NCBI RefSeq assembly: GCF_027594425.1
Contig: NZ_CP115159.1
Location: 3,185,001-3,249,000, forward strand
DNA: 64,000 bases
Source of the DNA: Zunongwangia sp. HGR-M22
GTDB lineage: Bacteria; Bacteroidota; Bacteroidia; Flavobacteriales; Flavobacteriaceae
Reading direction: 5' to 3'
Shown: piece by piece, positions 1-64,000 of the stretch
How positions within the stretch are numbered: position 1 is the first letter of the stretch
How the letters are laid out: every line of letters starts with the position of its first letter
Notes under the pieces: generated by a model
Told to the model about the DNA's origin: nothing
The model's input: the letters and a program-made list of their open reading frames with translations, nothing else
Database searches by the model: none
Made by a program: the position numbers and the translations under genes

Positions 1-1
1 T

Positions 2-823
2 GAAGCTCCAAAACACATTACTATACTTCATACTAACGATGTACACAGTCATATCGAAGCATTTGGCCCAGATCACCATAGGAATCCAAACATGGGCGGA
101 GTAGCTAAAAGAGCTGTTTTAATTGAAAGAATAAGGCGTGAAAACCCTAATACGCTTTTGTTGGATGCCGGAGATATTTTTCAGGGAACGCCGTATTTTA
201 ATTTTTATGGCGGCGAGCTGGAATTCAAATTAATGAGCAAATTAAAGTATGATGCTTCTACTTTAGGTAATCATGATTTTGATAACGGAATCGATGGTTT
301 ATATGCTCAACTTCCTCATGCAGATTTTGATTTTCTGATCTCAAATTACGATTTCAGTAATACTATTATGGACGGGCACACAAAACCGTACAAAATTTTC
401 ACAAAAAGCGATATTAAAATCGGCGTTTTTGGTGTAGGAATAGAATTAAAAGGTCTGGTTAACGATAAGCTATACAAAGAAACGAAGTATCTGGATCCTG
501 TTGAAATGGCCACAGACATGAGTAACGTTTTGAAAAACGAAGAAAACTGCGATCTCGTTATTTGTCTCTCTCACCTGGGATATAAATATGACAGCCAAAA
601 AATGGATGACCATAAATTAGCCGCTAAAACCGATAATATCGATTTAATTATTGGAGGTCACACCCATACTTTTTTAAACAAACCTACTGTGATTAAAAAC
701 AAAGTAGACAAAGAGGTAATGATTAATCAAGTAGGATGTTACGGACTTTATCTAGGCCGAATTGATTTTTATTTAAACGGAAAAAAACCTTCTGTTAGCA
801 ACGGTAAAAGTATGCAGGTTTAA
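2..823 (+). CDS. 5'-nucleotidase-type metallophosphatase, 5' end cut by window edge
   Basis: The open frame runs in from the left edge. The first visible residues include ILHTNDVHSH, the metal-binding signature of the 5'-nucleotidase/UshA metallophosphoesterase family, so the ATG at 92 is internal and not the start. Further family motifs are GNHDFDNG and GGHTHTFL, which supply the remaining two-metal ligands. The protein stops soon after the catalytic domain and lacks the usual C-terminal nucleotide-specificity domain of about 200 residues. In many flavobacteria that domain is encoded by a separate neighbouring gene; here it would have to lie upstream, outside the window (inference). Such proteins are usually exported and release phosphate from nucleotides, but the signal peptide region is not visible. 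The catalytic assignment is firm; the substrate is not known. Confidence 0.88.
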   Translation, partial: EAPKHITILHTNDVHSHIEAFGPDHHRNPNMGGVAKRAVLIERIRRENPNTLLLDAGDIFQGTPYFNFYGGELEFKLMSKLKYDASTLGNHDFDNGIDGLYAQLPHADFDFLISNYDFSNTIMDGHTKPYKIFTKSDIKIGVFGVGIELKGLVNDKLYKETKYLDPVEMATDMSNVLKNEENCDLVICLSHLGYKYDSQKMDDHKLAAKTDNIDLIIGGHTHTFLNKPTVIKNKVDKEVMINQVGCYGLYLGRIDFYLNGKKPSVSNGKSMQV

Positions 824-916
824 TTCAGAATATCTATAATCGAAGATCTAAAATTGTTTATTTTGTAAGCAAATGATCTTTACAACGCCTAAGGCACTAC
901 TTAAAAAAATAGCACA

Positions 917-1612
917 ATGAGTTTATTAGAAGATTTACATTGGCGATATGCCACCAAAAAAATGAATGGCAAAAAAGTGCCTCAAGATAAATTGGATTAT
1001 ATATTAGAAGCGGCACGTTTAGCTCCTTCTTCTTCAGGCTTACAGCCGTATAAGATTATTGTAATTTCAGACAAAGCTTTATTAGAGAAAATAAAAGGAA
1101 TTTCTTGGAATCAGAGTCAGATTACCGATTGTTCTCATCTTCTAGTTTTTGCTGCATGGGATCATTACAGCAACGAACGTGTTTCTGAAGTTTTTAATTA
1201 CACGATGGACGAGCGTGGTTTACCCCACGAAACGATGGACGATTACAAAGCTAATATCTTAAGTTTATACGAGCCATTAGGACAAACTTGGCAAGCCGAA
1301 CATGCTTCTAAGCAAAGTTATATTTCTTTCGCCATGGCTATCGCCGCAGCTGCCGAGCAAAAAGTTGATGCTACACCGGTAGAAGGTTTTGTGCCTGAAC
1401 AACTGGACAAACTTCTTAAATTGGAAGGAAGTGGTTATAAGAGTACGCTTTTACTACCATTGGGATACCGTGAAGAAGAAAACGACTGGTTGGTAAACAT
1501 GAAAAAAGTACGTACGCCTAAAGAAGATTTTATTAGCGAAATGACCATAGCTGATGCCGCTGAATATAACGAAGAGCCTATGGATAAATCTATTGGTGAT
1601 TTAAAGAAATAA
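917..1612 (+). CDS. nitroreductase-family NAD(P)H-dependent oxidoreductase
   Basis: A 231-residue cytoplasmic protein without signal peptide. The N-terminal pattern RYATKKMNGKKV followed by LEAARLAPSSSGLQPYK is the FMN-phosphate and ribityl binding region of NfsB/FRase I-type nitroreductases, and the length fits this family. It should bind FMN as a homodimer and reduce nitroaromatics, quinones or similar acceptors with NAD(P)H; the physiological substrate cannot be deduced. It lies 93 bp after the phosphatase gene and is followed by a strong bidirectional terminator, so it is probably transcribed alone or with the gene before it. Confidence 0.9.
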   Translation: MSLLEDLHWRYATKKMNGKKVPQDKLDYILEAARLAPSSSGLQPYKIIVISDKALLEKIKGISWNQSQITDCSHLLVFAAWDHYSNERVSEVFNYTMDERGLPHETMDDYKANILSLYEPLGQTWQAEHASKQSYISFAMAIAAAAEQKVDATPVEGFVPEQLDKLLKLEGSGYKSTLLLPLGYREEENDWLVNMKKVRTPKEDFISEMTIADAAEYNEEPMDKSIGDLKK

Positions 1613-1642
1613 GTTTTTCACTTAGAAAATATTTCAATGCAT

Positions 1643-1674
1643 AAAAAAGCCTTATCAAAATGATAAGGCTTTTT
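1643..1674. terminator. bidirectional intrinsic terminator
   Basis: A perfect stem AAAAAGCCTTATCA / TGATAAGGCTTTTT with a three-base loop has A-runs on the left and T-runs on the right. It lies between the convergent nitroreductase (+) and sulfatase (-) genes and can serve both. Confidence 0.85.
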
Positions 1675-1691
1675 GTTTTTAAGCAAATCCT

Positions 1692-3365
1692 TTATTTCTG
1701 TTTTTCTAAATATTCCTGATATAATCTTTTCATTTCTTCAGGTTCTAATTTCCAGTATTCTACTAAAGGATTCTCTTTTACTTTCTCTTTATATTCTTCG
1801 ATATATTTTTGATTTAAACTATCGTTATCATCATATTTATCGCGTAAAGCTTCAAGCCTTTTGTGCAGTTCTTTTTTTACTTCATCGTAAGCAGGATCTC
1901 CATAAACATTCTGCATTTCATTAGGATCTTTTTCCAGATCATATAATTCCCACACATCCATATCGTAATAAAAATGTATTAATTTATATTTATCGGTAGT
2001 GATCCCGTAATGACGTCTTACATTATGCTCAGATGGATGCTCGTAATAATGATAATAATGTGCATCTCTCCAGTCTTCAGGAGTGTTTCCCTCTAAAACA
2101 GGCACTAAACTTCTACCTTGCATATCATCAGGAATTTTGGTTTCGGCGATATCTAAAAATGTTTCAGCAAAATCTAAATTAGAAACCAAATCGTTATTAA
2201 CGGTACCGGCTTTTACTTTGCCCGGCCATTTTACAAGTAAAGGGGTTTTTAAAGATTCTTTGTACATCCATCTTTTGTCGAACCAACCGTGTTCGCCTAA
2301 ATAAAATCCTTGATCTGAGGTATAAATCACAATAGTATTTTCATCCAAACCTGCTTCTTTTAAATAATCCAATACTTTCCCTACACCTTTATCTACACCA
2401 GCTACCGAGGCTAAATAATCCCTCATATAGCGCTGATATTTAAAACGGGTTAAGTCTTTACCGGTAGGTTTATCATTTCTGAATTTTTTAATAATAGGAT
2501 CGTAAATAGAGTCCCAGGCTTTTTGCTGCTTCTCGTTAAAACCGGCTTGTGGCTGATCGGTAATTTTAATGTCCTGCTCCATTTTCATTGCATCAGAAAT
2601 AGACATATAATTTAACGCAGCTACTTCTCTATTCCCAGAATAATCATCAAATAATGTTTCTGGTTCGGGGATTTCTACACCTTCGTACATTCCTAACTCA
2701 TTAGGACCGGGTTGCCAAGGTCTGTGCGGAGATTTATGACCTAAAAACAGCATAAAAGGTTCTTCATCATTTTTTACACCGTCCATCCACTCAATGGCTT
2801 TATCTGTAATAATTTCAGTAGCATAGCCTTCTACCTGATATTGCCCTTCTTCATTAACAAAAGTAGGATTATAATAAGATCCCTGTCCCGGTAAAATATC
2901 GATATAATCAAAACCTTTAGTAGGCGTAGTTCCTAAATGCAATTTCCCTAAAACTCCGGTTTTATAACCCGCTTGTTGTAGTAATTCGCCAAATGTTTGC
3001 TGACTAAAATCGAATTTGGTACCAATAGTATTGTCTACAAATCCGTTTTTATGGCTGTATTTCCCAGTAAGAATCGTTGCTCTTGAAGGTCCACAAATAG
3101 AATTTGTAACCAAGGCATTATTAAACCGCATACCTTCTTCAGAAATCCTATCGATATTAGGAGTTGGGGCAATTTCAGCTAAACGGCCTCCATAAGAACT
3201 TATCGCTTGATATGCGTGATCATCACTGATGATGAATACGATATTTGGCCTTTTTTTGGTTGCTTCTTCTTCCTTGTTTTCGCTACTGCCTTTTTCATTT
3301 TTACAGGAAAAAAGAGCTCCAACAACAAGAAGAAGCATTAAAAAATTAGATTTTTTAATGCTCAT
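1692..3365 (-). CDS. lipoprotein sulfatase (family S1, Cys type)
   Basis: A 557-residue type I sulfatase. The N-terminus is a lipoprotein signal peptide ending at the lipobox Cys in LFSCKNEK, so the enzyme is membrane-anchored in the envelope. The signature CGPSR starts at Cys91, the residue converted to formylglycine. PNIVFIISDDHA supplies the N-terminal metal-binding aspartates, and HKSPHRPW and YTSDQGFYLGEHGW are further active-site motifs. It removes sulfate esters from a glycan; the substrate position is unknown. It is the last gene of the 14.3-1.7 kb minus-strand locus, 17 bp after a GH3 gene, and ends at a terminator. The formylglycine-generating enzyme encoded in the same locus is its likely activator. 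Confidence 0.92.
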   Translation of the reverse strand: MSIKKSNFLMLLLVVGALFSCKNEKGSSENKEEEATKKRPNIVFIISDDHAYQAISSYGGRLAEIAPTPNIDRISEEGMRFNNALVTNSICGPSRATILTGKYSHKNGFVDNTIGTKFDFSQQTFGELLQQAGYKTGVLGKLHLGTTPTKGFDYIDILPGQGSYYNPTFVNEEGQYQVEGYATEIITDKAIEWMDGVKNDEEPFMLFLGHKSPHRPWQPGPNELGMYEGVEIPEPETLFDDYSGNREVAALNYMSISDAMKMEQDIKITDQPQAGFNEKQQKAWDSIYDPIIKKFRNDKPTGKDLTRFKYQRYMRDYLASVAGVDKGVGKVLDYLKEAGLDENTIVIYTSDQGFYLGEHGWFDKRWMYKESLKTPLLVKWPGKVKAGTVNNDLVSNLDFAETFLDIAETKIPDDMQGRSLVPVLEGNTPEDWRDAHYYHYYEHPSEHNVRRHYGITTDKYKLIHFYYDMDVWELYDLEKDPNEMQNVYGDPAYDEVKKELHKRLEALRDKYDDNDSLNQKYIEEYKEKVKENPLVEYWKLEPEEMKRLYQEYLEKQK

Positions 3366-3382
3366 TTTTAATAGTTTTAAAA

Positions 3383-5740
3383 TTAATTTTTCAGAGTTTC
3401 CATTTCAACATCAAGATCAAACGTATTGTTCACTTCTTCTACAGTGATATCTTGATCTAGCGTAAAATTCTTAGCCATTTTAATGTCTAAAGACGAAGCT
3501 CCAATTTTTACGGTATAGGTTCCTTTTTCAGCAATCCAAGCGCTTTTTGCATCTACAAAAGAAGCAAGGTCTCTTGCTTTTAGAGTAAAGGTTAACTTCT
3601 CTGATTTTCCTGGTTTTAGAACTTTTGTTTTACCAAATGCACGCAATTCTGCTGAAGGTTTATCTACCATTTTTGCAGGAGCAGCAACATAAACTTGTAC
3701 TACTTCTTTACCTGCAACTTTACCTGTGTTCTTCACTTTTACAGAAACTTCTATTTCATCTTTAAAATTGTTTGTACTGAATTTTAAATCTGAATATTCA
3801 AAAGTGGTATACGATTTACCAAAACCAAACTCGTAAGATGGTTTTACATTAAAGGTATTAAAATAACGGTACCCAACATAAACATCTTCTTCGTAAAATA
3901 CTTCTTTAGGATCGTTTGCAGGAACGCCTGGGAAGTTAGCTGCAGAAGGTTCGTTGTTATAATCCATTGGGAAGGTCATTGTTAATTTTCCGGAAGGATT
4001 TTTAGCTCCAGAGAATACATCGGCAACAGAGTTTCCTCCTTCTTGTCCGGCTTGCCACGCTAATAAAACAGCATCTACTTTATCTTTCCAGCTGGCAGTT
4101 TCAATCACTCCGCCAATGTTTAAAATGACGATCACTTTTTTACGTTCGGCGTGAAAAGCATCACTTACAGAATTGATCATTTTAATTTCATCTTGCCCTA
4201 AATAGAAATCGTTATTTATTTTTCTATCGTGTTGCTCTCCGGCATTTCTACCAATAGTAATTACGGCGACCTCAGAAGATTTTGCTTTTTCAGCTAGCAT
4301 TTCTTTATCTAAAGGCATTTCTGGGATTCGTTGTACAGAAGCTAATAAACCACCTTCTTCTTTACGACGCTTCATTTCTTTTGCTGTAGCTTCTTTCACA
4401 AAAGGAACATAAGCTTCTTGAAGATCGTTATCGATGGTATAACCTGCATTGGTTAAACCTTCGATTAAAGAAACGGTATAGGCTTCATTTACATCGCCAC
4501 TACCCGTACCACCGGCGATAAAATCGTAAGAGGTATCTCCAAAAACAGCTACGGTGCCTTTTTTACTGGTATAAGGCAATGCGTTGTCTTCGTTTTTTAA
4601 TAAAACCATTCCTTCTGTAGCTGCGTTACGTGTTACTTCAGCGTGCGCTTTTAAGTCTGGATCATCGCTATACTTATATTTAGCTACAGTAGGTGTTTCT
4701 AAAATATAATTTAAAATATGACGCAGATTTCTATCGATCGCTGCTTCATCTACTTTACCTTCTTTAATGGCTTTGATTAAAGCATCTTTTTGGTTTTGAG
4801 TACCTGGCATCAATAAATCGTTACCAGCTTCCATCTGAGCAACAACATCACTTACGCTAGTTTTTTCATTAATCGAAGTAAAACCAGGGTAACCACCAAA
4901 CCAATCGGTCATTACCAAGCCTTTATACCCCCATTCGTCTCTTAACACTTTGGTTAGTAAATCTTCGTTGGCAGAAGCATACACGCCATTAATTTTATTG
5001 TAAGCCGTCATTACCGTCCAAGGCTGTGCTTCTTTTACCGCAATTTCGAAACCACGTAAATAGATTTCACGCATTGCACGCTCGGTAATATGTGCATTAA
5101 CTGACAAACGATTGGTTTCTTGATTGTTTGCTGCAAAATGCTTAATAGAAGTACCTACATCGTGAGATTGAATTCCTTTTACGTAAGCTGAAGCAATTTT
5201 ACCAGCCACTAAAGGATCTTCCGAATAATACTCGAAATTTCTTCCGTTTAATGGGTTTCTATGAATATTTAAAGCAGGAGCCAATAAAACATCTACCCCA
5301 TATTCTTTTACTTCTTCACCCATTGCTTTACCAACTTCTTCAATCAACTCGGTGTTCCAAGAAGAAGCCAAGGCAGTTCCTACCGGAAACGCCGTAGCAT
5401 AATAGGTGTTCGGGTTATTTTCTCTTTTCGGTTGAATTCGTAATCCCGCAGGACCATCGGCAAAAACGGTTTTAGGTATTCCTAAACGGTTCACTTCTTC
5501 ATTTCCTCCGGCTTGTCCTAACACACGTACGTCAGGCTCACCTTCTAGAGGCACCAAACCTGCGTAGCCCGGCATCCCGGGACCTACTAATAAATCTACT
5601 TTTTCTTCCGGTGTCATTGCTTTGATCACTTCATCTACAGAAGCTTTCCCTAACTGCGGTGCTTTTTGAGCCGTCGTTAGTTGAACACTTCCAAGTGCAA
5701 CAACAGCAAAGAGTCCTAATTTCTTAAAATTCTTTTTCAT
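3383..5740 (-). CDS. exported GH3 glycoside hydrolase (beta-glucosidase type)
   Basis: A 785-residue protein with a Sec signal peptide ending near TTAQ. The order is the classic GH3 one: an N-terminal TIM-barrel-like domain containing KHFAANNQE and the nucleophile motif GLVMTDWFGG (Asp279), an alpha/beta sandwich domain, and a C-terminal fibronectin III-like domain starting near YSDLKFSTN. It should remove terminal beta-linked sugars, most often glucose, from oligosaccharides in the periplasm; GH3 also includes xylosidases and N-acetylglucosaminidases, so the sugar is uncertain. It is separated by 10 bp from the esterase gene before it and 17 bp from the sulfatase gene after it, which implies one transcript. 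Confidence 0.9.
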   Translation of the reverse strand: MKKNFKKLGLFAVVALGSVQLTTAQKAPQLGKASVDEVIKAMTPEEKVDLLVGPGMPGYAGLVPLEGEPDVRVLGQAGGNEEVNRLGIPKTVFADGPAGLRIQPKRENNPNTYYATAFPVGTALASSWNTELIEEVGKAMGEEVKEYGVDVLLAPALNIHRNPLNGRNFEYYSEDPLVAGKIASAYVKGIQSHDVGTSIKHFAANNQETNRLSVNAHITERAMREIYLRGFEIAVKEAQPWTVMTAYNKINGVYASANEDLLTKVLRDEWGYKGLVMTDWFGGYPGFTSINEKTSVSDVVAQMEAGNDLLMPGTQNQKDALIKAIKEGKVDEAAIDRNLRHILNYILETPTVAKYKYSDDPDLKAHAEVTRNAATEGMVLLKNEDNALPYTSKKGTVAVFGDTSYDFIAGGTGSGDVNEAYTVSLIEGLTNAGYTIDNDLQEAYVPFVKEATAKEMKRRKEEGGLLASVQRIPEMPLDKEMLAEKAKSSEVAVITIGRNAGEQHDRKINNDFYLGQDEIKMINSVSDAFHAERKKVIVILNIGGVIETASWKDKVDAVLLAWQAGQEGGNSVADVFSGAKNPSGKLTMTFPMDYNNEPSAANFPGVPANDPKEVFYEEDVYVGYRYFNTFNVKPSYEFGFGKSYTTFEYSDLKFSTNNFKDEIEVSVKVKNTGKVAGKEVVQVYVAAPAKMVDKPSAELRAFGKTKVLKPGKSEKLTFTLKARDLASFVDAKSAWIAEKGTYTVKIGASSLDIKMAKNFTLDQDITVEEVNNTFDLDVEMETLKN

Positions 5741-5750
5741 TACTTATTAT

Positions 5751-6632
5751 TTATTTGAGGTATTTATATTGAGTTAACCAGTCTTCAAAACGCTTGTACC
5801 AAGTATCGACCGGTAAATTTTGAGTTTTCATTCCAAAGCCGTGTCCACCTTTTGCATACATATGCAGCTCTACCGGATATTCGGCTTGAAGCCATTTGCT
5901 ATATAAAGCAACACTTTTTGGTGCTAATTTTAATTGATCGTCACTTGCAGCTGAGATGAACAACGGAATTTCTGGAACATCTTTAGCCATTAACTCATCG
6001 CTAGGCCCGCCATAAAGGGAAGCTGCAAAATTGGGTAAAGTTGCTGAATTTGCTTCGCCTAAAACAGTTCTAAGAATCACCGTTGCTCCCGCAGAAAAAC
6101 CAATAACACCTACTTTATCGGTATTAATACCAAACTTATCAGCGTTATTTCTTACATATTGAATAGCTGCTTTACAATCTTCACCCGCTAGTTTCTGTAC
6201 GGCAGCAGATCTTTTATAATGTACATCACGATCTTTTAAACCTTCCATCAACTCTTTTGCTGGTGTATCTGTTTTTGAGTGAATTAAACGATATTTCAAC
6301 ACAAAAGCAGTTATGCCTTTTGCCGCTAATTCTTTAGCTACATCTATCCCTTCTCTATTAATCGATAAAGTTTGAAAACCACCGCCCGGAGCAATAATAA
6401 TTGCGGTTCCGTTTGGATTTTCGGGTTTAAAAACTAGTAATTCAGGATCGGTTACATTATAAACTACTTGAGTTTGAAATAAATCAGAGTACTTTTGGGC
6501 CTCCTGCCAGTTCCAATCTTCAGAACCAGGAGCTTTTCCGTCATAAAGTTTTATGACCTGATCTTGTGCGCTAAGCTGAAAAACAGCCAGCAATAAAACA
6601 GCAATAGTTATTATTTTTGATAAATTTTTCAT
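5751..6632 (-). CDS. secreted alpha/beta-hydrolase, putative carbohydrate esterase
   Basis: A 293-residue protein with a signal peptide (cleavage near LSAQ). APGGGF forms the oxyanion hole, GFSAGA carries the nucleophile Ser, an Asp lies in SAASDDQL, and the His is in KGGHGFGM. This architecture matches BD-FAE/acetyl-xylan-esterase-like enzymes often found in polysaccharide loci, so removal of acetyl or similar ester groups from a glycan is the best guess. It lies between two GH3 genes with gaps of 10 and 6 bp, which places it firmly in the sulfated-glycan locus. Substrate unknown. Confidence 0.85.
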   Translation of the reverse strand: MKNLSKIITIAVLLLAVFQLSAQDQVIKLYDGKAPGSEDWNWQEAQKYSDLFQTQVVYNVTDPELLVFKPENPNGTAIIIAPGGGFQTLSINREGIDVAKELAAKGITAFVLKYRLIHSKTDTPAKELMEGLKDRDVHYKRSAAVQKLAGEDCKAAIQYVRNNADKFGINTDKVGVIGFSAGATVILRTVLGEANSATLPNFAASLYGGPSDELMAKDVPEIPLFISAASDDQLKLAPKSVALYSKWLQAEYPVELHMYAKGGHGFGMKTQNLPVDTWYKRFEDWLTQYKYLK

Positions 6633-6638
6633 TTTATC

Positions 6639-8948
6639 TTATTTTTTATATTTCGTTACCCTTTCATCTTTAATTACACCATTCCAGTCTAGACCATAAC
6701 CGAAATCGTAGGTATTTCCTTCTGAATCTTCATATGGAATCATATCGAAAGGCACATCTTCTTGTTGCGCTTCTACCGTTTCCATATTAGCTGGCATTTG
6801 AACTGGCAATAATCCTGAAGGTTCATCTTTACCTGAAACGATATCTAGCACTGCTTGCGTTGAAACCCCAAAGTTGAGTACAATACCGTCTACCTGAGAT
6901 TCGAATTCACTAAAAATCATTGGTTTATTTGCGGTTACTGAAACAATAACCGGCTTATCTCCCATCAACATTTTAGTATCTTCTATGGTTCGTAGATCCA
7001 TAATATAGGAAGAAGTAGAAGATTTTCCTTTGTACGATCGATCTTTAATTTCAGGGTCAATCACCGGATCTCCCGCAGCGATACTGTGTTCTCTTGCAGT
7101 CGTGGCCGTGTAAGTTTCATACTGCAATGAAATAGGCACATACCCGTTACCTCCTTCTTTACGATCTACTTCGCTATAACCCGCTTCTTTAGTTTGCGGA
7201 TTTCTTACAAAAACTAGTGCAAAATCTGCCTTTTTTGGGTCTTCGGTAACCTTATAATATTTTTTGATCAAATCGATATCTACCGGATAATCGAAATGTG
7301 CTTCAGTAGCATTTCCCCACCAATCGGTTGCAACCGGCGTATAAATTTTAGGAATGTAAACCGTTTGCTTTTCTTTTATAGGTAATACTTGATTTTTGTT
7401 TTTCAGCATCACCACAGATTTTACCTGTGCTTTATAACCCGCTTTCATAAACTCGGCATTCCCAACAATCGCTTTGGTTTCTTCCACATCTACATATGGA
7501 TTTTCAAACAATCCAGTTCTAAAGATATTTTTTAGTAAACGAACGGCAGAACGCTCAAAGCGCTTACGCATATAATCTTCTCCAAACTCTTCAACTCCCA
7601 TTTGGTAAGCTTCTAAAACAGGGCCTTTTTCGTTGTTTCCACCAAATTGATCTACACCCGCTTTTAGCACTTTATAATGACGCTCGGCTATAGAAAGTTC
7701 TTCGGTTCCCCAAGGTTTTCCGGCAAAAGTAGCTGGTGTTGCGCCTTCATCTGAAGTGATTAACCAGTCGGTACACACCACTCCGTCGTACCCATATTGA
7801 TCACGAAGTAACTCAGTAATCATATATTTACTGAAACCGTTACCTACATTTTCTTTATAAACATCGTCACGATCAAAACTAATGGTGTAATATGGCATTA
7901 CCGCAGAAGCTTTTTCGGTACCACCATCTAATTTAAAAGCTCCTTCGGTAAACGGTTTTAAGTGATCTGAAAAATTATCTCCCGGATAAACCGCAAATTT
8001 TCCCATTGCCCAGTGCGCATCTCGCCCACCTTCTTCCGGACCTCCGCCAGGCCAGTGTTTTACCATCGCATTAACGCTTTGGTAGCCCCAACCACTGTTA
8101 ATTTCTGAGTCTTTATCTGAAGTTTGGAAACCTTCGATATAAGCTTTCCCCATTGCTTTTACCAATTCCGGAGATTCACTAAATACGTAAGCAATACGGT
8201 ACCAACGTGGTTCGGTTCCCAAATCTACCTGAGGCGAAAGTGCTGTGGTAATACCCAAAGCACGATATTCTTTAGAAGCCATTTCTCCAAACTGTTTTAC
8301 CAGTTCCGGATCGAAAGTAGCGCCCATTGCTAAACCATCAGGCCATAATGAAATCGTACCACCGGCACCGGCATTAAATTCTGAAGTAACTTCTGCCGTA
8401 TTTCTTGGGTCTGAACTGTTATTTGCAGGAATCCCTAAGCCCAAACCTTCTACATAAGCTTGCACATTGTTATTCCATTTCGCCGCAACTTCCGGCGATT
8501 TTACCGCAGTAAGTAAAACGTGGCGTAAATTATCGTCTTTTAAAAATTGTTTTTGCTGATCTGATATTGCAGAAGCTTCAGCTCCGCTTTCAGAAAACGG
8601 TTTTCCATTATAAGTTCCGGCTCCAAAACCAACCTCTCCGGAAGGAATGGATTGATGCTGACTATACAACATTAATCCTGCGATTTGCTCGACAGACATT
8701 TTTGAAGCCAAATCTTTAGCACGCTCTTCTACAGGAAGACGCCAATCTTCGTAAGCGTCTAGCTTTCCGTTTTTATTTAAATCTTTAAACGATTCTTTAC
8801 CGTCTTTGATGATTTTTACACCAGAATTTTTATGATACTTCAAAACAGTACCCGATTTACTGGTTACTGTTTTTATATCATTTTGTTGTGAAAATCCCAT
8901 TTGAATTCCTAAGGCTAAGCTTAGTACTAAGCAAGTTTTTGTTTTCAT
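6639..8948 (-). CDS. exported GH3 glycoside hydrolase with an EF-hand-like loop
   Basis: The ATG at 8948 is chosen as start. It gives a clean signal peptide MKTKTCLVLSLALG ending near GFSQ, whereas the upstream ATG at 8978 lies inside a terminator-like hairpin. The product has 769 residues. Near the mature N-terminus is DLNKNGKLDAYED, a calcium-binding EF-hand/dockerin-type loop. GH3 motifs follow: MVKHWPGGG and GVVCTDW, whose Asp394 is the predicted nucleophile. A C-terminal sandwich domain follows, but no clear fibronectin domain was recognised. It shares little obvious similarity with the other GH3 of the locus, suggesting a different linkage or sugar. It is expected to be periplasmic. Confidence 0.88.
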   Translation of the reverse strand: MKTKTCLVLSLALGIQMGFSQQNDIKTVTSKSGTVLKYHKNSGVKIIKDGKESFKDLNKNGKLDAYEDWRLPVEERAKDLASKMSVEQIAGLMLYSQHQSIPSGEVGFGAGTYNGKPFSESGAEASAISDQQKQFLKDDNLRHVLLTAVKSPEVAAKWNNNVQAYVEGLGLGIPANNSSDPRNTAEVTSEFNAGAGGTISLWPDGLAMGATFDPELVKQFGEMASKEYRALGITTALSPQVDLGTEPRWYRIAYVFSESPELVKAMGKAYIEGFQTSDKDSEINSGWGYQSVNAMVKHWPGGGPEEGGRDAHWAMGKFAVYPGDNFSDHLKPFTEGAFKLDGGTEKASAVMPYYTISFDRDDVYKENVGNGFSKYMITELLRDQYGYDGVVCTDWLITSDEGATPATFAGKPWGTEELSIAERHYKVLKAGVDQFGGNNEKGPVLEAYQMGVEEFGEDYMRKRFERSAVRLLKNIFRTGLFENPYVDVEETKAIVGNAEFMKAGYKAQVKSVVMLKNKNQVLPIKEKQTVYIPKIYTPVATDWWGNATEAHFDYPVDIDLIKKYYKVTEDPKKADFALVFVRNPQTKEAGYSEVDRKEGGNGYVPISLQYETYTATTAREHSIAAGDPVIDPEIKDRSYKGKSSTSSYIMDLRTIEDTKMLMGDKPVIVSVTANKPMIFSEFESQVDGIVLNFGVSTQAVLDIVSGKDEPSGLLPVQMPANMETVEAQQEDVPFDMIPYEDSEGNTYDFGYGLDWNGVIKDERVTKYKK

Positions 8949-8968
8949 TATAATACTTTTTAAAAAAG

Positions 8969-8997
8969 CCAAAAGCATTCAATTTGAATGCTTTTGG
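8969..8997 (-). terminator. hairpin between receptor gene and GH3 gene (terminator or attenuator)
   Basis: A 14-bp perfect stem CCAAAAGCATTCAA / TTGAATGCTTTTGG around one base. On the minus strand it is followed by CTTTTTTAAAA. It lies 10 bp after the receptor stop codon, so it probably reduces transcription into, or protects mRNA upstream of, the enzyme genes. Confidence 0.7.
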
Positions 8998-9007
8998 TTG
9001 ATGTTTT

Positions 9008-11344
9008 TTAGAAGTTAAAGTTTACTGAAAGCTGTGCGGTAAATGGTCTGATATAAGAACTTGTTAATAAATTACCATAATATTCACTCGGATCATTTTT
9101 TAATTCAGCTCCATTAATAGTTCCTTTAGCTCCAACTTGGTTTAAGAAATTTACCAATGTAAGACCAAAATTTAAATGGTCATTATACTTATAGTTAACT
9201 CCTCCAAAATTTTCCCAACGTGGTGCAAAAGTTAAAGCATTATTGATATTAGCATATTGTTTACTAAAATATCTAAAACTAGCCCAAACTCTCCAGTCTT
9301 TGTAGGTATAACTTGGATCTAGCTCTAACAATACTTTAGAAATTTCTAATACGGTTTTATCACTATCATCGTAGGTATTACCAAAAGCTTCAAAAGTAAA
9401 ATCTTTATATTTTGGATCCTGTACCGTTACTAAACCATGAAAACTAAAGCCTTTAAAAGGCGTAAGCACTACATCTGTAGTCCATCCTAAAGTTTCAATA
9501 TCATAGTACGTAGTAGTTTGTTGTTGCTGAGTATCGTCGTCCGGATTAACTAAATTAAATCGTTTTAAGTAGTTATTCTTAGTTAAATAAGATACTTGTG
9601 AGACTAAACTTATCCATTTATCATTATAAAATACACCAAAAGCTCCCATAGGACTCTTACTTGTTTTAGCATTTGGCGTTAAATTTGCCGAATAACTTTC
9701 TAACCTACGATTCTCTTCGGTATATTGAAGATTTGCTAATACTCCAAATTTGTTGGTTACATTATAGGTAGCGTTTACTTTACCGGCTATATGAAACCAG
9801 TTTTTATTAACCGATTCAATATCTGCATCCTGAATGGTAAAATCTACTCCTCTATCCTGTAAAGAATATTCACCATTGATATAATGGTGTCTAAAAAATA
9901 GACCATAACTTAAATTAAATCGATCACTTACTTGCCAATCATCACTAGCGTATGCTGCTAATTTGTTTTCCTTTCCGGTATGAAACTCTGCACTGCCATT
10001 ATAACCATAAAATCCATAATCATCAGTAATTTGGTTTAATACCAAATCTTGATTATTTCCATAACCTATCAAACGTTGTGGTTGATTTTCTACAGTTTGA
10101 TAAAACAACGAACGATTAGATACATAATTATCTACATGATAATATTGTTCTAAAACACCTAAAGTTACATCGTGATTTTCGATTTTCTTATTGATTGAAA
10201 ATCTTCCCATAATTGCTGTCGTCGATATTTCAGGAGAATTCATAGCCAACTGGGTGCCTACTGGCCCAGAATATAAATCTCCATTTGATGGATATCTAAA
10301 TTCTTTATAATTTGGATCGTCGCTTTCCAAATCATTAGAAAGGATACTAATAGGTATAATATTCAATAGAGAAGCTTTAGCCAAGTGTAAACGCGTAGAA
10401 TATTTAAAATTCCAACCATTATCCATAAGATAATTACCGAAAATATCAATATTATGAGATGTATTGGTATTTTCTTTACCATCCATAGATGCCCAATAAT
10501 AATCTCCCCCATCTACATCTTTAAAACGAACTTTACCGTCTCTAACTATATACGAATCACGACCAATGCGAAAATCATCTATTTCATTAGCTTCACCATC
10601 TGGACCGTATTCGACCACCGCATAATTAGTAGTGGTATAAGAATCCGCATATTTATAAGAAATATTAAAAATGCCTTTTCCATCCTTAAATCGTTTGGTT
10701 AAACCAGCTCTAAATATTTTAGTTTGATCGGCATAATTATTATATCCTAAATCGTAAGTACTGGGATCAAAGTTTACAAATGCACCAGCAGTGTAGGACC
10801 ATCCGTTCTCTGAAATTGGTCCAGAAACATTAATATCCCCCTGAAACCATCCAAAATGGCTTCCTGAAAGCTTTCCTTTTAATTGAAATTCTTCAGTCCC
10901 TGTTTGTGTGTAAGAATTAACTGCAAAACCTAAATCTCCCATGGTTCCTGCTAATTCATCCATTTTTAAAAGGCCAGTTTTTTGAAGGCTTACACTTTGT
11001 CTCCAGGTTTTATTTGGCAATTCTGGCCAAAAAAGATAAACCACGGGTAAATCGTTTTCGAGAATAGTAATACCACCAACGCTTCCCGGTAAACCTATAT
11101 TTACATCTCTTGGACCAGAATTATTAGCTGCATTTAGCATAACGTTTCTGTCGCTGCCATTTTTTTTACCTTCTACTTCTTTATCACCCTTCAAGTCTTG
11201 CTGTAACGCAATGGAATCCTGAACACTTATATTTTTATCTTTATCTTCTTGCGCAAATATCGATTGCGAAGCAAATAAAGAAAAGCCTGCGAAGAATAAG
11301 CTTAAACTTGTTTTTGTAAAATTCCTGTTCATATAATGCTTCAT
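9008..11344 (-). CDS. TonB-dependent receptor-like outer membrane protein
   Basis: A 778-residue exported protein with a signal peptide (SLFFAGFSLFASQSIFAQ), a short plug-like region (about residues 65-150, with RDVNIGLPGSVGGITI) and a long series of amphipathic beta strands ending in aromatic NFNF, the typical C-terminus of an outer-membrane beta barrel. It lacks the N-terminal carboxypeptidase-regulatory-like domain of SusC proteins, and no susD follows. It probably imports sulfated oligosaccharides made accessible by the surrounding enzymes (inference). It is preceded by the sulfatase-maturation gene and followed by a hairpin and a GH3 gene. An alternative start lies 4 codons downstream. 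Confidence 0.82.
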   Translation of the reverse strand: MKHYMNRNFTKTSLSLFFAGFSLFASQSIFAQEDKDKNISVQDSIALQQDLKGDKEVEGKKNGSDRNVMLNAANNSGPRDVNIGLPGSVGGITILENDLPVVYLFWPELPNKTWRQSVSLQKTGLLKMDELAGTMGDLGFAVNSYTQTGTEEFQLKGKLSGSHFGWFQGDINVSGPISENGWSYTAGAFVNFDPSTYDLGYNNYADQTKIFRAGLTKRFKDGKGIFNISYKYADSYTTTNYAVVEYGPDGEANEIDDFRIGRDSYIVRDGKVRFKDVDGGDYYWASMDGKENTNTSHNIDIFGNYLMDNGWNFKYSTRLHLAKASLLNIIPISILSNDLESDDPNYKEFRYPSNGDLYSGPVGTQLAMNSPEISTTAIMGRFSINKKIENHDVTLGVLEQYYHVDNYVSNRSLFYQTVENQPQRLIGYGNNQDLVLNQITDDYGFYGYNGSAEFHTGKENKLAAYASDDWQVSDRFNLSYGLFFRHHYINGEYSLQDRGVDFTIQDADIESVNKNWFHIAGKVNATYNVTNKFGVLANLQYTEENRRLESYSANLTPNAKTSKSPMGAFGVFYNDKWISLVSQVSYLTKNNYLKRFNLVNPDDDTQQQQTTTYYDIETLGWTTDVVLTPFKGFSFHGLVTVQDPKYKDFTFEAFGNTYDDSDKTVLEISKVLLELDPSYTYKDWRVWASFRYFSKQYANINNALTFAPRWENFGGVNYKYNDHLNFGLTLVNFLNQVGAKGTINGAELKNDPSEYYGNLLTSSYIRPFTAQLSVNFNF

Positions 11345-11436
11345 TTTGAAACTTTTAAAAATTGATATAAAATTTTCTCACCCTACATGAGAAAAGACTT
11401 TTTTAAACTCTTTAATTCTTTTCTACTTCATATAGA

Positions 11437-12582
11437 TTATTGACTAACTACTTCTTTTACACAGCGAAATCCTGTGTTTTCTAAACTTGTATCTGATGAA
11501 GAGGCCATTTTAGAAGAAACTCTATAGCCAGAACAGTACGATTCATTACACATAAAAGAACCACCTTTTATTGTTTTTACCGGAACTCCAGGTTGACGAG
11601 GGTCGTTGCTATTCTTAGAGCCGGAGGGATTATTCTGTACTTCTTCTGTTATTGTTTTGTAATAATTGAAATTATAATTATCTGCAGTCCATTCCCATAC
11701 ATTACCGGCCATATCGTATAGACCAAAATCATTAGGCGCATAGGATTTTACAGGAGCAATTCCATAAGCTCCATCGTTTTCTGTATTTTTGTAAGGAAAT
11801 TCCCCCTCCCAAGTATTGGCTTTAGGCTTACCATGATAAGGCTCCTCTTTTCCCCAAGGATAGGGTTGATTTTTTAATCCGCCGCGAGCAGCGTATTCAT
11901 ACTCAGCTTCTGTAGGCAATCGTTTTCCTGCCCATTTAGCGTAAGCGTTCGCATCTTCCCAAGAAACATGTACTACCGGATAATTCTCTTTCCCTTCAAT
12001 AGAGCTTTGAGGTCCTTGAGGATGTTTCCAATCTGCCCCTCTTTTCCATTCCCACCACACTGAAGGATTATTTAAAGGAACTTCATTTTTAGTACCTTTA
12101 AATACTAATGATGATGCTTTTAAAAAACTATCCGCAGGTTTTGGGGTATTGGCAGGTAATTGTTTCTTCATCTCGTTCCAGTCTACATCTCTTTCGGCAG
12201 TGGTTACATAACCTGTTGCTTTTACAAATTCAGCAAACTGAGCATTCGTTACAGAAGTTACATCCATATAAAAAGGATCTACTTTTACTTTATGCTGAGG
12301 GTACTCATCTGCTCTACCTCTATTATCTGAAGCCCCCATTAAAAACACACCACCTTCAAGTTTCACCATTCCTTTAGTAGAAATTCTATCGCTTTTCTTT
12401 TCAGAAATGTTGGACTTTTCTGAAACTGAAAATCGACTCGGCAAATTAGCGTGACAACTGAGATACGTGGAATCTTTTTTCGATACCGTTTTCGTTACAG
12501 ATGTTGTTTCTTGATGTTTTTCATTTTTGCAAGAAACAAATAGTATAAATATTACAAATATGTAGCTTAAACGATTGTACAT
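11437..12582 (-). CDS. formylglycine-generating enzyme (SUMF1 family), apparently exported lipoprotein
   Basis: A 381-residue FGE-sulfatase-domain protein. The domain starts at VKLEGGVFLMGA (near residue 75) and ends GFRCVKE. The pair Cys345 and Cys350 in GGSFMCNESYCSGYR aligns with the copper-binding catalytic cysteines of human FGE (MCHRSYC), so this is likely a true enzyme converting sulfatase Cys to formylglycine with oxygen, not a non-catalytic relative. Unusually, the N-terminus is a hydrophobic signal followed by LFVSC (Cys18), a probable lipobox. If it is exported, maturation of sulfatases would occur in the envelope. It is 4 bp from the sulfatase gene before it. Regulation is presumably with the locus. 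Confidence 0.88.
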   Translation of the reverse strand: MYNRLSYIFVIFILFVSCKNEKHQETTSVTKTVSKKDSTYLSCHANLPSRFSVSEKSNISEKKSDRISTKGMVKLEGGVFLMGASDNRGRADEYPQHKVKVDPFYMDVTSVTNAQFAEFVKATGYVTTAERDVDWNEMKKQLPANTPKPADSFLKASSLVFKGTKNEVPLNNPSVWWEWKRGADWKHPQGPQSSIEGKENYPVVHVSWEDANAYAKWAGKRLPTEAEYEYAARGGLKNQPYPWGKEEPYHGKPKANTWEGEFPYKNTENDGAYGIAPVKSYAPNDFGLYDMAGNVWEWTADNYNFNYYKTITEEVQNNPSGSKNSNDPRQPGVPVKTIKGGSFMCNESYCSGYRVSSKMASSSDTSLENTGFRCVKEVVSQ

Positions 12583-12586
12583 CTTT

Positions 12587-14302
12587 TTAGTTTTTGAATA
12601 AGGTTGAATATGGCTTGTAACCTATTCGCTGAGCATTAATTTCTAATTGTTCTCCTTTTTTTAGCTTTATAGCTTCGCCATCATAAACTTTAAATTGTTT
12701 AGGAGCTTCTATTTTTTCACCTTGAGATTTCATGTTGAAAATAATTTCAAGATCCCAAGATTTCACTTCGTGTAGTTCAGTTTTTTCTTTATCAGATTTT
12801 TTCACAACTCTATAACCAATAGAAGTTCCCGGAGTTTGCTCTTTTAAGTAAATTCCTTCTTTAGCCTGAATAATTTGGACTGGTTTGGTTTGTGGTATTT
12901 CTCCTTCACCATTCCACATATATTCCTTAACCATATAAGGTTCAGACATATAAGAAAGATCACCAACTCTAGACACCCAATTTTGATAGGCTCTACGCAA
13001 TTCTTCTAACTTATCTTTGTATTCAGGATTGTCGGCTAGATTATGAACTTCATCCGGATCTTCGCTTACATTATATAATTCTTCGACAGGTTTTGTAGGC
13101 TCGAACCAATCTGCTAAATAAGGATTTGTGATTTCTCCAGCTTCTTTTTTATCTAAAAATTCCTTCATTGTAGGAATACCTTTTCGGTATTTAATATCTT
13201 GATATTTGGGTATCTCTGGATTAAAATTATAAATATATCTAAAATCTTTATCTCTCACAGAACGCACTCTATCATATTCGGAATCCATTCTGTCACGCGC
13301 AGCATATACGTAATCTCTTTTAGTATCTTCTGCAAATTCACCTAAAAATGCTTTTCCCTGCATATATTTTGGTGGCTGGATATTGGCTATAGAAAGTACA
13401 CTTGGAGCAAAATCTATTGAACTAATTAAGTCGTTTATTTCTGCATGAGCATTTTCACCTTTAGGATATTTCACTAAAAAAGGAATATGTGTTCCTCTTT
13501 CTAGAATTTCTCGTTTCATCCATGGTAAATTACCGCCGTGGTCACTAAAAAAGAAAATATAACTATCTTCGTAAACTCCGTCTTCTTTTAACTGCGCGAT
13601 AATCTCTCCTACCTGATCATCCATCATTTCTATATGCGAAAATAAATTCGCAAAATCTTTACGTACTGTTGGAGAATCTTCGTAATACGCAGGAATTTTC
13701 GCCTTCATACTTTCAGGGCTCACTCTAAAATTATCTGGATAGTTCATCACCTGAGACTCGTGCGTGATAAAAATATTATATATACTGAAGAAAGGCTGAT
13801 TTTTGTCTCTGTTCTTATAAGTAGCAGCAGAACTACTTTCATCCCAAACCGTCACCGGCGCTTGAAACTGGTAGTCTTCTTTGGAATTATTTGTAGTGTA
13901 ATATCCCTCTTTTCTTAAATACTCAGGAAATGCTTTCACATTCTCCGGCAATACAGCATCATATAAAGGCACACCTTCCGGCATAAATTTTTCTTCAATA
14001 GCTCTGGTACGCATATGTTGCGCACCTACAGAGATTGGATGCATACCTGTAATTATACCTGCCCTACTAGGCGCACAAACACCAGCGATAGTGTAGGTAG
14101 AATTATACTTCACTCCTTCTTCCGCAAGTTTATCTATATTTGGTGTATTGATAATATCATCACCAAATGTTGCCATATAAGGAGATATATCTTCACATGT
14201 AATCCAAATAATATTAGGCTGCTTTTTATTTTGCTGAGCAAACATGCTATTAACTAGCAGAATCGCAATAATAACTAAAGGTTTGAATAATTTTTCACTC
14301 AT
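12587..14302 (-). CDS. exported sulfatase (family S1, Cys type)
   Basis: The start at ATG 14302 gives MSEKLFKPLVIIAILL, a normal signal peptide ending near MFAQ; the longer frame from 14377 begins with TTG and adds 25 unlikely residues. The product has 571 residues. CAPSR at Cys76 is the formylglycine site, PNIIWITCEDISPY and FFFSDHGGNLPW are metal-binding motifs. The body resembles glycan exo-sulfatases of polysaccharide loci and differs clearly from the sulfatase at the other end of the locus, so two different sulfate positions are probably handled. It is the first gene of the minus-strand locus and sits directly before the formylglycine-generating enzyme gene. Confidence 0.91.
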   Translation of the reverse strand: MSEKLFKPLVIIAILLVNSMFAQQNKKQPNIIWITCEDISPYMATFGDDIINTPNIDKLAEEGVKYNSTYTIAGVCAPSRAGIITGMHPISVGAQHMRTRAIEEKFMPEGVPLYDAVLPENVKAFPEYLRKEGYYTTNNSKEDYQFQAPVTVWDESSSAATYKNRDKNQPFFSIYNIFITHESQVMNYPDNFRVSPESMKAKIPAYYEDSPTVRKDFANLFSHIEMMDDQVGEIIAQLKEDGVYEDSYIFFFSDHGGNLPWMKREILERGTHIPFLVKYPKGENAHAEINDLISSIDFAPSVLSIANIQPPKYMQGKAFLGEFAEDTKRDYVYAARDRMDSEYDRVRSVRDKDFRYIYNFNPEIPKYQDIKYRKGIPTMKEFLDKKEAGEITNPYLADWFEPTKPVEELYNVSEDPDEVHNLADNPEYKDKLEELRRAYQNWVSRVGDLSYMSEPYMVKEYMWNGEGEIPQTKPVQIIQAKEGIYLKEQTPGTSIGYRVVKKSDKEKTELHEVKSWDLEIIFNMKSQGEKIEAPKQFKVYDGEAIKLKKGEQLEINAQRIGYKPYSTLFKN

Positions 14303-14576
14303 GGGAGTTACATCGTTTTCGAGATAATTTATTGTTTCATTTAAAAGCAATATTACAGCATTTTCTACAAGTTTCAAAAAGAAGCATTGTAATTTTAATC
14401 AACTTTTCTACTTCATAAAACTTAATACTTTCTGAATACCTTGTTATTATTGAAACAATGAGGAAAACGAATATTAAAATAAATTCGCAATTAAATTTAA
14501 ACAATATTAAGATTTAGTTATTGCTGAACTCTAAAATTACTGATTTGATATAATTAGATTTCTTTAAAAATAATTT

Positions 14577-14594
14577 AGCCCCATGATAGGGGCT
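14577..14594 (-). terminator. probable terminator of the surface protein gene
   Basis: Stem AGCCCC / GGGGCT with a six-base loop, followed on the minus strand by AAATTATTTTT. It lies about 50 bp after the stop codon at 14643. The rest of the gene-free stretch 14303-14642 is AT-rich and shows no ORF; it presumably carries the promoter of the sulfatase locus, but I could not pick out a convincing one. Confidence 0.5.
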
Positions 14595-14642
14595 TTAAAG
14601 TTATTGTTCAAACATTGCAATTTGAATTAAGATATTTTTATT

Positions 14643-16400
14643 TTAGAGTGTTCCTATTCTTTTCAAGTTGAAATTAGAACTTCCACTTACCACAGATAAT
14701 TTATCGCCTTCCCCACGAGTATTATATTTTCTAGCATAGACCGCTAATTGTTCCCATTGATTAAGTTCTACAAGCTTATTTAAACTGATTGTATAAATTT
14801 CGCCATTTTTAACTGCACTATCTATTGTTATAAAAACTGAAGATCCTTCAATTTTACTTCCCCACTTTGCAAAATAGAATTCGTAAACTGTATTTTCAGC
14901 ATCATCATCTTCTATTTTCAACGAGATAGTAGAATTAGCTTCGTAAACTCCGGACTTTTGTACCTGTATGCCATCTCCAGACATACTAGAATTTTTCAAA
15001 TAAGAAGATTTATTGAATTTGATACTAAAAGCATTTCTATCGTTTCTCAAAAATTGAGTCCCATTATTATAAAGATCTCCAAAAACTTCTGCACTATTAT
15101 CGGCAGCACCTCCACCACTAGAAAATTCTTTCCAACTCGCATTACCGTTGCCATCTGAAGTTAATACCTTACCAGCTCCTTGAGTCCCATCCACTAATTT
15201 AAAACTTCCGTGAAGATCTAAACTAGCTTCAGGTTTATAGGTGCCTATTCCTATTTTAGATTTATACCAATCATTCTTCCCACCGTTACTGTCATATCCA
15301 GCATTTCCTATAATTACAGTATTGTCTTGATCAGCTTTCGCTCCATAGCCGATAGCAACAGCATTTAAGCCTTTTGTATTAGCCTCGTAACCTAGAGCTA
15401 TAGAATTTACGCCATCTGCTCGAGATTTAAAACCATATGCTATAGATTTGTCTGCGGTCGCGGTAGAACTTCCTCCAATGGCCATTGCGTGCATTCCACT
15501 AGAAGCAGCACCATTACCTAGTGCGATACTAAATTGATTTGATGCATTCGCTGAAACTCCAATAGCTAATGAATTTACATTGGAAGATTTACTATTCTTT
15601 CCTATCGCTAAAGAGGCGCTAGAAGATGCATTTGATCCCGTACCTATAGCAAAAGCATCGGTTGCTGAAGCTTTTGAATTGCTACCTACAGCAAAAGAAC
15701 TTGTACCATCTGCCCGTGAATTTACACCCATAGCAAAAGCATTGGTTTGATTTGTTTCTGCATTATAACCTAAGGCTACAGATCTATTGGTATTAGCTTT
15801 GGCTTTTGTACCTATGGCAAACGCATCCTGATTTCCGCTGGCATCAGATTCTTGTCCTAGCGCAAAAGAACGCTGACTATTATCTATCACAGATCCTATA
15901 CCGAAACTTACGCCTCCATTAGGATGAAATTTACCAATTTGCTTATCGTTAACTCGGAAATTTAATTCTGCATAAGTAGTGCTACCTATATACTTTTCTG
16001 AATTACCAGAGTAACCAAGATCATTACCTTCCAAAGACCAAGATCCAGAGGCATTATTACCAGCTCCAGAAGATAAATCATCTATTCTTGCTTTTAGAAA
16101 ATCAAAATCATTTTGAGATTGAATTTTATCCCATTTTTCACCATCCCAAAAATAAAAACGTTCTTCTAAATCTCTATTTTTAATATCGTTATAAACTAAT
16201 AGCCCAAGTACAGGATTAGGAACAGTAATTCTATCGGTCAAAGAAGTCAATTCTACTCTGGGGATTAATACTCCGGCATGTTTACTTCTAATATCCACTA
16301 TAGAAGAAGGATCGGGTTTGGTTGTATTTATACCTATTTGTGCTGAAGCAAAACCTGACATTAAAAGACAGATTATTATAAAAATTTTATTGGTTTTCAT
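14643..16400 (-). CDS. surface protein with YadA-head-type repeats and C1q-like C-terminus
   Basis: A 585-residue exported protein (signal MKTNKIFIIICLLMSGFASAQ). The N-terminal part (IGINTTKPDPSSIVDI, GVLIPRVELTSL, FYFWDGEKWDKI) is typical of flavobacterial surface and fibre-like proteins. About residues 177-360 hold some 13 tandem units of 14 residues with the pattern SxAIGxxAxAxxxx, as in YadA/Hep_Hag trimeric adhesin heads. The last 140 residues look like a beta-sandwich of the C1q/TNF type (inference from strand pattern). The C-terminal membrane translocator of trimeric autotransporters is absent, and no PorSS-type tail was recognised, so the secretion route is open. It stands alone between two non-coding stretches. 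Confidence 0.8.
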   Translation of the reverse strand: MKTNKIFIIICLLMSGFASAQIGINTTKPDPSSIVDIRSKHAGVLIPRVELTSLTDRITVPNPVLGLLVYNDIKNRDLEERFYFWDGEKWDKIQSQNDFDFLKARIDDLSSGAGNNASGSWSLEGNDLGYSGNSEKYIGSTTYAELNFRVNDKQIGKFHPNGGVSFGIGSVIDNSQRSFALGQESDASGNQDAFAIGTKAKANTNRSVALGYNAETNQTNAFAMGVNSRADGTSSFAVGSNSKASATDAFAIGTGSNASSSASLAIGKNSKSSNVNSLAIGVSANASNQFSIALGNGAASSGMHAMAIGGSSTATADKSIAYGFKSRADGVNSIALGYEANTKGLNAVAIGYGAKADQDNTVIIGNAGYDSNGGKNDWYKSKIGIGTYKPEASLDLHGSFKLVDGTQGAGKVLTSDGNGNASWKEFSSGGGAADNSAEVFGDLYNNGTQFLRNDRNAFSIKFNKSSYLKNSSMSGDGIQVQKSGVYEANSTISLKIEDDDAENTVYEFYFAKWGSKIEGSSVFITIDSAVKNGEIYTISLNKLVELNQWEQLAVYARKYNTRGEGDKLSVVSGSSNFNLKRIGTL

Positions 16401-16836
16401 ATTGTAGGGTTTTTAGCCAGACAAATTTATTTTGAAAACCTTGGCTTAATGCCTTTTATTCGACAAGCTGCAAATCTGTATCGTTCAATTCATTTAAAAT
16501 GAAATCGAATGGTTTTAAGAAATTCTCATATTATGCAAAATTCAGATATTTAATGTGGTCATTCATAGCTTTACTCATTTATAATTAATGAAGAAATTAG
16601 TCGTAACTCATATTTATATTCTTTTTATAATATCAAGATATGTCTCATTGTTTACTAGATTATTTCTTCAAAATAGGCGGTCTTATTCCAAAAAAATCTT
16701 TTCTTATTTTTAAAATCTGTCAGCAGATTAATTACGTTTTTAAATTATTAGATTTTACAATACGTTGAAAGATTTCAATATTTGTAATAAAAGAAATACG
16801 TTCTCCTAGCCTCAGAAAATTGTATTCTATACTAGA
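16401..16836. other. 436-bp gene-free stretch
   Basis: AT-rich spacer between the divergent surface-protein gene (-) and the broken AsmA gene (+). No ORF, RNA gene or repeat was recognised apart from a short palindrome TTCATTTAAAATGAA near 16487. It should contain two divergent promoters, but none could be assigned with confidence. Confidence 0.6.
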
Positions 16837-19807
16837 ATGAAAACAAAGATAATAATAAGAAGAAGTCTAAGAATATTAGTTACGCTCGTTTTAGTACTTA
16901 ATTTAGCAATAGGCATTTTACTGAATTTTATAGTTACGCCGAAAAAAACTCCAAAAGCATTGGCTATTGCCAACGAATTTTTAGTAAGTGAAGTAGATTG
17001 TAAACGTATTGAACTTACTTTTTTTCAAGCTTTCCTAATCTCGGATTAAAATTTCAGAAAGGCGCCTTATTGCCAAATCCTCGCTATCCCGAACAAGATA
17101 CCTTAGTGAAATTTAAAGAAGCAAAACTTTCCTTTAATCTCTATAAATTCTTAAAACATAACGAAGTTAATATTAAGAATATTCAACTTGATGCGCCTCA
17201 AATTTACTTTCAGTTAGATTCTTTAGGCGATTCTAATTGGAACATTTTAAAACATGAATTCGCAGAAGAAGAAGCTCAAGACACTACCGAGCAACTAGAG
17301 ATTAGGGCGTTTGCTATTGAAAAATTAGAAATTAATCACGCCCAAGCACGCTATAAAGATGGCGTTTCTCAGCTAAATTAAGCCGTTAACGATTTTAATA
17401 TGCTTTTAAATCTTGCTAAAGACGACAAGGGTTTAAAACTTAAATTTAAAAATCTGAATAAAGAAATTGCCGTTTATCGCGTTCCGGAGAAAAAGTTTAA
17501 AATTGAAAAAACCAGAATGGATGCCGAGCTGTATTTTTCATTTTCAGACACCTTATTGAGCCTTCAAAAAAGTAATTTTATAGTGAACAATATTGATTTT
17601 CAGAATAAAGGTGAAATTCAATTCTATCCTAATCAAAAGCGCACTTTTATCAATATTGATAGTGAACTCCAAACGAAATACTTGAAGAATATTATCGATT
17701 TAATTCCACATACCATTTTAGAGAAAAGAGAAGTCTCTACACAGGGAGATTTACAACTTCAATTGCATACGGAAGGTTTTTATGCTAAAAATGAATATGC
17801 TAAACTTAGTGCTAATTTACAACTAGAAAATGCCGCTTCGACATACACAGATTTCCAGGAAAAATTAGTGATTTGACCGCGCATATCACTTCAGAAATAG
17901 ATGCTCAAAACCCTGAAAACTCTTTCGCCACTATCCAGAATTTAAAAGTATTGGGTACCGGAATTAATTTGCAAAGTTCCGGTAATATTCAGCAAATATT
18001 ACTAGATCCGCGAGTTCAAGTACAGGTGAACGCAAATCTTAACCTTACGCAACTTTACCAAGCTTTTCCTTTTGATGAGATCATAAAAGCTGCTGGAACT
18101 ATTTATACAAAAATAAACACTCATTTTTTAGCCTCTCAACTTCAAAATAGCGAGTTTAAAGATTTAGAAATTGAAGGTGAAGTTCACCTGAAAGACTTAG
18201 CCATTGCCTCGATAAAAGACAGCCTGTCGATTAATTCAAAACGTTTAGATCTTCACTTCTTTAAAGATAAAGAAGAATACAACACTTTAGCCTCTAAAAT
18301 TGATCTTATCAAATCTAATGTTGAATTTAAAAATCAATTGAAAGCTTCCGCAGAAAAATTAGCAGGAAAAGTTTGGATAGCAAAAACCGGAAAACAAAAA
18401 GCGCATATAAACAGTAAAATTGAACTTCAAAAATTAAAATTCGACGCACAAGATTCGATTTGGGGTTTTGTTGAAAATGCACAAATTGATGCCGAATTAC
18501 AGACCAAAGAAAAAGATCGCCCAGCTTCTATCAATTCTCAATTTAGCATTGATAGCGTTGCGGTAGGACTCCATAAATCGTATATAGCCATTGCCAAAGG
18601 AAACTATGAGCTAGAGCTTACCAAAAAAGCACCTAAAAAATGGCTCCCTAAAGGTTCGGTACGTTTTAAAAATTTAATGGCTTACAATCCTAAATTAATA
18701 CATCGTTTGGAAATGCCAACTTCTACCATTGCTTTTGAAAATGACAACCTTAGGTTAGATAAAACTAAATTGACCTTTGGAGATTCTGATGTTGAACTCA
18801 CCGGAAATCTTGATCACGCCATAGGATTTAAAAACGGAGAACAAGTTACTGCTAATTTATCGGTTAATTCTACTAAGATTAATGCCAACCAATTAATGCA
18901 AGTTTTTGCAGGCATCGAAGACCAAGTTGCCAATACAAAAGATACGAATGCAACCACAACCGATACAAGTGATAGCTTAGCCCAAGAAAAACACGCATTT
19001 AAAGTACCGGAAAATTCAGCTTTTCAGCTGAACACCAATATTAAAAAATTGGAATTTGGGAAGATGGAATTGAACAAAATTTACGGAAAAGCAAAGGTTG
19101 AAAATGGCAATCTTAAGCTCAATCATTTACACTTTACTACGCTTGCTGCCAATTTAGATGCCAGCTTAACCTATACGGCAAAAGAGAAACAGAAACCTTC
19201 GCTCGATTTTGAGTTTTATATGACCGATATTGAAATGGGAAAACTAGATGAAGTAATTCCTGCATTAGATTCTTTACTACCTGCTGCCAAGGCTTTTGAA
19301 GGAAAAGCTGATTTTAGAATTAAAGGTAAAGTGAACCTTACTAACCAATTAGATTTTGAAACCTCAAGTTTACGCGGTATTGCTGCACTAAAAGCCAAAG
19401 ATATTATGGTTCTTGATGGGCCGACGTTTAGAGAACTCGCCAAAACGTTTATGTTTAAAAGCAAAGCGAAAAACCCGGTTAAAAATTTAGAAGTCGAAAT
19501 GGAATTTGAAGAAGATGATGTACACATCCTTCCGGCTTTACTTGAAATTGATCGCTATCGCTTAGCTATTGGCGGCGTACAACATTTAGATATGACCTAT
19601 GATTATCACATTTCGGTACTAAAATCTCCCGTACCTTTTAAAACCGGCGTTGACGTTAGCGGCAAAGATTTCGACGATTATGATATCTCGATCACCCGCG
19701 CCAAATACAAATATTATTTTACGGATAAAGAACGGTTACTTAAAAAAGCTGATTCTAGTGTCTTTAGAAAGAAAGCACGAATTTTAGAAGAATTGAAATT
19801 TGAGTAA
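16837..19807 (+). pseudogene. AsmA-family protein gene, disrupted by two frameshifts and one stop
   Basis: Read with three corrections, this is one gene of about 990 codons: an N-terminal membrane anchor (ILVTLVLVLNLAIGILLNFIV) and a long AsmA-type beta-rich body ending with the AsmA C-terminal region (LDFETSSLRGIAALKAKDI). Lesion 1: the T-run at 17019-17025 has 7 T; with 8 the frame continues as ELTFFSSFPNLGLKF. Lesion 2: an in-frame TAA at 17379-17381 within VSQLN*AVNDFN. Lesion 3: one T missing at about 17851-17854 (GATTTCCA for GATTTTCCA), which restores TDFPGKISDLTAH. AsmA-like proteins shape or carry lipids in the envelope. The last ORF (17873-19807, start would be TTG) is long, but lacks the membrane anchor. 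The nonsense substitution makes simple sequencing error an incomplete explanation. Confidence 0.87.
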
Positions 19808-20042
19808 TATTTATAATTGAAGGCGCATCACAGCATTCACTTTTTCCACTTATGCATTTATTTAGAATTCAGAAAAATATATCTTGAGACAAGTGCTTGA
19901 ATAGAAAAAGAGTCGAAGAAAATTAAAAAAGAGGCTTAGTAGATTACGCAAAGAATTCTATACCGAAAAACAATAAACTAGATCAATATAGCAATTTATT
20001 GGAAAAAGAAAGATCTAAATTTAATTTAAAATATCAAAACAA

Positions 20043-20076
20043 AAAACCACGCAATTCCTAGGATTTGCGTGGTTTT
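20043..20076 (-). terminator. intrinsic terminator after tRNA-Arg
   Basis: Twelve-bp stem AAAACCACGCAA / TTGCGTGGTTTT with a ten-base loop. It lies about 25 bp beyond the 3' end of the minus-strand tRNA, and the minus-strand T-run follows it. The symmetrical sequence could also stop plus-strand transcripts. Confidence 0.75.
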
Positions 20077-20100
20077 GTAATCATTTATCTTCTTCAAAAG

Positions 20101-20174
20101 TGACCCCGGCAGGATTCAAACCTGCAACCCTCAGAGCCGAAATCTGATGCGCTATTCAGTTGCGCCACGGGGCC
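20101..20174 (-). tRNA. tRNA-Arg (anticodon TCG)
   Basis: A 74-nt cloverleaf reads cleanly on the minus strand: acceptor GGCCCCG / CGGGGTC (one G-U pair), D stem GCGC/GCGC, anticodon stem TCAGA/TCTGA with loop TTTCGGC (anticodon TCG, decoding CGA and probably CGG), variable loop of five, T arm GCAGG-TTTGAAT-CCTGC, discriminator A. The CCA end is not encoded. A terminator follows at 20043-20076; yqeY lies 29 bp upstream on the same strand, so co-transcription is possible. Confidence 0.95.
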
Positions 20175-20203
20175 TTTTTTCCGACTAAAGTCAGAAAATA
20201 TTA

Positions 20204-20653
20204 TTAGTTGCTAAGCTTTTGCTTAACTACAATAGAAATCGTTTTTCCGTCAGCTTTACCAGCAAGTTGTTGAGAAGCTATTCCCATAACTTTTCCCATA
20301 TCTTTCATTCCATCAGCTCCGGTTTCAGCTATAATTGCTTCTACTTTAGCTTCAATTTCAGCTTCACTTAACTGTTCTGGTAGAAATTGAGCAATTACTT
20401 CAATCTGCTTCTCTTCCGGTTCAGCTAAATCTTCTCTATTTTGCTCTCTGTAAACCTGCGCGCTATCTTTACGCTGCTTTACTAACTTCTGAACAATTTT
20501 CACTTCTTGCTCTTCAGTTAATTCCTGCTGACTATTTTCAGTTTTTGCTAAAAGTATTGCTCCTTTAACTGCTCTTAAAGCTTCTAAAGCTGCTGAATCT
20601 TTTGCTTTCATCGCAGCCTTCATCTGTGTCATTACGTCTTTTTCTAAGCTCAT
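20204..20653 (-). CDS. yqeY: GatB/YqeY domain protein
   Basis: A 149-residue cytoplasmic protein, full length for YqeY. MTQMKAAMKAKDSAALEALRAVKGAI is the typical N-terminal helix, and KDMGKVMG matches the C-terminal tRNA-interaction fold shared with the tail of GatB. It is often thought to act in tRNA-dependent amidation or tRNA quality, but its exact function is not established. Gene lies directly before tRNA-Arg on the same strand. Confidence 0.92.
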   Translation of the reverse strand: MSLEKDVMTQMKAAMKAKDSAALEALRAVKGAILLAKTENSQQELTEEQEVKIVQKLVKQRKDSAQVYREQNREDLAEPEEKQIEVIAQFLPEQLSEAEIEAKVEAIIAETGADGMKDMGKVMGIASQQLAGKADGKTISIVVKQKLSN

Positions 20654-20758
20654 CGTAATAAATTTGAAGTGCGAAGATAAAATTTTAAAATCAAAAAAAC
20701 CACATTAAATTCAGCCAAAAATCGCTAATTTCAGCTTATATCAAAACATAATAAAGTA

Positions 20759-21655
20759 ATGAGAATCCTCTATTTTGGCTTAGTTATCCTTATAAGCCTG
20801 CAAGTTTCTGCGCAACAACATTTTACCGAAAGTATTTACAGATCAAAAGATCGAAAAACACATGTTTATGCTGAAAAAGATAATGAAGAACTATATCTCG
20901 ATGTTTACGAACCTGAAAATACTTTTAAAAACCGACCCGTATTTATTTTTATGCATGGTGGCGGTTTTGGCTATGGAAGTCCGCGTAATGATGACGAGGT
21001 AAAATTGGCCAAAATCGCTGCCAGTTATGGGTATGTTGCCGTGCAAATTTCTTATCGGCTAACACGAAAAGACCAATCTTTTGGTTGTGATTTTGATGCT
21101 AAGGGAAAAATCGAGACTTTTCAGCTGGCTGCTGAAGATTTTTTGGATGCCGTGAACTTTATGATTGATAAAAAAGACCAGTTTAATATCGATCCTAATA
21201 AAATTATTATTGGTGGAAGTAGCGCCGGGGCTGAAGCTGTTTTAAGTGCTGCTTTTAACCGTGATTTGCTTTTAAAAAATGCTTCAGAATACAAGAATCT
21301 TAAATTTAAGGGTATTTTATCTTTAGCGGGCGCGATTGTCGATAAGCGTTATATCGATAAAGAAAATGCTGTACCCGCAATATTTTTCCACGGAACTGCT
21401 GATAATTTAGTTCCTTACGCTACCGCACCTCATCATTTTTGCAAAAAAAATGAACCTGGCTATCTAATTTTAGATGGCTCCAGAAGTTTATCTGATAAAT
21501 TGAAGAAATTAAATACATCTTACATGCTAAATACCTTCCCTGAAGCAGGACATGAGATATCAAGAATCCCTTTTGATCATTTACAAATGGTTTTTCAATA
21601 TTTCGATGATGTATTTTTAAATTCTGAAAATCAACAGATGGAGAATACTTTTTAG
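20759..21655 (+). CDS. exported carboxylesterase-like alpha/beta-hydrolase
   Basis: A 298-residue protein with a signal peptide (VILISLQVSAQ). HGGGFGYG forms the oxyanion hole as in type-B esterases and the hormone-sensitive lipase group; GGSSAGAEAV carries the nucleophile Ser; GTADNLVPY and EAGHEI supply the Asp and His. It is expected to cleave short-chain or aromatic esters in the periplasm; the substrate is unknown. It stands alone on the plus strand, ending in a bidirectional terminator shared with the GH3 gene of the next locus. Its proximity to the glucan locus is suggestive, but no more. Confidence 0.83.
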   Translation: MRILYFGLVILISLQVSAQQHFTESIYRSKDRKTHVYAEKDNEELYLDVYEPENTFKNRPVFIFMHGGGFGYGSPRNDDEVKLAKIAASYGYVAVQISYRLTRKDQSFGCDFDAKGKIETFQLAAEDFLDAVNFMIDKKDQFNIDPNKIIIGGSSAGAEAVLSAAFNRDLLLKNASEYKNLKFKGILSLAGAIVDKRYIDKENAVPAIFFHGTADNLVPYATAPHHFCKKNEPGYLILDGSRSLSDKLKKLNTSYMLNTFPEAGHEISRIPFDHLQMVFQYFDDVFLNSENQQMENTF

Positions 21656-21674
21656 ACCGAAAAATCTTAAAATT

Positions 21675-21708
21675 AAAAAACCGATGCTTTTAGCATCGGT
21701 TTTTTTTG
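21675..21708. terminator. bidirectional intrinsic terminator
   Basis: Stem CCGATGCT / AGCATCGG with a TTT loop, a six-A run before and a nine-T run after. It sits between the convergent esterase (+) and BglX-type GH3 (-) genes. Confidence 0.88.
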
Positions 21709-21737
21709 GAATTATAATCAATTAGTTAAGCTTCAAA

Positions 21738-24035
21738 TTATTCTGTAAGCATAAAGCTATTTTCAAATTCAGCATCAGAGCTTCCTGCGATAAAGAAATC
21801 AAATTCGCCTGGCTCGGCTACGTGTTCTAAACTGCTGTTATAAAATTTTAAATCTTCAGCACTCATGTCAAAAGTAACCGTCTTAGATTCACCCTTTTTC
21901 AGCATAATTTTTTCAAAACCTATAAGCTGCTTCATTGGCGGTGTGATGCTTCTCACTTTATCATGAATGTAAAGCTGAACCACTTCCTCACCATCATGAT
22001 CTCCAGTATTAGTTATTGTAGCGCTTAGCGTGATATTTCCGTCCATTTTTAATTCATCAGCGCTTGCTTTTACATCGCTATATTCAAAATTGGTATAACT
22101 TAAACCGTATCCAAAAGGATAAAGAGGTGAGTTATCTACATCTAAAAATTCAGATTTAAATTTCTCAAAACCTTCTGCTTCCCCAGGTCTTCCTGTTCTT
22201 TTCATAGAATAATAAACCGGCACCTGCCCAACATTTCTTGGCCAAGATGCAGTAATTTTTCCTGAAGGATTGTAATCTCCAAAAATAACATCGGCGATTG
22301 CGTTACCTGCTTCTACACCTGGATGCCAAACCTGAAGAATATCTAAATTCATTTCAGACTCTTCTGAAATATTTAAAGGACGACCACTCATTAAAACTAG
22401 TGCCATTGGCTTTTCTAATTTAGCCAATTCACGAATCATTTTTTTCTGACTTTCAGGAATTAATAAGTTAGTTCTACTTGCAGCTTCTCCGCTCATTTCA
22501 CTTGCTTCACCAACAACAGCCACAATAACATCAGATTTTTTAGCTACTTTTAATGCTTCTTCTAACATTTTTTCAGGAGAAGTTTCACTAATTTCAGCAC
22601 GAGGACCAAAAACATTTATATTTTCAGCAAATTGCTTATCATCGGTAATATTTGCTCCCTGAGCGTAACTAATCTTTGCCTTTGGAGCAACATTTTTCAT
22701 TCCTTCTAAAACCGGAATAGAAAGTTGCGGATCACCAGTTGGCGCCCAAGTTCCTAACATATTATTTTTGTTGTTAGCTAAAGGCCCGATAAGTGCAATC
22801 TTAGCTTTTTTATTAAGCGGAAAAACTCCGGCATCTTTTTTCAGTAATACAAAAGAATGTGCTGCTACTTTTCTTGAAAAAGCTCTATTTTCTTCAGAAA
22901 GAATATCCTTTTTAGGTCGGCTTTCGTCTAGGTATTTATAAGGATCTTCAAAAAGACCAAGCTTATATTTAGCTTCTAAGATTCTACGTGCTGCTGTGGT
23001 AATTTCTTCTTCGGTTACTTTTCCTTCATCTAAAGATTTTTTCAAAGTATTTAAAAAACCTTCACCTACCATATCCATATCTAAACCGGCTTTTAAAGCT
23101 AATGCTGAAACTGCCTGAAGATCTCCCATTCCGTGAGCGATCATTTCATTTAGAGAAGTATAATCTGAAGTTACAAAACCATCAAATCCCCATTGGTCAC
23201 GAAGCAGATCTGTCAACAACCATTTATTCCCGGTTGCAGGAACACCATCTACATCGTTAAAAGAACTCATCACACTTCCTGCACCGGCATCGATCGCCGC
23301 TTTATAAGGAGGTAAATATTCATTGAACATCTTTACTCTACTCATATCGGTCGTATTGTAATCACGACCAGCTTCTGAAGCTCCGTACAACGCAAAATGC
23401 TTAACGGTAGCAATCATTGTATTTTCTTTAGTAAGATCGTCACCCTGATAACCTTCTACCATTGCTTTTGCAATTTGAGAACCTAAATAAGGATCTTCTC
23501 CTGCACCTTCAGCAATTCTTCCCCATCTTGGATCGCGAGCGATGTCTACCATTGGAGAGAAATTCCAGTTAATCCCATCTGCTGTAGCTTCTTGAGCGGC
23601 AATTTCTGCAGTTCTTTTGATCATCTCTAAATCCCAGCTAGCTGCAGTTCCTAACGGAATTGGAAAGGTTGTTTTATAACCATGAATCACATCTGACCCA
23701 ATTAGCAACGGAATTCCCAATCGGGTATCATTTACTGCATAATCCTGTGCAATTCTAATTTTATCGGGACCGGCCACTCCAAAAAGTCCGCCTACTTCCC
23801 CGTCTTTAATTTTTTGCTGAACGTTATCACTTACTACAGCACCGGTAGCAACACCGCCACCTGGATTTAATAAGTTAAGCTGACCTATCTTTTCTTCGAT
23901 GGTCATTTCGGCTAAAATCTCATCAACTTTAGCATTCATTTTCGAATCACTTGTAATTTGTGCAGTAGCGCTTTTTGTTGGGGCAAAAAAGCATCCGGTA
24001 ATTAGTGATAATGTGATTAAACTTTTCTTTATCAT
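21738..24035 (-). CDS. bglX: periplasmic beta-glucosidase, GH3 (BglX type)
   Basis: A 765-residue protein, the same length as E. coli BglX, with a signal peptide ending near SATA. Motifs in order: GRIAEGAGEDPYLGS, TVKHFALYGA, FDGFVTSDYTS (nucleophile Asp291), an alpha/beta sandwich with MSGRPL and GEASEMSGEAASR, and a C-terminal fibronectin III-like domain (TNFEYSDVKASADE). It should split beta-linked gluco-oligosaccharides to glucose in the periplasm. It is the last gene of the SusCD locus; with the GH144 enzyme it would complete degradation of beta-1,2-glucan to glucose. GH3 enzymes acting on sophoro-oligosaccharides are known, which fits, but specificity cannot be read from sequence alone. 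Confidence 0.91.
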   Translation of the reverse strand: MIKKSLITLSLITGCFFAPTKSATAQITSDSKMNAKVDEILAEMTIEEKIGQLNLLNPGGGVATGAVVSDNVQQKIKDGEVGGLFGVAGPDKIRIAQDYAVNDTRLGIPLLIGSDVIHGYKTTFPIPLGTAASWDLEMIKRTAEIAAQEATADGINWNFSPMVDIARDPRWGRIAEGAGEDPYLGSQIAKAMVEGYQGDDLTKENTMIATVKHFALYGASEAGRDYNTTDMSRVKMFNEYLPPYKAAIDAGAGSVMSSFNDVDGVPATGNKWLLTDLLRDQWGFDGFVTSDYTSLNEMIAHGMGDLQAVSALALKAGLDMDMVGEGFLNTLKKSLDEGKVTEEEITTAARRILEAKYKLGLFEDPYKYLDESRPKKDILSEENRAFSRKVAAHSFVLLKKDAGVFPLNKKAKIALIGPLANNKNNMLGTWAPTGDPQLSIPVLEGMKNVAPKAKISYAQGANITDDKQFAENINVFGPRAEISETSPEKMLEEALKVAKKSDVIVAVVGEASEMSGEAASRTNLLIPESQKKMIRELAKLEKPMALVLMSGRPLNISEESEMNLDILQVWHPGVEAGNAIADVIFGDYNPSGKITASWPRNVGQVPVYYSMKRTGRPGEAEGFEKFKSEFLDVDNSPLYPFGYGLSYTNFEYSDVKASADELKMDGNITLSATITNTGDHDGEEVVQLYIHDKVRSITPPMKQLIGFEKIMLKKGESKTVTFDMSAEDLKFYNSSLEHVAEPGEFDFFIAGSSDAEFENSFMLTE

Positions 24036-24176
24036 GTAAATTTATTTAGGGTTGTACTAAGTATTATTAGATAGATTTGCCACGCATTATTTAAAATTAT
24101 AGGCATTGTCTATTTTTTTCTAAAATCTTTTTAAATGCTTTCCAGATTCCTAATATTGCTAATAGAATATACTTTT

Positions 24177-24908
24177 TTATTTCTTTTTCTCCTGACTTAA
24201 CAACCAGTCATATAATTCTGGATTATTATAGGTTTCTGTCCAGCTGTTGTGATTTGCAAAAGGATAAATAGTATATTTTACATCTGCATTACCGGCTTGT
24301 TTTAAAGCCATCACCATATTGTTACTGTTTTGCGGTAAAACTACATCGTCCATCGCTCCATGAAAAACCCAGATTGGCATTGTTTTAAGATGTTGTGCAT
24401 TTCTATAAATTGGTCTGTAAATTGCACCACAAACCGGAGCCATTGCAGCAAATAATTCAGGATATTTTCCACCGGTAGCCCACACACCATAACCGCCCAT
24501 ACTTAGACCGGTTAAGTACACTCTACTAGGATCAATATGTTCTTCTTTAATAATTTTCTTTATTAGACCTGCAACTTCATCGGGTTGCCAATACGTACCT
24601 TCCGGGCACTGCGGGGCAAGTATTACAGCATCAATTTCATTGCCATCTTTTAAATATTGAAATGGTCCATCTACTTTTACTTTCTGAAGATCTGTGCCAC
24701 GCTCCCCGGCACCGTGTAGAAATACAATTAAAGGATAATCTTTTTTAGAATTCTTATAGCCTTCAGGTTTGTAAAGTAAATAGCCCATATCTACAGGGAT
24801 TTCTACTTTCTCTTTAAATTGATTTTCTGAAATACCGTCGGTTTGTGCTTCCGCAGAAATTCCGAAGAAAATAAACAGTCCTAATATTACGATTTTCGAT
24901 ATTTTCAT
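24177..24908 (-). CDS. secreted esterase of the PHB-depolymerase/carboxylesterase type
   Basis: A 243-residue protein with a signal peptide (LGLFIFFGISAEAQ). FLHGAGERG is the oxyanion loop; TGLSMGGYGVW carries the nucleophile Ser; Asp is in FHGAMDDVVLP and His in FANHNSWTE. Enzymes of this build are common in glycan loci as acyl esterases. Within the SusCD locus it lies between the GH144 and BglX genes; it may remove acyl substituents such as succinyl or acetyl groups known on some cyclic beta-1,2-glucans (inference). Confidence 0.84.
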   Translation of the reverse strand: MKISKIVILGLFIFFGISAEAQTDGISENQFKEKVEIPVDMGYLLYKPEGYKNSKKDYPLIVFLHGAGERGTDLQKVKVDGPFQYLKDGNEIDAVILAPQCPEGTYWQPDEVAGLIKKIIKEEHIDPSRVYLTGLSMGGYGVWATGGKYPELFAAMAPVCGAIYRPIYRNAQHLKTMPIWVFHGAMDDVVLPQNSNNMVMALKQAGNADVKYTIYPFANHNSWTETYNNPELYDWLLSQEKKK

Positions 24909-24950
24909 ATTTACTTTTTGTGAGTTTATCTTAACTGAACTCTGATTCCC

Positions 24951-26333
24951 TTATCTTTTAAAATCGAGTCTTTCAAGCCCATTTTTAACTTCAGGAGCAC
25001 TCATAAATAGATCCCAAATGAGTCCGCTTCTATAATTTTCAATCATAACCATCATAGGTCCCTGATCGATCGCTAAGTATCTTTCAGCCACCCAATCACC
25101 GCCATCTAAACTGAAGGCATCGTAAAAACCGGCAGGTCCCCAAAGTAAATCATGCTGATCTTCGTAAAAATATCTTATTGCTTTTAAAGACTTTTCGGGA
25201 GTATAAGGGATAGAACTTACTGCTGCAGTTGGCGCTACTACACCTTTATCATCATCTGGAGAATGTGCTGTATACCCTACACTTCCGTCTTCATTCTTAG
25301 TATAACTTGCAGTTAAGCCCCAGCTATTCTCGCTATATGTTTTGAAGTTATTAGGATTTTCCTGAGCATATTCATAATTAATATTGCTGTGATTTACATT
25401 TAAATCCCAATAATTTGCATAACGATCGCTCAACCCTTTTGGATTTAAACCTAAGTAAGAATAGTGCGCCCAAAAAAGTGGTCCCGCTTTATCGCCATTA
25501 GTATTAAATTTTAATATTAGCGGAATTCCGTAAGCTTTTTTATCTGTTGTGATATTTCCGCTTCTTGCCCATCCGTCATGGTAAACTTCGGGTTTTATGG
25601 CATGTTCTGGAGAACTTGCTGCCATGATATAAGTGATTAGACATTCATTATAACCTTCAATCATAAAGTTTTTCTGAAACTCATAATTTGGTGACCAATG
25701 CCAAAAAATGCCGTTTTTATTATTGGTGTACCAATCCCATTCAATATTCTTCCATAATTTATCGAATTTCGCTGCTACAGCTTTTTCCTCTTCATTGCCA
25801 TCTTGCAAATATTGGCGCACTACCAGAAATCCCTGAGCTAAAAATGAGGTTTCTACAATATCACCACCGTTGTCTTTAGTGTCGTTGCCAAATTCCTGAG
25901 TTCCGGCAGTTCTTCCATTGATCCAGTGAGGAAAAGCACCGTGATATTTTGGTGTTTCTTCTAGGAAAGTTGCGATTTTATCAAAACGCTTAACGGCTTC
26001 TGCTCGAGGAATAAAACCACGTTCTACACCAGCAACAATTGCCATTAATCCAAATCCAGATCCTCCTGTTGTGACAATATCAGGATCATTTTCTCCATAA
26101 TCTCCGTTTGGATGGTATCGTTCTCTGGCCATTCCGCTATTAGATTCAGCGAAATCCCAGAAATATTTTAAGGTTTGCTTCTGGACGGTGTCCATTAAAG
26201 CTTCTTCACTCAGTTTGGTTGAATCCTGAGCAGTTTCTTTTTTGTCTTCTGATTTTTCTTTTGAAGCGTCATTGCATGCGGTAAATGCGAAGCCCAAAAA
26301 AAGAAGATATATAATGTGTTTATTTAGATTCAT
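24951..26333 (-). CDS. GH144-type endo-beta-1,2-glucanase (glucoamylase-like PF10091 family), lipoprotein
   Basis: A 460-residue protein. The N-terminus is a lipoprotein signal ending at the Cys of FTACNDAS, followed by an acidic, lysine-rich linker suited to surface anchoring. From QKQTLKYFWDFAESNSGMARER onward the sequence fits the (alpha/alpha)6-barrel family formerly called putative glucoamylase and now GH144, whose founding enzyme from Chitinophaga pinensis hydrolyses beta-1,2-glucan to sophoro-oligosaccharides. Conserved blocks include TTGGSGFGLMAIV, FPHWINGRTAG and GLTASYT. As the endo-enzyme beside SusD it probably makes the oligosaccharides imported by SusC. Other specificities within the family are possible. 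Confidence 0.85.
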   Translation of the reverse strand: MNLNKHIIYLLFLGFAFTACNDASKEKSEDKKETAQDSTKLSEEALMDTVQKQTLKYFWDFAESNSGMARERYHPNGDYGENDPDIVTTGGSGFGLMAIVAGVERGFIPRAEAVKRFDKIATFLEETPKYHGAFPHWINGRTAGTQEFGNDTKDNGGDIVETSFLAQGFLVVRQYLQDGNEEEKAVAAKFDKLWKNIEWDWYTNNKNGIFWHWSPNYEFQKNFMIEGYNECLITYIMAASSPEHAIKPEVYHDGWARSGNITTDKKAYGIPLILKFNTNGDKAGPLFWAHYSYLGLNPKGLSDRYANYWDLNVNHSNINYEYAQENPNNFKTYSENSWGLTASYTKNEDGSVGYTAHSPDDDKGVVAPTAAVSSIPYTPEKSLKAIRYFYEDQHDLLWGPAGFYDAFSLDGGDWVAERYLAIDQGPMMVMIENYRSGLIWDLFMSAPEVKNGLERLDFKR

Positions 26334-26351
26334 CGGTTAAGCTTAAAATAA

Positions 26352-26386
26352 AAAAGGTGTTTCAGAAATCTCCCGAAACACCTTTT
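26352..26386 (-). terminator. hairpin after susD (partial terminator or mRNA stabiliser)
   Basis: Twelve-bp stem AAAAGGTGTTTC / GAAACACCTTTT with an eleven-base loop, followed on the minus strand by TTTTATTTT. It lies 12 bp after the susD stop. Such hairpins commonly set higher susCD than enzyme mRNA levels. Confidence 0.75.
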
Positions 26387-26398
26387 AAAATAGATTTA

Positions 26399-27877
26399 TT
26401 AGTATCCAGGGTTTTGTTTTAGTAGACCTCCTGAAAGGCTTATCTGATCTTGAGGAATAGGGAAAACTTCATTTTTGCCAGCCTGGAAACCAAGCGGTCC
26501 AAAAACCTGTTGTCCTCTTCCTTGTCGAATTACATCAAAATATCGATCGAATTCCATACCAAATTCTAATCTTCTTTCTTTCCAAATAGTTTGTCTAAGT
26601 TCAGATTGAGAGGTGGTAGTAATTGCTGGTAACTCTACACGAGATCTTACTTCATTAAGACTGGCCAGGGCTGCACTTGAATTTCCTAACTCATTATTAG
26701 CTTCAGCATTCATAAGCAATACATCTGCATAACGAAGCAATATTAGATTTTTATCCAAGGCATTAGCTGCAAGTGGCCCAAAATACATCTTCTCACTATA
26801 GTAAGGATTAGGCGCATCTTCACTTACCACTGCAGAGATATTTGGATCACTGTCGTAAAGATCATTATCGTACATTTCTTCTCCACGGAAAATAATGGTT
26901 GCATCCTTACGAATATCATCTCCAGCAGCGTTATAAGCATCTACGAGACTTTGTGAAGGTACATCAAATCCCCATCCCCACTGGCCACGTACGCCGTGGT
27001 GTTCTGCAAGGTTATTAATTCCTAAATTTTCTGAAGAGCTTCCCTGAACTTCAAATATTGATTCAACAGTATTTTCATTCTGGATTCTCCATAGCTCTTC
27101 GTAATTAGGATGTAAAGCATACTGTCCTGAAGCAATCACTTCATTAGTAAGTTCCAAAACTTCTTCCCAGTTCCCTTGATACATTTGCACTTTGGCAAGT
27201 AAAGTTTTAGCTGTTCCTCTAGTAACTCTACCTGTTTGCGCAGGCGTTTGTGGTAAGTTTTCTGAAGCTTCAGTTAAATCTTCTACGATAAAATTGTAAA
27301 CATCTTCGCTACTGTCTCTTACAAGTAGCGCTTCCTGATCACTAGGATCTGTTTCTTCAGTAATAATTGGCACTCCCCCAAAAACTTTCACCAACGTAAA
27401 ATAATGGTATGCTCTAAAGAATTTGAATTCTGCCTGATATTCTGCTATAGTTGCTTCAGCCAGATTATTTGAAGGTTCATTTACAATATCAATCCCGGTA
27501 TTTGCAGTAGCAACACCACGATAATTTGCTCCCCATATTCCAGCTACAGAAACATCTGTAGGCTCGTGAGTAAAATTATCCAATTTAGCTTTATCTGCTC
27601 CTGTATCTCCTGGCGAACTTCCTTTATCTGCATCGTCTGATGCTATACTGAAGATACCAGAGAAAGAAAAAGAATGCTGACTATAATCTAACAAGTGAGA
27701 ATAAGAAGCAACCACTGCCTGCTCTACATTTTCTCCCTGAAAATACCCACTGCCTGTTGTGGCCTGGCCTTCAGGTTTTACATCTAAATAATCATCTGAA
27801 CAAGACATTGCCAGCAGTGCAGAAACCACTACTAAGGTTTTTGTCATTGTTTTATATTGAAGTCTTAAATTTTTCAT
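26399..27877 (-). CDS. susD: SusD/RagB-family glycan-binding lipoprotein
   Basis: SusD-like protein of about 492 residues. The lipobox LLAMSCSDDYLDV, followed by the acidic SDD typical of surface-exported Bacteroidetes lipoproteins, puts it on the outer face of the outer membrane. TPR-like segments (EYQAEFKFFRAYHYFTLVKVFGGVP) and the C-terminal signature IWKERRLEFGMEFDRYFDVIRQG are diagnostic. It forms the lid of the SusC channel and binds the glycan, here probably sophoro-oligosaccharides. The start is ambiguous: ATG at 27883, 27877 or 27847 all keep the signal; 27877 is chosen as a compromise. It lies about 14 bp after susC. Confidence 0.93.
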   Translation of the reverse strand: MKNLRLQYKTMTKTLVVVSALLAMSCSDDYLDVKPEGQATTGSGYFQGENVEQAVVASYSHLLDYSQHSFSFSGIFSIASDDADKGSSPGDTGADKAKLDNFTHEPTDVSVAGIWGANYRGVATANTGIDIVNEPSNNLAEATIAEYQAEFKFFRAYHYFTLVKVFGGVPIITEETDPSDQEALLVRDSSEDVYNFIVEDLTEASENLPQTPAQTGRVTRGTAKTLLAKVQMYQGNWEEVLELTNEVIASGQYALHPNYEELWRIQNENTVESIFEVQGSSSENLGINNLAEHHGVRGQWGWGFDVPSQSLVDAYNAAGDDIRKDATIIFRGEEMYDNDLYDSDPNISAVVSEDAPNPYYSEKMYFGPLAANALDKNLILLRYADVLLMNAEANNELGNSSAALASLNEVRSRVELPAITTTSQSELRQTIWKERRLEFGMEFDRYFDVIRQGRGQQVFGPLGFQAGKNEVFPIPQDQISLSGGLLKQNPGY

Positions 27878-27891
27878 TATCATACTATTTT

Positions 27892-30867
27892 TTAAAAGTC
27901 AATATTCAATCCTAAAAGAAATTTAGCTGTCGTTGGATATGCATCCAATTCTAAACCGCTATCAAGAATTCCCCTTGGTAATTCAGGATTAAATCCGCTA
28001 TACTTTGTGAACGTTAATGCATTTTGTGCTGTAGCATACACTCTTAAGCGAGAAAGTTGAATCGCTTCCAGAATATTGTCTGAGAAATTATAACCTACAG
28101 TGATGTTATTTACTCGAAGAAAATCGCCGTCTTCTAAGTAATAATCTGATGGAAGAGGCACTTCATTAAAAGCTGCCGGTCCTCCGTTAGCATTACCTCC
28201 AGTATATCTCTCTCCAAACAAATCTGAATCTATGTTCTCTCCACTAAATCTTTGTGCTCTTAAACCATTAAATACTTTGTTTCCTGAGTTTCCGAATAAA
28301 GAGGTAGAAAAGTCCACTTGCTTATATGTTACTCCCAAATTAATTCCGTAGTAAAAATCTGGCTGATAAGATCCCATGTATTGTCTATCGGTTTGCGTAA
28401 TAGAGCCATCGCCATTAGTATCTACATATCTAAAATCTCCAACTTTAGCTCCTGGTTGTGCGCTGTTATCGATTTCCGTTTGATTTTCAAAAACACCATC
28501 TGTTTTATATAACCAAAATGTACCAAGTTCATTACCTTCTACGGTTCTAGTAACGATCTGTCCATTTTCTAAATTTCCACTATCAATAAACGGAGTTGCA
28601 TTTGCTATCACCGGATTAATGTTAGTAAGCTCGTTCTCATTTTTAGTAATATTGAAACCAATATTATAGCTAAAATCTCCACTCTCTGAAACATCAGACC
28701 AGTTTAGAGCAAACTCGACACCTGTATTCTGGATGCTTCCAGCGTTGGTTACAAAACTATCATCACCTGAAGTTTGTGGCAAAGCCAATGGGAATAGTAT
28801 ATCATCGGTTTTTTTGTCGTAATACGTGAATTCACCACTCAATCTATTATCCAACAATCCAAACTCAATACCTAAGTCCAGTTCTGTAGTAGTTTCCCAA
28901 GTAAGATTCTCATCATACTGCTGAATTGAAGAACCTCCGATAGCTACACCACCTGGGAATGGATAAGCTGAAAAATCTATTAATTGAAGGAAGAGACCAG
29001 AATCGATACGATCATTACCAACCAATCCATAACTACCTCTTAATTTAAGATTACTAAGGAAGTTTTGATTGCTGAAAAATTCTTCGTTATCAATATTCCA
29101 GGCTACACCAAAAGATGGATAGTATTTTATACGCTGAGATTCTGCAAATTTTGAAGATCCTTCTCTACGAATTGTTGCATTAAAAACATATCGCTTATCA
29201 AAATTATAAAGTAAACGTGAGAAATAAGCAAGACGACTAGAGCGGTCACCCTCATTAGTTATCGTTTGCCCTTCTTGCTCACCTATACCTAAATACAATA
29301 AGTTATCTGAAGGTGGTACACCTCGACGCGCAGCTTCTAATTCCTCAGATGCTATTCTTTCTGAAGTTAATCCTAAAGTAAGATTAATGTCATGTTTACC
29401 GAATTTTTTATCGAAAGTTAAAAAGTTATCCCAGTTAAATCGCTCTTCATCATAATCACGAATTGTTAAAACCTGATTTTGATTATTAATTTGATTACCA
29501 CTTTCGTTAGCTACAATATATCTAGCACCATAACTTCTATTTTTCTCTCTAAGCACATTCACACCTAAGCTAGAACGATAGGTTAACCAATCAAAAATGT
29601 CAATTTCACCCCAAGCATTACCTAAAATTCGAACTTGTTCGTTAACATTCTTATTATTTTCAATATTTGCTACAGGATTACCAACATTATTCACGTTAGT
29701 ACTTCTATAGTTCCCATTTTCATCTCTTACAGGAATATGTGGTGATTGTTTATAAGCATTGGTGAAATTGGCAAATGAAGGATTAAACCCTCTTTGTCTC
29801 ACTAAACTTAAATTATGACCAATACGTATATTTTCACTTAGATGATAAGTATTGTTTAAGCGTACAGTTAAACGTTCATAATCGTTATCTTTTAATATTC
29901 CTTCTTCGTCCAAATAGTTGGCAGAAACGTAGTAATCTACATCTTCCTTACTTCCTGAAACAGAGATATTATAATTTTGATATAAACCTTCTCTAGTGAT
30001 CTGGTCCATCCAGTCTGTAGTTTGAAGGCCTCCAATTTCTGAGTCAGAAAATGCAGGTTCGTTGCCTCCACGAATTAAAGCTTCATTTGTATAACGCGCA
30101 TACTCCTGTGCATTAGCCATGTCTACTCCATTCACCAAAGTATTAATACCTGTAGTAGAAGAAAGAGAGATGTTCATTTTTCCCTTACCTGATTTAGTGG
30201 TGATTAAAACGACACCATTCGCACCTCTAGCACCATATATAGCAGTAGAAGAAGCATCCTTTAAGACATCAAAACTTTCAATATCTGAGTTTGCAATACC
30301 ACTTATATCCTGAGTAATAACTCCATCAACTACATAAAGCGGATCTGCACCACCAAGTACTGAAATTGCACCTCTAATTCTTACATTACCAACAGATCCC
30401 GGAGATCCGTCATTTACGACCTGTACACCAGGAAGTTTACCTTGCGCAGCCTGCAACGCAGACGTTGTAGGGGAATCATTAATTTCTTCGGCCTTAAGGT
30501 TTGAAATTGTTCCCGCTAAATCACGAGATTCAGCTTTTCCATACCCAATTACAACAACCTCGTTCAAAGCTGCAGCTTCTTCCTTAAGTTTAATACTATA
30601 TTGATTCTGGGAATCAACAGTAATATCAGTAGGTTGAAAACCTAAAAAGGTTACTCGAAAAGTATCACCTTCAACCACGTCTTCTAAAGAGAAATTACCA
30701 TCAAAATCGGTAACTGTAAAAATCTCTTTCCCTTGTACTTTTAATTGAGCACCAGGCAACGGCACATCAGCAGTATCTGTAACAGTACCGCTAATGGTCT
30801 TGGTTTCTTGTGCCATACCTATATAGGATAGAAGCATGACGAAAACAGTAATTAATTTGAATTTCAT
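27892..30867 (-). CDS. susC: SusC/RagA-family TonB-linked outer membrane transporter
   Basis: A 991-residue protein with signal peptide (MLLSYIGMAQ), an N-terminal carboxypeptidase-regulatory-like domain (ISGTVTDTADVPLPGAQLKVQG, about residues 24-95), a plug domain (VVIGYGKAESRDLAGTISNL, GVQVVNDGSPGSVGNVRIRG, DPLYVVDGV) and a 22-strand barrel ending FLLGLNIDF. It imports oligosaccharides with TonB energy together with SusD. It is the first gene after the regulator, with a 223-bp upstream region containing repeated TGTAGTA motifs and a promoter-like pair of elements. Confidence 0.95.
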   Translation of the reverse strand: MKFKLITVFVMLLSYIGMAQETKTISGTVTDTADVPLPGAQLKVQGKEIFTVTDFDGNFSLEDVVEGDTFRVTFLGFQPTDITVDSQNQYSIKLKEEAAALNEVVVIGYGKAESRDLAGTISNLKAEEINDSPTTSALQAAQGKLPGVQVVNDGSPGSVGNVRIRGAISVLGGADPLYVVDGVITQDISGIANSDIESFDVLKDASSTAIYGARGANGVVLITTKSGKGKMNISLSSTTGINTLVNGVDMANAQEYARYTNEALIRGGNEPAFSDSEIGGLQTTDWMDQITREGLYQNYNISVSGSKEDVDYYVSANYLDEEGILKDNDYERLTVRLNNTYHLSENIRIGHNLSLVRQRGFNPSFANFTNAYKQSPHIPVRDENGNYRSTNVNNVGNPVANIENNKNVNEQVRILGNAWGEIDIFDWLTYRSSLGVNVLREKNRSYGARYIVANESGNQINNQNQVLTIRDYDEERFNWDNFLTFDKKFGKHDINLTLGLTSERIASEELEAARRGVPPSDNLLYLGIGEQEGQTITNEGDRSSRLAYFSRLLYNFDKRYVFNATIRREGSSKFAESQRIKYYPSFGVAWNIDNEEFFSNQNFLSNLKLRGSYGLVGNDRIDSGLFLQLIDFSAYPFPGGVAIGGSSIQQYDENLTWETTTELDLGIEFGLLDNRLSGEFTYYDKKTDDILFPLALPQTSGDDSFVTNAGSIQNTGVEFALNWSDVSESGDFSYNIGFNITKNENELTNINPVIANATPFIDSGNLENGQIVTRTVEGNELGTFWLYKTDGVFENQTEIDNSAQPGAKVGDFRYVDTNGDGSITQTDRQYMGSYQPDFYYGINLGVTYKQVDFSTSLFGNSGNKVFNGLRAQRFSGENIDSDLFGERYTGGNANGGPAAFNEVPLPSDYYLEDGDFLRVNNITVGYNFSDNILEAIQLSRLRVYATAQNALTFTKYSGFNPELPRGILDSGLELDAYPTTAKFLLGLNIDF

Positions 30868-30894
30868 ACGGTTTAATGTTTACTTAATTTTGCC

Positions 30895-30927
30895 GAAATA
30901 TAGCTTTAGAAGCAAAAACAACGCAAA
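30895..30927 (-). promoter_or_regulatory. candidate susC promoter
   Basis: On the minus strand TTTG (30927-30924) is followed after 21 bases by TATATTTC (30902-30895), one base off the Bacteroidetes -7 consensus TAnnTTTG. Transcription would start about 20 bases before the susC ATG. The spacing is slightly longer than the usual 19. Confidence 0.4.
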
Positions 30928-30942
30928 CGATATAGTACACAT

Positions 30943-31053
30943 CTACTACATCAAGAGATTTATATTTTTAAAATTCTAAAAATCAGTACTATAAATATAT
31001 TTTGTAGTAAAATTCAAAGGGCAAAATACAGCGGTGATGTAGTGTTGTAGTAG
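30943..31053. promoter_or_regulatory. cluster of TGTAGTA motifs upstream of susC, candidate activator sites
   Basis: TGATGTAGTAG occurs on the minus strand at 30953-30943, and TGATGTAGTG followed by TTGTAGTAG on the plus strand at 31035-31053, with another TGTAGTA at 31003-31009. The minus-strand copy ends 16 bases upstream of the candidate -33 element, the position expected for an activator. The neighbouring LuxR-type regulator is the obvious candidate ligand (inference). Confidence 0.45.
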
Positions 31054-31090
31054 TAATAAATTAGAAAATTAAGCGTGAATTTTTAAAAAT

Positions 31091-33856
31091 TTAGAAATTT
31101 TTAATAAGATAGTTTGTTAGATTCTCGTTTTTATCCAAATCCATTTTCTTTCTTAAGCGATATCGATGTACTTCTACGCCCCTTACTGAAATTCCCATTA
31201 GTGGAGCAATTTCTTTTGAAGTGAGATTCATTTTTAGATAAGAGCATAATTTTAAATCCTTACTTGTTAAGGCTGGATAAACCTCTAGAATATCTTTAAA
31301 GAAATCTTCGTGTATTTCATTAAAATTGGTTTCAAAAACCTGCCACTCATCTTTGTTTTTTATCGCAGCATTAATTTTAGTCATAATGTTTTTTAAGCGA
31401 TATTCGTTCATTTTAGACTTATCCTTATTCAATTCACCCTGAATTTCCATAAGCACTTCATTCTTCTTAGCAGCGATCATGGTTGTATTCGCCAATTCTT
31501 TACGCTTCATGTCGATCTCATCCATCAAACGCTCTTTTTCCAAACGATTAATTCGTTCGTTATGCTCTTTTTCAAATTTCTGTTCTATAAGAATACGGTG
31601 CTTTTTTAAGCGTTTTCGATTGTACCAGTAGATTAGCGTTATTAAACACACAAAAAAGAGAAAATAAACTATCTTCATTATAGTTGATAAATACCATGGC
31701 GGAAGCACTCTAAAATTGAAAGTTTCAATCATATCCTCTTCACTGCTAATGGGTTGTAGTTGCAATTCGTATTCACCGGAAGATAAATTCTGAAATTCTA
31801 AATTGCCACTATCCAAGAGCCCGTTTACCGTATCGTTACCTATTAAACGGTATTGAATATTCTGAGAATCAGAAAGTGGATAACCTATATCAAAAGTTAA
31901 GAATTTAGCATCCTCGAAGGCAATATCGGGATGCTCAATTATATCATATTCTAATTTAACACCCTCGAGACCTGCTACATAAGGCTTCGCTATAAATACC
32001 TTTTTTTGCTCTTGTTGCAAACCTTTAATATTTAATTTTGCGAAACCATCTTTAAGAGTAACATAATATATGGAATCTGAAGTGGAGATAATATTCTCAT
32101 AATCCTTAACTAATCGATCTTCTAATCTATGGGAAGGCAAAATTAGGTTTTGGTTTTTAAGATCTGTATACACCAAATCATTATTCTTAGCATTTATGAA
32201 CCAATAATAACCATTCCGTTCTTCTAAAAGTCGATTTGAATTAAGGTGCTTCAATTCATCGAAAATTTCTAATTTATCTAAAAATGAATTATATCGATAC
32301 CATTTTGAATTAGAATAAACCGCAATTTGATTATTAATCTTATAAATTTCAGGATTAAAAAACTCCAGACTATCTGAACTTGGTAATGAATATACTTCAG
32401 TTGTTCCTTTTAAATCTTCGCTCAGGCTAATCCTATAAATTCCTTCGTAAGGGTGTGCCGCCCATAAAACCCGTTCATTTTCAAACACAATCTTTTTAAC
32501 CGGAAAATCCAGTTTTTCGAAGCGAGTGAAAGCGGTATCACTCAGCTTCGCTAAACCGGTATAAGTTCCTATCCAAAAATCTTTGTTAGGGGACAATTCA
32601 CTTTCAAAACTTCCCGTAGAATTATCTAAAGCAACAGCTCGGTCTTTATATATCTGAAAAGTCGCAGCATTACTATTACTTATAATCCTGTTTTTTGTTT
32701 TAGTTAGATTCCAAGAGTGACCTTCGGCACCCTTAAGTAATTTGAGACCTTCATCATCTAAATAATAGACACCCGTATTACTTGCAAGGAAAAAATGATC
32801 TTCTTCTTTAATCATATCATAAACAGTACCTAGTTCTCCATAACTATCTGTATAAAAGTTTATGGGAGATTCCACCTCTACCCTATCAATCCCATTATCA
32901 AGACCAAGCCACAAATTTCCATTGAAGACGTCCATAGAAAGAATGGTGTTGTTTTGCAAGCCGTTTGTTCTATCAAATGTTTGGATCTTGCCAGTATCAA
33001 TATTCCAAGTTAAAAAACCATTTTTTAAAGTTCCTACTACTAAAACATTACTTGACAAAGAACTAAGTTTATTAAGTTCAGCTCTACTAATAAAATCATT
33101 AACCTCAGGACTAATTAGTTCAAACTGATTGAGCTCTTCATCTAACTGATATAACCGATCTTTAGAGCCTACAATTAATTTCTTATTATGTACAATTATA
33201 TCTGCAATAGTATTTTTAATTATTTCTGAAGGTTCAAAATGAGTCAATTTATCATTCATACCTACTGTAAACAAACCATCCCTGCCCTTAGCGACAAACA
33301 ACCGATCTTTGAACAATATCATACTGGTAAAAACACCACTTTCAATCTTCACTATTTCTTCGCCGTTATATTTATATAATCCTGCGAAAGATCGAAAATA
33401 GATATTGCCATGATATTGTTTAATACCCCAAAATTCTTCATTACTAAGTTCTATGTCTTTAAAAAGATGTTTTAAAGAATGATAGACAAAAGTGCCTTTA
33501 GAGTTCCGTTTCCAATAGCCAAACTCTAAATATGACCCTGTATAAACTCTATCTTTATACGCAAAAACAGAGCGAATTATGGAACCACTTTCTAAATTGA
33601 AAATTTTCCATTTTAAACCATTAAAAACTAAAAGACCTTTGTTGTTCGCACTGTATATAATTCCGCGTTCATCTATTGATAAATCCCAATTTTGACTAGC
33701 CGCACTGTATTCGAATGAAGTATAATTTTGTATAGGTGGATTTAATTGCTGTGCAGTAGAAACTTTGGTGCTTAAAATACTGATCAACAATAAATTGAAA
33801 AACAATAGAAAGTTTATAAAAATTCTATTTGAGCAAGTAGGGTTAATGCATTTCAT
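31091..33856 (-). CDS. membrane-spanning beta-propeller sensor with LuxR-type HTH (glycan-locus regulator)
   Basis: A 921-residue one-component regulator. It has a signal peptide (LLFFNLLLISILSTKVSTAQQ), a periplasmic two-component-regulator-type propeller (about residues 40-620), a Y_Y_Y-like domain (GLDSGNLEFQNLSSGEYELQLQP), one membrane helix (MKIVYFLFFVCLITLIYW), a charged coiled coil (KFEKEHNERINRLEKERL) and a C-terminal LuxR-type HTH (LTSKEIAPLMGISVRGVEVHRYRLRKKM). There is no histidine kinase or receiver domain, so signal passes straight from the periplasmic sensor to DNA. It lies immediately upstream of susC on the same strand and most likely activates the locus when glucan fragments reach the periplasm. 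Confidence 0.9.
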   Translation of the reverse strand: MKCINPTCSNRIFINFLLFFNLLLISILSTKVSTAQQLNPPIQNYTSFEYSAASQNWDLSIDERGIIYSANNKGLLVFNGLKWKIFNLESGSIIRSVFAYKDRVYTGSYLEFGYWKRNSKGTFVYHSLKHLFKDIELSNEEFWGIKQYHGNIYFRSFAGLYKYNGEEIVKIESGVFTSMILFKDRLFVAKGRDGLFTVGMNDKLTHFEPSEIIKNTIADIIVHNKKLIVGSKDRLYQLDEELNQFELISPEVNDFISRAELNKLSSLSSNVLVVGTLKNGFLTWNIDTGKIQTFDRTNGLQNNTILSMDVFNGNLWLGLDNGIDRVEVESPINFYTDSYGELGTVYDMIKEEDHFFLASNTGVYYLDDEGLKLLKGAEGHSWNLTKTKNRIISNSNAATFQIYKDRAVALDNSTGSFESELSPNKDFWIGTYTGLAKLSDTAFTRFEKLDFPVKKIVFENERVLWAAHPYEGIYRISLSEDLKGTTEVYSLPSSDSLEFFNPEIYKINNQIAVYSNSKWYRYNSFLDKLEIFDELKHLNSNRLLEERNGYYWFINAKNNDLVYTDLKNQNLILPSHRLEDRLVKDYENIISTSDSIYYVTLKDGFAKLNIKGLQQEQKKVFIAKPYVAGLEGVKLEYDIIEHPDIAFEDAKFLTFDIGYPLSDSQNIQYRLIGNDTVNGLLDSGNLEFQNLSSGEYELQLQPISSEEDMIETFNFRVLPPWYLSTIMKIVYFLFFVCLITLIYWYNRKRLKKHRILIEQKFEKEHNERINRLEKERLMDEIDMKRKELANTTMIAAKKNEVLMEIQGELNKDKSKMNEYRLKNIMTKINAAIKNKDEWQVFETNFNEIHEDFFKDILEVYPALTSKDLKLCSYLKMNLTSKEIAPLMGISVRGVEVHRYRLRKKMDLDKNENLTNYLIKNF

Positions 33857-33936
33857 GTCTCAAAATTACAACAAAAATTGAATAAAATAAGCCAAAATCA
33901 CCTATCTAAATATTTAACATTGGAATATATCCTTAC

Positions 33937-33959
33937 AATAGGATTTATTCCTATTTTTG
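33937..33959 (+). promoter_or_regulatory. inverted repeat overlapping a -7-like element
   Basis: AATAGGA-TTTAT-TCCTATT (33937-33955) is a perfect 7-bp inverted repeat. It overlaps TATTTTTG (33952-33959), a perfect TAnnTTTG match, 13 bases before the ATG of the radical-SAM gene. No -33 element at normal spacing was found. A repressor operator at the promoter is a plausible reading. Confidence 0.35.
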
Positions 33960-33972
33960 AAAAAAGAAGAGT

Positions 33973-35244
33973 ATGAATTTCGAAAGAATAAATGAGAAGC
34001 TGGAAATTTTAGCTGATGCTGCTAAGTACGATGTCTCATGCTCTAGCAGCGGAAGTAATCGGAAAAATAAGAATAATGGCTTAGGAGATTCTTCTGGAAT
34101 GGGAATTTGCCATAGTTATACAGAGGATGGTCGATGTGTCTCTTTGCTTAAAATATTACTTACTAACCATTGTATTTTTGATTGTGCATATTGCGTTACT
34201 AGAAGAAGTAATGATATTAAACGAGCTGCTTTCAAGGTGCAGGAAGTGGTCGATTTAACAATCAACTTTTATAGACGAAATTATATAGAAGGGCTTTTTC
34301 TTAGTTCCGGCATTTTTAAAAGTCCAGATCATACTATGGAGCGCTTAATTAGAGTGGCTAAGAAATTAAGAGAAGAAGAAAATTTTAATGGCTATATTCA
34401 TCTAAAATCTATTCCCGGCGCTAGTGATGAGCTAATGTATGAAGCAGGTCTCTATGCCGATCGTTTAAGTGTAAATATTGAAGTACCTACAGTTTCGGGC
34501 TTAAAACTACTTGCTCCGGAAAAAAAGCATGAGGATTTCACCAAACCGATGGAGAAGGTCAAAAATGAAATTATTCAGTTTAAAGAAGACCGTAAGTTAA
34601 TACGAAGTACGCCTAAGTATGCGCCGGCGGGCCAAAGTACACAAATGATCGTTGGCGCAACGGGAGAAAGTGACCGCGATATCATGTACTCTGCTCATTA
34701 CTATTATAAAAAATACAATATGAAGAGAGTTTATTATTCAGGATATGTTCCTGTTGCAGTAGACCCCAGACTCCCTGCAATCACCTCTCAGGTGCCTATG
34801 CTACGCGAAAACAGATTATACCAAACCGATTGGCTTCTGCGTTTCTACGGTTTTGACGTAAGGGAATTATTAAACACAAATCATCCCAATTTAGATTTAG
34901 ATATAGACCCAAAATTAAGTTGGGCCCTTAGGAATCAGCACTTATTTCCAATCAATATTAATTCTGCCGACAAATCTATGTTAGCAAGAGTACCCGGTTT
35001 AGGAATGCGATCGGTTTTTAAAATTTTACAGGCTAGAAAATATCGAAAACTGAACTGGGAACATCTTAAAGCTATTGGTCTTGCACTAAATCGTGCAAAA
35101 TATTTTATTGTTTGTGATTCGCGATTATGGGAGAAAAAAGATCTAACTGCAGAGCAAATTAAATCTAAGATTATAAAAACAAGTTCGAGCAAGTTCAGAA
35201 AAGACTATTCTACGCAATTAAATTTATTCGATCATGCCTCATAA
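33973..35244 (+). CDS. putative DNA modification/repair radical SAM protein (TIGR03916 type)
   Basis: A 423-residue cytoplasmic protein. CIFDCAYC (Cys67, Cys71, Cys74) is the CxxxCxxC motif that binds the 4Fe-4S cluster of radical SAM enzymes. The C-terminus holds a helix-hairpin-helix-like DNA-binding segment (INSADKSMLARVPGLGMRSVFKIL, near residues 330-355). The overall build is that of the family annotated as putative DNA modification/repair radical SAM protein, always paired with the next gene; the reaction is unknown. The next gene overlaps by 11 bases, implying translational coupling. An inverted repeat lies at the promoter position. Confidence 0.87.
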   Translation: MNFERINEKLEILADAAKYDVSCSSSGSNRKNKNNGLGDSSGMGICHSYTEDGRCVSLLKILLTNHCIFDCAYCVTRRSNDIKRAAFKVQEVVDLTINFYRRNYIEGLFLSSGIFKSPDHTMERLIRVAKKLREEENFNGYIHLKSIPGASDELMYEAGLYADRLSVNIEVPTVSGLKLLAPEKKHEDFTKPMEKVKNEIIQFKEDRKLIRSTPKYAPAGQSTQMIVGATGESDRDIMYSAHYYYKKYNMKRVYYSGYVPVAVDPRLPAITSQVPMLRENRLYQTDWLLRFYGFDVRELLNTNHPNLDLDIDPKLSWALRNQHLFPININSADKSMLARVPGLGMRSVFKILQARKYRKLNWEHLKAIGLALNRAKYFIVCDSRLWEKKDLTAEQIKSKIIKTSSSKFRKDYSTQLNLFDHAS

Positions 35245-36001
35245 AATTCTTATTTATGATGGCACCTTTCAGGGGTTGCTCACATGTATATTCCAGATAT
35301 ATGAAGAAAAAATCGTGGATTTTAACATTCATCCTGAAGGAAACGAAAAACCCGACTTTTTCGCTGAGAAAGAACTTATATATACAGATACTGAAAAATC
35401 AAAAAGAGTACTGCAAAGTTTTCAATCGTACACATCTAAAAAAGCGGTAAATCGTATTTATAGATCTTTTCTTTCAGAAATTCCAGGAATTGAAATTGAT
35501 ATTGTCGCCTTTTTTCAGCATATTTTTAAACATAAAACTGATCTTTCCGATGATTTCTCCTATCCACCGATCTTAAAAATTGCGCAGATCGATCGAAAAG
35601 TAGGACGCGAAAAGCATAGAATGGAAGCTTTTATTAGATTCGAAATGCTAAAAGATGGAATATTTTTTGCAAAAATAGCCCCAGATTTTAACGTTTTACT
35701 CCTGATTTTAAAACATTTTAAGAACCGATATGCCGATCAAAAATGGATAATTTATGATGAAAAACGCAAATTCGGCCTTTATTATAATTTAAAAAAAGTA
35801 GAACCTATAAGCCTTAATTTTAACAATAATTCAAAAAATGAAGCCGATATTCTCCATAATGAAGAAATTAGCTTTCAAAAATTATGGAAATCATATTTCA
35901 CCTCAACCAATATAAAATCTCGAAAAAACTCTAAATTACACCTTCAACATATCCCTAAACGTTATTGGAAATATTTAACGGAAAAGACCACTGTCATGTA
36001 A
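35234..36001 (+). CDS. TIGR03915/DUF4130-type DNA metabolism partner protein
   Basis: A 255-residue cytoplasmic protein beginning MPHKILIYDGTFQGLLTCIFQIYE, which is diagnostic of the family that accompanies the radical SAM protein upstream. The DUF4130 part includes KVGREKHRMEAFIRFEMLKDG and the C-terminal LHLQHIPKRYWKYLTE. Similar domains occur fused to uracil-DNA-glycosylase-like proteins, which supports a role in DNA base repair or modification, but no activity is established. It starts inside the end of the previous gene (11-base overlap), so the two proteins are probably made together and work as a pair. Confidence 0.85.
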   Translation: MPHKILIYDGTFQGLLTCIFQIYEEKIVDFNIHPEGNEKPDFFAEKELIYTDTEKSKRVLQSFQSYTSKKAVNRIYRSFLSEIPGIEIDIVAFFQHIFKHKTDLSDDFSYPPILKIAQIDRKVGREKHRMEAFIRFEMLKDGIFFAKIAPDFNVLLLILKHFKNRYADQKWIIYDEKRKFGLYYNLKKVEPISLNFNNNSKNEADILHNEEISFQKLWKSYFTSTNIKSRKNSKLHLQHIPKRYWKYLTEKTTVM

Positions 36002-36049
36002 TAAAAAATAGTTTAAATTTGCTTGTTCAACTAATTAAACATTATAACG

Positions 36050-36265
36050 ATGAAAAGATTATTTTTATTATTTGCTGTAGCAACAATGACAATTTCAATG
36101 TATTCTTGTAGAGAAACTACTGAAGAGAATGCTGAGGAAAATATGGAACAAATGGGTGACGATATCGAAGATGGCGTTGAAGACGCTGCCGAAGATACTG
36201 AAGATGCTGTAGAAGAGGCTGGTCAAGAAATTGAAGATGAAGTAGAGAACAACGACGATATGTAA
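36050..36265 (+). CDS. small acidic lipoprotein, copy 1
   Basis: A 71-residue protein. The lipoprotein signal MKRLFLLFAVATMTISMYSC ends at Cys20; the remaining 51 residues are strongly acidic and repetitive (EDGVEDAAEDTEDAVEEAG), probably a helix or disordered. It is paralogous to the next gene, which has the same SCRE(T/S)T start after the lipid Cys. Function unknown. It begins 48 bp after the DUF4130 gene and ends at its own terminator. Confidence 0.75.
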   Translation: MKRLFLLFAVATMTISMYSCRETTEENAEENMEQMGDDIEDGVEDAAEDTEDAVEEAGQEIEDEVENNDDM

Positions 36266-36291
36266 TTTTCACTTACTGTGAAAATAAAAAC

Positions 36292-36317
36292 AAAAGCCAC
36301 TCTCTGTAGTGGCTTTT
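36292..36317 (+). terminator. intrinsic terminator between the two acidic lipoprotein genes
   Basis: Stem AAAAGCCACT / AGTGGCTTTT with a six-base loop and a T-run. It also shows that the upstream ATG at 36309, inside the stem, is not the start of the next gene. Confidence 0.85.
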
Positions 36318-36353
36318 TTTAGCTATTTTAATTTATCATTAAACTATATAATC

Positions 36354-36596
36354 ATGAAAAAACAAATTTTAGCATTATTTGTTGCTATTTTCGCTTTATC
36401 ACTATATTCATGTAGAGAATCCACTGGAGAAAAAACAGAGGAAGCGGTAGAAGCCATTGGCGAAGATATCGAAGACAACGTAGAAAAGGCTGGAGAGAAA
36501 ATTGAAAGAGGAGCCGATAAGGTTAAAGAAGAGGTAGATGAAGAAATTCATGAAACCGATGATATCAACGGCGAAGAGGCTAATGACGATATGTAA
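36354..36596 (+). CDS. small charged lipoprotein, copy 2
   Basis: The start at ATG 36354 gives MKKQILALFVAIFALSLYSC, a clean lipoprotein signal; the frame from 36309 begins inside the terminator before it. The mature part (about 60 residues) is charged, with heptad-like EKAGEKIERGADKVKEEVDEE suggesting a helix. It is a tandem paralogue of the gene before it. Having its own terminator on both sides suggests independent expression. Function unknown. Confidence 0.75.
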   Translation: MKKQILALFVAIFALSLYSCRESTGEKTEEAVEAIGEDIEDNVEKAGEKIERGADKVKEEVDEEIHETDDINGEEANDDM

Positions 36597-36609
36597 AAAA
36601 TCGAAACAA

Positions 36610-36642
36610 AAATAAAGGCTTCAAGTTTTGAAGCCTTTATTT
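36610..36642. terminator. bidirectional intrinsic terminator
   Basis: Fifteen-bp stem AAATAAAGGCTTCAA / TTGAAGCCTTTATTT with a GTT loop. It lies between the lipoprotein gene (+) and the polyprenyl synthase gene (-) and contains the stop codon of the latter in its right arm. Confidence 0.88.
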
Positions 36643-37614
36643 TTTTCTTTCTATCACATAATTAACCATTAGCTCTAGAGAATCTTTAAATTGAGATTGC
36701 GGATAGTTTTTAAGGATTTTTAAAGCCTCTTCCTGAAAGGCTTCCATTCTTTTAGTCGCATAATCCAATCCTCCCTTTTTCTTTACAAACGCAATAACTT
36801 CTTTTACGCGTTTTTTATCCTTATTGTGATTTTTAATCGAATTAATCACCCAGGCCTTTTCTTTCTTATCTGAATTATTTAAGGCATAAATCAAAGGCAA
36901 TGTCATTTTCTGTTCCTTAATATCAATACCTGTAGGTTTGCCTATTTTATCATCACCGTAATCAAATAGATCATCTTTAATCTGAAATGCCATCCCTATA
37001 AGCTCTCCAAATCGTCGCATTTCTTCTACATCTTCAGAATCTGGTTTTACAGAAGCTGCTCCCAAACTACAACAAGCCGCAATCAAGGTTGCTGTTTTTT
37101 GTCTTATTATTTCGTAGTAAACTTCTTCTGTAATATCCAAGCGACGGGCTTTTTCAATTTGCAATAATTCGCCTTCACTCATCTCTCGCACCGCTACCGA
37201 AATAATTTTAAGCAAATCAAAATCATTATTATCTATAGAAAGCAATAATCCTTTTGACAATAAATAATCCCCAACCAGCACTGCAATTTTATTTTTCCAA
37301 AGTGCATTTATACTGAAAAATCCACGCCTACGGTTACTATCGTCCACAACATCATCATGCACTAATGTAGCAGTATGAATTAATTCAATTACAGAAGCTC
37401 CGCGATAAGTTCGCTCATTCACTTTCCCTTCGGAAACCATCTTAGCTACCAAAAACACGAACATGGGACGCATTTGCTTCCCTTTTCGATTTACTATGTA
37501 ATGTGTGATCCTGTTAAGTAACGCTACTTGTGAAGACATCGATTGGAAGAACTTCTTTTCAAAAAGTTCCATTTCCTTTTCAACAGGAAGTTTTATTTGA
37601 GAGATTATCTTCAT
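36637..37614 (-). CDS. polyprenyl diphosphate synthase (IspB-like)
   Basis: A 325-residue trans-prenyltransferase. HDDVVDDSNRRRG contains the first aspartate-rich motif, and KDDLFDYGDD the second. It elongates allylic diphosphates with isopentenyl diphosphate, most likely to the side chain of menaquinone (flavobacteria use mainly MK-6); chain length is not read from the sequence. It lies 43 bp after rlmN on the same strand. The stop codon falls in a terminator stem. Confidence 0.92.
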   Translation of the reverse strand: MKIISQIKLPVEKEMELFEKKFFQSMSSQVALLNRITHYIVNRKGKQMRPMFVFLVAKMVSEGKVNERTYRGASVIELIHTATLVHDDVVDDSNRRRGFFSINALWKNKIAVLVGDYLLSKGLLLSIDNNDFDLLKIISVAVREMSEGELLQIEKARRLDITEEVYYEIIRQKTATLIAACCSLGAASVKPDSEDVEEMRRFGELIGMAFQIKDDLFDYGDDKIGKPTGIDIKEQKMTLPLIYALNNSDKKEKAWVINSIKNHNKDKKRVKEVIAFVKKKGGLDYATKRMEAFQEEALKILKNYPQSQFKDSLELMVNYVIERKK

Positions 37615-37657
37615 AAAGAGCCCAAAGATAGGTTATTTCGGAAAAATTGAAGTTAAA

Positions 37658-38704
37658 TTAAGACGCCGATTTATTTGCTAACTGTCCACATGCAGCATCG
37701 ATATCTTTACCGCGAGAACGACGAACGGTTACCGTGATTCCATTTTGTTCTAATAAATTTTGATACATATCTGTAGCTTGTGAAGAAGCTTGCTGAAAAT
37801 CACCATCATCGATAGGATTATATTCGATTAAGTTCACTTTACATGGAACATATTTGCAGAATCTAACTAAAGCCATTGCATCTTTACGAGTATCATTCAC
37901 ATCTCTCCAAACAATATATTCGTAAGTTATTCTACTCTTCGTTTTGGAGTACCAATATTCTAAGGATTCTCTTAGGTCTTCTAGTGGAAAAGTTTCATTA
38001 AAAGGCATAATCTTTGTCCGAACCTCATCGGTGGCGGCATGCAAAGACACTGCGAGTTTTATTTTGGCCTCGTCATCTGCCAGTTTCTTAATCATTTTAG
38101 GAACTCCAGAGGTAGAAATCGTAATTCGTTTTGCAGACATCCCTAAGCCTTCATCTGAGGTGATTTTATCTACAGCTTTCATCACATTATTATAATTCAT
38201 AAGCGGTTCTCCCATACCCATAAATACAATATTGCTCAAAGGACGGTCAAAATATAATCTACTTTCATTATCAATAGCAACAACCTGATCGTAAATTTCG
38301 TCCGGATTCAAATTTCGCATACGTTTTAAACGTGCTGTTGCGCAAAATTGGCAATCGAGACTACATCCTACCTGAGAAGACACACAAGCCGTTGTACGCT
38401 TGGCTGTGGGAATTAGAACAGATTCTACGGTAAGATTATCATGTAATTTTACGGCATTTTTAATGGTGCCATCACTACTTCGCTGCATTTGATCGACACG
38501 AATGTGGTTGATCACAAAATTATCAGATAGCATTGCTCGTGTTTGCTTAGAAATGTTCGTCATTTCGTCAAAACTATGCGCTCCCTTATTCCAAAGCCAT
38601 TCGTAGACTTGCGATCCTCTAAATGATTTATCTCCGTTTTCTACAAAAAACTCTTGCAGTTGTATTTTGGTTAATGCTCGTATATCTTTTTTCTTCTTTT
38701 CCAC
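37658..38704 (-). CDS. rlmN: 23S rRNA (A2503-C2)/tRNA (A37-C2)-methyltransferase RlmN
   Basis: A 348-residue radical SAM methyltransferase of normal length. CSLDCQFCATARLKRMRNL holds the CxxxCxxC cluster motif, FMGMGEPLMNYNNV is the SAM-binding GEP motif, and the C-terminal AACGQL carries the second catalytic Cys, with the first in TTACVSSQVG. It methylates A2503 in 23S rRNA and A37 in some tRNAs. It is likely co-transcribed with the polyprenyl synthase gene that follows. Confidence 0.95.
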   Translation of the reverse strand: MEKKKKDIRALTKIQLQEFFVENGDKSFRGSQVYEWLWNKGAHSFDEMTNISKQTRAMLSDNFVINHIRVDQMQRSSDGTIKNAVKLHDNLTVESVLIPTAKRTTACVSSQVGCSLDCQFCATARLKRMRNLNPDEIYDQVVAIDNESRLYFDRPLSNIVFMGMGEPLMNYNNVMKAVDKITSDEGLGMSAKRITISTSGVPKMIKKLADDEAKIKLAVSLHAATDEVRTKIMPFNETFPLEDLRESLEYWYSKTKSRITYEYIVWRDVNDTRKDAMALVRFCKYVPCKVNLIEYNPIDDGDFQQASSQATDMYQNLLEQNGITVTVRRSRGKDIDAACGQLANKSAS

Positions 38705-38754
38705 GCTACAAAATTACAAAGATTCTAAGGATAATTTATTACCTCATTAAATGC

Positions 38755-38787
38755 AAAAAGCCACAATTGAAATAATTGCGGCTTTTT
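38755..38787 (-). terminator. intrinsic terminator of queA
   Basis: As minus-strand RNA, AAAAAGCCGCAATT pairs with AATTGTGGCTTTTT including one G-U pair (an A-C mismatch on the other strand), which shows that it works for the minus strand. It lies 19 bp after the queA stop. Confidence 0.82.
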
Positions 38788-38805
38788 AATTGATATTCTA
38801 ATTAC

Positions 38806-39861
38806 TTATATAATTAACATGGCATCGCCATAAGTATAGAATCTATATTTTTCTTTTACTGCTTCTTCGTACGCTCTCATCATAAAATCATGACCAGCAA
38901 AAGCAGAAATCATCATCATTAATGTCGATTTTGGAGTATGGAAGTTTGTCACCATACAATTAGCGATACTAAAATCGTAAGGAGGGAAAATAAATTTATT
39001 TGTCCATCCACCAAATTCGTTTAAAGTTTGATTAGAAGAAACAGAACTTTCTAAAACGCGCATTACGGTAGTACCAACTGCACAAATTTTACGCTTTTCG
39101 TTTTTAGCTTTATTAATGGTATTTACAGCATCACCTTTAATAAATGCTTCTTCACTATCCATCTTATGTTTGCTAAGATCTTCTACTTCAACTGGGCTAA
39201 AGGTCCCTAAGCCTACGTGAAGAGTAACTTCAGCAAAATTAACGCCTTTAATTTCTAAACGTTTAAGTAGGTGCTTAGAAAAATGAAGTCCTGCCGTTGG
39301 TGCTGCAACAGCTCCTTCTTCTTTTGCGTAAATAGTTTGATAGCGCTCCTGATCTTCAGGCTGCACATCTCTTTTTATATATTTAGGAAGCGGTGTTTCC
39401 CCAAGCTCCTTTAATTTTCTTCTGAAATCTTCGTAAGACCCATCGTAAAGAAAACGTAATGTTCTTCCTCTAGAAGTGGTATTATCGATTACCTCGGCAA
39501 CTAAACTTTCGTCGTCTCCAAAATAAAGTTTATTCCCAATTCTAATTTTACGTGCAGGATCTACTAAAACATCCCACAGTTTAGTTTCAGGATTTAATTC
39601 TCTTAGCAAGAAAACTTCAATTCTGGCACCGGTCTTTTCTTTGTTCCCATACAAACGAGCGGGAAAAACCTTTGTATTATTTAAAACCATCACATCTTCT
39701 GGCTCAAAATAACTAATAAGATCTTTAAATTGTTTGTGCTCTATAGTTTGCTCTTTTCGGTTAAGAACCATTAGGCGCGCTTCATCTCTATTTTCAGCCG
39801 GATACTCAGCAAGTAATTCTGGCGGAAGTTCGAAGTTGAAGTTTGAAAGTTTCATTCCCAT
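38806..39861 (-). CDS. queA: S-adenosylmethionine:tRNA ribosyltransferase-isomerase QueA
   Basis: A 351-residue enzyme of full length. Diagnostic blocks are [47 protein letters not shown] and [12 protein letters not shown]. It transfers and rearranges the ribosyl part of SAM onto preQ1-tRNA to give epoxyqueuosine. A start two codons later (MKLSNF) is equally possible. A promoter-like element lies at 39882-39889. Confidence 0.95.
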
Positions 39862-39881
39862 ATTTGAAATTTTAAAGGCTG

Positions 39882-39889
39882 CAAATATA
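39882..39889 (-). promoter_or_regulatory. candidate queA promoter (-7 element)
   Basis: The minus strand reads TATATTTG, a perfect match to TAnnTTTG, 20 bases before the queA ATG. CTTGAC lies 21 bases upstream as a possible -33 region. An 8-bp hairpin (39889-39910) overlaps the spacer. Confidence 0.42.
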
Positions 39890-39946
39890 CAACCTCAAAA
39901 CAGGGGTTGTCAAGTAATTGCGACATTATTTGAGAATTTAATTTCA

Positions 39947-41170
39947 TTAAGCCTTTTCTACCACAAATTTTAAGCTTTCTAAATCACTATAAAAATCGGG
40001 ATAACTCTTTGATACCACCATTGCATCGTCTATAATCACAGGTGTTTTCAAGGCAATTGGAGCAAAAGCCATTGCCATGCGATGATCGTTGTAAGTTGCA
40101 ATTTCAATATTTTCTTTTAAGCTTTTTGAAGGAAGTAATTCTAAATGATCTTTGGAGATTACAACTTCTCCACCCAATTTCTCTATTTCGTTTTTAAGCG
40201 CCACTAAACGGTCGGTTTCCTTGATTTTAAGCGTATGTAATCCTGTTAGTTTACATCCCACTCCCAAGCCTAGACAAGTAACTGCTATAGTTTGTGCAAT
40301 ATCTGGCGAATTTCTAAGATCTTCCGCGATACTTGCGGGCTTCGAACATTTCGATTTTTTAAGGGTAATGCTATTTTCATCGAAACTAGTTTTCACCCCA
40401 AATTGCTTATAAATTTTAGCCAGACAAGAATCTCCCTGTAAACTTTCTTCTCTATAATTCGATAAAGTAATTTCAGCTTCTTCACATAAGGCAGCTATGC
40501 TATAAAAATAGGAAGCTGAACTCCAATCTGATTCTACCGGAATAGTTTTAGGACTTAATGTTGAGCAAGCTTCAATTTTAATAGTATTCCCTTCAAAACT
40601 TCCCTGAATACCCGAACGCTGAAGCATCTCTAGCGTCATAAGAATATATGGTGCGCTGGTTACTTGGCCTTCAAGATTTATGGTTAATCCCTGCGGAAGT
40701 GAAGCGCCAATAAGCATTAATGCTGAAATATACTGGCTACTTATATTTGCCTGTAAACTAACCGAATTTGCCTGAAGTTTTTTACCTTGAATTCGAATTG
40801 GTGGGTATCCTTCGTTTTTCTCGTAGGTAATTTCAGCTCCCATAGATCGAAGCGCTTCTACCAATAATTTTATTGGCCGCTCCTGCATACGCTTACTACC
40901 GGTTAAAACCGTCTCTCTACCTTCCTTAACAGCAAAATAAGCGGTAAGAAAACGCATGGCGGTACCTGCATGATGAATATCGACCTCAACTTCGTTAGAA
41001 GCCAAAGCCTTTTTCATTACCTGAGAGTCGTCACTATTCGAAAGATTTGTAATCTCAAGATTATTGAATAATGACTCTATAATTAGTAAGCGATTAGATT
41101 CACTTTTGGATCCTGTGATTTGCAGAGTTCCTTTTATATTCTTTTCTGAATGGTTTACTTTAAATTTCAT
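39947..41170 (-). CDS. aroA: 3-phosphoshikimate 1-carboxyvinyltransferase (EPSP synthase)
   Basis: A 407-residue enzyme of the shikimate pathway, transferring enolpyruvyl from PEP to shikimate 3-phosphate. ITGSKSESNRLLI is the N-terminal substrate loop, HAGTAMRFLTAY the second domain entry, ESDWSSASYFYS and KIKETDRLVAL the conserved catalytic blocks. The N-terminal loop HAGTAMR replaces the NAGTA(I/M)R seen in many bacteria. It lies 15 bp after the small membrane-protein gene in a run of minus-strand genes, away from the aromatic operon at 48-52 kb. Confidence 0.94.
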   Translation of the reverse strand: MKFKVNHSEKNIKGTLQITGSKSESNRLLIIESLFNNLEITNLSNSDDSQVMKKALASNEVEVDIHHAGTAMRFLTAYFAVKEGRETVLTGSKRMQERPIKLLVEALRSMGAEITYEKNEGYPPIRIQGKKLQANSVSLQANISSQYISALMLIGASLPQGLTINLEGQVTSAPYILMTLEMLQRSGIQGSFEGNTIKIEACSTLSPKTIPVESDWSSASYFYSIAALCEEAEITLSNYREESLQGDSCLAKIYKQFGVKTSFDENSITLKKSKCSKPASIAEDLRNSPDIAQTIAVTCLGLGVGCKLTGLHTLKIKETDRLVALKNEIEKLGGEVVISKDHLELLPSKSLKENIEIATYNDHRMAMAFAPIALKTPVIIDDAMVVSKSYPDFYSDLESLKFVVEKA

Positions 41171-41185
41171 AGAAAGTAAAGTTGA

Positions 41186-41449
41186 TTATTTTTTTAGTTG
41201 GTCTTTATCTTTTCTGCGGAATTGCCCGTATGATACAATCATCCCATAAACAATCATTCCTACAATCTGACCTATAACAAAAGTAATCATTTTACCGTCT
41301 GCCATCTTCTCTTGATAGTAATCTTTAAAGGCAAATCCTCCATAATCGATAACCATCATCACCACATTATAAATTAAAACAAATAAAAAGCCCAAAATAG
41401 CTACAGACTTCCAGTATTTTTTACTGGACATAATTTCTTTAAACTTCAT
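41186..41449 (-). CDS. small two-helix membrane protein, unknown function
   Basis: An 87-residue protein with two predicted membrane helices (VAILGFLFVLIYNVVMMVI and MITFVIGQIVGMIVYGMIV) joined by a short hydrophilic segment, and a lysine-rich C-terminus that should be cytoplasmic. I do not recognise a family. Its gene begins one base after the MazG-like stop and ends 15 bp before aroA, so it is clearly part of that transcript. Confidence 0.72.
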   Translation of the reverse strand: MKFKEIMSSKKYWKSVAILGFLFVLIYNVVMMVIDYGGFAFKDYYQEKMADGKMITFVIGQIVGMIVYGMIVSYGQFRRKDKDQLKK

Positions 41450-41450
41450 G

Positions 41451-41777
41451 CTATTTCAGTTTTTCGTTATTATGATGTCTGTTATGATCTCGTTTGGTTT
41501 TAATATCTAACTTTTTATCAAAAGCTTCCTGAAGATCTACCCCGGTTTGGTTGGCAAGACATAAAACTACAAACATAACATCTGCAAGTTCCTCGCCAAG
41601 GTCTTTATTCTTATCGCTTTCTTTTTCGCTTTGTTCGCCATAACGACGCGCAATTATACGAGCTACTTCGCCAACTTCTTCAGTTAGCTGCGCCATATTG
41701 GTTAATTCGTTAAAATATCGTACTCCGTGTTCTTTAATCCAATTATCAACGGCTTTTTGTGAGTTCTGTAGATTCAT
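41451..41777 (-). CDS. MazG-like nucleotide pyrophosphohydrolase
   Basis: A 108-residue protein from the ATG at 41777; the longer frame begins with TTG. LTEEVGEVARII and GEELADVMFVVLCLAN supply the four acidic residues (EExxE ... ExxD) that bind magnesium in MazG/dUTPase-type enzymes. It probably hydrolyses non-canonical nucleoside triphosphates. Its start overlaps the last 32 bases of the transglutaminase-like gene upstream, suggesting coupled translation. Confidence 0.87.
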   Translation of the reverse strand: MNLQNSQKAVDNWIKEHGVRYFNELTNMAQLTEEVGEVARIIARRYGEQSEKESDKNKDLGEELADVMFVVLCLANQTGVDLQEAFDKKLDIKTKRDHNRHHNNEKLK

Positions 41778-43749
41778 CGCTTTTTTCAATTTTAGACAAA
41801 ACTATAGCTTCTGAATGTTTACTCACAATTTCATCGAAAAAGTTTTTTAGATGAGCATAATCTTCAGCTGGATAAATAGACTTATTTAAAAGGATTGAAG
41901 ATTCTAATCTTAGGAAATTTGCGCTCTTATTAATTATAAACTTAAAAACAGCGCCGTCTTCGTTTATATTGACAATGGTACTTTCTGGCATAGATTCTAA
42001 CTCATAGCCTTCTGGAACCATAAAATTGATTACCGAAACATAATTTACAGGAAAATCCATGTATATAGGATACGTTCTCTCGTCTGCTTTGAAAGGATTT
42101 TCTTTTTCAGCTAAAAATAAAAGAGGGTTAAAATAAATATTATCTCCAATAACCTCTACGCCATGATTCAATTCAAATTGGTAACTTTCTTTTATATCTG
42201 CACCTACTTTCTTAACATTTTCTTTTTTAATATCGGTAATAACGATATCTCCCTTATCTTCCTGTAAAAGTTGTTTATAATTTTCTTCGTCGACACCTTT
42301 GTATTTATCACGATAACTTTTTGCTACAAATTGACTATACATTCCTGTATATTTTCCTTTAATTTTAAAATCTTCAGTAATCTTAATATTTATGAAATTT
42401 CTCTTTAAAGAACTGTAGTTAGGCAATAGAGAAACCCAGCCAGACTTACCATCATCTTTAATAATTCTACCCTGCCAGTTTCTCGCTCTCTCGGGTAACT
42501 GCCCTGGTGCAGCGTTAAGATCTGTCGCATCTAATAAAATTATTTGGCCATCGAAATCTACACTGGTAATTACATAATTAAAACCAGATCTTGTTGGAAA
42601 AACAGGTATGCCGTTACTTTTTGTGCTTACTAATACAGGATCTGCATTCAAACCAGCGTATCTAAGCATCGCAGTAAGTAATAAATTTATATCGCCAGTA
42701 TTTCCACTTCCTTCTTTATATGCTTTACGAATACCATTTTCCGCAATAAAACCTATATAGTCATTCCAAACCACTTTGGATTTTACAAAATTATAAATTG
42801 CGAAAATCTTATCTTGAGGTTTATCTACACCCTGCAACAAAGCTTCAAGATCATCTTTAAAAAAGCTACTTTTTCTAAGCTCACTTGCAAAACCTCCTTC
42901 ATCATAAATAGATTTAGCTACATCGTCCCAATTAGCACTAAAATATTCCATCGGAGTATCTGGGAATTTAGTATACTGCAATTCCCATTTAATACTTGCA
43001 GCATAATTGTCTAAATAATCGATATATACCTCTTCTTTCAACGCAGGAATGTTTTCCTCGGATATTTCATAAACCGTTTGCATATATTTAGTGGTCTGCG
43101 CATGCATATTGTATTGCTCATTATTTTTCTCTATTGGAAAAAATAGTGAAGAGAGTTGATTATAATGAGCCACAAAACCAAAAAATTCTGGTATTTCAAT
43201 TTTTACATCCAGTTTTTTAGTTGGTATTCTAGCCTGCAATTCTGTCTCATCTAAAGAGGTTAAAAAAGGAGATCTTTTTTCATATTGAAATTCTACCACG
43301 CTACCCGGCTTTAAAGAAGGCATTGTGAACTTCACTGATTCGCGATATTTTGACGTTTCCTCTTGAAAAATTTCATCCTTTCTTAATTTTTCTTCAACAA
43401 GTTTTCCATCTTCCAGATTATAAGTAAATCCTTTTATTCCGTAAATTTCTTCTTTATCATTACCGCTAATGTGTTTTGTTAAGTTCACAGTTGCCCAATC
43501 AAATCCATCTTCATTATAAATTTTTATACGATAGCGATATTTAGTTACTAACGATAGACCATTATTACTGTTATAGTCGTAATACGTATATTGTTTTTTA
43601 TAAAGATAAGCTGCATTAGCTTCTTTGTCTGAAGGATGTTCAGTCTCTGCAACTTCTTCTTCAGAAACTTTTCCAAATTTGTAATTCTGAGCCTGCATTG
43701 CGTTTCCTATGATTAGAAATGCAACTAAAAGATAAAATTTCGAAAGCAT
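41746..43749 (-). CDS. DUF3857/transglutaminase-like protein, copy B
   Basis: A 667-residue exported protein (signal MLSKFYLLVAFLIIGNAMQAQ). The first 300 residues form a DUF3857 domain, and KSKVVWNDYIGFIAENGIRKAYKEGSGNTGDINLLLTAML is a transglutaminase-like region. In this copy the usual catalytic Cys position (GYGDCKG in its neighbour) reads GSGNTGD, so it may be enzymatically inactive. The gene follows its paralogue by 11 bp. Function in the envelope is unknown. Confidence 0.8.
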   Translation of the reverse strand: MLSKFYLLVAFLIIGNAMQAQNYKFGKVSEEEVAETEHPSDKEANAAYLYKKQYTYYDYNSNNGLSLVTKYRYRIKIYNEDGFDWATVNLTKHISGNDKEEIYGIKGFTYNLEDGKLVEEKLRKDEIFQEETSKYRESVKFTMPSLKPGSVVEFQYEKRSPFLTSLDETELQARIPTKKLDVKIEIPEFFGFVAHYNQLSSLFFPIEKNNEQYNMHAQTTKYMQTVYEISEENIPALKEEVYIDYLDNYAASIKWELQYTKFPDTPMEYFSANWDDVAKSIYDEGGFASELRKSSFFKDDLEALLQGVDKPQDKIFAIYNFVKSKVVWNDYIGFIAENGIRKAYKEGSGNTGDINLLLTAMLRYAGLNADPVLVSTKSNGIPVFPTRSGFNYVITSVDFDGQIILLDATDLNAAPGQLPERARNWQGRIIKDDGKSGWVSLLPNYSSLKRNFINIKITEDFKIKGKYTGMYSQFVAKSYRDKYKGVDEENYKQLLQEDKGDIVITDIKKENVKKVGADIKESYQFELNHGVEVIGDNIYFNPLLFLAEKENPFKADERTYPIYMDFPVNYVSVINFMVPEGYELESMPESTIVNINEDGAVFKFIINKSANFLRLESSILLNKSIYPAEDYAHLKNFFDEIVSKHSEAIVLSKIEKSDESTELTKSR

Positions 43750-43760
43750 AATTATAGGTT

Positions 43761-45671
43761 TTAGCCGTTTTTAATCAAGACAGCTTTTTGATTACTTAAA
43801 ATATTGATCTTATTTAAAAATTCTCTAAAATCACTAAATTGATTTGGAGACCACTTGCCTTCATTTATAGTTATAGATCGCTTCACCTGAAGAAGTCTGG
43901 GATCATCATCAGCAACCTCAACTGAAAAACTAAACTTACCAAAATCGGTTTCAATATTTATAGCATTTGGTAAAGCTTCTATCGTATAGGCTTCTGGAAT
44001 TTTAAAATCAAATTGATCTCTATTTGTAAAGCCCCGCAATATTTCTATTGGATACTTTCTATCTTCATCTCTAGTTACAGCATCAATTTCAGGCTGTATA
44101 AAATTTAATGGAAGTAAAATTCGGTTTCCCGCTGTGGTGTGAAATTTTTTGCCACTAAAATCCAATTGTTCTGAAAAGCTAACTTGATCCTTGTTATTTT
44201 CAAAATTCAACGTATTGATATGAATACCAGGCAAATTCCCTAAAATCTCTTTATAGTATATATTTTTATCCTTTTCTTTTTGATTTTGAATATGATAGTT
44301 ATTACCGTATGAAATCCCTTTACTCTCCCGCTTCACAGTTGCCGTGAAGGAATCTTCTGAAAGCTCGATTTTACAAAATGTCTCTTCAAGATTTTTTTGA
44401 CATGTATATTGTGGTGTTTTTACAATTTCCCCACCTTCTTCCTTTATTAAAAGAACATGACGATTATCGGTAAAATCACCCAAATAGTTAAAAGGCATTG
44501 ATTGGCTTGTACATTCTAACCAAACATCATCTTCTGCAATATTAGAAATGTTTAAGATCACATGATTTCCCTGCATCGATGCGAATCCCGGATCGATATC
44601 TTTTTGCTCGTTACCGGCGTAAACTACAGCGTAATTAGACTTAATACCCTGTGAAGCTAGCAAAGCCTTTGTATAATTGGTTAAGCCTTTGCAATCGCCA
44701 TATCCTACACGATCTACTTCGCTGGCCAAAATCGGCTCCCAACCACCTATACCAAGCTGTACGCTTATATAGCGGGTTTTACTTTGCATATATTCGTAAA
44801 TCATCTTAGCTTTCTCGTAGTCATTGGCGGCATCCTTTACCAGCTCTGAAACTTCTGCAATAGTATTAGTATTAAGCTCATCTCTTCCTTTTAAAAGATT
44901 TTCAAATTGCCATTTCCCAAAAGTACTCCATTCACTTGCACTTCCCATAACACCCATTAAGCTAAAATCATTTAAAGCAACCTTTACCATTGGTGCCATA
45001 TTTGCAACTTTAGGACTGTAAGGTTCATAATTATAGGCTGGTATATTTTTAAAGGTGTATGTAAGCTCAAAATCACTTACTTTTTTTTCTACCTGAATGC
45101 TATCCAAATTTGTCTCTACGTAACGTATTGGTATATGATTTGGATTTTTCAATTCATATTTGCTTGAAGCGACACTTAAAAAGTAATTATTAATTGGCTG
45201 AAAAGCCTTTATAAAAACGGTAGTCGACATGCTTACTTCACTTTCGTAAATCACCGTATAGGGATAATCTGCAGGGGAATAATTTAGATAACTTACGCGA
45301 TTATCTGAGTATAAATTTGAAGAACCTACGGCACTTTGATCTTTAAAATCACGCTGTTTAAATTGCTTAACCTCCTCCCCTAACTTATTTAAAACCAATG
45401 CATTTTGCTTCTTTATCTTTGCATCATTATCATCGTAAAAATCGTAAGCTCTCACATAATCATCGCCATATTTATTCAAAACAGTGACCACTCTTTTTGT
45501 AGTAATGGTCATATCGTCTACATCTTCAATTTCGATGAGCACATGTTCGTACCTTAAAATAGCATTTGCATGCTCGGTAAGTTCATTTTTGAGTACGATA
45601 CTTTGATAAGAATCTTGTGCAAAACACAATATTCCCGTGAAGAGCATTAAGCTGGAGAATAAAAATTTCAT
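43761..45671 (-). CDS. DUF3857/transglutaminase-like protein, copy A
   Basis: A 636-residue exported protein (signal MKFLFSSLMLFTGILCFAQ). DUF3857 covers about residues 50-230. The transglutaminase-like core includes MQSKTRYISVQLGIGGWEP and VGYGDCKGLTNYTKALL, where the Cys keeps the catalytic position, with a later NHVILNI and the Asp region following. This copy therefore looks active, in contrast to the next gene. It could be a peptidase or cross-linking enzyme of the periplasm; substrate unknown. Confidence 0.8.
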   Translation of the reverse strand: MKFLFSSLMLFTGILCFAQDSYQSIVLKNELTEHANAILRYEHVLIEIEDVDDMTITTKRVVTVLNKYGDDYVRAYDFYDDNDAKIKKQNALVLNKLGEEVKQFKQRDFKDQSAVGSSNLYSDNRVSYLNYSPADYPYTVIYESEVSMSTTVFIKAFQPINNYFLSVASSKYELKNPNHIPIRYVETNLDSIQVEKKVSDFELTYTFKNIPAYNYEPYSPKVANMAPMVKVALNDFSLMGVMGSASEWSTFGKWQFENLLKGRDELNTNTIAEVSELVKDAANDYEKAKMIYEYMQSKTRYISVQLGIGGWEPILASEVDRVGYGDCKGLTNYTKALLASQGIKSNYAVVYAGNEQKDIDPGFASMQGNHVILNISNIAEDDVWLECTSQSMPFNYLGDFTDNRHVLLIKEEGGEIVKTPQYTCQKNLEETFCKIELSEDSFTATVKRESKGISYGNNYHIQNQKEKDKNIYYKEILGNLPGIHINTLNFENNKDQVSFSEQLDFSGKKFHTTAGNRILLPLNFIQPEIDAVTRDEDRKYPIEILRGFTNRDQFDFKIPEAYTIEALPNAINIETDFGKFSFSVEVADDDPRLLQVKRSITINEGKWSPNQFSDFREFLNKINILSNQKAVLIKNG

Positions 45672-45722
45672 TACAAAAACGGATGGATTTCGTTTTGCAA
45701 TATATCAAAATTTTAAGATATT

Positions 45723-46175
45723 TTAACTTTTATTTTTAGAATCTATTAAGATAGTTACGGGACCGTCGTTTAAAAGTTCTACCTGCATATCGGCACCAAA
45801 CTCACCTGTACCGACCTTTTTCCCCAGATGTCTTTCGAAAGTTTGGATAAATTCTGCGTAAAGCGGAATCGCAATATCTGGCTTTGCAGCTTTAATATAA
45901 CTTGGACGATTGCCTTTCTTAGTACTGGCGTGTAGCGTAAACTGACTTACAATAATTGCATCCCCACTAACATCTATTAGCGAATTATTCATCACTCCGG
46001 TTTCATCATTAAAAATTCGCATATTTACGATCTTACGACACAGCCATTCTATATCTTCAGAAGTATCTTCTGCTTCAATACCTATTAACATTAAAAGACC
46101 AAGTCCAATTTCCGCATTTAGTCTATTTTCTATTGTAACCGAAGCTTTTGTTACCCGTTGAAGTACTACTCTCAT
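45723..46175 (-). CDS. dtd: D-aminoacyl-tRNA deacylase
   Basis: A 150-residue protein of family-typical length beginning MRVVLQRVTKASVTI. SQFTLHA is the catalytic SQFTL motif and NDGPVTILID the GPVT motif of the DTD fold. It removes D-amino acids wrongly attached to tRNA. Its start overlaps the stop of rsgA by four bases (ATGA type), so the two are translationally coupled. Confidence 0.95.
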   Translation of the reverse strand: MRVVLQRVTKASVTIENRLNAEIGLGLLMLIGIEAEDTSEDIEWLCRKIVNMRIFNDETGVMNNSLIDVSGDAIIVSQFTLHASTKKGNRPSYIKAAKPDIAIPLYAEFIQTFERHLGKKVGTGEFGADMQVELLNDGPVTILIDSKNKS

Positions 46176-47119
46176 TTTTTGTATTGATCTATGCGATAAG
46201 GATCATCCTCCCCTTCAATAATTTGTAAATAACTTTTATATCGCGACCATGGAATTTCACCTTCCTCTAAAGCATCTTTCACCGCACATTTTGGCTCATT
46301 GAGATGTAGACAGTTATGAAATTTACAATCTTGTTTTAATTCAAAGAATTCTGGAAAATAATTGCCAAGCTCTTCTTTTTCAATATCTACAACTCCAAAT
46401 CCTTTTATTCCCGGCGTATCTATTATTCGAGCATCAAAACTCAAATCAAACATTTCAGCAAAAGTAGTAGTATGCTGTCCTTGTTTATGCTGTTCTGAAA
46501 TTTCTAAGGTTTTTAAATTTAAGGAAGGTTCTAAAGCATTGATCAACGTCGATTTACCGGTACCGCTATGTCCAGAAAACATCGAAGTTTTCCCTAACAT
46601 CATTTCTTTTACTTTATCGACATTTTTCCCTGCTTTTGCTGAAATACCAACACACTCATAACCAATCTCTCGATACATTTTTGCGAGGAATTTAATCTCT
46701 AAAAGTTCGTCTTCGTTATACGTATCGATCTTATTAAACAACAACACCGCTTTTACATGATAAGCTTCTGCAGTAACCAGAAAACGATCGATAAACGTGG
46801 TGAATGTTGGTGGATTGTTTAAAGTGACCATCAGAAAAACCTGATCGATATTTGCAGCGATAATATGTGTTTGCTTAGAAAGATTTACAGATCGCCTGAT
46901 AATATAATTATCGCGTTCACCAATGTTTTTAATAACCCCTTGAATTTCCTCTAAGTCTTTATCAATATCGATTTCTACCCTATCTCCTACTGCAACAGGA
47001 TTGGTACTTTTGATCCCTTTTATGCGGAATTTCCCTTTGATACGGCAGTTGTAAAACACACCATCATCTGCCTTTACCTGGTACCAACTTCCTGTAGATT
47101 TATAAACCGTTCCTTTCAT
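46172..47119 (-). CDS. rsgA: ribosome small subunit-dependent GTPase A
   Basis: A 315-residue circularly permuted GTPase. An OB-fold comes first, then G4 (LLFNKID), G1 (SGHSGTGKSTLINAL) and G3 (DTPGIKGFG), followed by the zinc-binding CKFHNCLHLNEPKC. It acts late in 30S subunit maturation. It is followed by dtd with a four-base overlap and is divergent from the 213-residue secreted protein gene, 61 bp away. Confidence 0.95.
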   Translation of the reverse strand: MKGTVYKSTGSWYQVKADDGVFYNCRIKGKFRIKGIKSTNPVAVGDRVEIDIDKDLEEIQGVIKNIGERDNYIIRRSVNLSKQTHIIAANIDQVFLMVTLNNPPTFTTFIDRFLVTAEAYHVKAVLLFNKIDTYNEDELLEIKFLAKMYREIGYECVGISAKAGKNVDKVKEMMLGKTSMFSGHSGTGKSTLINALEPSLNLKTLEISEQHKQGQHTTTFAEMFDLSFDARIIDTPGIKGFGVVDIEKEELGNYFPEFFELKQDCKFHNCLHLNEPKCAVKDALEEGEIPWSRYKSYLQIIEGEDDPYRIDQYKK

Positions 47120-47180
47120 TAAATAAATTTGCAGATTAACAAATTTTTAAGATATATTAGCGCCAATCAATTTTTAACAA

Positions 47181-47822
47181 ATGAACAAAATTACATTTAC
47201 ATTATTCATCATGCTTACTTCGATAGTAGGCCTAAGCGTTGAAGCTCAAACGAATCTTTTTGAGCATCCAGATTTCGAAACTATTGCTAAAGATCACAAA
47301 TCTATAGCAATTATTCCATTTTCAGCAAAGGTAAGTCTTCGTCCTAAACAAATGAAAGAAATTACTGCCGAACAATTGAAAGAAATGGAAATTAGCGAGG
47401 GGCAGTCCATCCAAACTGCAATGTACTCTTGGTTTTTGAAAAGAAAAAAACGTGGAAAACTTTTAATCGATGTTCAGGATCCAAACACGACTAATGCTAT
47501 TTTAAAGAAAAATGAAATAGATATGGAAATTACCACTCCCGAGGAACTTGCCAAATTATTAGAGGTAGATGCTGTAATAACTGGTAAATTCGAAACCGAC
47601 AAGCCCATGTCTGAGGGAGCATCTGTCGCTTTGGGACTGCTTGTTGGTTTCTGGGGAACGACTAATTCGGCTACAGTAAATATGAGTATAAATAATGCTG
47701 AAGATGGAACCTTACTTTGGAATTACAACAAACGTGTTGTTGGAAGCTTAGGAAGCTCTAACGACCAGCTTATTAATAAACTAATGAGAAAAGCATCCAG
47801 AAGATTAGCTTATACCAAGTAA
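47181..47822 (+). CDS. secreted protein of unknown function
   Basis: A 213-residue protein with a signal peptide (LTSIVGLSVEAQ). The middle (KSIAIIPFSAKVSLRP, QSIQTAMYSWFLKR, LAKLLEVDAVITGKFETDKP) resembles the alternating alpha/beta pattern of CsgG/TolB N-domain-like periplasmic proteins, with a small hydrophobic stretch GASVALGLLVGFWGTT. The family was not identified, and this resemblance is only structural inference. It is monocistronic with a terminator 24 bp after the stop. Confidence 0.75.
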   Translation: MNKITFTLFIMLTSIVGLSVEAQTNLFEHPDFETIAKDHKSIAIIPFSAKVSLRPKQMKEITAEQLKEMEISEGQSIQTAMYSWFLKRKKRGKLLIDVQDPNTTNAILKKNEIDMEITTPEELAKLLEVDAVITGKFETDKPMSEGASVALGLLVGFWGTTNSATVNMSINNAEDGTLLWNYNKRVVGSLGSSNDQLINKLMRKASRRLAYTK

Positions 47823-47845
47823 AACTAGATTAAACTTCAAGATGA

Positions 47846-47880
47846 AAGGCTGTTCAGGTATTCTGAACAGCCTTCTTTAT
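47846..47880 (+). terminator. intrinsic terminator
   Basis: Twelve-bp stem AAGGCTGTTCAG / CTGAACAGCCTT with a five-base loop, then CTTTATTT. It ends the secreted-protein transcript. Confidence 0.8.
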
Positions 47881-47932
47881 TTATGGAAAATCAAGAACTG
47901 TTATTTAACTATTCCAATCCAAAACTAGCTGC

Positions 47933-49015
47933 TTAACTATCCAAAATAGTTTGCTGGTGATTAATTGATTCCTGATGAACGGCTTTAAATAATTTTAAAA
48001 CAAACTCTTCACTTAAACCTACCTGCTCTCCTTCTAAAACCATTTTTCCTAAAATCTCATTCCATCGCTTAGTTTGAAGAATGGCTACGTTCTGTGATTT
48101 TTTCACATGACCTATATCTTCAGAAATTTTCATACGTTTTGCTAAAAGCTCGATCAATTGATTATCTGCGATATCGATTTTTGCTCTAAGGTTTTGTAAT
48201 TTATTTTGGTAATCCTCACTTTCAGAAATTTCTTTTCTTATAACAAGATCTTTCATGATCTGTACTAATGTAGCAGGAGTTATTTGCTGTTTAGCGTCAC
48301 TCCATGCATTATCTGGATCCCAATGAGTCTCAACCATTAATCCGTCGAAATTAAGATCTAGCGCAGTTTGGCAAAGATCAAAAATAATATCACGACGCCC
48401 TGCAATATGCGAAGGATCTAAAATTAAAGGCAAATCTGGAAATTTGTTTTGCAGTTCGATTGCAATTTGCCACTCTGGATTATTACGATATTTTGTTTTC
48501 TCGTAGCTGGAAAAACCTCTATGAATTACACCAAGATTTTTAATATCTGCAGTGTACATACGCTCTACTGCGCCTAACCATAACGCTAAATCTGGGTTTA
48601 CCGGATTTTTAATTAAAACAGGCTTATCTGTTCCTTTAAGTGCATCTGCGATTTCTTGGATCATAAAAGGAGAAACTGTTGTTCTGGCGCCAATCCAAAG
48701 AATATCGATATCATGTTTTAAAGCTAACTCTACGTGATGCGGATTTGCAACTTCTGTAGTGGTTAACATCCCGGTTTCTTCTTTGGCCTTTTGTAACCAT
48801 TTTAAACCTAAAGCACCAACACCTTCAAAGTTTCCTGGTCTTGTTCTTGGTTTCCAGATTCCGGCACGTAAAACTGTTGCATCGGTATCTTTTAACTGAT
48901 GAGCGATTTTTAACACCTGCTCTTCAGTCTCTGCACTACATGGCCCTGCGATTACCAACGGATGATCTAATCCGAATGCGTCTAACCAGTTTCTTAATTC
49001 TTTCTTGTTTTCCAT
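47933..49015 (-). CDS. bifunctional DAHP synthase / chorismate mutase
   Basis: A 360-residue fusion. Residues 1-265 are a DAHP synthase of the KdsA-like type (VIAGPCSAETEEQ, RAGIWKPRTRPGNFEG, LILDPSHIAGRRD); residues about 270-360 form a type II chorismate mutase (LRAKIDIADNQLIELLAKRMKISEDIGHVKK). It catalyses both the first step of the shikimate pathway and the branch step to prephenate, and the mutase often serves as the feedback-sensitive part. It is the fourth and last gene of the Phe/Tyr operon, 10 bp after tyrA. Confidence 0.94.
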   Translation of the reverse strand: MENKKELRNWLDAFGLDHPLVIAGPCSAETEEQVLKIAHQLKDTDATVLRAGIWKPRTRPGNFEGVGALGLKWLQKAKEETGMLTTTEVANPHHVELALKHDIDILWIGARTTVSPFMIQEIADALKGTDKPVLIKNPVNPDLALWLGAVERMYTADIKNLGVIHRGFSSYEKTKYRNNPEWQIAIELQNKFPDLPLILDPSHIAGRRDIIFDLCQTALDLNFDGLMVETHWDPDNAWSDAKQQITPATLVQIMKDLVIRKEISESEDYQNKLQNLRAKIDIADNQLIELLAKRMKISEDIGHVKKSQNVAILQTKRWNEILGKMVLEGEQVGLSEEFVLKLFKAVHQESINHQQTILDS

Positions 49016-49025
49016 GATAAAAAAT

Positions 49026-49874
49026 TTAGCTAATTCCGTTTAAAATTGATTTAATATGATTTGTACGTTCCATTTCATTGTACACCTCGCCAAATTCGTC
49101 GTTGGCGATTAAGTCTCTAAAAGAGCTTAAATTCTGAATATATTCATTTAAGGTTTCCAGCACGTTTTCTTTATTCTGCTGAAAAATGGGCGACCACATC
49201 GCCGGCGAACTTTTTGCCAGCCGAACAGTTGAAGCAAATCCACTTCCCGCCAAATCGAAAATATCACGCTCGTTTTTCTCTTTTTCGAGCACTGTTTTTC
49301 CCAGCATAAAAGAGCTGATATGCGATAAATGCGATACATAAGCAATATGGCGATCGTGAGACTCAGGATCCATATATCGAATACGCATGCCTATTCTTCT
49401 AAAGATTTCCATACCTCGCTCCTGAAGTTTAAAAGCTGTTTTCTCTACTTCACAAACGATATTGGTCTTTTCCTTATATAAATCTTTTATAGCCGCTGAA
49501 GGGCCAGAAAATTCGGTCCCGGCAATCGGGTGTGCCGATAAATAATTTCTACGTTTTGGATGATCTTTTACTGCTTCACATAATTTGAATTTTGTAGAAC
49601 CGGCATCGATTACCAAAGTATCATCACCGGCATGATCTAAAGCCTCAGATAAGACTTTAATACTAATATCTACAGGCACTGCCACAATCGCTACATAACT
49701 ATCGGCCAGATCTTCCATCTTACCTGCTTTATCGATAAATCCAATCTTTAAGGCTTCCTTTACATGCCCTTCGTTCTTATCGATACCAAAAATGGTACTT
49801 TCAGGGAAAGATTCTTTAATTGCCAAAGCAAACGAACCACCAATAAGGCCTACTCCTATTACACTTACTTTCAT
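49026..49874 (-). CDS. tyrA: prephenate dehydrogenase
   Basis: A 282-residue NAD(P)-dependent enzyme. MKVSVIGVGLIGGSFALAIK is the Rossmann motif; HPIAGTEFSGP holds the substrate-binding region with the catalytic His; RIRYMDPESHDRHIAYVSHLSHI is the second conserved block. It converts prephenate to 4-hydroxyphenylpyruvate for tyrosine. Its ATG overlaps the stop of the aminotransferase gene by four bases. Confidence 0.93.
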   Translation of the reverse strand: MKVSVIGVGLIGGSFALAIKESFPESTIFGIDKNEGHVKEALKIGFIDKAGKMEDLADSYVAIVAVPVDISIKVLSEALDHAGDDTLVIDAGSTKFKLCEAVKDHPKRRNYLSAHPIAGTEFSGPSAAIKDLYKEKTNIVCEVEKTAFKLQERGMEIFRRIGMRIRYMDPESHDRHIAYVSHLSHISSFMLGKTVLEKEKNERDIFDLAGSGFASTVRLAKSSPAMWSPIFQQNKENVLETLNEYIQNLSSFRDLIANDEFGEVYNEMERTNHIKSILNGIS

Positions 49875-51016
49875 CCTTTTATTCGTTTAATGGCTTCATC
49901 TACGTTTTTCTCGTCTGTACACAGTGAAAAACGAATGTAGCCCTCTCCCATATCTCCAAAAATAAATCCGGGAGCGGTAAAAATGCTGTGCTCATGTAAA
50001 AGACCATCTACAAACTCTTCAGAAGTTTTTCCTTCAGGCACTTTGCACCAAATAAACATCCCTGCCTGCTCTTTTCCCGGCGTACATTCTAAAGCTTCAG
50101 CTAATTCTAGAATTTTAGCCCTTCGGCTTTTATAAATAGCATTCATAGAATCAAACCAGTCCTTCTCTAATTTCAATGCTTCAGTAGCACCGGCCTGTAC
50201 AGGATAAAACATACCGCTATCCATATTGGTTTTCACTTTTAATACCGTATCGATATTTTTTGCGCTTCCGCTAAGCATCCCAACACGCCATCCTGCCATA
50301 TTAAAACTTTTGCTTAAACTATTCAGTTCCAATGTAACTTCTTTAGCTCCTTCAACCTTTAAAATACTTTTCGGGTTTTCATTCAGGATAAAACTATACG
50401 GATTATCATTTACAATAAGGATTTGATGCTTTTTTCCAAAAGCTACCAATTGCTCAAAAACTTCATCTGTAGCTGATGCTCCTGTTGGCATATGCGGATA
50501 ATTAACCCACATAATTTTCACTTTACTCAAATCCTGCTGTTCTAATTCGTCAAAATTCGGCAACCAGTTTCCTTCTTCATTTAGATCATAAAAAACCGCC
50601 TTTGCACCAACCAATTTTGAAACCGAAGTATAGGTAGGATATCCTGGATTAGGAATTAAAACCTCATCTCCTTCATTTAAATAAGCCATAGAAATATGCA
50701 AAATCCCTTCCTTACTTCCCATTAATGGAATCACCTCAGACTCTGCATCTAATGATACCTGATAATACTTACGATAGAACCCGGCAATCGCATTCCTAAA
50801 ATCAGCAGTTCCTTTATAAGGCTGATATTGATGCGCACCATTTTGAGTTAATCCTTCATTTAAGGCGGCAATCACCTGTGGCGGTGGCGGTAAATCTGGA
50901 CTACCAATTCCTAAATTGATAATGGGTTTACCTGCGGCCTGCAAGGCACGAACTTCTCTTAATTTTGAAGAGAAATAGTACTCTTTTACATGTTCTAACC
51001 TATTGGCTGGTATCAT
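49871..51016 (-). CDS. class I/II aminotransferase of the Phe/Tyr operon
   Basis: A 381-residue PLP enzyme. NPGYPTYTS, NYPHMPTGA, and the lysine motif NSLSKSFNMAGWRVG that forms the Schiff base identify fold type I aminotransferases. By context it should convert phenylpyruvate and hydroxyphenylpyruvate to Phe and Tyr; an aspartate or prephenate aminotransferase is the alternative. It lies 2 bp after pheA and overlaps tyrA. Confidence 0.88.
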   Translation of the reverse strand: MIPANRLEHVKEYYFSSKLREVRALQAAGKPIINLGIGSPDLPPPPQVIAALNEGLTQNGAHQYQPYKGTADFRNAIAGFYRKYYQVSLDAESEVIPLMGSKEGILHISMAYLNEGDEVLIPNPGYPTYTSVSKLVGAKAVFYDLNEEGNWLPNFDELEQQDLSKVKIMWVNYPHMPTGASATDEVFEQLVAFGKKHQILIVNDNPYSFILNENPKSILKVEGAKEVTLELNSLSKSFNMAGWRVGMLSGSAKNIDTVLKVKTNMDSGMFYPVQAGATEALKLEKDWFDSMNAIYKSRRAKILELAEALECTPGKEQAGMFIWCKVPEGKTSEEFVDGLLHEHSIFTAPGFIFGDMGEGYIRFSLCTDEKNVDEAIKRIKG

Positions 51017-51018
51017 TA

Positions 51019-51843
51019 TTAAACGTTGTTTTTATATGTTCCAAAAATTCTTAATTGCTCGGTCATCATTCCCAAAACTTCCATAGCTTTAGAAAATCGC
51101 TCGTAATCACCGAAAGTGATATCTATAAAAAAGCTGTATTTCCAGGGAGTTTCAATAATTGGCATACTTTGGATCTTGGTCATGTTAAGATCAAAATCAC
51201 GCATAATATTTAATACTGAAACTAAACTCCCGGTACGGCTTTCTAACTCAAACTTCAAAGAAGCTTTATCTATCTTCTCTCCGTTAGGCTCTTTTTTAGT
51301 TTTACTGATAATTAAAAATCGAGTAGAATTACTCTTTTTTGTATGAATATCTGAAGCCAAAATATCCAGTCCAAAAATTGAAGCCGCTGCAGTGCTGGCA
51401 ACAGCCGCTACATGCTTTGATTGTTTTTCTGAAATTCTTCTGGCAACCTCCGCAGTATCTGTATCTTCTATTAATTTAATATTGGGATATTTTTTGAAGA
51501 ATTCTTTACACTGCAATAAAGCCATTGGGTGAGAATATACTTTTTTAATCTGGTCGATCTGTTGCCCTTTTAAGGCCATCATATTCATTGCAATTGGGAT
51601 ATAATGTTCACCAACCACATGCAGATCATTTTCATCGATCAATGCATAATTAGGAAGAATCGATCCTGCTATAGAATTCTCGATCGCCATCACAATTTCC
51701 TGGGTTTCTCCGGCAACCAGACTTCTTACCAGTTCCTGAAAAGACATACATTCCAAAATCGCTACATCCTCACCATAATATTGCTGAGCAACCAAGTGAT
51801 GGAAAGATCCCTGAATTCCCTGTATTCCTATGACTTTATTCAT
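51019..51843 (-). CDS. pheA: prephenate dehydratase
   Basis: A 274-residue monofunctional enzyme. IQGIQGSFHHLVAQQYYG and ENSIAGSILPNYALI belong to the catalytic domain, followed by the TDTAEVARR and NSTRFLIISK motifs. The C-terminal ACT domain (LKFELESRTGSLVSVLNIM, near residue 195) should bind Phe for feedback control. It converts prephenate to phenylpyruvate. It is the first gene of the operon, and its ATG is only 15 bases after the terminator of a Phe/Tyr-codon attenuator, so transcription is probably set by charged tRNA-Phe and tRNA-Tyr. Confidence 0.94.
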   Translation of the reverse strand: MNKVIGIQGIQGSFHHLVAQQYYGEDVAILECMSFQELVRSLVAGETQEIVMAIENSIAGSILPNYALIDENDLHVVGEHYIPIAMNMMALKGQQIDQIKKVYSHPMALLQCKEFFKKYPNIKLIEDTDTAEVARRISEKQSKHVAAVASTAAASIFGLDILASDIHTKKSNSTRFLIISKTKKEPNGEKIDKASLKFELESRTGSLVSVLNIMRDFDLNMTKIQSMPIIETPWKYSFFIDITFGDYERFSKAMEVLGMMTEQLRIFGTYKNNV

Positions 51844-51857
51844 TCAAAATTTGATAT

Positions 51858-51891
51858 AAAAAAAAGTCCCGATTTTTAGATCGAGACTTTT
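51858..51891 (-). terminator. attenuator terminator before pheA
   Basis: On the minus strand AAAAGTCTCGAT pairs with ATCGGGACTTTT (one U-G pair) around a six-base loop and is followed by more T to give eight T in a row. Its left arm (TCTCGATCT, 51886-51878) can pair instead with AGATCGGGA at 51931-51923, which is the antiterminator alternative. Confidence 0.85.
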
Positions 51892-51922
51892 ATATAATAT
51901 TGTTTGCTTAATTACATACCAT

Positions 51923-51931
51923 TCCCGATCT
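51923..51931 (-). promoter_or_regulatory. antiterminator segment (region 2) of the pheA attenuator
   Basis: AGATCGGGA, directly after the leader stop codon, is complementary over all nine positions (one G-U) to the left arm of the terminator. A ribosome sitting at the leader stop codon would cover it and favour termination; a ribosome stalled at the Phe/Tyr codons leaves it free. Confidence 0.8.
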
Positions 51932-51991
51932 CTATTCCTTAAAAAAGAAATAAAAATAAAAGAATGCGTTCCAAGTAAATAAGTTGTTCAT
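51932..51991 (-). CDS. Phe/Tyr-rich leader peptide of the pheA operon
   Basis: A 19-codon ORF, ATG to TAG, reads MNNLFTWNAFFYFYFFFKE: seven Phe, two Tyr and one Trp, with the run FFYFYFFF near its end. It lies in the leader of the pheA-aminotransferase-tyrA-DAHP synthase operon, followed immediately by an antiterminator segment and a terminator. This is the layout of ribosome-mediated attenuation as in the E. coli pheA and pheST leaders, here with Tyr codons added, which fits an operon serving both amino acids. A TACTTTAG element (52018-52011) could be the -7 promoter sequence. No homologue is needed for the assignment; it rests on codon content and position. Confidence 0.85.
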   Translation of the reverse strand: MNNLFTWNAFFYFYFFFKE

Positions 51992-52238
51992 CTGTTCGTT
52001 ATTACGCTGACTAAAGTATAATTATATTTTAATATTAAAAACCATTTTTATATTTTTTTTGAGATAATCTTACTTTTTACGAATCTTTTTATATTTAAGT
52101 TTTTTCAGAAGAAATCTTGCAGCGAATACAATTTTAACCAGGGTGTTTTTAAATAATAAATATTAAAACCAAAAAATCAGTTTTAATAAAGTGTGCGTTA
52201 ATACTCTAAACCTGTTTTTACTGCGCCAATTTTATGCT

Positions 52239-52246
52239 TACTTTTG
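52239..52246 (+). promoter_or_regulatory. candidate gldA promoter (-7 element)
   Basis: TACTTTTG matches TAnnTTTG perfectly, 16 bases before the gldA ATG at 52263; TTTT at 52216-52219 lies 19 bases upstream at the -33 position. The stretch 51992-52238 between the attenuator and this element holds no ORF. Confidence 0.42.
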
Positions 52247-52262
52247 GCCTAAAGCTTCCAAC

Positions 52263-53183
52263 ATGTCGATTTCAGTAGAAAAAATATCAAAATTTTATGG
52301 GGATCAAAAAGCCCTTAACCAGGTTTCCTTTTCTATTGAAAAAGGTGAAATTGTTGGTTTTCTTGGTCCAAACGGTGCTGGTAAATCTACATTGATGAAA
52401 ATTTTAACCGGTTATTTACAAGCTTCAGAAGGAAAAGCAACTGTAAATGGATTTTCTGTAGAGCATCAGCTTCACGAGCTACAAAAAAGTATTGGCTACC
52501 TACCAGAACATAATCCTTTATATACTGAAATGTATGTTCGGGAATATTTGGGCTTTAATGCAAAAGTTTACGGAATCACAAAAGAACGTATAGAAGAGGT
52601 GATTAAATTAACCAATCTTACTCCCGAAGCTAATAAAAAAATCGATCAGCTTTCTAAAGGTTATCGCCAGCGAGTTGGTTTGGCGGCGGCTTTATTGCAC
52701 GATCCACAGGTTTTAATTTTGGATGAACCAACCACGGGACTGGATCCTAACCAGCTTGTAGAAATTCGTAGTCTGATAAAAAATATCGCCAAAAACAAAA
52801 CGATTTTTCTTTCTACTCATATTATGCAGGAAGTTGAAGCGCTTTGTGATCGCGTGATTATTATTAATCATGGCGAAATTATCGCCAACCAAAAACTAAC
52901 CGATCTTCGTAAAGGCCAGGAACAAATTATTGAAGTTGAATTTGATTATCGTATTGAAATAGTCGCGCTGCAAAAACTCCCGCATCTAAAACAAGTAAAA
53001 AACCCTGCTGGTTTTGTGTATGAGCTTACATTTACCACGTCTGAAGATATGCGCCCGGCGGTTTTTGATTTTGCCCATGATAATGGACTAAAAACACTTC
53101 AGCTTAATCAAAAAACTAAAAATCTGGAAAGTTTATTTACGGAGCTGACTTCTATCCCCCCAGCCCCCGAAAGCGGAGTTTAA
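52263..53183 (+). CDS. gldA: gliding motility ABC transporter ATP-binding protein GldA
   Basis: The ATG at 52263 (MSISVEKISKFYG) is chosen over an upstream frame start at 52191, since family members begin here and a promoter element lies just before it. The product has 306 residues. Walker A is GPNGAGKST, the signature LSKGYRQRVGLAAAL, Walker B VLILDEPTTGLD, switch His STHIM. Length and the C-terminal region (TTSEDMRPAVFDFAHDNGLKTLQLNQ) match GldA, which with GldF and GldG is needed for gliding in Flavobacterium johnsoniae; gldF/gldG are not adjacent here. The last 10 residues (SIPPAPESGV) come from a repeated sequence also found 500 bp downstream. Confidence 0.87.
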   Translation: MSISVEKISKFYGDQKALNQVSFSIEKGEIVGFLGPNGAGKSTLMKILTGYLQASEGKATVNGFSVEHQLHELQKSIGYLPEHNPLYTEMYVREYLGFNAKVYGITKERIEEVIKLTNLTPEANKKIDQLSKGYRQRVGLAAALLHDPQVLILDEPTTGLDPNQLVEIRSLIKNIAKNKTIFLSTHIMQEVEALCDRVIIINHGEIIANQKLTDLRKGQEQIIEVEFDYRIEIVALQKLPHLKQVKNPAGFVYELTFTTSEDMRPAVFDFAHDNGLKTLQLNQKTKNLESLFTELTSIPPAPESGV

Positions 53184-53191
53184 GAGCATAT
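53164..53191 (+). repeat. 28-bp direct repeat, copy 1 (forms the gldA 3' end)
   Basis: CCCCCGAAAGCGGAGTTTAAG with flanking AgCATAT, differing at one position from the copy at 53667-53694. It supplies the last codons and the stop of gldA. Confidence 0.85.
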
Positions 53192-53368
53192 CTTGTTTTC
53201 TTTTTAGTGCTTTCAGTTAAAACAAATACTCGAGAAAAAGATCAATTTAGATTTGAGAAATCCTTAGAAGATAATTGTGTTTGTGTTCAATTCATTCAGA
53301 ATTCAACATTAGAAATCAGGTTTTGATCCTTCTACTAACTACTTAATTCCAATTTCTATTACTCCTTT

Positions 53369-53530
53369 CTTTTTTCCATTGACGAAAAAAGAACCAAAAA
53401 AGTCTAGGCTTACGAACCTTGCTCTAAATTGTTCGTTCGGAAGCTAAATTTTAGGAACTCGCTACGCTCAAACACCTAAAATTTAAACGCTTCTTTCAAT
53501 TCCAATTTTACGAGCAATTTTCGATAGGCC
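53369..53530 (+). repeat. dispersed 162-bp repeat, copy A
   Basis: Begins CTTTTTTCCATTGACG and ends TTTTCGATAGGCC. It is highly similar to 62721-62884 and 63473-63634. Two inverted pairs recur in all copies: CTTTTTTC/GAAAAAAG at the start, and AAATTTTAGG/CCTAAAATTT in the middle. The remaining gene-free stretch 53184-53750 also holds the second 28-bp repeat, an 18-bp palindrome and the metX-thrA terminator. Confidence 0.88.
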
Positions 53531-53666
53531 AGGATTTCATTTAACATAAAAATCATCAGAATCAAACATTCAACATCTTGATTATTGATCCTATTTTCTT
53601 CAATTTATGTTCAGCATTAAAAATTTAACTTTTCTAACCTCGTCATTCGTACTTTTATTCTCCCGC

Positions 53667-53694
53667 CCCCCGAAAGCGGAGTTTAAGAACATAT
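53667..53694 (+). repeat. 28-bp direct repeat, copy 2
   Basis: CCCCCGAAAGCGGAGTTTAAG followed by AACATAT, nearly identical to copy 1 at 53164-53191. It is non-coding here. Confidence 0.85.
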
Positions 53695-53699
53695 TTGAT

Positions 53700-53740
53700 A
53701 AAATCACTAGTGATTTTTATAAAAGCCCCCTTCGGGGGTT
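53700..53740 (-). terminator. metX-thrA terminator plus 18-bp palindrome
   Basis: On the minus strand CCCCC-GAA-GGGGG followed by CTTTTATAAAAA (53740-53720) is a GC-rich terminator 11 bp after the gene. Next to it is the perfect palindrome AAAATCACTAGTGATTTT (53700-53717), which could act as a second stop in both directions. Confidence 0.78.
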
Positions 53741-53750
53741 TGGTGGAATT

Positions 53751-56700
53751 TTACTTTTTTTCTGAAAGTTTTAAAATATCACCAAATACACCACGAGCGG
53801 TTACCGCAGCGCCAGCTCCGGCTCCCTGAATTACAATTGGGCGATCACCATACGATTCTGTATAAATTTCGAAAATAGAATCGGCTCCTTTTACTTGCCC
53901 CAAACTACTTTCATCGGGTACAGAAACGAGTTTTACTTCCAATTCACCTTTGTCCTGCTGTAAATCGCCAGATAGATCACCGATATATCGCAATACGTGA
54001 TTTGGCTCTTGCTGCTCTTTTATCTTTTGATAAGTAGCGTCTAATTCTTCCAATCTCGACACAAAGGTTTTTGCATCGCCACCTCTCAGATCTTCTGGCA
54101 CCAAATTATTTATTTTCACATCACTGAATTCATTTTTCAGCTCTAATTCTCTTGCCAAAATCAATAATTTACGGCCAACATCATTTCCGTTTAAATCTTC
54201 ACGCGGATCGGGTTCGGTAAATCCTTTATCAATCGCCTCTTTTAAAACACTGCTAAATTTTCGATCTTCCTCAGAAAAAGTATTGAATAAATAACTTAAT
54301 GTTCCTGAAAACACGCCACGAATTCGGGTAATATTTTCTCCGGAAAGGTGTAAAATTCGAATAGTATCGATTAACGGTAACCCGGCACCAACATTGGTTT
54401 CATATAAATACTGCTTTTGATTTTTCTCTAAATTCTCCCGTAATGCTGAATAAAAATCGAAACTTAATGTATTTGCAATTTTATTTGAAGAAACCAGATC
54501 AAAACCATGGTCTACCAGTTTGTTATAATTTTGAACAAAAGCTTCACTCGCTGTATTATCGACTGCGATCAGGTTTTCTAAATGAAATAATTTGGTGTAA
54601 TTAATCACTTCATCTAAAGAAGCTTCCTGCTCTGTGTTTTCTAGCTGTGTTTTCCAATCTTCGCCAATTCCGGTAGCATGAAGCAATAGTTTTCTGGAAT
54701 TAGATACGGCAAAAATATTCAGTTTTACCTTTTTACGCTCTTCTATTGAAGCTGCCGAATTTAAAATCTGATCGATTAAAGTTCCTCCAACCGTTCCATG
54801 GCCAAAAATCGCAATATTGATTTTTTTACAAATCTCAAAAATCTCTCCGTGAATTACGTTTAACGCTTTGTTAAGCTGTGATTTTTTCACCACCAAACTC
54901 ACGTTTTTCCCGGTTACCGTATTGTTAAAAAGCAAAGGAACGATCTGGTTTCTTATCAGCGCATCGTAAGGTTTATGAAACGTACTTAAATCTTGCCCAA
55001 CTATTGAAATCACAGAAACATCATCTACTACCGAAATTTTATTCACATCTTTTGAATAAAAATCACTCTCAAATTCTCGCTCTAAAGCTTTTACCGCACG
55101 TACGGCATTTTCGGCATCTACCACCAAACCAATTCCACGTTCCGAAGAACCCTGAGAAATAATACTCACACTTATTTGTGCATCACCAAGCGGACGGAAA
55201 ATCCTCGCATCCACACCAGATTTACCAAGTAAACCACGACCTTCTAAATTCAGCAAAGCCGTATGTTCTAAAACCGAAAGGGATTTCATTCCTTCCTTAT
55301 TCGGTTTTGCTGTAATTAAAGTTCCCTGATTATCGTTATTAAATGTATTCAGGATTCTAAGCGGAATATTTTTTTCGATTAACGGAATAATGGTTTTGGC
55401 GTGCAAGATCGTCGCTCCAAAATTCGCAAGCTCGTTCGCTTCGTTATAGGAAAGCTGGTCGATTCGTTGTGCACTCGGCACCAAATCTGGATTCGCGGTG
55501 TAAATTCCGTCTACATGTGTATAATTCTGCAACTCTTCAGCATCCAGATAATTTGCAATTAATGAAGCGGTGTAATTACTACCATTTCTACCTAAAGTTG
55601 TGGTTTCGTTTTTAGCGTTCGAGCCAATAAAACCGGTAACGATATTCACCGTTTTGCCATTAAATTCTTCAAAATGCTGCAAAACATTTTCTTTTGAAAG
55701 TGCATCCAATGGCTGTGCATTCCCAAAAATATCATCGGTTTTAATCAATTTACGAGTATCGGTAAAATTGGTTTTGTAACCACGTTTTTTCAGAATTTCA
55801 GTGATTAATTTAGCCGACATTAATTCGCCCTGAGATAGTAACTGATCTTTGATCTTCGCGCTGTAATCACCAAGCAAACGAACACCTTCAAGTAGTTTTT
55901 CGATATTTTTAAATTCTTCGGAAAAATCTACAAAATCATATTCTGAGATCTGGTAAGCTTTAAATTTATCGAAAGCTGAAGCAAAATCTTCATTCTCAGA
56001 AGCTTTTTCCAATAAATTTTCAAGCTGATCTGTGGTTTTTCCTCGTGCTGAAACCACTACCGCAATACGTTCTTCATTTTTGATTTTTTCTTCAATAATT
56101 TCTAAAACCGTATTGATACCTTCTCCGTTGGCTAGAGATTTTCCGCCAAACTTTACTACTTTCATCTTATTTGCTTTTTGAAAAATGCCTGCAATTATAT
56201 TTTCCAGTTGTTTAAATTCGATTAAAAATGCATCGTGACCGTGTAGCGAATGTATTTCCCCATACGTCACTTTATTGCTGCTTTGCGCCAGTTGTTTATA
56301 AGTCTCCCTGTTTTCTTCCGCAGTAAAAAAGAGATCTGAATCTACCCCGATAATGCAGATATTCGCATTGATACTTTCTAAAACCTTATCCAGCTCTGGC
56401 CTGCCACGAGAAACATCGATTGTTTTTAAAAGCTGATTCATTAATTTATAAGCGCCCACCTGAAATCTTTCCTGAAGTTTTGCACCGTGGTGTAGCAACC
56501 AGCTTTCTACATTAAAAACCTGAAGTTCCTCATTTTGGGTCCTTTTAAAACGGGATTTAAAAGATTCGGGCGTGCGGTAACACAGCATCGCGTGCATACG
56601 AGCATCGTGCACCGGATTTTTAGAATTATTTAAAAACAGCTCCTGAATCTGGCAATTCGCGATTAGCCAGTCGGTCGATTTCCAATCGGTCGCCACGGTA

Positions 56701-57137
56701 ATTAGATTATCGGTAATCTCCGGACTTAAAGCTGCCATTTCCCAGGCGATACCGCCTCCAAGCGAACCACCAACCAATGCAAAAAGATGCTCGATTTTTA
56801 ACGAATTTAAGCCTAACAGAAAGATCCTGGCGATATCTCTCGCTACAAAATCTTTATAGTTTTCGATTAGGATTCCGTCGTAACCATTCCCGGGAACATT
56901 AAAAGCCAGGATGGTATATTTATCGGTATCGATACATTTTTCTGGTCCTACAACATCTTTCCACCAACCGGTTTCTCCGGCAACTTCAGAATTTCCCGTT
57001 AGCGCATGATTTATCATCACGATAGGCGCCGAATGTAACGGCTGGCCAAACACATGATACGACAAGGTGATATCTTGAGTTACGCCACTTAACGTGGTAA
57101 AATTATGAAGTTGTACTTGTAATAAATCCTGTTTCAA
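53751..57137 (-). CDS. homoserine O-acyltransferase (MetX-like)-aspartokinase-homoserine dehydrogenase fusion
   Basis: An 1128-residue three-activity protein. Residues 1-322: MetX-type alpha/beta-hydrolase with the triad Ser125 (GGSLGGG), Asp268 (VDSDLFF) and His301 (LHGHDAF), which acylates homoserine for methionine synthesis. Residues 325-770: aspartokinase (MKVVKFGGKSLANG) with ACT regulatory segments. Residues about 772-1128: homoserine dehydrogenase (IAIFGHGTVGG, NKIANTLSF, DPREDLNGNDVGRK). Thus the first and third steps of the aspartate pathway are joined to the first step of the Met branch. A Met codon at 56165 (residue 325), exactly at the domain border, could start a separate ThrA. 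It is preceded by a SAM-I riboswitch. Confidence 0.92.
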   Translation of the reverse strand: MKQDLLQVQLHNFTTLSGVTQDITLSYHVFGQPLHSAPIVMINHALTGNSEVAGETGWWKDVVGPEKCIDTDKYTILAFNVPGNGYDGILIENYKDFVARDIARIFLLGLNSLKIEHLFALVGGSLGGGIAWEMAALSPEITDNLITVATDWKSTDWLIANCQIQELFLNNSKNPVHDARMHAMLCYRTPESFKSRFKRTQNEELQVFNVESWLLHHGAKLQERFQVGAYKLMNQLLKTIDVSRGRPELDKVLESINANICIIGVDSDLFFTAEENRETYKQLAQSSNKVTYGEIHSLHGHDAFLIEFKQLENIIAGIFQKANKMKVVKFGGKSLANGEGINTVLEIIEEKIKNEERIAVVVSARGKTTDQLENLLEKASENEDFASAFDKFKAYQISEYDFVDFSEEFKNIEKLLEGVRLLGDYSAKIKDQLLSQGELMSAKLITEILKKRGYKTNFTDTRKLIKTDDIFGNAQPLDALSKENVLQHFEEFNGKTVNIVTGFIGSNAKNETTTLGRNGSNYTASLIANYLDAEELQNYTHVDGIYTANPDLVPSAQRIDQLSYNEANELANFGATILHAKTIIPLIEKNIPLRILNTFNNDNQGTLITAKPNKEGMKSLSVLEHTALLNLEGRGLLGKSGVDARIFRPLGDAQISVSIISQGSSERGIGLVVDAENAVRAVKALEREFESDFYSKDVNKISVVDDVSVISIVGQDLSTFHKPYDALIRNQIVPLLFNNTVTGKNVSLVVKKSQLNKALNVIHGEIFEICKKINIAIFGHGTVGGTLIDQILNSAASIEERKKVKLNIFAVSNSRKLLLHATGIGEDWKTQLENTEQEASLDEVINYTKLFHLENLIAVDNTASEAFVQNYNKLVDHGFDLVSSNKIANTLSFDFYSALRENLEKNQKQYLYETNVGAGLPLIDTIRILHLSGENITRIRGVFSGTLSYLFNTFSEEDRKFSSVLKEAIDKGFTEPDPREDLNGNDVGRKLLILARELELKNEFSDVKINNLVPEDLRGGDAKTFVSRLEELDATYQKIKEQQEPNHVLRYIGDLSGDLQQDKGELEVKLVSVPDESSLGQVKGADSIFEIYTESYGDRPIVIQGAGAGAAVTARGVFGDILKLSEKK

Positions 57138-57220
57138 CTTTTCTATTTTTTAAACTTTAAAAGCTTAAAACAGACTGAAAAAAGCTAAACATCCATTTGC
57201 TGGGTGCGTGCTCTGTTACA

Positions 57221-57361
57221 ATCAAGAAAAGTTTGTGAGAATAATTCGATGAAGAATCTATCTGTTATCTATCCGGAAATCGGTAGAACGTAGCACCTTC
57301 TTTGTTGGCAAAGGGTTGCTAAGGCTTCAGCGGGTCTATTCCCTCGGCCTTTCTTGATAAC
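57221..57361 (-). ncRNA. SAM-I (S-box) riboswitch before metX-thrA fusion
   Basis: The minus strand has the S-box core in order: TTATCAAGAAAGG (P1/P2), GAGGGA, GACCCGCTGAAGCC, TTAGCAACC, AAGGTGCTA, and a closing TTTCTTGAT that pairs with ATCAAGAAA to form P1. About 84 bases separate it from the start codon; I saw no clear terminator there, so control may act on translation or by a weak hairpin. The rest of 57362-57592 has no ORF and holds a short repeated motif at 57554-57582. Confidence 0.92.
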
Positions 57362-57592
57362 AATCAGTAAGTTTTTGAACTTTGTCTCTACAAATTACGG
57401 TAATAATTTGCGATCAACCAACATTTTTTTTGAGTTTTAGTTTAGAAGGTAGTAATGAGAATTGAGTAATTAGATTTTTCAGTTAACTGATAATAAAATT
57501 TTATCTCATTCAAAATTTAGAATCTAAAATTCAACATTTTTAATAATCGATTTTCTAAAATCTAACAGCGCCAGCGATCTAAATTCTGATTA

Positions 57593-58549
57593 CTAAAACA
57601 CCGCTTCAGCAATCTTTTTTATATTCGAGCTTTTTCCCATAGAATAGAAATGCAATACCGGTACGCCAGCTTTTTTTAGTTCTTTGGTTTGTTGAATAGC
57701 CCATTCGATTCCTACTTCGCGTACTTCCTTATTATTTTTACAAGCTTCTACACCATCAATTAAATCTTGCGGAAGATCGATGCTAAACACATGCGGCAAT
57801 AATTGCAAATGCTTTTTTACGGCAATAGGCTTGATCCCCGGAATTATGGGCACGTTTATTCCCATTTGTTTTGCTTTCTCTACAAATTCAAAATAGGCCT
57901 GATTATTAAAAAACATCTGAGTTACCACGTAATCTGCTCCCGCATCAACCTTTGCTTTCAACTTTTTAAGATCGGTTTCTAAGGAAGGGGATTCTAAATG
58001 CTTTTCAGGATAACCGGCTACTCCTACACAGAAATCGGCATGATTTTCAGAATCGATAACTTCATTTAAATATTTTCCTCTAGAAAGATTTTTTATCTGA
58101 TCTACCAGCTCGTTAGCATAACAATGCCCGCCACTTGTAGGCTCAAAATAACGCTGATGTTTCATGGCGTCACCCCGCAATGCCATCACATTTTCGATTC
58201 CTAAATAATGACAATCCACCAATAAATATTCAGTTTCTTCTTTGGTAAAACCACCACATAATACATGCGGAATGGTATCTACATTATATTTCTGTTTGAT
58301 CGCAGCACAAATCCCAACCGTACCTGGGCGCATTCTAGTAATTTTACGTTCTAACAACCCATCTTCTCGTTTTATATAAATATGTTCTTCTCGAGAAGTA
58401 GTTACATCAATAAATGGAGGATTAAATTCTATTAAAGGATCGATATTATCGTATAATTCCTGAATGTTCTTCCCTTTTTGCGGCGGAACAATTTCAAATG
58501 AAAAAAGCGTTTTTCCTTTTGCGTTTTCTATATGCTCAGTTACTTTCAT
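57593..58549 (-). CDS. metF: 5,10-methylenetetrahydrofolate reductase
   Basis: A 318-residue FAD enzyme. FSFEIVPPQKG, the DVTTSREEH block, ENVMALRGD, and ADYVVTQMFFN match MetF. It supplies 5-methyl-THF to methionine synthase. It lies 138 bp after metH part 2 on the same strand, separated by a palindromic repeat, and is probably still on the metH transcript controlled by the second SAM riboswitch. Confidence 0.95.
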   Translation of the reverse strand: MKVTEHIENAKGKTLFSFEIVPPQKGKNIQELYDNIDPLIEFNPPFIDVTTSREEHIYIKREDGLLERKITRMRPGTVGICAAIKQKYNVDTIPHVLCGGFTKEETEYLLVDCHYLGIENVMALRGDAMKHQRYFEPTSGGHCYANELVDQIKNLSRGKYLNEVIDSENHADFCVGVAGYPEKHLESPSLETDLKKLKAKVDAGADYVVTQMFFNNQAYFEFVEKAKQMGINVPIIPGIKPIAVKKHLQLLPHVFSIDLPQDLIDGVEACKNNKEVREVGIEWAIQQTKELKKAGVPVLHFYSMGKSSNIKKIAEAVF

Positions 58550-58591
58550 TGTTTTAAGCTGTTAGCTGTTAATAGCTGTCATTTAAAAAAT

Positions 58592-58668
58592 CGTCACACT
58601 GAACTTGATTTAGTGTCTCATCTTGTTTGACTAATATGATGAGATTCCAGATCAAGTCTGGAATGACG
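58592..58668. repeat. imperfect 31-bp inverted repeat (MITE/REP-like palindrome)
   Basis: Arms start CGTCA and end TGACG, with inner TCTCATC/GATGAGA; the right arm GATTCCAGATCAAGTCTGG is itself palindromic. Such CGTCATTCC-type palindromes recur in many bacterial genomes. It lies in the metH-metF gap and would fold in the mRNA. Confidence 0.75.
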
Positions 58669-58687
58669 ACCCTTCCCATCAATAACC

Positions 58688-61408
58688 CTAATCTGCAATA
58701 TTAGGATTCAGCCATTTTTCGGCTTTTTTTAATTCAATTCCTTTACGCTCGGCAAAATCTTTTACCTGATCGTCCTTAATTTTCCCTAAACCAAAATAGC
58801 GAGCTTCAGGATTGGCAAAATAATAACCACTTACGCTGGCTGCCGGCCACATGGCCAGACTTTCGGTAAGCTTGACGCCAATATTTTCTTCAACCTTTAA
58901 AATATCCCAAATCGTTAATTTTTCTAGGTGATCGGGACAAGCCGGATATCCTGGCGCAGGACGAATTCCTTTATAATTTTCCTTAATCAGTTCTTCGTTA
59001 CTTAGATTTTCTTCGGAAGCATATCCCCAATCTTCTTTCCTGATTTTTTTGTGCAAGTATTCGGCAAAAGCTTCAGCAAATCTGTCGGCTAGCGCTTTGA
59101 TCATAATTGAATTATAATCGTCATGATTTTTCTCGAATTCTGCCGCTAGTTCCTGTGTACCAAAACCGGTAGAAACACAAAAGCAACCTATATAATCTTT
59201 TATTCCAGTTTCTTTAGGTGCGATATAATCTGAAAGTGCAAAATTGGGCTTTCCGGCATGCTTTTTTAATTGCTGCCGTAGCGTTCTAAAAATTGCTGTT
59301 TTTTCTTCGGAATCTTGATTATAGTACACCTCTATATCATCATGATTTACGGTATTCGCTTCAAATAAACCGTAAATTGCTTTCGCTTTTAGCAGTTTTT
59401 CATCTAAAATACGCTTCAGCAAAACTTTAGCATCTTCAAAAAGAGATGTTGCCTGTTCACCTACTACTTTATCTTCTAAAATATTAGGATAACGCCCGTG
59501 TAAATCCCAACTTCTAAAAAACGGACTCCAATCGATATAATCTACTAATTCATTTAAATCGAAATCTTCAAGAATCTGAATTCCTAGACGGTTTGGTTTT
59601 GTGATATTGGTGGTTTTCCAATCTATTTTATAGTTGTTTTCGCGAGCTTCTTCAATAGACAGAAAACTTTTTACTTTACTACGTTTTCCAAAATTTTTGC
59701 GGAAAACCTCATATTCTGCCTTAAGATTTTCTTTATAGGCTTCTCTTGTTTTTTTATTTAATAAATCCCCAACAACCGTAACTGCTCGTGAAGCATCGTT
59801 TACATGCGCGACTGCGTGCATATATTGCGGATCGATTTTTACCGCTGTATGTGCTTTAGAAGTTGTAGCCCCACCAATTAGCAAAGGCACATTAAAATTT
59901 TGACGTTGCATTTCTTTAGCCAAAAAAACCATTTCATCTAAAGAAGGCGTTATTAATCCGCTTAAACCTATTGCATCTACATTATTAGCTTTTGCGGCAT
60001 CAATAATTTTCTCTGGCGGCACCATTACACCTAAATCAATAATTTCGTAATTATTACATCCTAAAACTACGCTTACAATATTTTTCCCAATATCGTGCAC
60101 ATCTCCTTTTACGGTAGCCATCAAGACTTTTCCGGCAGGTTCGCGTTTACTGGTTTTATCATTTTCAATAAAAGGCAATAAGTAGGCTACGGCTTTTTTC
60201 ATTACTCGCGCCGATTTTACTACCTGCGGAAGAAACATTTTACCGCTTCCGAAGAGATCTCCAACCACATTCATACCAATCATTAACGAACCTTCAATTA
60301 CATCGATAGGCCGCTCTGCTTCCAGTCTGGCTGCTTCAACATCTTCAACAATATAAGCATCTACTCCTTTTACCAGCGCATGGGTTATCCGGTCTTGAAT
60401 ACTGCCTTCTCGCCAACTTAAATCGACTTTACTGGTTTTTGCGGTGCCTTTTACGGTTTCAGCAAAATCTAACAAACGCTCGGTAGCATCGTCTCTACGA
60501 TCTAAAATTACATCTTCTACATGCTCCAGTAAATCTTTTGGAATTTGATCGTAAACTTCCAATAATGCGGGGTTTACAATTCCCATATTCATTCCGGCTT
60601 TAATCGCGTAGTATAGAAATACCGAATGCATCGCTTCACGCACCGGATTATTCCCGCGGAAAGAAAAAGATACATTACTAACGCCACCACTTACACTACA
60701 ATATGGTAAGTTTTCTTTTACCCAGGCGGTTGCTTCGATAAAATCTATTGCATTTCTACGATGCTCGTCCATACCTGTTCCTACAGGAAAGATATTTAAA
60801 TCGAAAATAATATCCTCTGGCGGAAAATTTACTTTGTTTACAAGAATATCGTAAGAGCGTTTTGAAATTTCAATTCTTCGATCGTAATTATCAGCTTGTC
60901 CAACCTCATCAAAAGCCATTACAATAACTGCCGCTCCGTAACGCTTTACTTTTCGGGCATGTTCTATAAATTGCGCTTCGCCTTCTTTTAAGGAAATCGA
61001 ATTCACTACACATTTCCCTTGTACCACTTGTAAACCAGCTTCGATAATTTCCCATTTCGAACTATCGATCATGATTGGCACACGAGCAATATCCGGTTCC
61101 GCAACAATAAGATTTAGGAACTTTACCATGGCTTCTTTACCATCGATAAGTCCGTCGTCCATATTAATATCAATAATCTGCGCACCACCGTCTACCTGAT
61201 CTCTAGCAACATCTAAAGCTTCATCGAACTTTTCTTCTTTAATTAATCGTAAAAATCGTTTAGAACCGGCTACATTGGTACGTTCCCCCACATTTACAAA
61301 ATTGCTGTCGGGCGTAATAATTAAAGGTTCCAGACCCGATAATTGCAAGGGGCGATAATCCGTTTTCCCTGAAGTATTATTAGCTAAATTATGATCTAAT
61401 CCTTCCAT
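58688..61408 (-). CDS. metH: methionine synthase, part 2 (folate, cobalamin and activation domains)
   Basis: A 906-residue protein. The pterin-binding domain comes first ([17 protein letters not shown]), then the cobalamin domain with [18 protein letters not shown] (His ligand of the base-off cofactor), and the C-terminal AdoMet activation domain with [12 protein letters not shown]. It lacks the homocysteine-binding domain, which is made by the gene before it; the stop and start codons are separated by one base. Together they make cobalamin-dependent methionine synthase as two chains, an arrangement seen in several Bacteroidetes. Confidence 0.95.
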
Positions 61409-61409
61409 T

Positions 61410-62429
61410 TTAGGCCGAAGCTTTTTTATGTTGAAGACTTTTTATAGGTCTTGGTTTGTAATCTTTAGCAATGGTAGCAATTGCCTTTATATGAGCTGGA
61501 GTTGTTCCGCAACATCCTCCTAAGATGTTGACTAAACTTTTATCGAGATATTCTTTCGTTTGAATCGCCATTTCATCGGGTGATTCATCATACTCTCCAA
61601 AAGCATTTGGCAAACCGGCATTAGGATAAGCTGAAACACCATATTGTGTTTTATAGCTTAAAACCTCTAAATGCGGAGTTAATTGTTTTGCACCAAGCGC
61701 ACAATTAAAACCAATGCTTAATAATGGAATATGAGAAACCGAAATTAAGAAAGCCTCTGCGGTTTGTCCAGATAAGGTTCTACCCGAAGCATCGGTAATT
61801 GTACCGCTTACCATCACCGGGATATCTAGATTTAATTCTTCTTTAAGCTCATCGATTGCAAAAAGAGCTGCTTTAGCATTTAAGGTATCAAAAACAGTTT
61901 CTACCAACAAAATATCTACTCCTCCTCTTATTAAGGCGCTGGCCTGTTGTTTATACGCAAGTCGGAGTTCATCAAAAGAAATGGCACGAAATCCAGGATC
62001 ATTTACATCTGGAGACATGCTTGCCGTTTTATTGGTAGGCCCCATAGCACCGGCCACAAATTTTGGTTGGTCGGGATTGGCTTCGGTTAATTCAGTAGCT
62101 ACTTGTTTAGCGATTTTGGCGGACTCGTAGTTTAATTCATCCACAAGTTCCTCCATTTGATAATCTGCCATAGCTATCGTAGTTCCCGAGAACGTATTGG
62201 TTTCTACAATATCGGCTCCTGCCTGAAAGTATTTTTTATGAATTGTGGCTATTGCCTCTGGTTGTGTGATGGAAAGGAGATCATTATTTCCTTGTAACGA
62301 CACCGGCCAATCCTTAAAACGATCGCCACGGAAATCTTCTTCAGTAAATTTATATTCCTGAAGCATGGTTCCCATTGCACCATCAAGGATCAATATTTTT
62401 TCGGCTAATATTTCTTCTAATTTCGACAT
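61410..62429 (-). CDS. metH: methionine synthase, part 1 (homocysteine-binding domain)
   Basis: A 339-residue protein with the homocysteine S-methyltransferase barrel. [12 protein letters not shown] opens the barrel; the zinc ligands are in GFNCALG and LGGCCGTTP. It works with the protein encoded one base downstream. Expression is controlled by the SAM-I riboswitch directly upstream. Alternatively it could methylate homocysteine from another donor alone, but the tight gene pair argues for a split MetH. Confidence 0.93.
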
Positions 62430-62442
62430 GTTATTCTGTTCT

Positions 62443-62596
62443 AAACGCTATCAAAAAAGAAGAAAAAGGAAGTCTTGATGTTATCTATCTACGAAAAAAC
62501 GTAGTAGAAGGTAGCACCTTCTCCATTGTACTAGAGACAAAGAGGGTTGCTAAGGTTTCATCGGGTCTAATCCCTCAACCTTTCTTGATAACGCTA
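62443..62596 (-). ncRNA. SAM-I (S-box) riboswitch before metH
   Basis: On the minus strand: TTATCAAGAAAGG, GAGGGA, GACCCGATGAAACC, TTAGCAACC, GAAGGTGCTA, a hairpin TACTACG-TTTTTT-CGTAGATA, and the closing P1 arm CTTTTTTGATAGCG pairing with CGTTATCAAGAAAG. It ends within about 15 bases of the metH start, so sequestration of the start region is the likely mode of control. The gene-free stretch 62597-62918 contains repeat copy B and nothing else recognised. Confidence 0.93.
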
Positions 62597-62720
62597 TTAT
62601 TTTAATGAACTCAGCCCGCTAATATACGGCGATCTATTATAATTACAAGAAAATGAGTAAAAATCTTGATTCGCTTCTTCTTTATTAGTATTGAAGAAAT
62701 TAATTATATCAATTCTGTTC

Positions 62721-62884
62721 ATTTTTTCCATTGATGAAAAAACGAACCAAAAAAATCTAGGCTTACTAATCTTGCTTGAAATTGTATGTTCGGAAGCTAA
62801 ATTTTAGAAACTCGCTTCGCTCAAAAAGCCTAAAATTTTTACGCTTCTCTCACTTTCAAATTTACAAGCAATTTTCGATAGGCC
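62721..62884 (+). repeat. dispersed repeat, copy B
   Basis: Begins ATTTTTTCCATTGATG and ends TTTTCGATAGGCC. It shares both hairpins with copies A and C despite substitutions in the arms and loops (GATG for GACG, TAG/CTA for TAGG/CCTA). It lies after the osmC stop codon. Confidence 0.86.
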
Positions 62885-62918
62885 ATTTTTATTCCATATT
62901 AAAAATAAAACCCAAGTG

Positions 62919-63341
62919 TTATTTTACAGCTTCCCCATTTACATTTACTTCGTAAGAGATCTCAGCAGCTTTCTCTAACATTTTTGCTACGGAACAATAT
63001 TTATCCATAGAAAGTTCTACAGCACGTAAAGCTTTTTGTGGAGAAACATCGCCTTTTAGCATGAAGTTTAAATGAATCTTTTTAAAAACATTAGGAATTG
63101 CACCATCTTCTCTGAAGCCTTCAACTTCTACCTGCAAATCTTCTAGTTCTACTTTTTGTTTTTTAAGAATCATCACCACATCAATACTACTACAACCGGC
63201 AATACCACGAAGAATTAAGTCCATCGGACTTCCTCCTTGCGGATTTTCTTCAGATTTATTATCTAAATGAACAATATCTCCACGTTCATTTTTAGTCTCA
63301 AAGTGATAGGCATCGTTAAGCCTTTTCAGAAAGATTTTCAT
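62919..63341 (-). CDS. OsmC family protein
   Basis: A 140-residue OsmC/Ohr-like protein. GGSPMDLILRGIAGCSSIDVVMIL holds the first catalytic Cys; the second is in MDKYCSVAKML. The length and KKQKVELEDLQVEVEG agree with the YhfA-like branch. It may reduce organic peroxides or similar electrophiles with thiols. The gene is flanked on both sides by copies of the dispersed repeat. Confidence 0.9.
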   Translation of the reverse strand: MKIFLKRLNDAYHFETKNERGDIVHLDNKSEENPQGGSPMDLILRGIAGCSSIDVVMILKKQKVELEDLQVEVEGFREDGAIPNVFKKIHLNFMLKGDVSPQKALRAVELSMDKYCSVAKMLEKAAEISYEVNVNGEAVK

Positions 63342-63415
63342 CTATTTTAATTTTGATTCAAATATACGAAACGTGTTGTGATTCTTTTGTAATCTTTGCT
63401 ACTTTGAAGCTATTT

Positions 63416-63450
63416 AAAAAAACGCCATTTCTATAAAGGAAATGACGCTT
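63416..63450 (-). terminator. intrinsic terminator, probably of the reductase gene
   Basis: On the minus strand CGTCATTTC pairs with GAAATGGCG (one U-G pair) and is followed by seven T. It lies 335 bp after the reductase stop codon, so repeat copy C would sit in that gene's 3' untranslated RNA. Confidence 0.7.
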
Positions 63451-63472
63451 TCAATATTAGTTTATACATTTT

Positions 63473-63634
63473 CTTTTTTCCATTGACGAAAAAAGAATCA
63501 AAAAAGTCTAGGCTTACGAAACTTCCTTGAAATTGTGCATTCGGAAGCTAAATTTTAGGAACTCGCTGCGATCAAGCAGACTAAAATTTTACGCTTCTCT
63601 CATTTCCAATTTTACAAGCAATTTTCGATAGGCC
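63473..63634 (+). repeat. dispersed repeat, copy C
   Basis: Begins CTTTTTTCCATTGACG and ends TTTTCGATAGGCC, with the same length (162 bp) as copy A. Middle stem TAAATTTTAG/CTAAAATTTTA is kept while the loop differs. The remainder of 63342-63784 is AT-rich, with a short motif at 63747-63774 shared with 57554-57582. Confidence 0.87.
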
Positions 63635-63784
63635 GATTTCAATTAGCAATCGAAAACTTCAATTCCTAGTTAGACTTCATCTAGAGCTTCTATCTTTTTT
63701 AAAAATTTGACATTTAAAAATCATTTTTCTTTTTTAATGTCTAATATCTAAAATCTAACAGCAAAGCGATCTAATATCGATTTT

Positions 63785-64000
<216 letters not shown>

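Follow-up and report, generated by a model that had tools for sequence, protein, structure and literature searches.

In Escherichia coli, pheA is preceded by the Phe-rich leader peptide pheL, and transcription is attenuated in front of the gene. A further leader is found in Corynebacterium glutamicum, an actinobacterium. Both are covered in a review (PMC11802643), according to the accessible part of which the second leader, AroR, lies before aroF, contains Phe-Tyr-Phe and controls DAHP synthase by ribosome stalling. For flavobacteria, a structured 5' element has been reported before pheA in Flavobacterium psychrophilum, also present in other genera and without an Rfam match, in a study whose accessible text gives clues that leader peptides attenuate transcription ahead of amino acid operons (PMC9723704). 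That text gives no leader, stems, covariation or range for the pheA element and does not name pheA as a leader-peptide case. In the same phylum, the cis-regulatory Bacteroid-trp RNA (RF01692) is listed in Table 1 of PMC2864571, and short ORFs reminiscent of leader peptides have been reported in Bacteroides thetaiotaomicron (PMC7366714), as far as the accessible portions of these two papers go. The initial annotation of the locus described here, which knew of few, if any, described examples of such attenuators in Flavobacteriaceae, was too strong on this point, given what can be seen of the F. psychrophilum element in print and a Bacteroid-trp match in the same genome. No closer published description of a pheA leader was found in a literature search conducted largely without subscription journals.

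The locus lies on the minus strand of the window, i.e. the whole 64,000-nucleotide stretch of the Zunongwangia sp. HGR-M22 genome that was analysed. A leader peptide ORF of 19 codons (MNNLFTWNAFFYFYFFFKE, 51991-51932) extends from an ATG at 51991 to a TAG stop codon at 51934-51932, as initially annotated, and eight Phe/Tyr control codons form a run within it (FFYFYFFF, 51941-51964), as read from the sequence. Segment 2, the left arm of the antiterminator (AGATCGGGA, 51931-51923), is located directly 3' of the leader stop codon and pairs with segment 3 (TCTCGATCT, 51886-51878), which serves both as the right arm of the antiterminator and as the left arm of an intrinsic terminator (51858-51891). 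The terminator consists of a 3:4 hairpin (51891-51862) followed by a run of eight T to 51858, and was identified from sequence, fold and covariation. The nine-position pairing between AGATCGGGA and TCTCGATCT had been proposed before and is correct, one of the pairs being G-U, as is the assignment of TCTCGATCT to the left arm of the terminator; 14 bases separate the last T from the ATG of pheA (51843), a distance formerly given as 15. Two features are absent from the first reading, namely an in-frame Trp codon (51971-51973), which is a probable third kind of control codon judging from the sequence and from the frame bias of TGG in relatives, and a 1:2 hairpin (51918-51969), in which the Phe/Tyr codons are paired with segment 2 (arms 51969-51945 and 51940-51918). 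The latter was obtained from the minimum-energy fold of the 152-nt region (-36.4 kcal/mol, z = -5.0, with none of 200 shuffles equally stable), which contains the terminator and the 1:2 hairpin together.

Upstream of the leader, TACTTTAG (52011-52018, minus strand) is a weak candidate for a -7 promoter element, with one mismatch to TANNTTTG, which we take to be the consensus of this element. It is present in all six same-genus loci and in L008, and is not found in L007. In 33 of 126 loci, the 80 nt preceding the leader contain the exact TANNTTTG, compared to 11.1 expected from shuffles, which is a weak signal.

Four genes follow on the minus strand: pheA, encoding prephenate dehydratase (51019-51843; PF00800 above its cut-off, best NCBIfam models below theirs), an aminotransferase gene (49871-51016; named by best hits, with all NCBIfam hits shown below cut-off), tyrA, encoding prephenate dehydrogenase (49026-49874; NF006307 above cut-off), and a gene for a DAHP synthase-chorismate mutase fusion (47933-49015; named by best hits, below cut-off). 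The four-gene aromatic operon of the initial annotation is thus borne out by domain and family matches, with names taken partly from hits below cut-off. Among 20 loci, pheA is followed by DAHP synthase-chorismate mutase in all 20, by the aminotransferase in 14 and by tyrA in 11 (12 with one weak hit); the constant partner is therefore the step common to Phe, Tyr and Trp synthesis. The next upstream ORF in the ORF list (52191-53183) is divergent, on the plus strand, and reads like an ABC-transporter ATPase in sequence.

Judged from the sequences, a ribosome-mediated transcription attenuator is by far the best explanation of this arrangement, and very probably the right one. This reading had been put forward in the initial annotation and is supported by the conservation of the leader, by the tests of the 3:4 and 2:3 stems and by a near-fixed spacing of segment 2, as described below. 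Sequence comparison shows the leader, the exclusive stems, their covariation, the spacing and the operon linkage, and from these we infer where transcription would start and terminate, where the ribosome would stall and which tRNAs would be sensed. RNA polymerase would start upstream of the leader ORF, with a ribosome following it. When aminoacyl-tRNA-Phe (probably also -Tyr, and perhaps -Trp in most family members) is scarce, the ribosome would stall in the control codons; segment 2, starting at about its leading edge, would stay free and pair with segment 3, and this pairing would block the terminator, such that pheA and the genes for the aminotransferase, TyrA and DAHP synthase/chorismate mutase would be transcribed. 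When charged tRNA is plentiful, the ribosome at the stop codon would cover segment 2, and the 3:4 terminator would form 14 bases before pheA. If the leader were left untranslated, the 1:2 hairpin between the control codons and segment 2 would also permit the terminator. The sequence elements by which classical attenuators are recognized are present, including a leader ORF rich in the product amino acids, an intrinsic terminator, and an exclusive antiterminator with compensatory changes.

A leader was called where an ATG-initiated ORF with at least five Phe/Tyr in eight codons was found within 450 nt upstream of pheA. The sample from Flavobacteriaceae, the family to which Zunongwangia belongs, contains 115 genomes, 103 of a first set and 12 more (L177, L184-L193 and L283); a pheA match was present in 102 of the 120 genomes of the search behind most family loci. 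Conservation of the Phe/Tyr leader upstream of pheA in relatives, the first check suggested by the initial annotation, was found in 111 of the 115 genomes: 110 pass the rule, including 11 of the 12 additional ones, and L020 has a leader further upstream (649 nt before pheA, four Phe/Tyr in eight codons). The other four are L062, L071 and L188, which have no leader upstream of pheA by the rule, and L025, whose upstream region ends at a contig edge. The terminator rule was run on the first set; 20 added loci, L283 and 80 named loci were scored by the leader rule. Leader and terminator are both present by rule in 99 of the 103 first-set family genomes, and all 99 leaders passing the rule have a terminator. 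The 80 named loci, nine of which duplicate loci of the first set, include 78 with at least 200 nt upstream; 76 of these pass the leader rule, and the remaining two, both labelled Gelidibacter, have leaders in which four of eight codons are Phe/Tyr. Leaders that start further from pheA than most (285 to 649 nt) were observed in L020, L253, L272 and L276, the last three of which are labelled Gelidibacter.

When distant pheA types are included, the leader rule is satisfied in 129 of the 159 loci that have 300 nt or more of upstream sequence, while its chance level is 157 of 3180 dinucleotide shuffles (4.9%) and 9 of 159 reverse strands. The shuffles indicate that AT-rich sequence sometimes yields Phe/Tyr-rich ORFs, and a terminator unrelated to pheA control could in principle have such a chance ORF in front of it. 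This explanation is extremely improbable, since the upstream ORF (52191-53183) is divergent, such that no upstream transcript needs ending here, and since the leader and the stems are conserved and covary. The codon pattern by itself is unspecific. A seven-codon Phe/Tyr pattern has 8 matches in the same genome; two overlap each other within the leader of pheA, and the other six are not leader-like (by eye, from the frame and the next 70 bases, the terminator rule not being applied). The reversed pattern matches more often (20 matches).

Leaders of this kind also occur beyond the family. Outside Flavobacteriaceae, 31 of 58 first-set loci, spread over a number of families within the order and the class, pass the leader rule and 27 have no leader by it, and 6 of 9 further loci of the class (L194-L202), which we take to be Bacteroidia, pass as well. 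Two leader-positive loci belong to other classes of the phylum (L112 and L113). pheA matches in other classes or of another pheA type were sampled only; none of the 18 sampled loci of other classes (L284-L301) and none of the five loci of another, about 30%-identical pheA type (family f2) has a leader by the rule. No ATG-rule leader is present in any of six genomes of about 0.6 Mb. In one of these (L133), allowing GTG and TTG starts yields an ORF near pheA in which six of eight residues are aromatic; it is not leader-like by eye. No leader was found in L119-L123, an absence that says little because the searched stretch is largely extended reading frame in four of the five. Among 14 rule-negative loci, one of them L020 with its leader further upstream, there was no Rfam match at gathering score. 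Six loci of the class (L104, L105, L145, L147, L149 and L151) have the same pheA type with no rule-passing Phe/Tyr leader within 450-500 nt and no Rfam match, and L152 has a leader with no terminator by rule.

The stems were compared across 127 loci with leader and terminator, obtained from 130 by removing L103 (same genome as L087) and L114 and L125 (terminator mis-called). Covariation was assessed on subsets hand-chosen for variety (43 loci for 3:4 and 52 for 2:3). For the 3:4 terminator, 96.8% of the cells are paired, compared to 22-61% in slid versions, seven of eight pairs show changes on both sides, and none of 500 shuffles is as good on any of five measures; the covariation that the initial annotation proposed to look for in this stem is thus present. 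For the 2:3 stem, the fairer evidence is a permutation test, as the register in the core-pattern alignment and in the covariation test was set by best pairing, which favours structure. The mean duplex energy of segment 2 with its own partner is -11.36 kcal/mol in the 127 loci, compared to -8.07 (sd 0.195) with permuted partners (best of 5000 permutations, -8.88) and -5.57 for shuffled segment 2. The own arm is the best or tied best of all arms in just 10% of loci; the arms resemble one another closely, and the longer GC-rich ones outcompete the rest. In the covariation test, with the register so chosen, 88.2% of the 2:3 cells are paired versus 78.7% after shuffling and 28-51% in slid versions. 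Three of the five measures beat all 500 shuffles, while the number of pairs with changes on both sides (328 of 500 shuffles) and the number of pair types (173 of 500) are not above shuffles. In the core alignment, from which 14 of the 127 terminators outside the core pattern were dropped, one 2:3 position is C-G in 53 and U-A in 52 of 113 loci. The expected 2:3 covariation is thus supported by the permutation and by three of five measures. These data argue that terminator and antiterminator are held by compensatory changes as mutually exclusive stems. Hence both the ORF and the stems, on whose conservation in relatives the initial annotation had staked its reading, are conserved.

In 119 of the 127 loci, the folds show segment 2 paired with the codon run that precedes it. 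Replacing the Phe/Tyr codons by random synonymous ones weakens the fold from a mean of -14.8 to -12.8 kcal/mol (mean z -1.05), with p 0.05 reached in 28 of 127 loci. The third-last codon of the run (-3), when it encodes Phe, is TTC in 76 of 95 cases, whereas TTC makes up 11 of 100 at the last position (-1) and 14 of 95 at the one before it (-2). In 73 of the 76 folds, the C of this TTC has a G further downstream as its partner. Avoidance of long T-runs could contribute to this preference too.

These observations bear on a different way in which a ribosome might be halted in the leader. TnaC is an arrest peptide that senses a free amino acid. A nascent leader peptide could similarly stall the ribosome in response to a free aromatic amino acid, rather than to a shortage of charged tRNA, and a C-terminal stretch like SKRNETLYV is indeed recurrent in one large leader group. 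Nevertheless, leader peptides differ widely among relatives except in aromatic content (many end in KE, RGTGLL or NKS), the recurrent tail overlies segment 2, its RNA being base-paired with the leader in the folds, and the synonymous constraint at codon -3 fits selection on RNA and not on peptide. An arrest peptide is therefore highly improbable, and stalling at control codons for want of charged tRNA remains the preferred reading.

The spacing between codons and stems is consistent with such stalling. Counted from the first base of its A-site codon, a ribosome covers about 11-13 nt further downstream. In 97 of 112 loci, the core of segment 2 begins 12-16 nt past the first base of the final Phe/Tyr codon, and the first base of the stop codon lies from 7 nt before to 17 nt after the first core base in 101 of 112; in the window locus, the stop codon directly precedes segment 2. 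Thus, a ribosome stalled in the run is predicted to leave segment 2 free or nearly so, and one at the stop codon to cover it, which is the geometry of classical attenuators for a footprint of this size.

Between the leader start and the end of the run, TGG is in frame in 76 of 127 leaders, compared to 1 and 12 leaders for the two alternative frames; the corresponding numbers are 71 of 99 versus 0 and 6 within the family, and 5 of 28 versus 1 and 6 outside it. The in-frame Trp codons suggest that all three aromatic amino acids may be sensed, and sensing of Tyr and of Trp is what we infer from the leaders. Flavobacteriaceae belong to a group that mostly lacks Shine-Dalgarno initiation. A plausible, if tentative, proposal is that a single leader in this family integrates the charging of all the aromatic tRNAs, with Trp read ahead of Tyr and Phe, and controls entry into the pathway through the DAHP synthase operon; so conserved a device would imply tight coupling of transcription and translation in such a group.

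Alternatively, an attenuator of the same kind might sense Phe starvation alone, with the Tyr and Trp codons serving to interrupt stretches of U or to give the 1:2 hairpin its shape. A dependence of Tyr codons on tyrA was looked for by comparing operon gene sets with leaders and was not found: all eight loci without a tyrA hit (L165, L173, L174, L176, L177, L179, L180 and L182) keep at least two Tyr codons, such that the Tyr content of the leader does not track tyrA. A quick tree of pheA requires at least 25 gains or losses of Trp (counted without a shuffled baseline), and the Trp codon is therefore not obligatory. AroR of C. glutamicum, with Phe-Tyr-Phe, is reported to respond to Phe limitation and not to Tyr; it belongs to a different operon, and the accessible part of the review mentions no Trp codon in it (PMC11802643). 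The earlier claim that a shortage of charged tRNA-Phe or tRNA-Tyr is sensed accordingly stands in so far as the mixed Phe/Tyr leader is conserved, while Tyr codons need not mean a response to Tyr, as the accessible text on AroR indicates (PMC11802643). Against sensing of Phe alone, Tyr accounts for 15.6% of the leader residues, Trp codons are enriched solely in frame within the family, and all 20 loci examined have a DAHP synthase gene nearby, which makes all three amino acids relevant. We regard sensing of Phe alone as possible, on the doubtful side.

The proposed attenuator with up to three inputs shares its logic with E. coli pheL-pheA (Rfam Phe_leader, RF01859), which likewise combines a Phe-rich leader with attenuation before pheA, as far as the review describes it (PMC11802643). 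In contrast to pheL, the Zunongwangia leader also has Tyr and, as is usual in the family, Trp codons, and the operon includes DAHP synthase. RF01859 is not matched, scoring 19.8 bits versus a gathering cut-off of 55. The Rfam search gave no match at the pheA element to Bacteroid-trp (RF01692) or, at gathering score, to any other RNA family; Thr_leader, Phe_leader and Trp_leader matches were below cut-off. The element resembles that of F. psychrophilum in preceding the same gene in flavobacteria, a likeness drawn from gene and description in the accessible text (PMC9723704). The kind of attenuator is thus classical and partly anticipated in print; added here are its anatomy, covariation and range, and the in-frame Trp codon as a probable third input. 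They provide an alignable anatomy for the RNA element before pheA in flavobacteria, with a reach beyond the family, and material for an RNA family model. They also make two questions testable: whether translation and transcription are coupled closely enough for classical attenuation in these bacteria, and whether one leader reads the supply of Phe, Tyr and Trp jointly, at the step from which all of them are fed.

The same genome probably contains a Trp attenuator beside the aromatic one. Elsewhere in it, a Bacteroid-trp match (RF01692, 66.2 bits; L163, 1540-1602, minus strand) carries an ORF (MKNSIANTWWWSNLRSNFVS) with Trp-Trp-Trp (WWW), and a hairpin with a T-run follows on the same strand by eye.

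The pheA-locus product shares 98% identity with its counterparts in Z. mangrovi and Z. atlantica, and the same-genus genomes G003 and G001 contain the same stretches. Within the window, a SAM riboswitch (57262-57363, minus strand, 77.7 bits) precedes an ORF of 1128 aa (53751-57137, minus strand) that combines an alpha/beta-hydrolase part (MetX-like by reading) with amino acid kinase and homoserine dehydrogenase domains. A second SAM riboswitch is located at 62478-62594 (minus strand, 80.4 bits).
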